From positions 1-41,795 of the forward strand of contig JAJRTR010000201.1 of the NCBI GenBank assembly GCA_024278215.1: a stretch of DNA of 41,795 nucleotides. Direction: 5' to 3'. This DNA is from a bacterium (GTDB taxonomy: Bacteria; UBP15; UBA6099; JAJRTR01). Made by a program: the position numbers and the translations under genes. Below are positions 1 through 41,795 of this stretch, in pieces. The notes beneath the pieces are model-generated. The model did not search any database and was not told the DNA's origin. It saw only the letters and a program-made list of their open reading frames with translations. The number at the start of each line of letters is the position of its first letter. The stretch's first letter is position 1.

Positions 1-173
1 CGCTGCGGCAACTTCTCGTTCGCCTCTACCATCTCCTTCAACTTCTTCTCAAACGGTCCCAACTTCGACCTGTACGGCTTTTTGCGCCTGTACTTGTTGT
101 CTGACACCCTGTCCTCCCTCAGCACCCTCCTCACCGTATTTCTGCTCACCGACAAACGTCGAGTTATCTCCAT
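1..173 (-). pseudogene. IS21-type transposase (IstA-like), N-terminal piece, runs off the window
   Basis: Reading leftwards from an ATG at 173, the frame encodes a helix-turn-helix segment (EITRRLSVSRNTVRRVLRE) followed by a basic stretch (KPYRSKLGPFEKKLKEM) and remains open to the window edge. This is the layout of the N-terminus of IS21-family IstA transposases: an HTH followed by the start of the linker to the DDE core. The ATG comes directly after an in-frame TAG. The residues one would expect just before it (LLKFFERHVGV) are encoded in a neighbouring frame that opens at 243, so the gene may be frameshifted around 175. The catalytic core and an IstB partner would lie outside the window. 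The HTH pattern is clear; the family assignment rests on only about 57 residues. Confidence 0.55.
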
Positions 174-294
174 CTACGCCCACGTGCCGTTCGAAGAACT
201 TCAACAGGCGATGGAAACGCTGTAACATCAAACACGTCAGCAATGAAGGAGGCCGTTCGCGGTCTTTTTCTCGTTCAGGCTTCAGAAGACGTTC

Positions 295-337
295 TTGACG
301 TATAAACCGACTGGTGATACAATGTTAGTACATTGTA
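295..337 (+). promoter_or_regulatory. Promoter and palindromic operator of the AbrB-like/Doc module
   Basis: A sigma-70-like promoter is visible: TTGACG at 295-300, a 17-bp spacer and TACAAT at 318-323. A perfect inverted repeat, TACAATGT-TAGT-ACATTGTA (318-337), overlaps the -10 box and ends 13 bp before the antitoxin ATG. An operator placed there would let a bound antitoxin or antitoxin-toxin complex block RNA polymerase, the usual autoregulation of such modules. The promoter and palindrome are seen directly; the binding protein is inferred. Confidence 0.7.
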
Positions 338-350
338 GGAATGGGGTGAT

Positions 351-584
351 ATGCACGTGGTCAAGACACTGACAAAACATGGTAACAGTCTAGCGCTGGT
401 TATAGACAAGGCAATCCTGGAACTTCTAAAGATTGATGCCGGTACGCCGCTTGAAATTTCAACGGACGGACAAACGCTGTTGATTTCGCCCGTTCGTGAT
501 AAAAAACGCCGAGAGAAATTCAATAAGGCGCTTGATTCCACGAACAAAAAGTATGGCCGCGCTTTGAAACGACTTGCGGAGTAA
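351..584 (+). CDS. AbrB/SpoVT-type (MazE-like) antitoxin
   Basis: This 77-residue protein has the swapped-hairpin AbrB pattern. The N-terminal segment TLTKHGNSLALVIDKAILELL is followed by a beta-rich stretch ending in LLISPV, then a charged C-terminal tail (KKRREKFNKAL) of the kind that wraps the partner toxin. It should bind its own promoter as a dimer, and the palindrome at 318-337 is the likely site. The start is supported by a purine-rich GGGGTG just before the ATG. It sits immediately upstream of a Doc toxin, with 4 bp between its stop and the preferred Doc GTG. Doc is classically paired with Phd; an AbrB-type partner is a known alternative arrangement. Family call is good; the pairing is inferred from spacing. 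Confidence 0.8.
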   Translation: MHVVKTLTKHGNSLALVIDKAILELLKIDAGTPLEISTDGQTLLISPVRDKKRREKFNKALDSTNKKYGRALKRLAE

Positions 585-588
585 ACCA

Positions 589-975
589 GTGGAACCCATT
601 TTTCTCAACACTATTGAAATTCTTGAAATCCACGATGACCAGATAACGAGATACGGAGGCAGTCCAGGAATCCGCGACGCGGCTCTGCTGGAATCCGCCA
701 TGGCCATGCCTTCATCATGTTTCGACGGCGAGTATCTTCACAATGACATATTCGAGATGGCCGCCGCTTATCTTTTTCACATCACACAGAATCATCCTTT
801 CGTGGATGGCAACAAGAGAGTAGGAGCGGTTGCAGCGCTTATTTTTCTATCACTCAACGATATCGAGATCGATGCTGGTGAGAACTCCTTTGAACAGGTA
901 GTCATGGCTGTTGCCGATGGTCGCTGGAAAAAGTCAGACATCGCAGCTTTTCTGCGAGATAATGCCCATTCATGA
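589..975 (+). CDS. doc: Doc-type (Fic/DOC family) toxin
   Basis: The product carries the Doc motif HPFVDGNKRVG and the N-terminal signature LEIHDDQITRYGGSPGIRD typical of death-on-curing proteins. Doc enzymes phosphorylate and inactivate elongation factor Tu, stopping translation until neutralised by the antitoxin. The frame is open from a TTG at 574, which would overlap the antitoxin by 11 bp. The GTG at 589 is preferred: GGAG lies 7 nt upstream, and the protein then begins where Doc proteins usually begin, giving 128 residues, close to the family length. The motif His, Asp, Asn, Lys and Arg are all present, so the toxin looks intact. Translation is probably coupled to the upstream antitoxin. 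Confidence 0.88.
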   Translation: MEPIFLNTIEILEIHDDQITRYGGSPGIRDAALLESAMAMPSSCFDGEYLHNDIFEMAAAYLFHITQNHPFVDGNKRVGAVAALIFLSLNDIEIDAGENSFEQVVMAVADGRWKKSDIAAFLRDNAHS

Positions 976-1047
976 ATACCCATAAAAAACCCGGAAACCC
1001 ATCGCGAGAAAAAGGGGACGCCCGGTTCACTGTCGCGGGGGGTACTT

Positions 1048-1164
1048 AGCTTTGAAATTGCGGATATTTTTCACCGACGCCGGAGGAATGCTCCGGATGA
1101 TCGATGAAAATGCGACAGGCGCGAAGCTGGACGCGACCGTGTGCGAACGGTGTGGCTGGCGATG
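1048..1164 (+). pseudogene. Possible IS91-type transposase zinc-binding-domain remnant
   Basis: One frame reads SFEIADIF, and after a shift a second reads MIDENATGAKLDATVCERCGW before a stop. IS91-family transposases start with a segment of the form EIADIFR..., followed by an IExCRTxxLGGH-like stretch and a Cys-rich zinc site, and the two pieces fall in the right order and spacing. The match is short, frameshifted and truncated, so this can only be an old relic. It could also be chance similarity. Confidence 0.3.
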
Positions 1165-1359
1165 ATTCAATTTTCAAGGGGCACTGTCCGCCGAGCCCTG
1201 TGGGGTACCGGCGAACGGAAGATATCTATTCCGTCGCATATCTGTGCATTAGACGACTGTCTGAAAAAACCGCTCTTGGTTTCATCGGAATATTTCAGCA
1301 GTCGATCTCATCAAATACGACTGTTGTTTCGTCTTTGTGTTATTTTTCGTTCTTGCTAC

Positions 1360-1388
1360 TTGAAAAGGTTCAACACTTATGATACACT
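1360..1388 (+). promoter_or_regulatory. Promoter of the RHH/RelE-ParE module
   Basis: TTGAAA (1360-1365), a 17-bp spacer and TACACT (1383-1388) form a sigma-70-like promoter. Transcription would start near 1395, only about 14 nt before the antitoxin ATG. I do not see a strong operator palindrome here, unlike the promoter at 295. Confidence 0.55.
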
Positions 1389-1408
1389 ATGTTCAAGAGG
1401 TGATTACG

Positions 1409-1639
1409 ATGCCGACGAAGAATCCGAGAGTAATGGTTGTTCTTGAACCGAAGCTTCACAAGTGGTTGAAGAAGTCAGCAAAAAACGAAGGCGTTTCCGT
1501 ATCAGGCATGATTCGAGACATTGTGAGAGATACGTACATGGCATCTGAAGATGTGCACTGGGTGAGAGAAGGTGAATCCCGCCTGGAAACATTCAATCCC
1601 CAAAAAGCTGTTTCCCACGAAGATGCCTGGAAAGAATGA
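1409..1639 (+). CDS. Ribbon-helix-helix antitoxin of a RelE/ParE-type module
   Basis: The 76-residue product has an N-terminal ribbon-helix-helix pattern: a short strand (NPRVMVVLEP) followed by two helices (KLHKWLKKSAKNEG, then VSGMIRDIVRD). The acidic C-terminal tail would bind the toxin. The ATG at 1409 is chosen over an upstream in-frame ATG at 1379 because AGAGGTG lies 6 nt before it and because 1379 falls between the -35 and -10 boxes of the promoter. The toxin gene begins 3 bp after its stop codon, so the pair is almost certainly co-translated. It likely acts both as repressor of the pair and as neutraliser of the toxin. Confidence 0.75.
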   Translation: MPTKNPRVMVVLEPKLHKWLKKSAKNEGVSVSGMIRDIVRDTYMASEDVHWVREGESRLETFNPQKAVSHEDAWKE

Positions 1640-1642
1640 CCT

Positions 1643-1900
1643 ATGTCTTTTAGAGTTATTTATCATTCCGATGTCGTAGATTCTGATATTCCCGGTCTTC
1701 CGAAAACTATGCGAGAGCGCCTAAAGAAAGCTATTGAAAACCGACTCGCAACTGAACCCGCTTCTTACGGAAAACCCCTGAGGCACAATCTCCAGTCATT
1801 ATGGTCTTTGAGAGTAGGCAACTACAGAATCATTTACAGAATCCAGGATGACGAAGTTCTTGTTTTAAAGATTGGCCACAGACGTGATGTTTATAAATAG
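1643..1900 (+). CDS. RelE/ParE-superfamily toxin
   Basis: This 85-residue protein has the RelE/ParE fold signature: a helix rich in Lys/Arg (RERLKKAIENRL), then KPLRHNLQSLWSLRVGNYRIIYRI, ending in VLVLKIGHRRDVYK. The LRVGNYRIIY core and the terminal GHRRDVY motif are typical of the RelE branch, whose members cleave mRNA at the ribosome. ParE-like gyrase inhibition cannot be excluded from sequence alone. It is complete, of normal family length, and directly follows its antitoxin. Confidence 0.85.
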   Translation: MSFRVIYHSDVVDSDIPGLPKTMRERLKKAIENRLATEPASYGKPLRHNLQSLWSLRVGNYRIIYRIQDDEVLVLKIGHRRDVYK

Positions 1901-1915
1901 AACGAAGCCCCAGTA

Positions 1916-2859
1916 TTAACTTTTCGATTTTTCCACCTGTTTCTCCTTATCTTCCTCATTCACACGTTTTAGAATCGACGCCGCCCATTCAGCGGGAGTA
2001 GTTTTGATATTTACGGTTTCACCCTCACGGGCATTCTTTGTCGCTTTCAGATCGCTCAGATGCAGCCGGACCATCCGGTCGTAAGCCTCGGTAGCTTTTA
2101 CGTCGCCGTTCTTTGCCGCTCTCCTGAAAAGGATCAGGTTTGTCGCCACCAGTTCCACGGCGTAGAAGTCCGACGATTTATTCATCTTGAAATCTTCGTG
2201 CATCTGCTTGACCACACCCAGAAAATTCTTGCGTTCCTCAACATCCAGTATCTCAAACGCCAGGAACCCGTGTTTCAAAGTATCCGGCAGTTCCACGCCG
2301 AGTTCATTTGCCGCTTTATTTATCCTGTTCTTGTATTTACGCAGTACGTTGGAATGCCACCCGCTTTTTGTTTTTATAGGAGGATCTCCGGGTTTTCTTT
2401 TCTTGTGGGCGCCATGGGCGTAGCATACGTTAAATCCGATGACCGCAGGATTTGAACATCGCTTGCCGGTGGCCTTTGATGTCGCCGTACATTGGTTTTT
2501 AATTCTTTACCAACATCGAAATCAAAAGCCAGATCAACAAAGCAGGCTTTCGGGATATCCGCCTCGAGTGCGGAGAGTTCCCGTTCTCTTTCCTTAATAA
2601 CATTTTCTGTAGGAGAGGGATTCATCCGCAGGAACCGTTTATGATGGTTCTCCGCAGCCTGGAACCGTTCTCTCGCCGTGGCGTATTCTTCAGGGTAATA
2701 ATTCAGCGTGGTATAAATGTTGTAATTATCGAAGACGGACGAATACTTTTCCGCGTAGCCGGGCAGATCTTCCAGCACAACCCAGGAATGACTGTAGTCC
2801 TTGTCGATTTTCCACTGCGGATATATCGCGTGGTGCGCAAAGCCATTAAGAGTCTTCAG
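1916..2859 (-). pseudogene. Frameshifted gene with a phage terminase-small-subunit-like zinc module
   Basis: The 3' part (from about 2506 down to 1916) encodes NQCTATSKATGKRCSNPAV, a Cys pair, a CYAHGAH segment and a Lys/Pro-rich linker, then a helical region. The CxA...TGKxCxNPAV...CxxHGG pattern is typical of phage terminase small subunits and related phage proteins. No start codon lies upstream of this module in its own frame, because a TAA at 2507-2509 closes it. The upstream frame (2859 to about 2500) is open and encodes a different region with FVDLAFDFDV. One extra A in the AAAAA run at 2496-2500 would join the two into a single protein of about 310 residues. The N-terminal half is unrecognised; its DFD could suggest a primase-like fold, but weakly. 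It is either a decayed prophage gene or an assembly indel. Confidence 0.5.
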
Positions 2860-2943
2860 TTAACTGGGACTGTAGGTTACTGCAATTTACTTATCAATCA
2901 AACAGCAACCCGGATTCACACCAGCCACCAAATCATTTATTTG

Positions 2944-3119
2944 AGCCAATTGCAAAATTATGTTCCTATCGAGGTCGAGCGAAATTGTTCAGAGCAAGGC
3001 GGAGGTGTAAAATCCTCGCAGGCGTACTTGTAAAGTACGTCGAGGACGATTTTGCACCGACAACGCAGCTATGGACAATAGCAGCCGACCGCAGCAGAAT
3101 CAGAATTTTACAATTGGCT
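2944..3119 (-). repeat. Family-1 inverted-repeat element (176 bp), copy 1
   Basis: The element begins AGCCAATTGC and ends ACAATTGGCT, giving terminal inverted repeats that continue as GCAAAATTATG and CAGAATTTTAC. The whole unit is one imperfect palindrome centred near 3033 (CGTACTT-GTA-AAGTACG), so its RNA could fold into a single long hairpin. A copy in opposite orientation lies at 26741-26916, also exactly 176 bp, with about 14 mismatches by eye. No coding capacity is visible. It has the shape of a MITE, but could be another class of palindromic repeat. Its right end overlaps the 3' end of asd. The strand given is the direction in which asd reads into it. Confidence 0.85.
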
Positions 3120-4233
3120 TATTTATGTGTTCAATTACAATATTAAGAATCCGCCTGATGGGTTCTGCCGCACCCCACAGCAACTGGTCGCCGACAGTAA
3201 ATGCCGTGATGAAACACGGTCCGACATTAAGTTTTCGTATGCGCCCCACCGGCACATCGAGCCTGCCTGTCACCGCCGCCGGCGACAGCGCTGCTGTCGA
3301 ATCTTCCCTCGTGTTCGGGATAACCTTCACCCAGTCATTGGCACCTGCGATAATATCCGTGATCTCATCGACCGGAGTATCTCTCGTAAGTTTTATTGTC
3401 AACGCCTGACTGTGGCAGCGCATCGCGCCGATACGTACACAAATACCATCAACAGGAATCGGATTCTCTGATTGAAGAATCTTATTTGTCTCCGCGAACC
3501 CCTTCCATTCTTCCTTGCTCTGACCGTTTTCAAGAGGTACGTCGATCCATGGGATCAGGCTTCCGGCAAGCGCCGTGCCGAAATTGGCAGTCGGGTACGA
3601 ATCGCTGCGAAGCAACGCCGCAATCGTTCGGTCGAGGTCCAGAATGTTGCTGTTTTCATCGGCAATAAACTCGGTGCCCGCCGCGCCCACAGCCGCCATC
3701 TGCGCAACAAGCTCACGCATGTTCTTCGCGCCGGCACCCGACGCCGCCTGGTACGTCATAGAAGTCAGCCACTCGATCAGTCCCTCTTTGAACAAACCGC
3801 CTATCGCCATCAACATCAGGCTTACCGTGCAATTCGCTCCAATAAAATTCTTCACGCCCGCCGCGAGCGAATCGTCGATCACATCGCGGTTCACCGGGTC
3901 CAGCACAATCACACAATTGTCCTTCATACGCAACGCAGACGCCGCATCTATCCAGTATCCGTCCCAGCCGCTCCCGCGAAGTTTCGGGAAAATCTCATTC
4001 GTATAGGTGCCGCCCTGGCAAGTAACAATAATATCCTGCGCGGCGAGACTCTCGATGTCTCTCGCATTCTCGACCGGCGGCGCATCGAGTTCCACGGCGG
4101 GTGCCGGCTGCCCCATCTGCGATGTCGAATAAAATCGCGGCTCGAAGCCCTTGAAGTCATTCTCAGCCGACATTCTCTCCATCAGCACAGAACCGACCAT
4201 ACCGCGCCAACCGACAAATCCTATCTTCAGCAT
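3100..4233 (-). CDS. asd: Aspartate-semialdehyde dehydrogenase
   Basis: Asd reduces aspartyl phosphate to aspartate semialdehyde, the branch point to lysine, diaminopimelate, threonine and methionine. The N-terminus VGWRGMVGSVL is the NADP-binding loop of the proteobacterial-type enzyme (E. coli Asd class). The nucleophilic Cys lies in IGANCTVSLML at residue 135, the same position as in E. coli. The substrate-binding and His region RIGAMRCHSQALTIKL is present. Length is 377 residues against about 367 for E. coli. A good ribosome binding site (AAAGG) precedes the ATG. The last six residues (KPIVKF) and the stop are encoded by the end of the 176-bp element, so the natural C-terminus seems to have been replaced by the insertion. 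It is transcribed alone. Confidence 0.95.
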   Translation of the reverse strand: MLKIGFVGWRGMVGSVLMERMSAENDFKGFEPRFYSTSQMGQPAPAVELDAPPVENARDIESLAAQDIIVTCQGGTYTNEIFPKLRGSGWDGYWIDAASALRMKDNCVIVLDPVNRDVIDDSLAAGVKNFIGANCTVSLMLMAIGGLFKEGLIEWLTSMTYQAASGAGAKNMRELVAQMAAVGAAGTEFIADENSNILDLDRTIAALLRSDSYPTANFGTALAGSLIPWIDVPLENGQSKEEWKGFAETNKILQSENPIPVDGICVRIGAMRCHSQALTIKLTRDTPVDEITDIIAGANDWVKVIPNTREDSTAALSPAAVTGRLDVPVGRIRKLNVGPCFITAFTVGDQLLWGAAEPIRRILNIVIEHINKPIVKF

Positions 4234-4295
4234 CTTATTTACCTTTCTTTAAAAAACGTATCCGTTCACAGTCAACTGTTCGCAATGGAACATCT

Positions 4296-4383
4296 AAAAT
4301 TCCTGGAATGCAACGACTGTGTCGTTGCAACTGTGAAGAAATCGCATTTCGCAAAAACTGATGTTTTTGCATTCCAGAATTTT
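4296..4383. repeat. 88-bp inverted-repeat unit containing two hairpins
   Basis: The outer arms AAAATTCCTGGAATGCAA (4296-4313) and TTGCATTCCAGAATTTT (4367-4383) are inverted repeats differing by one base gap. Inside are a perfect 7-bp hairpin, CAACGAC-TGT-GTCGTTG (4311-4327), and a hairpin with GCAAAAA and TTTTTGC arms (4351-4370). The right 33 bp (4351-4383) recur at 39396-39428 with about five mismatches. Confidence 0.6.
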
Positions 4384-4415
4384 CTGATAGTGCCGTTAAT
4401 CTCAAAATTCGTGGG

Positions 4416-4445
4416 TTGTCATTCTGAGCGAAGCGAAGAAATTCC
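4416..4445 (+). repeat. Dispersed CATTCTGAGCGAAGCGAAGAA-type repeat, copy 1
   Basis: The unit reads TTGTCATTCTGAGCGAAGCG and continues AAGAAATTCC. Short intergenic repeats of this form (GTCATTCTGAGCGAAGCGAAGAATC) are familiar from many environmental bacterial genomes. A second, diverged copy lies on the other strand at 21958-21987. Confidence 0.65.
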
Positions 4446-4593
4446 AGGTGTTTAACGAATTATTTCCAATGCCCTCCCGTGAACAGTTGCAAAAAAACTT
4501 TCCTCTTATTTCGCCCTTCGATTCAGCATCGTTACCCATGAAATATTCAACCGATGCGCATAGATAATAACCATGATCCCCGCTGTTTTCAAA

Positions 4594-5706
4594 TCAACTG
4601 TAATCTTTCTTCAAATGGTCCGGGAGCAAGTCCTCGATTTTTAATTTCAATTGTGAAAAGTCTTTGTCTTTAAGCGCGGATATTGCGATGACGTTGTTCT
4701 TCGATCTTTTCAGACGGGCAAGCCTCCCGAGCGACTTCAGGGCATCTGTTTTGTTTAATATCATAAGTGACGGAATGTCCGACGCGCCCAGCGAATTGAT
4801 GATTTTTTCCACTTCGCCGATCTGAACTTCGCAATCCGGATTGCTTACATCGACAACATGCGCCAGCAGATGCGCGTCGGTTATGCCCTCGAGTGTCGAT
4901 TTGAACGCTTCCACGATTTTTACAGGCAGGTCTTTGATGAATCCTACCGTGTCCATTATCAGCACATTGCCGACACCGCTGATGAAAACGCGGCGGGTGA
5001 GCGGATCGAGTGTTGCAAACAATTTATCTTCTACGAATGTAGACTCATTGCTCAGAGAGTTGAAGAGGGTCGACTTTCCGGCGTTCGTATAACCAACGAG
5101 TGCGACTATGGGAATCGCTGCTTTTTTTCTTCGCTGTTTCTGAACCTGTCTGTTCTTTTCGACCATGGCCAGTTTTTTTTTCAGCACGGATATGCGTTGC
5201 CTGATCCTGCGGCGGTCCACCTCGAGTTTGGTTTCGCCCGGCCCTCGTGTCCCGATGCCGCCGCCCAGCCTCGATAGTTCCACCCCGCGGCCTGTAATCC
5301 TTGGCAAAAGGTACTCGAGTTGTGCAAGCTCGACCTGTATCTTACCTTCGCTGCTCTGCGCGCGCATCGCGAAGATGTCGAGAATAAGTTGCGTCCTGTC
5401 GATAACTCTCGCGTCGATCTCCCGCTCGAGATTTCTGAATTGCAACGGGGTCAGTTCGTTGTTGAATATCACGAGTTCGGCACCGCTGTCCGAGACCGCC
5501 CCGGCGATCTCGCCGACTTTTCCCGAGCCGATGTAATATTTCGGCACCGGCGGCATGTCGGGCTGCGTGATGACGTCGACAACATCCGCGCCGGCAGTCC
5601 CGGCAAGGCGTTCGAGCTCGACATAAGGGTCTTCAACGGTACTCGCACTGCCGGCACTTCGCCTGAATCCTGTCAGAATAGCTTTCGTTTTTATGTTCTT
5701 GTGCAA
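4594..5706 (-). CDS. hflX: Ribosome-associated GTPase HflX
   Basis: HflX is a GTPase that binds the large ribosomal subunit and can split stalled or stressed ribosomes. The N-terminal HflX domain is followed by the family signature GGIGTRGPGETKLE (about residues 148-162), a basic helical segment, and the G domain: G1 GYTNAGKST at 205-213, G3 DTVGFI, G4 NKTD and G5 SAL. All nucleotide-binding motifs are intact, and 370 residues is normal for a compact HflX. The start is a TTG with GAGG about 11 nt upstream. It is transcribed divergently from the membrane-protein gene at 5879 and does not form an operon with asd, being separated from it by a repeat-filled gap. Confidence 0.95.
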   Translation of the reverse strand: MHKNIKTKAILTGFRRSAGSASTVEDPYVELERLAGTAGADVVDVITQPDMPPVPKYYIGSGKVGEIAGAVSDSGAELVIFNNELTPLQFRNLEREIDARVIDRTQLILDIFAMRAQSSEGKIQVELAQLEYLLPRITGRGVELSRLGGGIGTRGPGETKLEVDRRRIRQRISVLKKKLAMVEKNRQVQKQRRKKAAIPIVALVGYTNAGKSTLFNSLSNESTFVEDKLFATLDPLTRRVFISGVGNVLIMDTVGFIKDLPVKIVEAFKSTLEGITDAHLLAHVVDVSNPDCEVQIGEVEKIINSLGASDIPSLMILNKTDALKSLGRLARLKRSKNNVIAISALKDKDFSQLKLKIEDLLPDHLKKDYS

Positions 5707-5878
5707 TCTCGTATAATCCTCGATAACGGATGTAAATATATTTACTGTCGCCGCAATTTCAAAACAAACGACTGCTACGAATTCTATATTGTATACGTCA
5801 AAACAACAATGGAGGCGTGAGTGTCGTATTGCCCGAATATTGATATATCGCGTTGCTGATAATAAGATTATTCTATAT

Positions 5879-7789
5879 ATGAAAGTTACCCGTGGAACTG
5901 TTTTCTGGCTGTTCGCTGCTGCGGCAGCGTTGTCGGTTATCGTCGGCTATGCTGCGACCTGCGCGAGAATCCCGGCGGACGGTTTTGTTTTTAATGATTT
6001 TGCGATTCTTAATTATTCAGCCGAGGCGGCACGCCGATTCTACGAAAACACCGGCAATATATGGGGCTACGAGCCACATTTCATGGCTGGTTATCCGCTG
6101 TCCTTTATCTGGAACAGCAACGTCGCGACACAGACGGCGGCCCGTGTTTTCAGTTCGGTGCCCGCGGCTTCGGTCGTAAGGGCGTTTTTTCTGGCCGGAC
6201 TTTTTTCTTTCCCGCTCCTTTTCTGGTGGGCGCTTGCGAATTTCGGGTTCACACTGAAAGAATCTTCCGCCGGGCTCGTACTTGGCGGACTGTATTTCCT
6301 TGCAGGCTTGCCCGTACTTTTTTTTATGGTGGGCATGGTCACAGCCGGATTCGCTCTCGGTGTGTGCATGGTCGCATTGTCTTTTCTGTATAGATACGCG
6401 GAACACGGCGGCGCATACAGTCTCACCGGGATGATCGTTTTTGTATCGCTCTCACTGTTTGTTCATAAAACGACCGCGATCGTTCTTTTCGTGCCGGGAA
6501 TAGTCGCGTTGTGGATTATATTCGCAGGTCATGCGGAAACATGCGCCCGGGCCGACAGGTCGACTCGCGCAAAGCGTCTCGCCGGGATTTTGATTGCCGC
6601 GGCGGCGGCGTATCTTTTAAACAGTTTCTGGATAAACCCGCTTATTGCCAATATCCATAATATGGTATCTGTGCCTGAAGCGCCGTTCTGGCGGAATTAC
6701 GATGTGTTGCTGCCGTTCAGGGAATACTTCACCGGTGTTGCAAAGATGAATATGCTCACATTATCGGGGCCGAAGGGGGTTCTGCATTCGGCAACACTGT
6801 GTCTGCTTCTCGCGGCGGGCGCGGCGGGCTGCCTGCAATTAAAGAAGCAAGGGGAAACAAACCTCGCTCTGTTCCTGATACTGCCCGCGGCGGCTCTGTG
6901 GCTGTTCGCGTATTACGGCGCGTTCATCCCGGGCGCGGGCAATCTTAACCCGGCGAGATACCAGGCGTTCGCACAACTGATGCTCGCTGTGCCGGGTGGA
7001 GTCGGGATTGCGAAACTGGCGAACGATACGGGGAAAATAAACGCGGCAGGCTGGACCGCCGCCTTCATTGTCGCCGCGGTTGCGATTGGCGGCGTGATAT
7101 ATTCGTCGGAATGGCTGAAGCCGATTCACATACTTCTCGCGCGTGGTGTTTCGCCTGAGGTAAGGATGGTGGCTGAAAAGATTAAGGGGCTTCCACCCGG
7201 CGGGCGGATAATGATCGAGGACTCGGGCGACATGGATGTCGAGAGCATGGGGCAGGTGTACGGAAACACGCAGATTGTATCGAATTTCGGACTGATGACA
7301 GGCAGAGAATTTATCGGCGGGCCCTATCCTTATGTATTTCTGAAACACAGGCGGGCAACCTTTTTTGATGGCCGGGCATTCGGAAAAGCGATTACCGATC
7401 TACGTCCCGATGAGATGAAACGGCTGCTGGAATTGTATAATGTCAAGTGGATAGTATGCTGGTCGGATGCGTCGAAAGGATATTTCGACAGGTACGGCGG
7501 TGATTTCAGCAAAACAGACGCGGTCGAACAATTTTCGTTTTACGTTGTCGACAACTACACGCCCTCGCAGTTCATTTCCGGCGCGGGAGATGTCGAAGCC
7601 GACTACGGATTGCTGAAAGTGAGAACACAGGACCGGAGCGGCGGCGCGGTCGTGATCAAGTACCACTGGCCGGGAATGTATACAACGAAGCCGGAAACCA
7701 GACTGGAAAAATACGAAGTCGATGGTGATCCCGTCGGGTTTATAAAAATAATTGATCCGCCGCCAGAGTTGCTGATAACGATTCCATGA
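5879..7789 (+). CDS. Large polytopic membrane protein, GT-C glycosyltransferase-like
   Basis: The N-terminal two thirds contain many hydrophobic helices (starting with FWLFAAAAALSVIVGYAA). A first extracytoplasmic loop carries acidic and aromatic residues (FNDFAILNYS..., GYEPHFMAGYP), followed by a soluble C-terminal domain from about residue 430. This is the architecture of GT-C-fold enzymes that move sugars from lipid carriers outside the membrane. No catalytic motif can be assigned with certainty. The frame is open from a TTG at 5789, but nothing like a ribosome binding site supports it. The ATG at 5879 puts the first membrane helix right at the N-terminus (636 residues). The next gene encodes another membrane protein of related type 147 bp downstream, suggesting joint work on envelope glycans. 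Confidence 0.55.
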   Translation: MKVTRGTVFWLFAAAAALSVIVGYAATCARIPADGFVFNDFAILNYSAEAARRFYENTGNIWGYEPHFMAGYPLSFIWNSNVATQTAARVFSSVPAASVVRAFFLAGLFSFPLLFWWALANFGFTLKESSAGLVLGGLYFLAGLPVLFFMVGMVTAGFALGVCMVALSFLYRYAEHGGAYSLTGMIVFVSLSLFVHKTTAIVLFVPGIVALWIIFAGHAETCARADRSTRAKRLAGILIAAAAAYLLNSFWINPLIANIHNMVSVPEAPFWRNYDVLLPFREYFTGVAKMNMLTLSGPKGVLHSATLCLLLAAGAAGCLQLKKQGETNLALFLILPAAALWLFAYYGAFIPGAGNLNPARYQAFAQLMLAVPGGVGIAKLANDTGKINAAGWTAAFIVAAVAIGGVIYSSEWLKPIHILLARGVSPEVRMVAEKIKGLPPGGRIMIEDSGDMDVESMGQVYGNTQIVSNFGLMTGREFIGGPYPYVFLKHRRATFFDGRAFGKAITDLRPDEMKRLLELYNVKWIVCWSDASKGYFDRYGGDFSKTDAVEQFSFYVVDNYTPSQFISGAGDVEADYGLLKVRTQDRSGGAVVIKYHWPGMYTTKPETRLEKYEVDGDPVGFIKIIDPPPELLITIP

Positions 7790-7935
7790 CCGGCGAATTA
7801 TATGTTACGAAAGAAAACTTTACCGGTGGTCACAGTGTGTTCAGTCAATATGCAGTCAATACATTACTGGTCTGAATACCGTAACGATAGGGATAGACTC
7901 TATACACACAGCCGAATTCAGGGAAAACACAAATA

Positions 7936-9528
7936 ATGGAAATTGCTAAAAAGAGAATGTCTGAACTGCTGCTCGCAGTGCTTGCAGTGTGGCTGAGGGC
8001 GCCCGGAATAGGGAAAGTGATACTTACGGACCCGGAAGCGCGTATTATTTTTCTTGCAAACGAATCGTGGAGTCGGATATTCTCACTTTTCAGGATCGGC
8101 GCTGAGAAATATTTCGGCACTTCTTTTCCACACGTACTTTTCGTGAAATTGTGGATGACGATATCTGATTCAATACTGTGGTTTCGGCTGCCTGCGCTCG
8201 TTTTCGGTCTGGGCGTTATTGTGCTCACATATATGATCGCGCAAAAACTGTTCGGCACATGGGCAGCGCGCGCGGCGGCGCTCATGATGGTTGTTTCCCC
8301 ATATCACATAATGATGTGCAGATCGGGCACATCGACAGCAGCGGCAATGTTCCTGCTTGCAGTGGCGATCTACACACTGTGGCTGATTTTCGAGGGCAGG
8401 GCGGGTATATTCGACGTTACGGCTTTTGCATTTTCGCTACTTGTTCTCGCTTCCTCGCACTACTTCATACTGCTTTTTATTCTCCCTGCAAATGTGCTTG
8501 TTCTTGGGTTCGGGCGCAAGCGCAAAGAGTGTCTATCGTGGTGGATACCGCTTAATATCGCACTGCTTGTATTGTGCGCTTTCTGGTGGACCCGATGGGT
8601 GGGCGGACCGCTGCTCCCGTCGCACATGTCGACTATTACAAGTGACTTCGTAACTGAAAAGATATTGCCCGGCAAGGATGTGCTGAACCTCAAGTTCAGA
8701 TTTTTGTTCATCGAAAAATATGTAGGGATACTCATGCAGCTTGGCGGGTTCTTCTCAGCCGGCAGGTTGCTGAATGGCTGGAGTGTGCTGGCTGCGCTTT
8801 TTGTATTCTTTTTGTATCAGTACATGCCTTTTGCCGGATTTCGTGAATATGAGGACGGATACCGGCCGCGCTTGTTTGAGTTTATGCTACTCGCGGCATT
8901 TATTGCGGCGGGCGCGGCGCTGAGTTTCACGGCGCAGCCGCCGTGGACTTATCTCATGCCCGCCACGTTGATTTTTTATGCAGTATGCGGCAACGGGCTT
9001 GTGCGTGTGGCAGGCTGGCGCACAAGGGCGTTCTTCCTGGTTACAATTCTCACCGTTTTGTTCGGATGTGTGCCGACCACGCGAATCGCGGAGGGGAACA
9101 GGCCCGACTGGCCCCGGGCCGCGGAAGTTATCAAGGAGAAAAACAACATCAACGCACCGGTTGTTTTCATCGACGGCTGGAAGTCGATTCCCTTTTCTCT
9201 TTATGCGCCGGACCTGATCGGACGTACCGAAAACCTCTTCCCAAACTTCGATATGAAAATGCTCGAACCAGGCAGAATGAGACAGGATGCCCTGCTCCCG
9301 CTTCTTCACGGAACGATCGACTCCTATCCGCCGTATGCCCTGAAGAACATCGCCGAGAAATACAAATATATGTGGGTTGTGCGCAAAGATGTCGAGGGCG
9401 AACCGACGAGTTCAAAGCATGTTCATGAATACAAAATGTGGCTGAATGGAAATCCGGTCGAACTCCAGCGGGAAGCGCTCGGCGGAGGTTTTAACCTCAT
9501 ACTTTACTCGACGCAAACATCGAAATGA
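7936..9528 (+). CDS. GT39/PMT-like (ArnT-type) membrane glycosyltransferase
   Basis: The 530-residue product has about ten hydrophobic helices. The segment LFGTWAARAAALMMVVSPYH is the hallmark of PMT_2/GT39-type enzymes (a helix beginning with a G-x-x-A-A-L pattern, then a SP-H turn). An acidic residue pair, DPEA, occurs in the first periplasmic loop after helix 1, where these enzymes place their catalytic Asp. Family members transfer mannose or aminoarabinose from a polyprenyl-phosphate carrier to proteins or lipids. The C-terminal 140 residues form a soluble domain. It follows another GT-C-like gene on the same strand and is convergent with carB. The exact sugar and acceptor are unknown. 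Confidence 0.65.
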   Translation: MEIAKKRMSELLLAVLAVWLRAPGIGKVILTDPEARIIFLANESWSRIFSLFRIGAEKYFGTSFPHVLFVKLWMTISDSILWFRLPALVFGLGVIVLTYMIAQKLFGTWAARAAALMMVVSPYHIMMCRSGTSTAAAMFLLAVAIYTLWLIFEGRAGIFDVTAFAFSLLVLASSHYFILLFILPANVLVLGFGRKRKECLSWWIPLNIALLVLCAFWWTRWVGGPLLPSHMSTITSDFVTEKILPGKDVLNLKFRFLFIEKYVGILMQLGGFFSAGRLLNGWSVLAALFVFFLYQYMPFAGFREYEDGYRPRLFEFMLLAAFIAAGAALSFTAQPPWTYLMPATLIFYAVCGNGLVRVAGWRTRAFFLVTILTVLFGCVPTTRIAEGNRPDWPRAAEVIKEKNNINAPVVFIDGWKSIPFSLYAPDLIGRTENLFPNFDMKMLEPGRMRQDALLPLLHGTIDSYPPYALKNIAEKYKYMWVVRKDVEGEPTSSKHVHEYKMWLNGNPVELQREALGGGFNLILYSTQTSK

Positions 9529-9665
9529 TGTCAGTTGTTAAGTGGCCGAATGAAAAGCCTGCTCCTGCCGGGGGATGGCTGGGAACTTCCTGTTTCTTTT
9601 CACTTGCCGCGCCTTTATTACAGGCATTCTCCCGGTTATTGGCCAGCATTGGTGAAAGATGCGGG

Positions 9666-12600
9666 CTATTTCTTTAATCCGAGTTTTCTGGCAGCAAGGG
9701 CGTCACGCATGTAATGATTTATCGGAAAGGTGGAGAAGGAGCTTCCACCCGATTCCTTGTAGCCCTGAAGCGACATGAGCAGCGCCCAGGCAGTGTCCGG
9801 CGATGTCATGCAGGGGATGTCGAGTTCGACAGTCGCGCGTCTGATCCGCTGTCCGTCTTTTTCCGCCTCGATGTCGGGAGTCAGTGTGTTTAGAAGTATG
9901 TCGGTATCGCCCGAGTAAATCATATCGAGGATATCCGGATGCCCCTGGCCGATTTTATGCACGACATTTGACTTGACGCCGTTTTTATTAAGGAATGCCG
10001 CCGTGCCCTGAGTTGCTGTGAAGTGGTAACCTATGTCGCGGAACCCCCTGATTAAATCCAGGACTTCCTCTTTGTCCTTATCGGCGATCGTCACGAGCAT
10101 GTGTCCCTTTTCGGGGATTTTTACACCGGCGGCGATAAGAGCCTTATAGAGTGCGCGGTCATAGGAATAGTCGATTCCCAGAACCTCGCCTGTCGATTTC
10201 ATTTCCGGCCCGAGGCTTACGTCGACATCGAGCATTTTAGCGAATGAGAACACAGGCGCTTTCACAGCGATATGGCGCGCCGAGCGCGGCAGCCCGGTGG
10301 GCAGGCCCTGTTTCTTTATGCCCTGTCCGAACATACATTTTGTCGCTGTTTTTACCATCGGTATACCGGTGATTTTCGACAGGTACGGCACCGTGCGGCT
10401 CGCCCGCGGATTTACTTCGATAACGTAAACGTCTTCGCCGCGAACAACATACTGAATGTTCATCAGGCCGATGACCTTCAGCCCCTTCGACAGCCTTTCC
10501 GTGTAATCGACGAGTTTCCTGATTGTTGTGCCCTTGATCGTTTGCGGCGGATACACGGCCATGCTGTCGCCGGAATGAACACCCGCGCGTTCGATGTGTT
10601 CCATAATGCCGGGGACAAGAAAATCCTTCCCGTCGCCGATAAGATCGACCTCCACTTCGCGGCCAAGCACATATTCGTCCACAAGCACGGGATGGTCGGG
10701 ATTAACAAGCATCGCCGTCTCGAAATATTTTTCGAGTTGATCCCTCTCGTAAACTATTTCCATTGCGCGACCGCCCAGCACGAACGACGGCCGCACCAGC
10801 ACCGGGTACCCGATGTCGTCGGCTGTCACTACAGCTTCTGCAACCGAAACCACAGCCCTGCCGTGCGGCCTGGGAATATCGAGTTTATTGAGCAGGTCGT
10901 CGAAGCGGCCCCGGTCCTCAGCGAGATCGATACCGTCGAAGCCGGTGCCCATTATCTTCACGCCTTCATTGTGCAGCGGCCCGGCGAGGTTGATCGCCGT
11001 CTGGCCGCCGAACTGCACGATCACGCCGTCCGCTTCTTCCTCTTCGAGAATATGCGTGACGTCTTCCTTTGTCAGCGGTTCGAAATAGAGCCTGTCGGCA
11101 GTGTCGAAGTCCGTGCTGACAGTTTCGGGATTGTTGTTTATGATAATCGAGTCGATGCCGAGTTCTTTGAGCGCGAACACGGAGTGGACACTACAGTAGT
11201 CGAACTCGATGCCCTGTCCGATACGTATGGGACCGGCTCCGAGGACGGCGATTTTTTTCTTCGAACTTTTCTTAACTTCGGAAGTCTTTTCGTAGGCCGA
11301 ATAATAGTACGGCGTTTCCGCCTCGAACTCTCCGGCGCATGTGTCGACCATTTTAAAGACCGGCCTGATGCCGAGTCCCTTCCGCTTGAGTTCGACTTCC
11401 TTTTCCGTGCAGCCGAGAAGCCTTGCGATATACATATCGCTGAAACCGGCGTCTTTGTATGTATAAAGGTTATCTTTATAAAGGTTGTCGATTCCACCGA
11501 GGCCCTGCATTTCCTTTTCGAGCCTGACAAGCCGCCTTATCTTTTCGAGGAACCAGTTGTCGATCATTGTGAGGTTATGAACTTCGCCCAGTGGCATTTC
11601 CTGTCTGAACGCCTCCATCACATAAAACAGACGTTCGTCGTTGGGTGTCGTGAGTTTATCTTCAAGTTCCATAGGCCCCACGAGGCCCAGATTCTTGTCT
11701 TTTATTGTCATGTCTGTGCAGCCGATTTCAAGTGATCTTATCGCCTTGAGCAGAGATGACTCGAAATTTCTGCCTATCGCCATCACTTCGCCCGTGGCTT
11801 TCATCTGAGTGCCGAGAGAGCGGTCGGCGAAGTCGAATTTGTCGAACGGCCAGCGCGGGATTTTCATCACGACATAGTCGAGCGCGGGCTCGAACGACGC
11901 ATAGGTTTTCTGCGTTACGGGATTTTTTATTTCATCGAGCGTAAGCCCCACGGCGATCTTCGAGGCGATTTTGGCGATGGGGTAGCCGGTCGCTTTCGAC
12001 GCGAGAGCCGACGATCTGCTCACGCGCGGGTTTACCTCGATCACATAATACTCCATGCTGTTCGGGTTCATCGAATACTGCACATTGCAACCGCCTTCGA
12101 TACCGAGCGCGCTGATGATGTCGAGCGATGCGGTGCGCAGAAGCTGGTATTCTTTATCCGTCAGAGTCTGGCTGGGCGCGACAACGATGCTGTCGCCTGT
12201 GTGAACCCCCATCGGGTCGATGTTTTCCATATTGCAGACGATGAAGCAATTATCCGAGCTGTCGCGCATCACTTCGTATTCGATCTCGCGCCAGCCGAGC
12301 ACGCAGGGCTCGATCAGCGCCTGGCCGATCATGCTCATTTTAAGCCCTTTGCGGAGCGTCTCTTCGAGGTGTGAGCGGTCTTTTGCGATACCGCCGCCTG
12401 TGCCGCCGAGCGTGAATGCGGGCCTGACAATTACAGGGTATCCGATCTCGTCGGCGAACTCCAATCCTGCTTCAATGTCGGTTATAATCGCGCTTTCGAG
12501 CATCGGCTGGTTTATGTCCGCCATCAGCGCGCCGAAAAGTTCGCGGTCTTCGGCTGCCTTGATCGTATCGAGCGGAGTGCCCAGAAGTTCGACCCCGAAC

Positions 12601-12929
12601 TCGTCGAGTATGCCCGCGTCGGCAAGCTCGACCGCCATGTTTAGACCGGTCTGGCCGCCTAGCGTAGGCAGAAGTCCGTCGGGCATTTCCTTCTGTATTA
12701 TTGTGCGGATAAAATCCGCGCTGATCGGTTCAATATAAACGACGTCAGCGATGTCGGTATCTGTCATTATCGTCGCCGGGTTGCTGTTCACGAGTATGAC
12801 TTCTATACCCTCTTCCCGCAGCGATTTGCACGCCTGGGTTCCGGCATAATCAAATTCAGCAGCCTGACCGATTATTATCGGCCCAGAGCCGATCACCATT
12901 ACACGTTTGATGTCCTTCTTCCGCGACAT
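9666..12929 (-). CDS. carB: Carbamoyl-phosphate synthase large subunit
   Basis: CarB makes carbamoyl phosphate from bicarbonate, ammonia and two ATP, with ammonia supplied by CarA. The sequence shows two homologous ATP-grasp halves. The first opens with [20 protein letters not shown] and the second, near residue 570, with [20 protein letters not shown]; each half has its EVNPR(A/V)SR metal-binding motif. The C-terminal 130 or so residues are the allosteric MGS-like domain, which responds to UMP and similar effectors. Length is 1087 residues against 1073 in E. coli. It is the last gene of the pyr operon, 62 bp after carA. A long open frame on the opposite strand (10272-11735) is a codon-bias shadow. 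Confidence 0.97.
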
Positions 12930-12991
12930 TATTTCTACCTGTTTCCTTTTAGTGTTCTTATTTCAGCCTCGATCAGAAGCTTGTCCCATGT

Positions 12992-14137
12992 TCAATTCTT
13001 CTCATGCCAATCGTCAACCATTTCGAGATATTCGTCGAACAGATACCGCGAATCCATCGGGCCGGGCGAAGCCTCGGGGTGGAACTGCACGGAGATCATC
13101 GGGTAATCCCTGTGCGCGACGCCCTCTACAGTCCCGTCGTTCACATTGAAATGCGAAATCCTGAGTCCCAGTTCATCGAGCCCCTTACTGTTGACCGCGT
13201 AGCCGTGATTCTGGCTGGTGACGACAACCCGGTTCCTTTGCGCGTCCTTCACAGGCTGGTTCGCGCCGCGATGCCCGAATTTCAATTTATATGTGCTAGC
13301 GCCCATCGCGAGCGAAGCGAGCTGGTGGCCGAGACATACGCACAACAGGGGAACTTTCCCGAGTAATTCCTTTATCGTTTCGACAACATACATCGAATCT
13401 TTCGGGTCGCCGGGGCCGTTGCTGAGCATTATCCCATCCGGCTTTCTCGCCAGTATCGACTCCGCCGTTTCCTGCGCCGGTACAATCGTCACTCTGCACC
13501 CGCGCCGCACCAGCGACTTGGGAATATTCATCTTCGTTCCTACATCCACCAGCACGATGTGGAACGGCCACTTCATTTTCGGATAATCGCGGTGATCTTC
13601 CTTCGGGTCAGGCTCGAACTCGAATTCGTAAGCTTCTTTTGTCGTGACTTCTGCGACGAGGTCCTGCCCGGATATTTCAGGTGACTGCCTCACCTTTTCG
13701 AGCAGTTCTTTCGCGCCGTATACTGTGGATATGCCGCAGCGCATCGCACCTTCTGTGCGGATGTGGCAGGTCAGGTCGCGCGTGTCCACGCCGCTGATGC
13801 CGACAATATTGTTGCGTTCGAGAAACTCCGCGAGCGTATATCTGTTTCGCCAGCTATTGGGTACGGGGCACAGTTCGCGCACGATCACACCGCGCAGGAA
13901 CGGACGCCTGGACTCGAGGTCCATGTCCGTCGCGCCGTAGTTGCCGATGAGCGGATATGTGAGCATCACAACCTGTCCCGCATACGAAGGGTCTGTATAA
14001 ATCTCCTGGTAGCCGGTCATGCTCGTATTGAAAACAATCTCGCCGAAGGCCGTCCCCTCGCTGCCGATGGACACTCCCTCGACAATTGTTCCGTCCTCGA
14101 TGACGAGAACGGCGTTTTTCTTTTTATATTCCGACAT
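12992..14137 (-). CDS. carA: Carbamoyl-phosphate synthase small (glutaminase) subunit
   Basis: CarA hydrolyses glutamine and channels ammonia to CarB. The N-terminal CPSase_sm_chain domain is recognisable (FNTSMTGYQEIYTDPSYAGQ). It is followed by a class I glutamine amidotransferase domain with the nucleophile in CVCLGHQLASLA and the His-Glu pair in QFHPEASPGP. SNGPGDP, the oxyanion-loop region, is also intact. The length of 381 residues is typical. Its ATG overlaps the pyrC stop in a TAATG arrangement (1 nt shared), so translation is probably coupled. It lies upstream of carB in the same operon. Confidence 0.97.
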   Translation of the reverse strand: MSEYKKKNAVLVIEDGTIVEGVSIGSEGTAFGEIVFNTSMTGYQEIYTDPSYAGQVVMLTYPLIGNYGATDMDLESRRPFLRGVIVRELCPVPNSWRNRYTLAEFLERNNIVGISGVDTRDLTCHIRTEGAMRCGISTVYGAKELLEKVRQSPEISGQDLVAEVTTKEAYEFEFEPDPKEDHRDYPKMKWPFHIVLVDVGTKMNIPKSLVRRGCRVTIVPAQETAESILARKPDGIMLSNGPGDPKDSMYVVETIKELLGKVPLLCVCLGHQLASLAMGASTYKLKFGHRGANQPVKDAQRNRVVVTSQNHGYAVNSKGLDELGLRISHFNVNDGTVEGVAHRDYPMISVQFHPEASPGPMDSRYLFDEYLEMVDDWHEKN

Positions 14138-15429
14138 TACTCCACTACTCCGTTTTTCGCAATGATCTTACCGCCGGCGATAGTATATTTGACCTTTCCG
14201 CCGACTTCCCAGCCCGCGTAAGGACAGTTGCGCCCAAGTGAATAAAAAATGTTCGGGTCTATCGTCCACATTACATCGGGATCGACAACTGTTATATCCG
14301 CCGGAGCGCCCACTTCCAGCCGCCCCGCGTCGAGTCCCAGCACATCCGCCGGACCGATGGTAAGTTTGGCGACAAGCTGCTCCAATGTCAATATCCCCGT
14401 CCTGACAAGCCGTGTTATCAGCACGGCGAGACTCGTTTCAAGCCCGATCATCCCGAACGGCGCTTCGATATACGAGCTTTCTTTTTCGTGTACCGCGTGA
14501 GGTGCGTGATCTGAAGCAATTGCGTCGATAACACCCTCTTGCAGTCCTTTTATAACGGCGTCCACATGCCGTTGCGGTCGGAGCGGAGGGTTCACCTTCG
14601 TGTTTGTGTCGAAGCCCATCACCGCGTCGTCCGTCATCGTGAGGTGGTGCGGCGTGACATCACACGTCACTTTCAGACCTTTCGCTTTCGCGCGCCGCAC
14701 GTAATCCAGTGACGATTCGGTGCTTAAGTGCGTGATATGCACACGGCTGCCGGTGAGCTCCGCAAGCTCGATGTCGCGCGCGACAATTACGGATTCCGCC
14801 TGTGCGGGAATGCCCGGCATACCGATCGTCGTTGCGACGAGTCCCTCGTGCATCACGCCGGCCCCGGCCAGCTCCGGCGATTCCGCATGTACCATGAACG
14901 GAATATCGAACATTTTTATGTATTCGAGTACGCGACGCATCAATGAAGCGTCGGCTATTGATTTTCCGTCGTCCGTTACAGCGACAATGCCTTCAGCGAC
15001 CATATCGCCGATTTCGGCCATGTCGCGGCCTTCGAGCCCCTTCGAGGCCGCGCCTGCAACGTACAGGTTGCCAAGTCCCGCCGCACCGGCCCGCTCTTTT
15101 ATGAACCTGACCGTAGACCTTGTATCAACCACAGGACTGGTGTTCGGCATACACACAATGGTTGTAAAGCCGCCCGCCGCCGCCGCCTTCAGTCCCGTGT
15201 CGATGTTCTCCTTATACTCGTAGCCCGGTTCGCGCAGATGCACGTGCATATCTACCAGACCCGGCATCACCTTAAGCCCCGACACGTCGATAATTAAGGC
15301 GTCCTCTTCATCTGTTTCGATATCCTGGCCGATATTCTCTATAAAGCCTTCTTCATTAATCAGGATATCCGCAACTCCGGAGAGCCCGCCGGAAGGGTCT
15401 ATTATGTCTCCACCCTTAAGCAACATCAT
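14137..15429 (-). CDS. pyrC: Dihydroorotase
   Basis: PyrC cyclises carbamoyl-aspartate to dihydroorotate. The metal site DMHVHLREPG (residues 60-69), the THLST and TPHHL segments carrying further His ligands, and the catalytic-Asp motif ASDHAPH are all present. This makes it an active-type class I dihydroorotase rather than an inactive PyrC' paralogue. It has 430 residues, normal for the class. The gene overlaps pyrB by 14 nt and carA by 1 nt. GGGAGGGGG lies about 10 nt before the double ATG start. Pairing of pyrB with a catalytically complete pyrC fits a non-covalent PyrB-PyrC arrangement in some bacteria, but that is inference. Confidence 0.96.
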   Translation of the reverse strand: MMLLKGGDIIDPSGGLSGVADILINEEGFIENIGQDIETDEEDALIIDVSGLKVMPGLVDMHVHLREPGYEYKENIDTGLKAAAAGGFTTIVCMPNTSPVVDTRSTVRFIKERAGAAGLGNLYVAGAASKGLEGRDMAEIGDMVAEGIVAVTDDGKSIADASLMRRVLEYIKMFDIPFMVHAESPELAGAGVMHEGLVATTIGMPGIPAQAESVIVARDIELAELTGSRVHITHLSTESSLDYVRRAKAKGLKVTCDVTPHHLTMTDDAVMGFDTNTKVNPPLRPQRHVDAVIKGLQEGVIDAIASDHAPHAVHEKESSYIEAPFGMIGLETSLAVLITRLVRTGILTLEQLVAKLTIGPADVLGLDAGRLEVGAPADITVVDPDVMWTIDPNIFYSLGRNCPYAGWEVGGKVKYTIAGGKIIAKNGVVE

Positions 15430-16348
15430 GCCGTCCAGCCCCCTCCCTGCTGATCAAATAGAGAATAGCCATCCTCACAACCACCCCGTTGCGCACCTGC
15501 TCCTCGATATATGTATCCATACCGTCCGCCACGTCGTGTGATATCTCGACACCTCTGTTGATCGGCCCCGGGTGCATCACCATCACTTCCTTGCTGAACT
15601 GTTCGAGCCGCTTCGCGTTTACTCCGAAAAACTGCGCATACTCGCGCAGCGACGGAAAGAAACTCTGTTCGAGCCGCTCCATCTGTATCCGCAGAAGGTA
15701 CAGAATATCCGTGTACTCCATCACTTCCTCAATGTGGTAATGCACTTTCACGCCGAGTTTTTCGAGGCAGGCAGGCACGAGGGTCGGCGGCGCGACGATG
15801 TGAACATGCGCGCCCATTTTTGTCAGCGCATAAATGTTCGAGCGTGCCACCCTGCTGTGTGTTATATCCCCCATGATCGTTACATGAAGGTCTTTCAACG
15901 AGCCCATCTTTCTGCGGATCGTGAACAGATCGAGCAGAGATTGAGTCGGGTGTTCGCCCCAGCCGTCGCCCGCGTTTATCACTTTAAAATCGCCCTGTTT
16001 CGATATGAGTTCGGGAACACCGGGGTGCGAATGTCTCACGATGATGATGTTTGCGCCGAGCGATTTGAGTGTCAGCGCCGTATCCTTTATTGATTCGCCC
16101 TTGACCGCGCTGCTCACCTTTGTCGCGATATTAACAACATCCGCGCTGAGCGTCTTCGCGGCCAGCTCGAATGATGTGCGTGTGCGCGTGCTCGGCTCGA
16201 AAAAAAGGTTGACGACGATCTTGCCCCTCAGCGCCGGTACTTTCCTGATCGGCCTGTCGAGAATTTCATAGAACGACTCGGCCTGATCGAGGATCCTCAC
16301 AATATCCTCTTTGTCGAGCGTCCTGATACGGATCAAATCCTTGTCCAT
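15416..16348 (-). CDS. pyrB: Aspartate carbamoyltransferase catalytic subunit
   Basis: PyrB joins carbamoyl phosphate and aspartate. The carbamoyl-phosphate loop FEPSTRTRTSFE, the HPTQSLLDL motif and MHPGPINRGVEI are intact. The frame is open from an ATG at 16447, which would give 343 residues with an N-terminal extension unlike the family. The ATG at 16348 gives 310 residues, the normal length, and follows GAGGGGTGGGG at a suitable distance, so it is preferred. GGGGAGG also precedes the upstream ATG, so a longer form is not excluded. There is no pyrI regulatory gene. It is the second gene of the operon. Confidence 0.95.
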   Translation of the reverse strand: MDKDLIRIRTLDKEDIVRILDQAESFYEILDRPIRKVPALRGKIVVNLFFEPSTRTRTSFELAAKTLSADVVNIATKVSSAVKGESIKDTALTLKSLGANIIIVRHSHPGVPELISKQGDFKVINAGDGWGEHPTQSLLDLFTIRRKMGSLKDLHVTIMGDITHSRVARSNIYALTKMGAHVHIVAPPTLVPACLEKLGVKVHYHIEEVMEYTDILYLLRIQMERLEQSFFPSLREYAQFFGVNAKRLEQFSKEVMVMHPGPINRGVEISHDVADGMDTYIEEQVRNGVVVRMAILYLISREGAGRHDVA

Positions 16349-16514
16349 TATATGATCCCCACCCCTCGATTTTTCAGTTCCCGCTTCCACCGAACGGTCT
16401 TTAATCGCCGGAGTTGTTTTTATATATTCCCCTGTTGTTGCACTCATTTGTTGAAATCGCCTCCCCGGAGCCGTCAGACGCCGAACTCAGTGGAATAAAA
16501 CATCGACCGCATTA

Positions 16515-17090
<576 letters not shown>

Positions 17091-17126
17091 TCACTCCCTC
17101 TCCTTTGCACGCACTGCTGCGCATAT

Positions 17127-17148
17127 AAAAAAAACCGGCAAAGCCGGC
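17127..17148 (-). terminator. Rho-independent terminator/attenuator in the pyr leader
   Basis: On the minus strand the sequence reads CCGGC-TTT-GCCGG followed directly by eight T residues. It lies between the leader ORF stop (17155) and the pyrR ATG (17084). A terminator inside the transcribed leader implies read-through control of the operon. I could not identify a convincing PyrR binding loop or a mutually exclusive antiterminator by eye. Confidence 0.8.
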
Positions 17149-17154
17149 TGTGTA

Positions 17155-17400
17155 TCAATTCAATTGTACGATCCCCTCAGGCTGCTCGGAATCGCCCGAA
17201 AACACACATTTTTCTTTGTTCTGATCTATCGTCTGTCCCACGCGCAAACTTGCCTTTGCATGTTCCGCAGACCCGGATGTCTCGATCCGAACATCACAAT
17301 TATTTGAAAACTGGAAATTATCTGTTAATTCCGACCCGTGACAAAAAAAAACTTCCCCATGGGAAGCCGTGCTCTCATTACGTTTCTGTACAATCGCCAT
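17155..17400 (-). CDS. Small leader ORF of the pyr operon, unknown function
   Basis: An 81-residue frame starts at an ATG preceded by GGGAAGGCGG and lies about 40 nt after the predicted transcription start. Its product is soluble and of mixed composition (QKRNESTASHGEVFFCHGS at residues 5-23) with no domain I recognise. Codons 10-18 run through a hairpin followed by nine U residues, and the ORF ends six bases before the terminator hairpin at 17127-17148. Either it is a genuine small protein, or its translation matters for attenuation, as with the pyrBI leader peptide of enteric bacteria. Its length is greater than that of typical leader peptides. Existence is moderately supported; function is unknown. 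Confidence 0.45.
   Translation of the reverse strand: MAIVQKRNESTASHGEVFFCHGSELTDNFQFSNNCDVRIETSGSAEHAKASLRVGQTIDQNKEKCVFSGDSEQPEGIVQLN
17343..17366 (-). terminator. Terminator-like hairpin with U9 tract inside the leader ORF
   Basis: The minus strand reads CTTCCC-ATG-GGGAAG followed by nine T residues, a textbook intrinsic-terminator shape about 75-90 nt after the predicted transcription start. It lies within the leader ORF, so a ribosome on the ORF could prevent it from folding. Confidence 0.55.
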
Positions 17401-17446
17401 CTTTACCGCCTTCCCGGCATCACAGTACCGGATTAAAGTTGATTTG

Positions 17447-17474
17447 ATAATAACCTTTTATCGTCGAAAGTCAA
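17447..17474 (-). promoter_or_regulatory. Promoter of the pyr operon
   Basis: On the minus strand TTGACT (17474-17469), a 16-bp spacer and TATTAT (17452-17447) form a sigma-70-like promoter. Transcription from near 17440 would give a leader of about 355 nt before pyrR. Confidence 0.6.
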
Positions 17475-17489
17475 GTGCGACTATAAAAT

Positions 17490-17618
17490 AGGGCGTGCGT
17501 CATAAAAGTGGGTTAAAAACAACCACATTTTTAATGTGCGAAAAACAGAGACTGGTAACGCTGCTTTTTGCGGCACCTGTCCCGCTTTTCGCAAACCCAC
17601 TTTTGTGTCGCACACCCT
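17490..17618. repeat. 129-bp element with 25-bp terminal inverted repeats
   Basis: The left end AGGGCGTGCGTCATAAAAGT and the right end (reverse complement AGGGTGTGCGACACAAAAGT) match at all but three positions over 25 bp, both continuing GGGTT. The interior has no gene. A-rich sequence flanks both sides, so any target duplication is ambiguous. It sits between the divergent pyr-operon promoter and the promoter at 17658. It resembles a MITE; no second copy was found in this window. Confidence 0.65.
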
Positions 17619-17657
17619 GAAAATACAAAATCTGTTTTTGCAGCACACTACAAAATT

Positions 17658-17685
17658 TTGCAATTGCCTCTATTGTAGATATAAT
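17658..17685 (+). promoter_or_regulatory. Promoter upstream of the small helical protein gene
   Basis: TTGCAA (17658-17663), a 16-bp spacer and a perfect TATAAT (17680-17685) form a strong sigma-70-like promoter. Transcription would start near 17692, about 30 nt before the ATG at 17722. Confidence 0.65.
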
Positions 17686-17721
17686 GTTGTCAATTATTTT
17701 TTATTGCCAGGGAGCCTGATA

Positions 17722-17967
17722 ATGTCCGAAACAAAAAATGGTGAACACTCCGGCCACTTCCTAACAAAGCTCGATCTTAATAATGCGCTTGCGCAATATT
17801 TCCGCACTCTGTTCAGAGTGGGTGACAGAACGCGGGAGTTGCGCGACAAAGCTCTCGACAGCGTTGGGCTTGCGACCAGAGACAGTCTTCGCGGCACAGT
17901 TGAAGAACTGGACCGGCTGCATGGCCTGATAGCAGAACTGGAACGCAACAACAACGGCAGTGAATAG
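17722..17967 (+). CDS. Small helical (phasin-like/coiled-coil) protein of unknown function
   Basis: The 81-residue product is predicted to be almost entirely helical. A hydrophilic N-terminus is followed by an amphipathic helix (LNNALAQYFRTLFRVGDRTR) and a C-terminal heptad-like segment (VEELDRLHGLIAELERNN). This recalls the ends of phasins and PHA-granule regulators, where an amphipathic helix precedes a short coiled coil, but the match is only at the level of architecture. The ATG at 17722 is supported by GGGAG upstream and by the well-placed promoter at 17658. The same frame extends upstream into the inverted-repeat element without a credible start. It appears to be a single-gene transcript. 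Confidence 0.6.
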   Translation: MSETKNGEHSGHFLTKLDLNNALAQYFRTLFRVGDRTRELRDKALDSVGLATRDSLRGTVEELDRLHGLIAELERNNNGSE

Positions 17968-18119
17968 CCGGATATCACCGAAACCGACTTTTTTTTGCAT
18001 TCCATAATTTCATCTTACATCAGGATTCCTTTTTTTGTGCTCCCAATCACAATTGAGAATGCAAAATACAAGTCCATTTTTTATCCACATCATGGATTGC
18101 CAATATCGCAAGGGGTGAA

Positions 18120-19166
18120 ATGGCAAAGGAAAGAAAAAAGGTTTTTATCATTGCGGAGGCAGGATCGAACTGGAGAGCGGGCGCTCCGCGGCGCGACCTG
18201 CGGCAGGCGAAAGCGCTCATCGAAGTGGCCGCCGCCGCGGGTGCCGACGCCGTGAAATTCCAGACATACAGGGCCGAAACCGTTTATGTTCCCAATGCTG
18301 GTGACTCAGATTACCTTTCCGAATCCGGGATGAAGGAATCAATTACGGATATTTTCGATGACCTTTCGATGCCGTACGAAATGATCCCCGAACTCGCTCG
18401 CTACTGCAAGGAATGCGGACTGGAATTTATGTCCACGCCTTTCTCGATACCCGATGCCTAAGCGGTTGATCCTTATGTCGAAACCCACAAAATCGCTTCC
18501 TATGAAATCAGTCACATCAGGCTGATAGAATATTTTGCGAAGACGGGCAAGCCGCTTATCATGTCGACAGGCGGCGCAAACCACGATGATATCCGGTGGG
18601 CGATAGACCACTTCAGGTCTAACGGCGGAAAAGATATAACACTTATGCAGTGTACTGCAAAGTATCCCGCGCCGCTTTCGATGCTCAACCTGCTTGCGAT
18701 AAAGGACCTCGCAACAAGATACGGCGTGCCGACGGGACTTTCGGATCACAGCCGCGACCCTGTGACCGGCCCGGCGGGCGCTGTTGCGCTTGGCGCTTCG
18801 GCGATAGAAAAACATTTCACTCTGCATAACATGCTGCCGGGTCCCGACCATGCCTTCGCCGTTACTCCGGACGAACTGAAATTGATGGTTGCCGCAATCA
18901 GAAAGATGGAGGAAGCGCTCGGCGTCGCGGACAAGGAGGTTCTCGACGAAGAACTCGAACTCCGGCGTTACGCACAGCGGACAATACAGGCGACTTGCGA
19001 CATCAGAAAAGGCGACACACTTTCCGAAGGCGTGAACATCGACATTTTGAGGCCCGGAAAACAGGCGAGGGGACTTCACCCGCGTTTTCTGAACGACATC
19101 GAAGGCAAACGCGCCGCACGCGACATTCCGCTCGGCGACGGCGTCTGTGACGGCGACTACGAATAG
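18120..19166 (+). pseudogene. N-acetylneuraminate/pseudaminate synthase family gene interrupted by an in-frame TAA
   Basis: NeuB/PseI/LegI enzymes condense phosphoenolpyruvate with an amino sugar to make nonulosonic acids for surface glycans. The N-terminal part has AEAGSNW, AVKFQTYRAE and MSTPFS. After a TAA at 18459-18461 the same frame continues with HKIASYEI, LMQCTAKYPAP, GLSDHSRDP (metal His) and EKHFTLHNMLPGPDHAF, and ends with an antifreeze-like SAF domain (ATCDIRKGDTLSEGVNI...). With the stop read through it would be 348 residues, the normal family length. Everything else is intact, so the TAA is recent, suppressed or a sequence error. GGGGTG precedes the ATG. A PseH-like acetyltransferase lies next to it, convergent. 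No CMP-transferase is in the window. Confidence 0.85.
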
Positions 19167-19199
19167 TAATGCAAGCGCTTGTCGGATACAGATTGCTTC

Positions 19200-19724
19200 T
19201 TACTGGGAAGTTAGTTTTTTCTCCAAAATATTCACATCACACGGCTTACCGTCCTGCATATTACGTTCCGGCTCGACGCGCACAATAGTGAAACCGATTT
19301 TTCTATAAAACACCAGCGCATCGCGATTTGTCGAGAAAACCTCGACCGCCACCTTCGATACATCCCTTGATGCCGCCAGCTCTTCGCTCAGCAGCGCAAT
19401 GGCTTCCGCACCATAGCCCTTGCCGCGGTCGTCTTCCGGTCCTATCATTATGCCAAGCAGCGCCACTTCTCCAGGCTCCTCGATTTCATAAGTGATATTG
19501 CCGACGCATCTGTCATCTCGCGCTTCGGCTATGCAATATGTTCCGCGCGCTTCGTCTGCGGCGATTTTATCGAACCAGTTCCTGTGCTCTTCGGGAGAAA
19601 TATCGTGATCGGTAAAAAACATTCGGCGGTTTTCGGGTATATTACGCCAGCGGCGAATCAACTCCAGCTCGTCATCCCTTATGGTACGCAGGACAGTTCT
19701 TTCTCCCACAATAATTGTCTTCAT
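19200..19724 (-). CDS. GNAT acetyltransferase, PseH-like
   Basis: This 174-residue protein has the GNAT fold: LIRRWRNIPENRRMFFTDHDISPEEHRNWF in the N-terminal half and the acetyl-CoA loop GPEDDRGKGYGAEAI in the middle, then VAVEVFSTNRDALVFYRKIGF. The RRWRN...FTDHDIS...EHxxWF signature is that of the PseH/RimJ-like branch, whose members acetylate the 4-amino group of UDP-linked amino sugars on the way to pseudaminic or legionaminic acid. The convergent neighbour is a NeuB/PseI-type synthase, which supports a role in nonulosonate or amino-sugar modification. The precise substrate cannot be told. The ribosome binding site is weak. Confidence 0.7.
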   Translation of the reverse strand: MKTIIVGERTVLRTIRDDELELIRRWRNIPENRRMFFTDHDISPEEHRNWFDKIAADEARGTYCIAEARDDRCVGNITYEIEEPGEVALLGIMIGPEDDRGKGYGAEAIALLSEELAASRDVSKVAVEVFSTNRDALVFYRKIGFTIVRVEPERNMQDGKPCDVNILEKKLTSQ

Positions 19725-19845
19725 TTATCAATATCCGTCATATCATTTTCATTATCTGTGATATGCAAAAAACACACGGGTTACTCAACATGGAATCTAA
19801 ATTTGTGCGTCTTATAAAGAGAACCGAATTCCCGTGGAACACGAT

Positions 19846-19869
19846 CCGGAATTCAAAGGCAAATTCCGG
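19846..19869. terminator. Palindrome downstream of pckG
   Basis: CCGGAATT (19846-19853) and AATTCCGG (19862-19869) can form an 8-bp stem with an 8-nt loop about 45 bp after the pckG stop. There is no U-tract, so if it helps end pckG transcription it is not a canonical intrinsic terminator. Confidence 0.35.
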
Positions 19870-19912
19870 TCATGTCCCAGAGATTCCGATTGAAAATTCA
19901 AAAGCGCAGAGC

Positions 19913-21820
19913 TTACTTATAAGGAACCTCGAATGCGAGTTTTTCGAGGTCGAGCGGTGAGATGTAATCACCGCCCCTGGCCGCCGCATCCTGGAGTCTC
20001 TTTTTCTGATCGGAAAGCAGATCGTAGAATACCTGCGGTGTGTCGGGAATCTGCTCCTTATAAATCTTCTCGATGCGTTCGGTTTTCGACATGCTTTCAG
20101 GAATGCGGGTCGTGAACTGTTTGACATAGTCGTCCTGCGGATATTCCCTTTCGAGAACCTGGCTGAACAATTTCTTCAGATCATCATACAGCGGGATCAG
20201 ACCGGTTGGTGTAACAAGACAGCCGGCTTCGCCGTTGACTCGCAGTTCCATCCATTTGACCCAGACTCTTTTGTCCGACATGTTGTTGAGGAATTTGTCT
20301 TTGTCGCGCAGAAAGTAATTAACCCCAAATATAAGTGGAGAGGTTTCCAGGTCGGCCGGGAAATCGAGATGATTCTGAATATACTTACCCAGCGGTATTG
20401 CGATAAAATCAAGATTTGCCATAGGCTGGAACGCCCGGACGCCTTCTTTGCCGATTGTCGCAGCAGTTGTTTCCGATTCGAGGCTGGCACCGATTGTGAC
20501 AACACCGTGCGCCCAATTGAAGGACTGTCTGACAGGAACCCACGTGTCGGAGTCGCGGCCGCCGTATATGATTCCGCCGACCTTGACGCCTTCGGGCGCG
20601 TCTGCCTTTTCGTCCATATTGTCGAGTTCGCTCATGCGTATCGTGTATCTGGCATTCTTGTGAGCGTGCGGAATCTCGTTGCCGTTCTCATCTTTTTTTC
20701 CGGGAAACCATTCGCCGGAGAAGTTAACCCCTTTTTCGGGCAGTTGCTGTTTGTCGCCAAGCCAGTAGGGCTTGCCGTCGGCTATGAGGATATTCGAAAA
20801 AATCACTTCGCGCGGCGTTGTGATAGCTTCATGGATCATGGGGTCGTCGTCCGGGTTGACATCCTTGATAATGCCGAACAGTCCGGCCTCGACATTGACG
20901 GCATAAGCAGCGCCGTCGACTTTCCTGAGGTATGCGAGGTCGTCGCCCACAATTGTTTCGCCGGTAAGCATGGCAGTCGATGTTTTTCCGCAGAAACTGG
21001 GGAAAGCACCGGTGAAATATGTTTTCCGACCGTTGGGGCCGTTGCAGCCCATGACGAACATGTGCTCGGCGAGCCAGCCCTCGGCATCCGCTTTGCAGAT
21101 AGCGAGTCTGAAGCACAATTTCTTGAAGCCGACGGTGTTGCCCGCATACTGTGTGTTGGTCGAGTAAACAATCCTGTCGTCGAGGTCTATGAAGACTCTT
21201 CTCTTATCGACATCAATACTTGTCATGTCGTCACCGAGCCTGCCGGCTGAATGCATGACCCTGAAGAAGTCCGCGGGGTCGGCAAGTTTCTTGAACTGCT
21301 CGAAACCGGGGCGATACAGAAGGTTTTCACTGTGCGCGACATAGAATGAATCCGTCACCTGCACACCCGGTATCGAGAAAACCGAGTTGATCGGGCCGAG
21401 GCACAGGATGCGCAGAATCATCTCGCGCCCCTTCATGCTGTCCTTCAGGAAGCCCCGGACCTCCTTGAGGCCTTCGTCCTTATTTATCTGGCGCAGTCTC
21501 TTCCCGAGGTCCTTGCCTTCGGGAACAAGATATTTTGTATTCAGCGGGTCCCGGCCCTGATCCTTTAGGCCGTCGAAATGTATTGTGTGGCCCTCGATGT
21601 TCAGTTTTGATTCTTCGCCTGTCTCCAACGCCTTTGCACGGATGTAGTCCATGTCCGACTGGTCGTCACTGCAGACAAACACAGTGTCCGGGGCACAAAG
21701 CTCTATCGCGTCCGCGAGAAACTCGTTCAGTGGATCATTATTGAGTTCCTTCATCTTGCCGAGGTTCACCTCGTCCATTTTGCTTTCGAAAATCTTCAAA
21801 TGTTTTTCCTGCATCTTCAT
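19913..21820 (-). CDS. pckG: Phosphoenolpyruvate carboxykinase (GTP)
   Basis: PckG interconverts oxaloacetate and phosphoenolpyruvate with GTP/GDP. The kinase-1a P-loop FPSFCGKTSTAML with its reactive-loop Cys, the MGCNGPNGRKTYFTGA segment, the NTVGFKK region, the RxxxSFNWAHGV segment and the C-terminal NYFLRDKDKFLN region are all as in the GTP-dependent family. The frame is open from a TTG at 21847. The ATG at 21820 is preferred because GGAAAGGA lies just upstream, giving 635 residues; a second ATG at 21814 is equally possible. It is transcribed alone. The GTP form is common in anaerobic and some candidate-phylum bacteria, where it can run in either direction. Confidence 0.96.
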   Translation of the reverse strand: MKMQEKHLKIFESKMDEVNLGKMKELNNDPLNEFLADAIELCAPDTVFVCSDDQSDMDYIRAKALETGEESKLNIEGHTIHFDGLKDQGRDPLNTKYLVPEGKDLGKRLRQINKDEGLKEVRGFLKDSMKGREMILRILCLGPINSVFSIPGVQVTDSFYVAHSENLLYRPGFEQFKKLADPADFFRVMHSAGRLGDDMTSIDVDKRRVFIDLDDRIVYSTNTQYAGNTVGFKKLCFRLAICKADAEGWLAEHMFVMGCNGPNGRKTYFTGAFPSFCGKTSTAMLTGETIVGDDLAYLRKVDGAAYAVNVEAGLFGIIKDVNPDDDPMIHEAITTPREVIFSNILIADGKPYWLGDKQQLPEKGVNFSGEWFPGKKDENGNEIPHAHKNARYTIRMSELDNMDEKADAPEGVKVGGIIYGGRDSDTWVPVRQSFNWAHGVVTIGASLESETTAATIGKEGVRAFQPMANLDFIAIPLGKYIQNHLDFPADLETSPLIFGVNYFLRDKDKFLNNMSDKRVWVKWMELRVNGEAGCLVTPTGLIPLYDDLKKLFSQVLEREYPQDDYVKQFTTRIPESMSKTERIEKIYKEQIPDTPQVFYDLLSDQKKRLQDAAARGGDYISPLDLEKLAFEVPYK

Positions 21821-21957
21821 ACCATCCTTTCCATATCTTAATTTCAATTCATTTTTAGTTTATCCTGCACCTGTCGCAAAACCGGAATTTGTCATAATTA
21901 TGTTATACCGCGTCCGGTTGCAATCGACCGACCCTGAACAGCCGTGTTATTGAGAAA

Positions 21958-22011
21958 CGAGATGCTTCACTTCGTTCAGAATGACAACAACCTGCATGTC
22001 ACAAGGTTGTT
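21958..22011 (-). repeat. Dispersed CATTCTGAGCGAAGCG-type repeat, copy 2, with adjoining hairpin
   Basis: Read on the minus strand, 21987-21958 is TTGTCATTCTGAACGAAGTG continuing AAGCATCTCG, a diverged copy of the unit at 4416-4445 in opposite orientation. Its left edge runs into a perfect 8-bp stem, AACAACCT (21986-21993) with AGGTTGTT (22004-22011). Confidence 0.6.
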
Positions 22012-22417
22012 ATTCCCGGTTGGGACCGAAGGAATTCCTGCTCATGCACATTGCCTGTTTTAGATCGAGCAAGTTCAGGTTATCCTTAAAACACATACCG
22101 CTGCCCGGAAAAATCGCATCTGTATGTTCGGCGCTTTTTTACGTCATCCATCTTGAAAAGCATAATTTTCATCTTCCGCTTTTGAAGGCGATGCCGAATG
22201 GCTGAAAACATACAGGTTCAGGGGGGAACAACACCCTGGAACAGCATTATATCATAAAAACAATGTTAGTCCAACTGCAAAAAGCCCAGGCAGCTTTCAC
22301 AAGAAATAGAATCGGTGAACACAGCTTCGAAAACCTGGCGGTTATAGTGTCGCGTCAACGATGAAAAGACGTCCATCAGGGGGTTGTATCTATGAATACC
22401 CATGTTTGATTCCATTC

Positions 22418-22449
22418 CTCGCTGCACCTCTCTAAGAAGTTGCAGCGAG
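22418..22449. repeat. Perfect 9-bp stem-loop
   Basis: CTCGCTGCA (22418-22426) pairs with TGCAGCGAG (22441-22449) across a 14-nt loop. There is no U-tract on either side. It lies about 80 bp before the promoter of the YbjN-like gene; its role is unknown. Confidence 0.45.
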
Positions 22450-22527
22450 CACGATCGTTCGGCTCTTTTTGTAATAACGCACGAGAACAGTTGCAATTTT
22501 ACAATTTGATCATAAGCAGGTAGAATA

Positions 22528-22556
22528 TTGACAAAATAGACATGTCAGGATATATT
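22528..22556 (+). promoter_or_regulatory. Promoter of the YbjN-like gene, predicting a near-leaderless mRNA
   Basis: TTGACA (22528-22533), a 17-bp spacer and TATATT (22551-22556) form a consensus-like promoter. Transcription would start around 22563, only a few bases before the ATG at 22566. An upstream in-frame ATG at 22542 falls between the two boxes and so could not be transcribed from this promoter. Confidence 0.6.
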
Positions 22557-22565
22557 GCCAACACA

Positions 22566-23630
22566 ATGAAAAGAACCCGAAAAAAAATAGTTTCAGTGAT
22601 TTTTGCCGTTGCGATGATGACCGTACCGATGATGTTCGCTTCGACAACCGCCGCCGCCGAAGGCCTGAATAACGAAGAGATCGAGAGTTCTCTGATCAAT
22701 TATTCGGAGCCGGGCTATCAGTATCTCGAAAAGCTGGGCGTGGGCATGTGGAAAGTGCTGTATGCGCGTCCGGACTGGAGATACGGATGGGAAGTTGTAA
22801 TCACGACTACGTCCAGCAATCCGGAGAATTCCATACTTGTTATCGGCACATCACTTCTTGCCACGGATCACGTGAATATGGAATTGCTGACGAAGCTGCT
22901 CGATGAAAACAGCTACGACAACAACCCGGGTAATTACTCGGTTTTCTTTGAAAATAACGTTTATTACGTCCAGTATTCGCTGAAGATGCCGCAGATGCTT
23001 ATGAACAAAAAAGCGCTGCTCGAGGCTATCGGATTCGTTGCCGGATACACAAACAGCAAAGTAAAATCAATCGAGCAAATTCTTTATGGGAATGATTCTT
23101 CAAAACAGAATACATACTCGAAGTCATCAGCGCAGGCGGCAAGAAAGTCAGCATCTCCCGCACCTGCTCCAGCTCCGGTGCCCACTCCTGAAAAAGAACC
23201 CGAATCCGTAAAAAAACCCGCCCCGTCTCCACAACAGACACCGGCACCCGCCCCGGCAGCAACACCCGAACCGAAAAAGGAAGTGCAAAAAACAACGCCG
23301 ATCCCGGAGCCTGTTGTACAGAATTCCGCGCCCGACAAAACTCCCGAAGTCGCCGAAAAAAAAGCGCCGACACAAGTTGCACCGCCCGACACAGCAGGTA
23401 AAAAAACAGTCATGGCAAAATGCTATCTCGAAGCCGACGGCACGATTTCAATCGACAATACCGATCTCGAATCAGGCAAGCTGTACACTGTTCTCAATGG
23501 TGACAAACCTATACTTGAAGTGATGGTCACGAAAGTCGGTTTTCTCTCATCCAAGGCAAAAATCACCTCCATGTTTGTCAAAGAACTCGACAGCAGCAAA
23601 TACCTTGTCGGCGACAGAGTTGTTTACTGA
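22566..23630 (+). CDS. Secreted Pro-rich protein with an N-terminal YbjN-like domain
   Basis: A Sec-type signal peptide (KRTRKK, then VSVIFAVAMMTVPMMFAS...AAAE) is followed by a domain of about 130 residues resembling YbjN/type III secretion chaperone-like proteins (LGVGMWKVLYARPDWRYGWEV and the YYVQYSLKMPQMLMNKKALLEAI helix). A linker of about 110 residues rich in Pro, Ala, Lys and Glu (SPAPAPAPVPTPEKEPES) leads to a C-terminal beta-rich domain (CYLEADGTISIDNTDLESG). The Pro-rich linker suggests a protein that spans a periplasm or cell wall. The ATG at 22566 fits both the signal peptide and the promoter; no Shine-Dalgarno is visible. The next gene, 220 bp downstream, encodes another exported protein. 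Function is unknown. Confidence 0.6.
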   Translation: MKRTRKKIVSVIFAVAMMTVPMMFASTTAAAEGLNNEEIESSLINYSEPGYQYLEKLGVGMWKVLYARPDWRYGWEVVITTTSSNPENSILVIGTSLLATDHVNMELLTKLLDENSYDNNPGNYSVFFENNVYYVQYSLKMPQMLMNKKALLEAIGFVAGYTNSKVKSIEQILYGNDSSKQNTYSKSSAQAARKSASPAPAPAPVPTPEKEPESVKKPAPSPQQTPAPAPAATPEPKKEVQKTTPIPEPVVQNSAPDKTPEVAEKKAPTQVAPPDTAGKKTVMAKCYLEADGTISIDNTDLESGKLYTVLNGDKPILEVMVTKVGFLSSKAKITSMFVKELDSSKYLVGDRVVY

Positions 23631-23850
23631 TATAAACATCGGATTTCGGCCTCACAGCCAATCAAATGTCATCCCTTTACCACCTTGCGCGTACGCCTCT
23701 AAACAGATACACTTAGGGACCAATTGCGGTATCCTGATTCTGCTGTGTACGGTTGCAATTATTCATAGTCGATTTGTCGCAGCAAACATCGTTTTGCAGT
23801 TGGCTGGCGGGCGGACCATGCGCTTGTTTTACACACCTGGAGGATAACTA

Positions 23851-26730
23851 ATGAACAAAGTTTTTTGCGATTCGGCATTGACGCGGATTCCGGCGATTCT
23901 GTTGTTTCTGATTCTGCTTCCGACCGCCGCTCGCGCCGCTGACGTCGTTATTGTGATCGATCCCGCAGACAGCGAAACCTGCATCCGGCACGGCGCGGAT
24001 GTCCTTTCCCTCGACCTTAAGGAAAAGGGGCTCGACGTTGTCGTATCCGAAAGCGCATCCGAAGGGGATCAGTTTACTGTATATATCGGCAAACCCGGCA
24101 GTTCATGGGTATCGGTAATAGAAGGTGAAGTCGACGCAATGCCGTCTGTTCATGACAGGCCCGAGGCATACGTGACTTTCGTGTCGAGGCACACGGATAA
24201 AAAGTTCGCGGTCGCGATGGGATCCGACGAAGTCGGCGCAATGTATGCCGCCTACGAATTCGCTGACCAGGTGCGCCGGGTGCCGAAAGGAGCGGACGTA
24301 ATAAGCTATCTCAGTCCATTGCGGCGCGAACCGTTTCTCGCTATCCGGGCGGTGAATACTTTTCTTCATGTCGAGGCGTTGGACGACCCGAATTCGTGGT
24401 ATTTCGACGAATCGTTCTGGACCGGGTATCTCGATCTGCTTTCCCGCTCACGCTACAACCTTCTGGATTTCCACGCGATGTACGGTGTTGTTTCCACCTG
24501 GTTTCCCAATGTGTATCTATATATGCTGAAGTCGGACAAGTATCCTGATGTGGGGATTCCGGCGGACAGAGCGGCAATGAACCTCGCTATGTTCAACCGG
24601 ATAATCAGAATGGCGAAGGAGCGCGGAATAAAGGTTTCTCTGATGAGCTATCACGCGAGCTGGCGTGTGCGCGCAGGCGAGGAGGACAAGCCGCACGAGC
24701 CCTCGGAGTATGAACTCGTCGACTACACGAAAGAAATGGTAGCTAAGATTATAAAGGAATGTCCCGATTTGTGGATGATAGGGTTTCGCATCGGCGAGTC
24801 GGGAATGGGTGAAGATTTCTATGCAAAAAGCTACCTTGCCGGAATAGAGGAAGGCGGGCGCGACATCAATATGTTCACCCACAGCTGGGGCGCCACTCCA
24901 TATCAGATCAATCATATCGCCTCCCTTTATCCGGGAAAAACATTTGTCGAGATAAAGTATAACGGCGAACAGTTCGGTCTCCCCTACCAGGCGATCACCA
25001 ACAGCCTCAATACTAACGCAGGCTACTCGTGGGAATCATATACCAACAGGCCGCGCGACTATAAAATCATCTGGCAGATTCGCGCGAACGGGACACACCG
25101 GCTCATACGCTGGGGAGACCCCGACTTCGCCTCGCGTGCCATACGGGCGGCGACTTTCCAGGGCAGCTCCGGTTTCACTATGGAGCCTTTCACGGCATAC
25201 TACCCGCCGACGGATTTCATATTTAAAAAGGATGGAAAGATTACTTACAGATGGGATCACAACCGCAATTGGTTCTGGTATGTGTTGTGGGGCCGCACGG
25301 GCTACGACCCGGACATCAAGGAGTCTGTCTGGATAGACATGTTCAAGTATCGCTACGGCGCGAAAGCGGGGCCTGCGGCGTTTGAGGCGATGGTCGCCGG
25401 CAGCAAGTTGATACCACTTATCTACAGCTACAGGTGCATGGGATACGACCACAGGGATTACGCGCCCGAGTATGAGTACGGCGGTACTATCGAGGACTTT
25501 ATCCGCAGACCCGAACACTCGCCGTCCGTACTGCTCGATAAAACAAAGTACCAGGAACCGCTCGACCCTAATGTGATGGCGCCGATATATGACTATGTCG
25601 ACGAATCGCTGTCGGTGAAGAAAGGCCGATATGTCGACGCGCGGATGTCGCCGCTCCAGGTGGCCGACGAACTCGATTTCTATGCCGATGAAACAGAAAA
25701 ACTGATGATCGACGCGCTGCGGATCGAATCGAAAGACAAAACGGACATGCTCGCGATGGGCGCGGAGTTCCTTGTCGCCGTGCACCTCGCACGCTACTAT
25801 GCCGAAAAGATACGCTCCGCCACATCGTTCTCATATTACAGGGAAACTAATTCGTGGTACGATCTTCTGGATGCTGAAAAGAAAATAAAGTCGGCACACG
25901 CACACTGGGCGAAACTCGCTGCACACGGCGAAAAATATTTCCGGCCCATAGTCTATACTCTCAGGATGAAGACCACCGGATTCACCTGGCGGAAGGAATC
26001 GGAAAAACTCGCCGGGGACACTGACATCATAAAAGCGGAAAAGAAAAAATATCTCGAAGCAGTATCAAGAGCAAAGGGATATTCCATATCTCTGCATCCT
26101 GAGATACGGCCTGCCGCGGGCAAAGTGGTGAAAATGAAAGCAAACGTATTCGGACTGCGCGGCGGCGAAAAGCTTGTGTATCATTTCAAGTACGAAAATG
26201 CCGCCGGGAAGACAAAGACCTTCTCGCGCATTTCAGGCACGAAAACAGGTTTTAAAATCACGATACCCGCAGAATGGAATAAACCGGGCAAAGCAGTTTT
26301 TTATCTGGAACTCGTCAAGGGAAATAAGGCACTGGCGAGATACCCTGAATCCGGCGCTGTGAAGATGCTGATTAGGGGAGAAAATAATAAACCTGAAATA
26401 TTCGTCGATGCTGTCAGACTCGCAGACAAGTCGACCTACAGGATTTTTGCAAATGTGACGGACGATACAGGCGTCGAAAGTGTAAGACTCAGATATACGC
26501 CTATGCCGTCGCAGACCGAATGGCATGAGAAACGGATGAAACACATCGGCGGTTCGACTTATACCGCCGACCTGCCGGTGTCGCCCGAAGGCTGGATATA
26601 TTACATAGAAGCGGCTGACGTATTCGAGAATGCGGCGCAATATCCTGATTTCAGGAAACAGACACCTTACATACCCATCGACAGTTTCGATCCCGACAGG
26701 GGACCTGATGTGGTGCCTGTGGGAATGTGA
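23851..26730 (+). CDS. Large secreted glycoside-hydrolase-like protein (alpha-glucuronidase/GH20-type architecture)
   Basis: A clear signal peptide (IPAILLFLILLPTAARAA) precedes a region with the GAMYAAYEFADQVRR-type segment found in the N-terminal domain of GH67, GH115 and GH20 enzymes. A barrel-like central region follows (SRYNLLDFHAMYG, MAKERGIKVSLMSYHASW, MIGFRIGESGMGEDFY, FVEIKYNGEQFGLPYQ, FQGSSGFTMEPF). Acidic candidates for catalysis are the Glu of FRIGESGMG and of IKYNGEQ. The last 230 residues look like two beta-sandwich domains of Ig-like type (VFGLRGGEKLVYHFKY, RIFANVTDDTGVESVRLRYTP). GGAGG lies 8 nt before the ATG. It probably acts on polysaccharide outside the cytoplasm. The family is not certain; it may represent an unclassified CAZyme. 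Confidence 0.5.
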   Translation: MNKVFCDSALTRIPAILLFLILLPTAARAADVVIVIDPADSETCIRHGADVLSLDLKEKGLDVVVSESASEGDQFTVYIGKPGSSWVSVIEGEVDAMPSVHDRPEAYVTFVSRHTDKKFAVAMGSDEVGAMYAAYEFADQVRRVPKGADVISYLSPLRREPFLAIRAVNTFLHVEALDDPNSWYFDESFWTGYLDLLSRSRYNLLDFHAMYGVVSTWFPNVYLYMLKSDKYPDVGIPADRAAMNLAMFNRIIRMAKERGIKVSLMSYHASWRVRAGEEDKPHEPSEYELVDYTKEMVAKIIKECPDLWMIGFRIGESGMGEDFYAKSYLAGIEEGGRDINMFTHSWGATPYQINHIASLYPGKTFVEIKYNGEQFGLPYQAITNSLNTNAGYSWESYTNRPRDYKIIWQIRANGTHRLIRWGDPDFASRAIRAATFQGSSGFTMEPFTAYYPPTDFIFKKDGKITYRWDHNRNWFWYVLWGRTGYDPDIKESVWIDMFKYRYGAKAGPAAFEAMVAGSKLIPLIYSYRCMGYDHRDYAPEYEYGGTIEDFIRRPEHSPSVLLDKTKYQEPLDPNVMAPIYDYVDESLSVKKGRYVDARMSPLQVADELDFYADETEKLMIDALRIESKDKTDMLAMGAEFLVAVHLARYYAEKIRSATSFSYYRETNSWYDLLDAEKKIKSAHAHWAKLAAHGEKYFRPIVYTLRMKTTGFTWRKESEKLAGDTDIIKAEKKKYLEAVSRAKGYSISLHPEIRPAAGKVVKMKANVFGLRGGEKLVYHFKYENAAGKTKTFSRISGTKTGFKITIPAEWNKPGKAVFYLELVKGNKALARYPESGAVKMLIRGENNKPEIFVDAVRLADKSTYRIFANVTDDTGVESVRLRYTPMPSQTEWHEKRMKHIGGSTYTADLPVSPEGWIYYIEAADVFENAAQYPDFRKQTPYIPIDSFDPDRGPDVVPVGM

Positions 26731-26740
26731 TTACATACTG

Positions 26741-26916
26741 AGCTCATTGCAAAATTCTGATTCTGCCGCAGTCGGCTGCTATTGGCCATAGCTGCGTTGT
26801 CGGCGCAACATCGTCCTCGACGTACTCTACAAGTACGCCTGCGAGGATTTTACACCTCCGCTTTGCTCTGAACAATTTCGCTCGACCTCGCTTCGAACAT
26901 AATTTTGCAATGGGCT
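26741..26916 (+). repeat. Family-1 inverted-repeat element (176 bp), copy 2
   Basis: The element runs from AGCTCATTGC to GCAATGGGCT and is the reverse complement of copy 1 (2944-3119), with the same 176-bp length and about 92 percent identity by eye. It is bordered on both sides by CATACTG (26734-26740 and 26917-26923), which looks like a 7-bp target duplication. It starts 10 bp after the stop of the glycoside-hydrolase-like gene. That gene reads into the same end of the element as asd does in copy 1. Confidence 0.85.
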
Positions 26917-26954
26917 CATACTGACGGATAAAAGATAGGACACAGGATCAATAA

Positions 26955-27096
26955 TGATTCGTGTGTAATAAGTCGAAGATGACAAATGTCAACCAACAAT
27001 GATCGACTATAACGAACGTTCGTTCAGCATTTTAAAGCATCCTGACCGACTTTGACAAAAACATTGTTTTGAAAATGACTTATTACACACGAATCA
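26955..27096 (+). repeat. Family-2 inverted-repeat element (142 bp), copy A
   Basis: The terminal inverted repeats are 20 bp and perfect: TGATTCGTGTGTAATAAGTC at the left and its reverse complement at the right. ATAA flanks both sides (26951-26954 and 27097-27100), a possible target duplication. The interior has a small palindrome, AACGAACGTTCGTT, and no gene. A homologue of the same length lies at 39450-39591 in opposite orientation. Confidence 0.8.
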
Positions 27097-27272
27097 ATAA
27101 TAACACATCAATCAGCGTAGTTGCCGGGATGTTTTCATCGTTCCGGGGCTTTGACACGGAATGTATAGACCGACCGAACACTCTACGTTCACAACACTCT
27201 TTTTTGTAGCGATAACTCTTTGTGGCGGACTCGCTGTGAGGTGCTCCCGAATTTCTCACAAAGGAATCCGTG

Positions 27273-28463
27273 TTAAGATACAATATCGAGAGTGCGGCGG
27301 GCGATCTCGAGTTCTTCGTTTGTCGGAACGACAAGTATCCTTACCGGACTGCTGTCCGCCGCAACATCCACAATTTGTCTGACGGACTCCTTATTCCTGT
27401 CATGGTCAATCCGGATGCCGAGCCGCTCAAGACCGGCGCAGGCCATTTCCCTGATAACCGGCACATTCTGTCCAATGCCCGCCGTGAACACAACAGCGTC
27501 CACCCTGCCGAGCACAGCATAGTACGCGCCTATATATTTTTTTATTCTGTAAGAATAAATATTCAACGCCAGCTTCGCTTTTTCGTCACCGCGCGCGACA
27601 CTATCGAGCACATCGCGCATATCGCTCTTGCCGCAAAGTCCTTTCAACCCGCTTTGCTTGTTCATCAGGTTGTGAATCTCTTCGATAGTCATACCGAGGT
27701 TCTCGACGAGATAAAATGTAATATCCGGATCGATCTCGCCGCATCTCGTGCCCATCAGCAGACCCTCGAGCGGTGTCATACCCATAGATGTGTCGACACT
27801 TCTGCCGTTTTCTATCGCCGTCACGCTGGCACCGTTCCCAAGGTGTATCACAACCAGGTTCGCCTCGTCCAACCCGATCCCCATGAATGCTGCCGCTTCT
27901 TTTGCTACATAGAAATGGGATGTGCCGTGAAACCCGTAACGGCGCACCTTGTGCTTTTCGTAAAATTCATAAGGCAATCCGTAGTGGAAAGCATGTGGGG
28001 GGAGTGTCTGGTGGAAAGCAGTGTCGAAAACCGCGACGTGCGGCACATCGGGGAAAAAACTCATGGCCGTTTCTATGCCTGTGAGATTATGCGGATTGTG
28101 CAGAGGCGCAAGGTGGGCATTCGCCCTCACGGCCTCCGACACGCTTTCATCAATGACAGCCGGCGCGCTGAACAACTCGCCTCCATGAACAACACGATGC
28201 CCGACAGCCCCTATCTCTTTCCTGTCCCTTATTACACCATGTTTCGCATCGGTAAGCAGATCAATGATATCCGCAAGTCCCTTACGGTGGTCGCTCATCT
28301 CCAGTGTTTTCTCTATCCTCTCGCCGCCCGCAGTCTGCACGAGGCGGCATTCTTTTTCGCCGATTCTCTCGACTGTGCCCTCTGCAAGCAATGACTCGTT
28401 CCTCATATCGAAGAGCTTATATTTTATCGACGAACTGCCCGTATTTATCACCAGTATTTTCAT
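27273..28463 (-). CDS. ackA: Acetate kinase
   Basis: AckA interconverts acetyl phosphate and acetate with ATP formation. The N-terminal MKILVINTGSSSIKYKLFD, the substrate Arg motif GHRVVHGG, the DTAFHQTLPP and GFHGTSH segments, the nucleotide-binding HLGNGASVTAI and the C-terminal VFTAGIGQN are all present. The frame is open to an ATG at 28487. The ATG at 28463 is preferred because the conserved N-terminus begins there and GGAG lies 10 nt upstream, giving 396 residues, the usual length. No phosphotransacetylase gene is adjacent. It implies acetate fermentation or acetate overflow in this organism. Confidence 0.97.
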   Translation of the reverse strand: MKILVINTGSSSIKYKLFDMRNESLLAEGTVERIGEKECRLVQTAGGERIEKTLEMSDHRKGLADIIDLLTDAKHGVIRDRKEIGAVGHRVVHGGELFSAPAVIDESVSEAVRANAHLAPLHNPHNLTGIETAMSFFPDVPHVAVFDTAFHQTLPPHAFHYGLPYEFYEKHKVRRYGFHGTSHFYVAKEAAAFMGIGLDEANLVVIHLGNGASVTAIENGRSVDTSMGMTPLEGLLMGTRCGEIDPDITFYLVENLGMTIEEIHNLMNKQSGLKGLCGKSDMRDVLDSVARGDEKAKLALNIYSYRIKKYIGAYYAVLGRVDAVVFTAGIGQNVPVIREMACAGLERLGIRIDHDRNKESVRQIVDVAADSSPVRILVVPTNEELEIARRTLDIVS

Positions 28464-28648
28464 GTAGTATCGGCTCCGTTTCCGCATATACGGTATAAAT
28501 CAACTATCCTTTATAGCGTTCAACACATGCAAATATCAATTATTTATGCAGAAACTTACTTTCTTCCGCATTTTGCAATCGGCTCTGTAGAGACTCTTTT
28601 TACTTGATCTCACATGAAAGGATGTAATCATCGAGCAAAACGGGGGCA

Positions 28649-28674
28649 CAAAAAAGCCTCGCACCTGCGAGGCT
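28649..28674 (-). terminator. Rho-independent terminator of the S15 hydrolase gene
   Basis: On the minus strand an 8-bp stem, AGCCTCGC-AGGT-GCGAGGCT, is followed by a T-run (TTTTTTG). It lies about 30 bp after the stop codon of the S15-family gene. Confidence 0.9.
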
Positions 28675-28701
28675 CTCTTATATTGCAGAATCAAACAATT
28701 G

Positions 28702-30432
28702 TTATTCGTAGAGCGGCAACAGGAAATGTGACGGGTGCTCCGCGTCGACATAGAAAGTTATATTTGCCGGTCGCGTATCGACCGCCAGGTCGGGCTTGCT
28801 CACATAGCGTCCGATATTTTCTTTCACAGCCTTCTCGAGTTCGCCTTCCTGGAGATCGAGGAATTTGCCGTTGTGCAGATTGATGTCGAAGCGTGGGAAG
28901 TTCGAGCCGGCAAGTGACACACGCACGCGGTGCCCTTTGTTGAATATCAGGCTTGTCGCCGTGACATTAACTTCCATTTCATATATTTTACCTTTCTCAA
29001 GCGGCGGCGCGGGACCGTCCATGCCGTTGCGATGGATCGCTCTGACGAGTCCGTCCGCGACCAGCATAGACCTTCCGTCGGGATAGACATCCATCAGCCT
29101 GACGGCTATATCGGTGTCGGGAACATCAGTCGAGAAGTAAACGATCGCCCGGAGGTCGCCTGTAACATCCAGTGGTTTTGTCAGTGCGGGCGTAGTGAAG
29201 ACGAGTACGTCGTCGCGTTTTTCTATCTTGCGCTGGTCGAATGAACCGGCCGGGAGCGAAAGGTTGGCACCTCCTACAGTCGGTACGGGGTTCGCGGGGT
29301 CGGAAACGATTTTCATCACATCGTCGTCGGCAGCCGGTTTTTCGGTGGAGAGTGTGCCGTCGTTATGAAAATAATAGGATGTGGGCATCGAATTTTTCGG
29401 GGGCCATGTATCGGCCGAGCGCCAGGAGTTGCCGGGTGCGTTCTCGTCGTCGACATCGCCCATCACGTAGTATCTGACCGCCGGTCCGCTGAAGTAGCCT
29501 TTATCCTTTCCCTTGAGCGTTTCGTCGAACCAGTTCATCATTTTTTTTATGAGGTTATATTTCGAGTTCACCGGGTAGGTGAGCTGGCCCTGTTTTGTGC
29601 CCGCCATGCCGCACCAGCCGCCGTGTGTCCAGGGGCCGACGACTAGTCGCTGTCTGCCTCGCGCGCCTTCGGCGCCGTTTTCCTGTATATCCTGGAATGC
29701 ACGGATGTTGCCTTCGAGAAATATGTCGTACCAGCCGCCCATGTGCAGTATGGGATAGTGTATATTTTCAAGATGTTCGTGTATGTTGTTTTTCTTCCAC
29801 AGATCAATATAGTGCTGCGTTGAAAGCAAAAGTTTCAGTATTTTGATAGGGAAATCATTGCCGCCTACCCATTTCAGGACAAGCGCTCTGCGGAACCCGC
29901 CGCCTTCGTGGGCCGCGTCGTGGTAGAGGCTGCCGGCGGCCGCCATGACATACTGCGACTTCAGGTAAGGCGACGGGTCCGCCGCCATCGCGTATTGCGT
30001 AATACCCATGGCGGATATGCCTGTTGTTCCCACCTTGCCGTTGCACCACTTCTGTTTTCCTATCCAGTCGATCGTGTCGCGCCCGTCGTCCGTGTCGTCC
30101 ATGAACGACATGGATGTTCCTTCCGAATCGAACCGGCCGCGTGTGTCCTGCACGACCCAGGCATATCTTTTCGAGAGCACCTGCGTGGCGAAAATAGCGC
30201 CCATCTCCCTGCCGTAGGGTGTCCTCATGAGAATAACCGGAAGTTTCTTGTTATTGTTTGACGGAAGGTATATATCGGTTGCCAGTTTTACGCCGTCGCG
30301 CATCGGAACCATGACGAATTCTTTTTCGTATGCCCACGTGCCGGCAGAGAAAAGCATCGTGATCATAAAAGCAGCAAAAACTGTAATGGAAATCTTTTTA
30401 ATGATAAGTGCAGTCGTGAGTTTTTTTGTCAA
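28702..30432 (-). CDS. Secreted CocE/NonD (X-Pro dipeptidyl-peptidase S15 family) hydrolase
   Basis: The family comprises serine hydrolases acting on acyl esters, cephalosporins or X-Pro peptides. The N-terminus RDGVKLATDIYLP, the QDTRGRFDSEG segment, the nucleophile elbow GTTGISAMG (Ser near residue 140), the GGWYDIFLEGN Asp segment and the GPWTHGG His motif make a complete catalytic triad. A C-terminal jelly-roll domain (DVTGDLRAIVYFSTDVPDTD...) matches the X-Pro C-terminal domain. The frame is open from 30540. A TTG at 30432, with GGAG 8 nt upstream, starts a protein whose first 30 residues are a signal peptide (KKISITVFAAFMITMLFSAGTWA), so this start is preferred (576 residues). It is transcribed alone and has its own terminator. 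The substrate is unknown. Confidence 0.88.
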   Translation of the reverse strand: MTKKLTTALIIKKISITVFAAFMITMLFSAGTWAYEKEFVMVPMRDGVKLATDIYLPSNNNKKLPVILMRTPYGREMGAIFATQVLSKRYAWVVQDTRGRFDSEGTSMSFMDDTDDGRDTIDWIGKQKWCNGKVGTTGISAMGITQYAMAADPSPYLKSQYVMAAAGSLYHDAAHEGGGFRRALVLKWVGGNDFPIKILKLLLSTQHYIDLWKKNNIHEHLENIHYPILHMGGWYDIFLEGNIRAFQDIQENGAEGARGRQRLVVGPWTHGGWCGMAGTKQGQLTYPVNSKYNLIKKMMNWFDETLKGKDKGYFSGPAVRYYVMGDVDDENAPGNSWRSADTWPPKNSMPTSYYFHNDGTLSTEKPAADDDVMKIVSDPANPVPTVGGANLSLPAGSFDQRKIEKRDDVLVFTTPALTKPLDVTGDLRAIVYFSTDVPDTDIAVRLMDVYPDGRSMLVADGLVRAIHRNGMDGPAPPLEKGKIYEMEVNVTATSLIFNKGHRVRVSLAGSNFPRFDINLHNGKFLDLQEGELEKAVKENIGRYVSKPDLAVDTRPANITFYVDAEHPSHFLLPLYE

Positions 30433-30610
30433 TGGATGTTCTCCGTTTAAAATTTCCTCTTCAGCGAGGTGACCGGCTATGTTATAGCGGAAACATGCTA
30501 TACCGCGTTTTATGGTTGAGTCTGAATAATAGAAATGCAATCTAAATTGAAACTGGAAAATAATAAGACATTAAGGAACCTGCATAGAATCACAACGAGA
30601 GAACATCGGA

Positions 30611-30988
30611 TTATATGCCTAGAAGTCTTTTGAACACACCAACAGCTTTGTCTTCGTCGAAGGGCTTGGAGATGACGCTCAGCGCTCCCGCTTCGAGAGC
30701 TTCGAGCAGTTTGTCCTGTGCACCGCCGAGGGAACTTACTACGATAATTTTAGCGCCTGGATCGGCGGCAATAATCTGCCTGATCGCTTCCATACCGCCT
30801 ATGCCGGGCATCGACAGGTCCATCGTCACAAGATCAGGCGCGAGTTCCTTATATTTTTCGATAGCCTCTTCACCTGTTACGGCGTTGTCTATGACTTCGC
30901 AGCAGTCGATGGATTCGATGATTTCAGACAGCAGATGCGCTGCGACCCTGCTGTCGTCAGCAATCAGTATTTTTTTTGTGTCGCTCAT
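30611..30988 (-). CDS. CheY-like single-domain response regulator
   Basis: This is a receiver domain without an output domain. It has the acidic pair in IADDS (residues 11-12), the phosphorylated Asp in TMDLSMPG (Asp57), the Ser switch in VVSSLG and Lys108 in SKPF. Length is 125 residues from the ATG at 30988, which has AGGA before it; an upstream in-frame codon at 31003 is less likely. It lies 32 bp after the cheX-like gene on the same strand. The pair would be a phosphorylated regulator and its phosphatase, as in chemotaxis systems, although no kinase or receptor gene is in the window. Confidence 0.92.
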   Translation of the reverse strand: MSDTKKILIADDSRVAAHLLSEIIESIDCCEVIDNAVTGEEAIEKYKELAPDLVTMDLSMPGIGGMEAIRQIIAADPGAKIIVVSSLGGAQDKLLEALEAGALSVISKPFDEDKAVGVFKRLLGI

Positions 30989-31020
30989 AAATAATCCTTT
31001 CAAGCTGATTACTATTCAGA

Positions 31021-31899
31021 TCACACTTTTGTAAGCACTGCAATTTCATAATTACCCATCGTCGTATATCCGGGAATTATCGTACCCTGTTCATTATCGT
31101 TGAATTTCACTATCGGCGCATCCTTATCCGTAAGCCCCACCGGCGGCACTATTTCGATAGTTTTTCCGCCTTCGAGCATCTTTGCCCGGACATTTCCACA
31201 AACAACATTTACAAATTCCTGTGATGTGTCCTTGATAAGTTCTCCATCAAACGGCAGATCGTCTTTTTTGAAAGTTTTCTTTGCTATCTGGTGCGCCACA
31301 TCCCATGAGAGGTTGAGCACATATCTGGCGCTGATGTCGCCTTTGAGGTCCATCATTACTGTGATGCCCATGTTTTTCGACTCCTTCTGTTCGAGCAGGA
31401 GTTGTCCGGACTTCGCCTGCATGTCGCCGATCCGCAACATGAGTTTTTCTGTAAGATCGACAGAGACTTCCACCAGTTTCTTCTCCGGGATATTTTCCTT
31501 GATCATTACCTCAATCGGCGGCACCTGCTGCTGTTCTTCCTTGAACAATGAAAGTTGTTTCGCAAGATTCTCCTTATCCATGTGACCACAGGCGACAATC
31601 GACTCGCCGAGATAAATGTGATTGTATTTCTGAATCGTCAGAATCTCCTTGAGCTGGTCTTCAGTGATAAGCCCCAGCTCGACAGCGAGATCGCCAAACC
31701 GCATATCCGTGCGCTTCTGTTCATTATGGACTTTTGCGACTTCTTTCTCCGTCATCATCTTTTTCCGGATCGCAATTTCGCCCATTTTCAGAATTTTCGA
31801 TTTCTGGTATTTGATCGCTTCTATCAGTTGGTCTTTTCCCAGTATTCCCTTTTCGAGCAGATACTGACCGAAGAATTTTGGTGTGATTCCTGCCGCCAT
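31021..31899 (-). CDS. MshEN-type repeats fused to a CheX-like phosphatase domain
   Basis: Residues 1 to about 120 contain repeated segments of the form LLEKGILGKDQLIEAIKYQK and VELGLITEDQLKEILTIQK, the pattern of the GspE/MshE N-terminal domain, which binds cyclic di-GMP in some proteins. The C-terminal half (from about 130) fits CheX: SWDVAHQIAKKTF, then the active-site helix DTSQEFVNVVCGN with the Glu and Asn used for dephosphorylating CheY-P. The downstream cheY gene is the natural substrate. I infer a module in which an N-terminal sensory or localisation part controls removal of phosphate from CheY. Whether these MshEN repeats bind a nucleotide cannot be told. Start ATG at 31899. Confidence 0.75.
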   Translation of the reverse strand: MAAGITPKFFGQYLLEKGILGKDQLIEAIKYQKSKILKMGEIAIRKKMMTEKEVAKVHNEQKRTDMRFGDLAVELGLITEDQLKEILTIQKYNHIYLGESIVACGHMDKENLAKQLSLFKEEQQQVPPIEVMIKENIPEKKLVEVSVDLTEKLMLRIGDMQAKSGQLLLEQKESKNMGITVMMDLKGDISARYVLNLSWDVAHQIAKKTFKKDDLPFDGELIKDTSQEFVNVVCGNVRAKMLEGGKTIEIVPPVGLTDKDAPIVKFNDNEQGTIIPGYTTMGNYEIAVLTKV

Positions 31900-32301
31900 T
31901 CGATTGACTCCTTTTGACTTTTTGTCCGCTTCAGCGAAACGCCATGTATGCCTTATTTACATATAAGAATTTCGTCACATAGATTTTATATATTATTACC
32001 TGACCTCGCAAACTGTCAACAATTACTTGATATTTGACTGCTCAAAAGTTGATGTTTTTTCAGACAAAAGCCATATTTGCATATATATTCACAACCATTT
32101 GAGTCAATTGAACATTTGTGTTTGCAACACGGAAGTTGTTTCCCGGAAGGTGTGTTGTTGTTCGTGTTGGTAAACACAGGGAGCCCCACATCATACCCGA
32201 CGAAAATGCGGGACCACTCACCATTCGACTTTGTCGTCAGGCGATTGCAGCAGGACATAGTTTTTCAATTGGTTCTGTTTTTCAGAGTATTTGTTCAGCC
32301 A
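31900..32301. other. Non-coding stretch between cheX-like gene and lipoprotein gene
   Basis: The stretch holds the predicted cheX promoter and AT-rich sequence. A minus-strand frame of 80 codons (32016-32258) encodes a Cys-containing peptide but has no ribosome binding site or relatives I recognise. No terminator for the lipoprotein cluster was found. Confidence 0.5.
31990..32019 (-). promoter_or_regulatory. Probable promoter of the cheX-cheY pair
   Basis: On the minus strand TTGACA (32019-32014) is followed after 17-18 bp by an AT-rich -10 candidate (ATAATA or TAATAT at about 31996-31990). This would give a leader of about 85 nt. Confidence 0.45.
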
Positions 32302-33762
32302 CTATTTCAGGGTAATGCGAGCGCCTTGGAATTCGGTGAGTGAATACCTGAATATCTCATTGGCGGAACTTGTGGAGACATAGGCATAATCGGAAGACAC
32401 GACGATGTCGATGGGGAAATCAGGAACTTCAGGACTGAAGAGAACTTTGCCTGAAGCGATATCTATTACAAGCATCACGCCCTGTCCCTGGCAGAGGACA
32501 AAAGCATAGGTATAAGTCGGGTCGGCGGCCATGCGGGTCGGCTTGTTGCAGGGCTCGGCGCTGTCGAGAGTTGAAACGATCTTCCCGGAGTTGGCGAGTC
32601 CGTCATCGTCCCACATTATCCGTAGCAGTGGGTCGCTTTCGTCTTCTGCGTTCGACGATGTGCATGTAACATAAGCGGTCTGGTCGGGCAGGGGCAGTAT
32701 GTCGCGTGGCTGCTTGCATATACTTAGATATTTGAGGTCTCCGTTGATTTCTTCCGCATCTGTGGTGCTGTACGTGATCGATTTTTCCCTGTCATAGTAG
32801 CCTCTGATTGTTCCCAGGTATATATCGGTTTTCGTGGCGCATACTTTGCTGTCTGTCAGGCAGGTGCCGCCGATGCAGTCGGTGTCGGAAGCGCAGATGC
32901 AGCCGTCGGGATACTTGCTGCTGCTTGCGTTGCAGGAATAAACGCATTGGGGAAGCGCCAGGGATGTATCGCAGTCGCGGCTTGCGCAGTCGCTGTCTGT
33001 GGAACAGGCGCAGGAATTGGGCATATCTGTTCCCAGGCAATACCCGTTTTCCTGCGCATTGTAATAGGGCGAATCGAATTTCAGAGTCAGTGGATCTTCG
33101 ATATCGAGCATCTCGATCCGCGCGTCTTCGTCGTCCACGACATAAAGTCTGTCGTTCGAGCTGTCGTACCGCATCGTTACGGATGAGGCGAGATCGCTTA
33201 GAGTATCCGTGTCGACGAGCGACATGGTGCTGTCGTCGATTACAGCGATGGCCCTGGTCGTCGGGCTGTGGACATATATGGCGTCGTTGTTTTCATCACT
33301 TGCTATCGACCGCGCGCCGGATATGGAAGTAATCGCTATTTCTTTTACGACTTTCCCCTCTGAAATGTCGATCACCGAAACATACGTGCCGTTGAGTTTT
33401 TCATATCCCGTTTGTGGATAGCTGCATGAGACCAGACTGTCATGAGTTACATAGAGTCTTGTGTAGTCTCTGTTGAATGTGATATATCTTGGCCAGCACG
33501 CGACCGGAATAGTTTTAATCGTAGCCATACGGTCGGTTCTGACGACAGATACCGAAAAATTCAGATTATTGACAACATAGAGTTTCGACGCGTCTTTGTT
33601 GAGTGTCAATCCCCATGGAAGACTGTATGCGCCTGTTTCGGTGAGGCCGCTGTTCTGCGGTGCCGCGCTCTGGCCGCATCCGGATACCCAGAAACACACA
33701 CACAGCAGAAATGCTCCGGTCAGCAGCGTGCGGAAAAAACAGGTCGAACGTGGCGGGCGCAT
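32302..33762 (-). CDS. Lipoprotein with beta-propeller repeats and a Cys-rich insert (paralogue 2)
   Basis: A signal peptide ends in the lipobox VSGC, followed by GQSAAP, so the mature protein should be lipid-anchored. YncE/NHL-like propeller repeats follow (LPWGLTLNKDASKLYVVNN, PRYITFNRDYTRLYVTHD). In the middle is a module with CACSTDSDCASRDCD, CVYSC, YPDGCICASDTDC and GGTC, which interrupts the propeller. Further propeller strands continue to the C-terminus. The ATG at 33762 gives a normal signal peptide (486 residues); a longer frame from 33840 starts inside a dispersed repeat. It is a paralogue of the upstream gene (33998-35524), sharing GCGQSAAP and the Cys module. Function is unknown; a role in surface binding together with the porin is likely. 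Confidence 0.7.
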   Translation of the reverse strand: MRPPRSTCFFRTLLTGAFLLCVCFWVSGCGQSAAPQNSGLTETGAYSLPWGLTLNKDASKLYVVNNLNFSVSVVRTDRMATIKTIPVACWPRYITFNRDYTRLYVTHDSLVSCSYPQTGYEKLNGTYVSVIDISEGKVVKEIAITSISGARSIASDENNDAIYVHSPTTRAIAVIDDSTMSLVDTDTLSDLASSVTMRYDSSNDRLYVVDDEDARIEMLDIEDPLTLKFDSPYYNAQENGYCLGTDMPNSCACSTDSDCASRDCDTSLALPQCVYSCNASSSKYPDGCICASDTDCIGGTCLTDSKVCATKTDIYLGTIRGYYDREKSITYSTTDAEEINGDLKYLSICKQPRDILPLPDQTAYVTCTSSNAEDESDPLLRIMWDDDGLANSGKIVSTLDSAEPCNKPTRMAADPTYTYAFVLCQGQGVMLVIDIASGKVLFSPEVPDFPIDIVVSSDYAYVSTSSANEIFRYSLTEFQGARITLK

Positions 33763-33783
33763 CGAATGTTCAGGGTAAACATA

Positions 33784-33836
33784 TAGTCCTTCTCTGCGGC
33801 CTCTATATCTCTGTGCTCTCTGTGTTAAAAGCTTTT
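33784..33836. repeat. CACAGAG-type dispersed repeat at the 5' end of the lipoprotein gene
   Basis: On the minus strand the sequence reads AACACAGAGAGCACAGAGAT followed by ATAGAGGCCGCAGAGAAGG. Imperfect CACAGAG/GCAGAG iterations of this kind are a familiar intergenic repeat in many environmental bacterial genomes. Here it extends the reading frame of the lipoprotein gene upstream and could mislead start-site prediction. Confidence 0.6.
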
Positions 33837-33997
33837 TCATTTCGATAGAATTTCAGCGGCGACTGCGCTCTGCACAAAACGCCGGTCTTATTGTTTCGCA
33901 GTGCCCGGGGACACCCATAATAATTTCTACAGCGTCCCGACCGGACTTAAGTATAATGCTTTTTCTATTAAGGGTAAAATCCGGTGGCGAATACGTT

Positions 33998-35524
33998 TCA
34001 TTGCTTCAGCTTTATCACCTGCGGTCTGTCTGCGTGATCGAGCGGAAGGTCCGCGATTGGGTATCTGTAGATACTGTATTCAGACATACTCGTGACAAAG
34101 AAATAGTCATCGGAAGCGATAATGTCCGCCGGTGTCGATGGGACTTCCACAGATTTAAGGACATCTCCTGTAGACTGGTTTATAGCAAGTACGGCATTGT
34201 TGCCGAAACAGATGACAAAAACATATCTGCCCGACGGGTCGGAAGTTATTTCCGTCGGCCTGTCGCATTGCCTGGCACTGTCGAGCGTGACGACCGCACT
34301 TCCGTTCACCGCAAGACCGTTCGTGTCCCACATCACCCGCAGTAATGGGTCGTAGTCATCGTCGTCGAAATTGCCGTAACAACTGACATAAGCGGTATTA
34401 TCGGAAAGGACTTCGACGTCCCACGGTTCATCGCAGAGGCCCAGGTCCGCCATTTTATTCGGTGATTTGAATTGATCGTCGTTGGCGTCATAACAGTCAT
34501 CGGTATCCCTGTCACAATAGCCTTCAACATTGCTTACAAGAAGCTTGGTATATGACATGCAACTGCCTGAAGAACATAAACCGGACCTGCAATCCGAGTC
34601 GCTGCTGCATGTGCATCCGTCGGGATATCCACCGTTTGATTCACATGATGAGGCGCAGAAGGACAGAGTGGCGGTCGTGTCGCATTTTCTGCTCGCGCAA
34701 TCACTGTCGCTGTCGCAGGCGCAGCCGTTTTTCCGCTCGGCGCCGAAACAATATCCCGTTTCCTGAGCGTTATATGTATTCAGATCAAATGTTTCCGATT
34801 TTGGGGCATCCGGTTCTACAAAATATATGCCGTTATTAGTGGGAGCCATAATGTACATGAGGTTCCTTGTATAGTCCATTATGAGCTTTGAAGGATACAT
34901 GCCGGTAATATCAAAATATCCCGTACTGCTTGTGTAATTTGTAATAATCTCGTCGGTTGTACCGTCGATCATGCTTATGCCGTGGCTCGATCCTGAGCCT
35001 GTGACATAGACGACGTCATTTGTCGAATCATAAACAACATCTCTTGCATTACTGACCTGTGTCAGGGCGATTCCTTTTGTTACTTTCAGTGTCGACATAT
35101 CTACAACGGATAGATAAGAGCCGTCCGACATCGCCCCGTGCGACAACTGTGAATAGTAACATTGATTGGTCCCGCCATTGACGCCTGAGATGTCGTGTGA
35201 TACGAACATCCTGCTGTAGTCTGAATTAAAAGCCATTCTATATGGTTTGCATGTCGTAGTGATGCTTCCCACTTCCACCATCGCTGCAGTATTGTAAATG
35301 GAAATCGAATGCTGGCTGCTGTTGGCAACATAGAGGAGCGAGTAGTCCTTGGAAAAAGCCATGCCCCAGGGCCGCCTTGAAGCGCCAGTGCTCGTTTCAG
35401 TGAAATTCGTGCTGCCCGGCGCTGCCGACTGCCCGCATGATGCGATAAATATTACCATTATCGTTACAACAGCAAGCGCCGCATCTTTTAACGTTCCTGA
35501 TATTTTGCAGTTTTTCTGAAGCAT
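33998..35524 (-). CDS. Lipoprotein with beta-propeller repeats and a Cys-rich insert (paralogue 1)
   Basis: The signal peptide (AALAVVTIMVIFIASC) ends in a lipobox Cys followed by GQSAAP, as in its paralogue. Propeller-type repeats include RRPWGMAFSKDYSLLYVANS and PYRMAFNSDYSRMFVSHD. The central Cys-rich module has CACDSDSDCASRKCD, CASSC, YPDGCTCSSDSDC and GLC, spaced like the module in paralogue 2, and then the propeller resumes (VTLDSARQCDRPTEITSDPSG). GGAG lies 4 nt before the ATG. It starts 20 bp after the stop of the SLH porin gene and so is very likely co-transcribed with it. Both would sit at the outer membrane or cell surface. It has 508 residues; function is unknown. Confidence 0.72.
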   Translation of the reverse strand: MLQKNCKISGTLKDAALAVVTIMVIFIASCGQSAAPGSTNFTETSTGASRRPWGMAFSKDYSLLYVANSSQHSISIYNTAAMVEVGSITTTCKPYRMAFNSDYSRMFVSHDISGVNGGTNQCYYSQLSHGAMSDGSYLSVVDMSTLKVTKGIALTQVSNARDVVYDSTNDVVYVTGSGSSHGISMIDGTTDEIITNYTSSTGYFDITGMYPSKLIMDYTRNLMYIMAPTNNGIYFVEPDAPKSETFDLNTYNAQETGYCFGAERKNGCACDSDSDCASRKCDTTATLSFCASSCESNGGYPDGCTCSSDSDCRSGLCSSGSCMSYTKLLVSNVEGYCDRDTDDCYDANDDQFKSPNKMADLGLCDEPWDVEVLSDNTAYVSCYGNFDDDDYDPLLRVMWDTNGLAVNGSAVVTLDSARQCDRPTEITSDPSGRYVFVICFGNNAVLAINQSTGDVLKSVEVPSTPADIIASDDYFFVTSMSEYSIYRYPIADLPLDHADRPQVIKLKQ

Positions 35525-35544
35525 CTTACTCCTGTTGTTAAACG

Positions 35545-38388
35545 CTAAAATGTCGCCTCTAGCTGGAAAGAAACTTTCTGGCTGTCTATTACAGGGTACT
35601 TCGACGTATCGTCGCTGTCCGGCAACCTGTCATATTCTTTTTCGTAAGATAGCGATATATTGGCCGAATTCGTCAATTTGTATTTGAATGATTGTTTAAG
35701 CAGAAAATTCTTGCCATGCGGCGCGAGGGTGTTTACCGCATCTACGAAAGCGTCAAGATAATAATCGACGGATATACTGATGTTCCTGATACCGAATGTG
35801 GTCTCGGACTCGGTGCGCGAAGAAGTTCGCCAGTTTAATATATAATCCTGTGAATTGAAAAGGACGTCTATTTTTATATCCTTGTCGACACCGTTCGGAT
35901 CACCACAGTCGAGAATTCCGTCACCTTTATACTGATCGATCAGGTTTCCATGATCGTCGGTGACAACCTGCGGCGTACTGAAATCCAGACATGCTTTCGG
36001 CAGATTAAGATTTGCCACGCTATATTTGAAATTAAGATTTATATCGTCGTTTAAGTAATATTTCAGGTCATTATTCCAGTATGTTATTTTCAGTGTTTCC
36101 GTTCTTGTGTTAATAAAATCGATTGTAGGCAGGAAAAGCTGAAGGTATGTTTCTTTTTCAAGGCTGCTGGTTCCATAAGCGACCGCGCCCGGATCGAAAT
36201 ACATTGGCTCGATTTCATTACCCCAGATGTAGTAGGTCGAGTACTTGTAATTATCTTCCTGCTGCTTGTCTATACTGAAGTTGGTAATGAATACCTCAAG
36301 GCTCTGAATGGAAATGGGCAGTATCGACAGACCGCCGCCACCCATCAGATCATTCATATCAAAGCCGGGAAGTCCGAAATATTTCGTCACAAATTCCGGC
36401 CCCAGTCTGGCGTACCCCAACGGGAAAACTTTTATAGGCCCCTTGTTGTAATCTAGCAATATGATAAAGCCGTCGTCCTGATCGCGGCGTTCCTTCGACG
36501 GGAAATATCCCTGAACTGTTGTATCGGCGTACTTCTTGGCCGGATCGTTCGGATCACATTTCACCTGTCCCGTCTTAAGGTCCTCGTCGGCTGTACTTTC
36601 AGGCACACAGTCCCTGTCGAGCATCACCGAATAGCCGGGCTTGTAGTATGTGCTGTGAGCGTATTCTCCAGTGAAATAAATATTCTTCGTCACCGGATAC
36701 CTGATGAAAGCGCTTGTAACGCTATTCTTTTCCGGTGGCAGACAGAAAAAATCTTTGTAGGCTACATCCGAGTCGATCCCCTTCTGTCTCGAAGGGTCGT
36801 CTTCTATATCCATTTTCACCCAGTAACCAGTGTTGCATCCGGGATAATTCGTATATTTGTCGTCATACATCCATATCTTCTGAATATTACCCATGGATTT
36901 AGCTTCACCTAAAACCGACGACTGAAGATTTACCCCATATACATACCTGTCGTATTGAGTGTCATCATTTTCAACATAATAATCCAGAGTTCCGAAAAGA
37001 CGACCATAGTGGTATGCGGTGCGCCCGCCGAAAACATTCAATGTGTAGTTGTTCAGTTTGAGGCTTGCACTTAATCCCTGGACTTTGAAACCGTACATTG
37101 TCAACGGTGAGTATGCGATTGCGATGTTACCTACAGAAATATCTCTTATCTTGAAATTTCTCGGGTTTTTCGGATCGTCCCGCTTGTCCTGAAACTGGAT
37201 GTTGAAACTGCTCAGACTGAAAGCGGTGTTGTCGCCGGAGATATATCCGGGATATCCGGTTTTTCCTCCGATGATCGTATCGACTTTGGTCGTGCCTGAA
37301 ATAGAAAAATCTTCAGCCGGGTCGGGCGTACTGTCGAAAGTGAGCGACAGGCTGTTGTTTATGGAAGTGGTCTCATGCCTGTTCTGATGGTCTCCCGTCA
37401 CCGCGCCGCCCGATTCCAGCGAGAACGTGTCATTCCCGGTGATCCTGAAGCGTTCGTCTTCTTTCTTGAGATTTTCTATCTGGCGCTGGTTCTTCAGCGA
37501 TATGCGCTGGACGTCTTTGATTTCTTTTTTCAGCGCTTTGTTGTATTTCTTAAGTTCTTTTTTGAATGTATTCACAAGTTGCTCGATGGTGTCGAGGTCT
37601 TTTTGCGTGAGGTCGATTTTTTCTTCGACTTTGACGATGCGTTCTTCCCATTCGGGTTCGGGGGGGGTGGGTTCTTCGGCGGCGGGCGTTTCTTCTTCGT
37701 GCTTTTCCGCCTGCTCTTCCTCGTCGTCGGCTACTTTCGGCACATCGGGCAGCACACTGTTGTCCGCCGGTGCGCTCCTGTCTTCGAGCACAGACATGTT
37801 GCCCGTGCGTTGCAGGGTGATGTGTCTGCCGCCCGGCGATGTGACTGTAATGTCCTGCGCCTCGGGAATGAGGTTGGGGCGTTTGGGCGTTATCACCATT
37901 AATTCTTCGGTATTGTCTGTTGTCGCAGGAACTACCTCGCGGACTGGCGCTGAATGTTTCCGGCTGGTTGCGACGACCGGTTCCTTGCGGACTTTGATGG
38001 TCTTGTACCTGACCACTTTGCCGGTGTTGTCCCATTCGAGATACCTTACGAGAATCTTGTTGACCAACTCCGCCATCTCATATCTTGTCATCGGCCTGTC
38101 GCCGTGAAACAAACCGTCGGGGCCACCCTCGATGAGGCCGAGTTCCGCAAGGTGCTTCACCGCTTTGTAGGCCCAGTGACCACGCGGGACATCCGCATAA
38201 GATGATTCCATGGTATTCTGAAAGTAGTCCAGGTCTTCGAACACATCCGCTGTTTCATCTTTATAAAGGTAATCGTCGTCGAGGAAATCGAACTGGTCTG
38301 CCGCACGCGCGGCATACGAACACAAAAACATGAGTATAACAAATAGTAGTAACGCGGTTGATTTTTTTCCCAACAGGGTTTGTTTCAT
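35545..38388 (-). CDS. SLH-domain outer-membrane porin (OmpM-like)
   Basis: A signal peptide (STALLLFVILMFLCSYAARAA) is followed by an acidic stretch and one SLH domain (YADVPRGHWAYKAVKHLAEL...PMTRYEMAELVNKIL, residues about 63-112). Next come a Pro/Glu-rich linker and a coiled coil (EKIDLTQKDLDTIEQLVNTF...), then a long beta-strand-rich barrel with alternating aromatic strands ending in SFQLEATF. The terminal Phe is the outer-membrane sorting signal. This is the layout of OmpM-type proteins that tether the outer membrane to the cell wall in diderm Terrabacteria and related groups. The ATG at 38388 is preferred over an upstream frame start at 38463, since the signal peptide begins there (947 residues). 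It heads a cluster with the two propeller lipoproteins. Confidence 0.82.
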   Translation of the reverse strand: MKQTLLGKKSTALLLFVILMFLCSYAARAADQFDFLDDDYLYKDETADVFEDLDYFQNTMESSYADVPRGHWAYKAVKHLAELGLIEGGPDGLFHGDRPMTRYEMAELVNKILVRYLEWDNTGKVVRYKTIKVRKEPVVATSRKHSAPVREVVPATTDNTEELMVITPKRPNLIPEAQDITVTSPGGRHITLQRTGNMSVLEDRSAPADNSVLPDVPKVADDEEEQAEKHEEETPAAEEPTPPEPEWEERIVKVEEKIDLTQKDLDTIEQLVNTFKKELKKYNKALKKEIKDVQRISLKNQRQIENLKKEDERFRITGNDTFSLESGGAVTGDHQNRHETTSINNSLSLTFDSTPDPAEDFSISGTTKVDTIIGGKTGYPGYISGDNTAFSLSSFNIQFQDKRDDPKNPRNFKIRDISVGNIAIAYSPLTMYGFKVQGLSASLKLNNYTLNVFGGRTAYHYGRLFGTLDYYVENDDTQYDRYVYGVNLQSSVLGEAKSMGNIQKIWMYDDKYTNYPGCNTGYWVKMDIEDDPSRQKGIDSDVAYKDFFCLPPEKNSVTSAFIRYPVTKNIYFTGEYAHSTYYKPGYSVMLDRDCVPESTADEDLKTGQVKCDPNDPAKKYADTTVQGYFPSKERRDQDDGFIILLDYNKGPIKVFPLGYARLGPEFVTKYFGLPGFDMNDLMGGGGLSILPISIQSLEVFITNFSIDKQQEDNYKYSTYYIWGNEIEPMYFDPGAVAYGTSSLEKETYLQLFLPTIDFINTRTETLKITYWNNDLKYYLNDDINLNFKYSVANLNLPKACLDFSTPQVVTDDHGNLIDQYKGDGILDCGDPNGVDKDIKIDVLFNSQDYILNWRTSSRTESETTFGIRNISISVDYYLDAFVDAVNTLAPHGKNFLLKQSFKYKLTNSANISLSYEKEYDRLPDSDDTSKYPVIDSQKVSFQLEATF

Positions 38389-38404
38389 GGACCTTATCGT
38401 TGTT

Positions 38405-38428
38405 CCGGTGTCCTTTTGCGGACACCGG
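38405..38428 (-). promoter_or_regulatory. Hairpin in the 5' leader of the SLH porin gene
   Basis: CCGGTGTCC (38405-38413) and GGACACCGG (38420-38428) form a perfect 9-bp stem with a 6-nt loop, 16 nt before the porin ATG. No U-tract follows, so it is not a terminator. It could affect mRNA stability or ribosome access. Confidence 0.5.
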
Positions 38429-38592
38429 ACTGAATTGCCTCCGAGAGACTTTTCACACCGCAACTTACCGGTGCTGTACCATACGGCTACACTATCTTAA
38501 CTCATTATCATTCTAAAGAGCAATGCAATTTTATATAAAACGTACATATATTTCAATAATTTTTTTCTAAAACACTTTTCTTTCAGGTGATA

Positions 38593-38621
38593 TTGAAAAG
38601 ATTTCACACCTCTGCTACAAT
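38593..38621 (+). promoter_or_regulatory. Promoter of rplU-rpmA
   Basis: TTGAAA (38593-38598), a 17-bp spacer and TACAAT (38616-38621) form a sigma-70-like promoter. Transcription would begin near 38628, giving a leader of about 53 nt before rplU. Confidence 0.6.
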
Positions 38622-38680
38622 TCGTGGTCTTGAAAAAAAGTAAAGGCGCTATTAGAATTACAGCGGTGAGGTGAGACAGC

Positions 38681-39070
38681 ATGTCTGCAATTGTCCGGCT
38701 GGGAACAACCCAGGCAAAGGTAAGTGAAGGTGATCGCATAAAAGTGGAAAAGATCGACGCCCCCGCGGGCGAAACGATTGAAATCAAGGAAGTCCTCGCG
38801 CTGATCACGGGTGAAGAAACAGAATTCGGCGCTCCGACTGTCGAGGGCGCGACTGTCGAGGCGAAAGTCATCCGGCACGGTCGAGGGAAAAAGATCACGG
38901 TCTTCAAGATGAAGCGGCGAAAACGCTATCGCCTTAAACGCGGACACCGACAGGACTTCACCGAGATCGAAATAGACAGGATCATCAGACCCGGAGCGGG
39001 CGAGCCAAGGGCCGAAGAACCCAGGGCGGAAACACAGGAAGAGCGTAAGGAGGCCTCGAATGGCGCATAA
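38681..39070 (+). CDS. rplU: Large-subunit ribosomal protein L21 (bL21)
   Basis: bL21 binds 23S rRNA in the early-assembling part of the 50S subunit. The core runs from [20 protein letters not shown] to the conserved [25 protein letters not shown]. At 129 residues it is longer than the usual 103 or so because of a C-terminal tail of about 27 residues rich in Glu, Arg and Ala ([20 protein letters not shown]). Such tails occur in some bacterial L21. GAGGTG lies 8 nt upstream of the ATG. The last codons overlap rpmA by 11 nt, so L21 and L27 translation is coupled. Confidence 0.96.
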
Positions 39071-39308
39071 AAAAGGACAGGGCAGCACCGGCAACGGGCG
39101 CGACAGCAACCCCAAGTATCGCGGCGTCAAGAAATACGGCGGACAGGTCGTAATACCCGGCAACATCATCGTGCGCCAGTGCGGCACAAAGATATATCCG
39201 GGCGTCAATGTCGGCATGGGCAGGGACTACACTCTTTTCGCCACAGCCGAGGGCACCGTTCAGTACGAGCGTCGCGGACGATCCCGCAAATACGTCAACG
39301 TAGTCTGA
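39060..39308 (+). CDS. rpmA: Large-subunit ribosomal protein L27 (bL27)
   Basis: bL27 reaches the peptidyl-transferase centre with its N-terminus. The sequence begins [20 protein letters not shown], the usual proteobacterial-style start without the cleavable extension seen in Firmicutes, and continues with [19 protein letters not shown]. It has 82 residues, normal length. AAGGAGG lies just upstream, inside the end of rplU. obgE, which often follows, is absent here; instead a repeat- and IS-rich region begins. Confidence 0.97.
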
Positions 39309-39395
39309 AGCCGGACACAGGACGTTCAGCCCCGACAATATCCGTTTTCGCACAAGTTAATGTTTCAACAGAAGTGTGTTTGTGCTGTGCAATGC

Positions 39396-39428
39396 GCAAA
39401 AACTGACTTTTTTGCACTCCAGTGTTTT
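39396..39428 (+). repeat. 33-bp sequence shared with 4351-4383
   Basis: The two sequences share GCAAAAACTGA at the left, then a T-run, then TTGCA and TCCAG, and differ at about five positions. The GCAAAAA and TTTTTTGC arms can form a short hairpin. At 4351 the unit belongs to a larger inverted repeat; here the left arm of that repeat is not recognisable. Confidence 0.5.
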
Positions 39429-39449
39429 CCCGATATATCATTTTTCATT

Positions 39450-39591
39450 TGATTCGCGTGTAATTAGTCATTTCAATACAGCCGTTGTTGTTAAAGTCAG
39501 CGGAAATGCACAAAAACGCTATTTGAGAATTCGCTATTGTCGCTTATTGTCTGTTGACAAATGTCATCCGTTACTTTTTACACACTAATCA
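39450..39591 (-). repeat. Family-2 inverted-repeat element (142 bp), copy B
   Basis: The left end TGATTCGCGTGTAATTAGTC matches the terminal repeat of copy A (26955-27096) except for two bases; the right end is more diverged. It is exactly the same length as copy A, lies in opposite orientation, and keeps internal blocks such as GTTGACAAATGTCAT-like sequence near the right. TCATT flanks both sides (39445-39449 and 39592-39596), a likely 5-bp target duplication. Confidence 0.75.
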
Positions 39592-39645
39592 TCATTTTAG
39601 TCTGGATTAATTGTATTATTTGTCCAATTTAAATGTAAGTACAAT

Positions 39646-40692
39646 TCAGGCGGCCTTTCCGTAGAGTTTTTCGTGCTGATGTCGGATATGAAACTGCATG
39701 AAGCCGTCCCAATCGAAGTTTTGTTTTATGGCGCGAAGATCGAGGATTGCCTGTGCGCCTTTTTTCGTCCATCTTTTTCCTGAGCCGTCCATTCTCTCTT
39801 TCACCAGTGAGCCACATGCGCCTTCTATGAGTCCTGTGCCGATGGGGAATCCGGCGGCAAGATATTTGTCGTATTGCATCATGTGACGGTGGTTGTCGAA
39901 GTATATTATGACCTTGTTGAGGCTTCTCTTCTGTGATGCTTTCAGCCTGTATCCTGTCTTGGTTAAGATCTGGCGAAGTCCTCCGGTGATGCGCCCGGCA
40001 CCTCCTTCGAGCAAGGCGAGTGTTTGTTTGTAAACCCAGCGTTCGCGCCCGGCGTTTTTTTCTCCATGCAGCGCGGTCGCGGCCTCCCAGAGATATTCCA
40101 TGACGTGAAATATGTCAAGGCAGATTCCGGCTATTCTGTTCTTCCAGCCTCGTTTCTTGAATTCTGCCATGAGTCTGCGTTCGGGGGCTTGCTCGCCGTC
40201 GACGATGATATAGATGTTTTTTGGTTCTTGCGGGTTGCGTTGTTTTATGCGTTCAGCGAGGCCGGCGAATGCTGTTTCTTTTCCGTACATTGTCGCTGAA
40301 TACTGCTTGTTCAGGGGCGCTCTGGGGGGAGGCAGTCCGTGTTTTTTTCTTCTTTCTTTCTCTTCCTTTTCTTTTTGTCTGTTTTCCAGCATTTGTTTTC
40401 TCATCAGTATGTTTGCCATGTCAGGTGCTGTTCGCGCCTCGGGGTTGAATGTATAATCGCAGGTGACGACGGCGTCTTTTCACAGGCCTGTTTTCATTCC
40501 ATTGCCCAAACGGGCCGCAGGTTTGTCCGGGCTCTTTTTCGCTTTTTCCGGCTTCTGCGACGCCACCATCCTCACACCCTTGCAGTCTGCTGTGGCGCAT
40601 ATCACTTCTCCTTCGGCTTCTCTCGCCGGCGCAGACGCAAACGAACCAAAGAACACAAACGCAAGCCTCGCGAGTAACGTACATGCGCACAT
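39646..40692 (-). pseudogene. ISKra4-type transposase, truncated and carrying an in-frame TGA
   Basis: The 3' part encodes DPEA-less but typical ISKra4 blocks: YIIVDGEQAPERRL, ICLDIFHVMEYLWEAA, the segment YLAAGFPIGTGLIEGACGSL and RMDGSGKRW, ending with FHIRHQHEKLYGKAA. Upstream in the same frame is EGEVICATADCKGV, the block that normally reads EGEVLVxxxDGKGV, with the first catalytic Asp. Between them a TGA at 40480-40482 interrupts the frame (MKTGL, stop, KDAVVTCDYTFNPEAR). The N-terminal third of the protein is missing: upstream of 40692 the sequence loses similarity and soon turns into other repeats. The longest intact stretch starts at an ATG at 40419. The gene cannot make a full transposase. 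Confidence 0.75.
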
Positions 40693-40937
40693 ACGCGGTC
40701 GCGCGTGCGTGCCGCACGCGAATAGCCACCGCCTTTACATACTTTATTCTACGACATTACCCGTCCCAACAGGAGGGCAATTTTCAACGCCGTTTGGGGG
40801 TCAAAATTCGCCGCCGCTTGACAATCATACTACACTTTTTCGACTATAAAATTTCTTTTCTTCTGAAATTGTCCCGACAGACATGGCAACATCTTTCCTT
40901 TGACACGCAATAATGTGAGTGTATAGAAATGGCAATG
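40693..40937. other. Non-coding stretch between ISKra4 remnant and sulfotransferase gene
   Basis: No gene is seen. It begins with a GC-rich palindromic patch (about 40690-40725), then contains the IS21-like end repeats, then AT-rich sequence downstream of the sulfotransferase stop codon. Confidence 0.5.
40772..40820. repeat. Two tandem 25-bp repeats resembling an IS21-family terminus
   Basis: Units at 40772-40796 (GGAGGGCAATTTTCAACGCC and TTTG-type end) and 40796-40820 (GGGGGTCAAAATTCGCCGCC and CTTG end) match at 19 of 25 positions. IS21-family elements carry several repeats of this GGGGTCAAAATT...CGCCG...TTGACA kind near each end as transposase-binding sites. No istA/istB lies next to them here, so this is at most a solo end. 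Confidence 0.45.
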
Positions 40938-41672
40938 CTACCATTCATCATCTTTTTCATAACCGTTTCTAATCAGCCAATCTTTAATTAAAGGCTTTAT
41001 GATTTTTTTGTCTTCTTCGCTCAACTCTGTTTTCCATTTGTTCACTGTGCTTTTAACGGTCAGTGAAGTTCCATGACTTTTGAATACATTCTTCCCCTGT
41101 TTTTGCAAATAGTCCAGTGCGTTGTCAACTTCTCCGTTTTCAGTTGATAATCCGGACATCCCGTATAAATTTGTGATAGCTTTCCGGGGTGAGGAAACGA
41201 ATTCTTCATACCTGAAGATATTATCTGTAGTTGTTTTTAAGAATTCATCATGCACGACTTCAGGAAAACTTACCACTGGATCAACGCCTGCCAAATTCAA
41301 GACACCGTCCTTTTTATTGAGTCGGAACTTATTATGTCTGGATATCATGGCATCGCGGGGGTCTCTTATTGTTCGTATGAAGACCGCATTGGGAAATAAA
41401 GCATGGACATCGTCATAATGTTGCCAGCCTATCTTTTCGCAAATTCTCAGTGGTTCTGAATCGGTTTTATTTTCCAGGAAGATATTTACCAGTCGAAGTT
41501 TGAATTTATCCTTGATCGCAGCGGCATAGTACCTGAAAAACATATTTTGTGTTTCAGCAAGAATAGTCTCCGACAAGAGCATAGAATAGCGTGGATGTCC
41601 TATATACGTTAAGCTATCTTCTTTTGCATCATTTGAATATTTTCTCGGATTCTTATAACTGGACAGTACCAA
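40938..41672 (-). pseudogene. Sulfotransferase-family gene, 5' truncated
   Basis: The segment CEKIGWQHYDDVHALFPNAV followed by FIRTIRDPRDAMISRHNKF is the 3'-phosphate-binding motif of PAPS-dependent sulfotransferases. The later FRYEEFV matches the YEDLV strand of the family, and the C-terminal WKTELSEEDKKIIKPLI also fits. The N-terminal GxxRSGTTLL P-loop that binds PAPS is missing. The frame is closed by a TAA at 41688-41690, and the first candidate start is a TTG at 41672 without a ribosome binding site. The gene therefore looks decapitated, with sequence of a transposon-associated gene at the break. It is more AT-rich than its neighbours, suggesting acquisition. Sulfated surface glycans would be the family role. 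Confidence 0.65.
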
Positions 41673-41687
41673 GTTCTGGATAATACT

Positions 41688-41795
41688 TTACCCCTTTTTT
41701 ACTGATTTGCGAAGCTTGGCGAGTTCGACGGATAGGTCGATCCATTCGCCGGTAAGTTTTTTGAATTGCTTATAATTTGCTATTTGTTTTTTCAC
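41688..41795 (-). CDS. C-terminal fragment of a small IS-associated protein (DUF6788-like), runs off the window
   Basis: The visible 35 codons end in a TAA at 41688-41690 and include IANYKQFKKLTGEWIDLSVE and LAKLRKSVKKG. The NY-x-x-F-x-x-L-x-x-x-W-I-D-L-S pattern is typical of the C-terminus of small proteins encoded beside some transposase genes. Whether the protein starts at a GTG at the window edge or further out is unknown. Its stop codon lies 16 bp before the first possible codon of the truncated sulfotransferase. Confidence 0.45.
   Translation of the reverse strand: MKKQIANYKQFKKLTGEWIDLSVELAKLRKSVKKG

Follow-up and report, generated by a model that had tools for sequence, protein, structure and literature searches.

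Side-by-side genes for a wall-tethered porin and cysteine-rich propeller lipoproteins in a candidate bacterial phylum suggest a dedicated complex of the cell envelope

Tether-porins of the OmpM kind may be an ancestral means of fastening the outer membrane to the cell wall (PMC10628300), and little is known about the partners of such porins. One example comes from Deinococcus radiodurans, in which DR_0644, a predicted lipoprotein, docks on the coiled coil of the tether-porin SlpA (PMC9388160). A review section on diderm Terrabacteria, a group to which the bacteria described here may not belong, states that these organisms have neither outer-membrane lipoproteins nor a Lol pathway (PMC11784454). 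We describe herein a clear genetic case of such a partnership in an unstudied phylum, where a porin of this type is encoded next to two lipoproteins. It raises the question of whether lipoproteins reach the outer membrane in diderms that have no LolA and, if so, how.

The window, i.e., the whole stretch of 41,795 nucleotides analysed, comes from contig JAJRTR010000201.1. All three genes of the cluster lie on its minus strand, in the order porin, lp1 and lp2, and the coordinates agree with a sequence-only reading of this DNA that had placed three genes here with the first two 20 bp apart. The features are as follows.

38528..38556, minus strand: promoter candidate 5' of the porin gene, sigma-70-like (TTGAAA-17-TAAAAT), a consensus match only
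35545..38388, minus strand: porin (por1), SLH-domain outer-membrane porin of 947 aa; ATG at 38388, stop at 35545; first gene of the cluster
38071..38199, minus strand: single SLH motif of the porin, its cell-wall-binding end (profile match)
37450..37605, minus strand: long helix of the porin (aa 262-313), perhaps a coiled-coil stalk from SLH to barrel; low-confidence model, pLDDT about 60-71 in this part
36742..36837, minus strand: span of the por1-specific Cys pair C518/C549
35529..35533, minus strand: AGGAG, likely ribosome-binding site of lp1, within the 20-bp gap (from the sequence)
33998..35524, minus strand: lp1, propeller lipoprotein 1, 508 aa, lipobox Cys30, YVTN/YncE-like propeller (profile and fold of the model)
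34526..34774, minus strand: 12-Cys insert of lp1, in blade 4 between strands C and D (blade count read from the strand list of the model)
32302..33840, minus strand: lp2, propeller lipoprotein 2, up to 512 aa; start maybe at ATG 33762 (from the sequence)
32806..33063, minus strand: 12-Cys insert of lp2 (from the sequence)

Sigma-70-like consensus sites such as that upstream of the porin number 16 in the region, against a mean of 10.1 in shuffled sequences. Between lp1 and lp2 lie 157 bp. Initiation of lp2 at the internal ATG 33762, which may be the real start, would shorten its signal peptide and widen this gap to 235 bp. By eye, the first 26 codons of lp2 (33763-33840, minus strand; LTQRAQRYRGRRE...) resemble an in-frame low-complexity repeat. 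No clear ribosome-binding site was seen upstream of either start. Because lp2 lies 157-235 bp from lp1 and a weak promoter-like site stands between the two, lp2 may be a separate transcript in the source genome.

Divergent from the porin and just upstream of it are genes that by eye resemble those for ribosomal proteins L21 and L27 (38681-39308, plus strand). Farther out on this side lie a 257-aa open reading frame (39646-40419, minus strand), which had no Pfam match at E 0.001 and by eye resembles the remnant of a transposase, and a gene for a sulfotransferase-family protein (40938-41672, minus strand). Downstream of the cluster, on the same strand, are genes for a CheX-domain protein and a response regulator (30611-31899, minus strand), which were found in none of the relatives' cluster stretches, and for an X-Pro dipeptidyl-peptidase (S15) family protein (28702-30540, minus strand).

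The porin carries one SLH motif (PF00395; E 2.8e-9, 37.2 bits against a cut-off of 20.8). The best structure-profile match of this region is 8BZ2 (E 6.4e-12), the stalk of VpOmpM1 (PMC10628300), and it also matches SlpA (7ZGX, E 3.1e-7) as well as 8BYM and 8BYS, which, judging from their shared molecule name, appear to be OmpM. Given these matches to OmpM and SlpA structures, a wall-tethered porin with lipid-anchored partners, as initially proposed, is a fair description. Weaker matches of the same region include the S-layer protein Sap (6bt4, 3pyw), and therefore the SLH motif alone does not define the tether-porin family. Beyond the SLH part, barrel region included, the profile search gave no match to solved porins. 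The structural model, of a single chain, with a mean pLDDT of 39.6 and too poor for a structure search, has a helix at residues 262-313 followed by many long predicted strands and a C-terminal Phe.

The phylum set (UBP15/UBA6099-like) consists of seven genomes, our own (G000) included, and SLH proteins occur in all seven. Their SLH porins fall into two clades, por1 and por2, with split support of 100/100 in a midpoint-rooted tree that drew a long-branch warning from the program. A pair of cysteines, C518/C549, is present in all six por1 proteins with data and in none of the five por2 proteins with data, and a second pair, C800/C828, is common to both clades.

The two lipoproteins are paralogues with 39% identity across 479 aligned columns; each carries a lipobox Cys, and no other full-length member of the family was found in their genome. 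The lipoboxes, read by eye, are IASC-G in lp1 and VSGC-G in lp2. The Cys-Gly is invariant in all nine aligned proteins, and the lp1 proteins of family f2 have a less standard lipobox, CSSC. The sequence GQSAAP after the Cys, which had been pointed out as shared by the pair, is indeed shared, but it is no family feature, as the seven other aligned proteins carry GTGKG or GRGSAPG.

An AlphaFold model of lp1 built on 10 sequences (mean pLDDT 61.2, pTM 0.65) is a propeller, and its strand list can be read as seven blades. Confidence is about 60-90 in the blade stretches and below 50 in the insert (242-324). Foldseek ranks 1l0q, hydrazine synthase beta and the YncE of E. coli highest; re-alignment gave 5c2v_B (hydrazine synthase beta; Z 29.9, rmsd 2.7, 294 aligned), 3vgz_A (E. 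coli YncE; Z 29.3, rmsd 2.5, 283 aligned) and 5i5i_A (the NosZ propeller; Z 27.9, rmsd 2.9, 298 aligned). With 5c2v_B and 3vgz_A tied and unrelated propellers close behind, the match indicates a fold class only. At the profile level, lp1 scores above the cut-off of TIGR02276 (29.7 bits; cut-off, 27.85) and lp2 below it (13.1), and both stay far under the 400 bits of the YncE equivalog NF052280 (28.4 and 25.5). Profile and modelled fold (that of lp1) thus both bear out the proposal of a YncE/YVTN-like propeller.

A search of genome contigs for the lipoprotein family returned five loci, all on contigs of the cluster's own group, the relatives being ADurb.Bin236, UBP15_UBA6099 and two further metagenome-assembled genomes. 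Among 386 genomes, with up to the best four candidates per genome scored, the family had weak partial matches in four of the 379 genomes outside the phylum (E 1e-8), and a plasmid search with lp1 at E 1e-5 gave no match. Six of the seven phylum genomes (G000:C194, G001:C36, G002:C320, G003:C48, G004:C30, G006:C587) contain open frames of about 2,000 aa whose propeller repeats distantly resemble lp1 and lp2.

The gene for por1 and that for a propeller lipoprotein are adjacent in six of the seven phylum genomes (G000, G001, G002, G003, G004, G006), and in the seventh, G005, the contig breaks off within por1. The two are separated by 20 bp in our genome and by 22 bp in G001, G003, G004 and G006, and overlap by 1 bp in G002. 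Conservation of the neighbourhood, which the sequence-only reading had named as its own test, is therefore borne out for the pair. The full three-gene order, on the other hand, holds in part: two whole lipoprotein genes are found in four of the seven (G000, G001, G003, G004), G002 has one, and the contig of G006 ends inside the second, which probably continues at contig C77. Relatives of the L21/L27 genes stand upstream of por1 in all six genomes of families f1 and f2 (our own and five of five others), so part of the adjacency in these families may be plain synteny. The sole other setting is G002 (family f3), where L21/L27 were not found in the cluster stretch and both flanks differ, and where the pair of porin and lipoprotein is kept.

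The linkage is limited to por1. No propeller lipoprotein lies downstream of por2 in the five genomes with downstream sequence (G000, G001, G003, G004, G006); por2 of G005 is cut by a contig end, and none was present in the 1.2 kb downstream of a por2-like piece of G002, which was not part of the tree. Outside the phylum, no match to the lipoprotein profile (E 1e-3) was found in 35 loci around SLH porins. These loci represent 37 of the 38 match places (G327:C165 was left out) in 24 non-phylum genomes at a porin-profile threshold of E 1e-10, with up to the best two candidates per genome, some of them on short contigs, and the survey is one that a very diverged propeller could escape. The porin itself was recovered in 32 of the loci; in the other three (L114, L117, L134) the overlap filter for open reading frames lost the porin and might have lost a neighbour. 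Within the scope of this survey, a general pairing of SLH porins with these propellers was rejected.

In a lipoprotein tree built without the distant G002 protein, the two copies of our own genome join with support of 100/99, and AU tests reject a one-to-one pairing of these copies with those of f2 (p 0.0019 and 0.0036). One-to-one orthology of lp1 and lp2 across families was rejected on these grounds, with long branches in play. With the G002 protein included, one of seven inner branches was starred, and that tree leaves the pairing unsettled. Because our own copies pair in the tree and the AU tests agree, separate tandem duplications of the lipoprotein gene in two families are the probable history; the same tree could also arise from long branches or gene conversion.

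A distinctive feature of the lipoproteins is the Cys-rich insert in the propeller, for which the pattern CxCxSDxDC... had been noted. Its 12 cysteines are invariant in nine of nine proteins aligned from five genomes, and chance is therefore not an adequate explanation. The acidic part of the pattern fares differently: Asp and Glu number 10 and 11 in the modules of our own genome and 2, 2, 4, 2, 3 and 4 in six standard-length f2 modules (the G006 lp2 fragment was left out of this count). An SDxD metal site was thus rejected as a conserved feature. In lp2 of G001 (L021:6419-8158, minus strand), the module extends to 179 aa, with 24 Cys and 18 Asp plus Glu, compared with a usual length of about 84. 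Outside the module, six propeller cysteines occur at lp1 positions 92, 122, 364, 382, 420 and 439; two more, 337 and 344, are absent from lp2. Besides the lipid-bearing Cys, lp1 thus has 20 cysteines and lp2 has 18. The G002 lipoprotein has no insert and seven cysteines, namely that of the lipobox, five in the columns of lp1 92, 122, 382, 420 and 439, and a sixth aligned at lp1 344, the surroundings of which look more like 364.

A VKOR oxidase is encoded in seven of the seven phylum genomes. Since the 12 cysteines are kept, the acidic residues are not, and VKOR is present throughout, the evidence favors disulfides over a metal site, and the capture of metal by the module, as suggested earlier, is not borne out. 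The 76-aa lp1 module matched no Pfam family up to E 1, and whole lp2 matched Metallothio_6 below its cut-off (E 0.92; 10.5 bits of the 23 needed). Searching PDB sequences with the lp1 module yielded two weak matches to small peptides (E 0.072 and 0.13). When up to the best 14 candidates per genome were scored, a module profile found six of 386 genomes at E 0.001, i.e., five of the phylum and G097. The open reading frame in G097 (L138:6055-7473, minus strand), which lies outside the phylum, encodes 472 aa with a lipobox-like start and similar Cys spacing (C-x5-C-x-SG-x-C type). Unlike lp1 and lp2, it has 48 Cys in tandem repeats; the profile matched its Cys part, no propeller match was seen, and Pfam gave none at E 0.001.

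A SepCysS operon and a noncanonical SepRS homologue have been reported from the ADurb.Bin236 genome (PMC5424206). Cysteine in this phylum may therefore be made by the RNA-dependent route, which is striking beside its Cys-rich lipoproteins.

As to the envelope, LolA was found in none of the seven phylum genomes, of which three have a completeness of 90% or more. The control search gave matches in six of 14 named genomes, including E. coli, two archaea and Deinobacterium, and the profile is therefore not a clean marker. OmpA-domain matches occur in three of the seven genomes (G000, G001, G002), each beside a MotA-like gene; a second match in G001 sits in another MotA/MotB-like pair (all these Mot genes named by eye), and the match in G002 is itself absent from the filtered list of open reading frames. 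With such neighbours, these matches were rejected as Pal, and no Pal was seen. The polysaccharide pyruvyl transferase family PF04230, of interest as a possible source of a pyruvylated wall-polymer ligand for a tether-porin, exceeds its cut-off in five of the seven genomes and in eight of the 14 control genomes, E. coli included. OmpM diderms are likewise described as being without LolA and Pal (PMC10628300), and the setting is like the picture drawn for them in the portions of the literature cited here (PMC10628300, PMC9388160, PMC11784454). Because LolA is found in none of the seven and the review on diderm Terrabacteria points the same way (PMC11784454), the lipoproteins may be anchored in the inner membrane; their placement in the outer membrane or on the surface was a suggestion of the sequence-only reading.

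Taken together, the adjacency of por1 and the propeller gene points to a possible envelope complex of a pore with its dedicated partner, and it may also reflect nothing beyond co-regulation. By analogy with SlpA, we tentatively favor, with a confidence slightly short of even, a tether-porin of the OmpM/SlpA type on which dedicated propeller lipoproteins dock as accessory subunits. The SLH end of the porin would bind the cell wall, its putative helical stalk would cross the periplasm, and its predicted C-terminal barrel would sit in the outer membrane and pass solutes. The N-terminal lipid would hold the propellers, in whichever leaflet, while they dock on the porin, for which its periplasmic neck is the likeliest site, after the example of DR_0644 on SlpA. 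Such a collar could stabilise the assembly, or screen or hand over solutes. The conserved cysteines would staple the propeller through disulfides, and in f1 and f2 the 12-Cys, probably disulfide-rich, insert of blade 4 would add a rigid contact arm. The observed basis of this model is the gene order and its conservation, the SLH motif, the propeller fold of the lp1 model and the Cys conservation; that the lipoproteins are specific for por1 is supported by a gene linkage limited to por1 and by the Cys pair found only there.

The location of the propellers bears on the readings that compete most closely with docked accessory subunits. BamB of E. coli is a propeller lipoprotein. As one of the BamBCDE lipoproteins it aids barrel assembly (PMC11784454), and lp1 and lp2 could in the same way be inner-membrane-anchored, periplasm-facing factors for the assembly or quality control of the porin that never join the finished product. 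This chief rival, which we consider doubtful and yet worth serious attention, would suit the lack of LolA matches in all seven genomes and the account of diderm Terrabacteria without outer-membrane lipoproteins or Lol (PMC11784454). It has to accommodate por2, a porin of the same kind without such a partner beside it, so that an assembly factor must serve por1 or act at a distance. It is also at odds with the residue at position +2, which is Gly and not the retention signal of E. coli. That signal, which keeps lipoproteins in the inner membrane, is Asp at +2, and the rule may not hold in this phylum. The idea first put forward, of surface-exposed proteins that bind ligands or cells and feed the porin or mediate contact, appears unlikely: a search confined to LolA revealed no path for export to the surface, and the SDxD acids, the proposed ligand or metal site, are not conserved. 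An exposed module would nonetheless suit the variable length of the insert (179 aa in G001 lp2 against about 84), the lipoprotein-like frame with similar Cys repeats in G097, and the YVTN propellers of the archaeal surface-layer protein 1l0q. Bolder, and in our view still harder to credit, is that the propellers are obligate outer-membrane subunits of the tether-porin that arrive by a Lol-independent route, e.g., carried with the porin; if true, it would run counter to the notion that outer-membrane lipoproteins are lacking in such diderms.

Two further readings carry the lowest confidence. That porin and lipoproteins are neighbours merely by inherited gene order or shared expression, with no physical complex, could draw on the fact that the support for pairing is gene order, on L21/L27 standing upstream as well in f1 and f2, and on the promoter-like site upstream of lp2 in the source genome. 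We consider it very unlikely, as the pair is kept in G002 amid other flanks and in-place duplication of the lipoprotein gene probably happened twice, once in each of two families. Least probable of all is that the propellers are redox or metal enzymes, like nitrous-oxide reductase or hydrazine synthase, that receive substrate through the porin. The nearest solved folds do include 5c2v_B and NosZ, but E. coli YncE fits as well, so the match speaks for a propeller only; a CxxCH haem motif is found in none of 15 proteins checked (10 lipoproteins and five porins), and the NCBIfam scores of lp2 for such enzymes (39.6 of 560 and 19.7 of 700 bits) are far below the cut-offs. A redox propeller was therefore set aside as unlikely.

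How, then, does the cluster compare with known systems? Like OmpM of Veillonella parvula and SlpA of Deinococcus radiodurans, the porin has a single N-terminal SLH, then a linker in which a helix is predicted and many long predicted strands. It differs from them in having no profile match to solved porins past the SLH, and co-encoded propeller lipoproteins do not figure in the cited parts of their descriptions (PMC10628300, PMC9388160). The likeness to DR_0644 is that of a lipoprotein partner of an SLH tether-porin; DR_0644, however, is a trimeric beta-sandwich (PMC9388160) and not a propeller. With the YncE/YVTN propellers, such as E. coli YncE, the archaeal surface-layer protein 1l0q and leptospiral Lp49, lp1 and lp2 share the fold, as modelled for lp1, whereas the lipobox, the conserved framework cysteines, the 12-Cys insert and the linkage to a porin gene set them apart. 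In the open-licence literature, a set of tether-porin and Cys-rich propeller lipoproteins was not found described; YVTN, porin and lipoprotein co-occur only in gene tables in the available part of PMC3495685, the candidate phylum UBP15 was not found, the titles listed under the bare name UBP15 seeming to concern eukaryotic proteins, and UBA6099 appeared in a strain table only. The earlier statement that no system with this set had been described is thus nearly right, with D. radiodurans SlpA and DR_0644 as a close parallel (PMC9388160). Each part of the cluster is of a known kind, and what appears to be new is a putatively disulfide-rich propeller lipoprotein, probably duplicated twice, beside a tether-porin.
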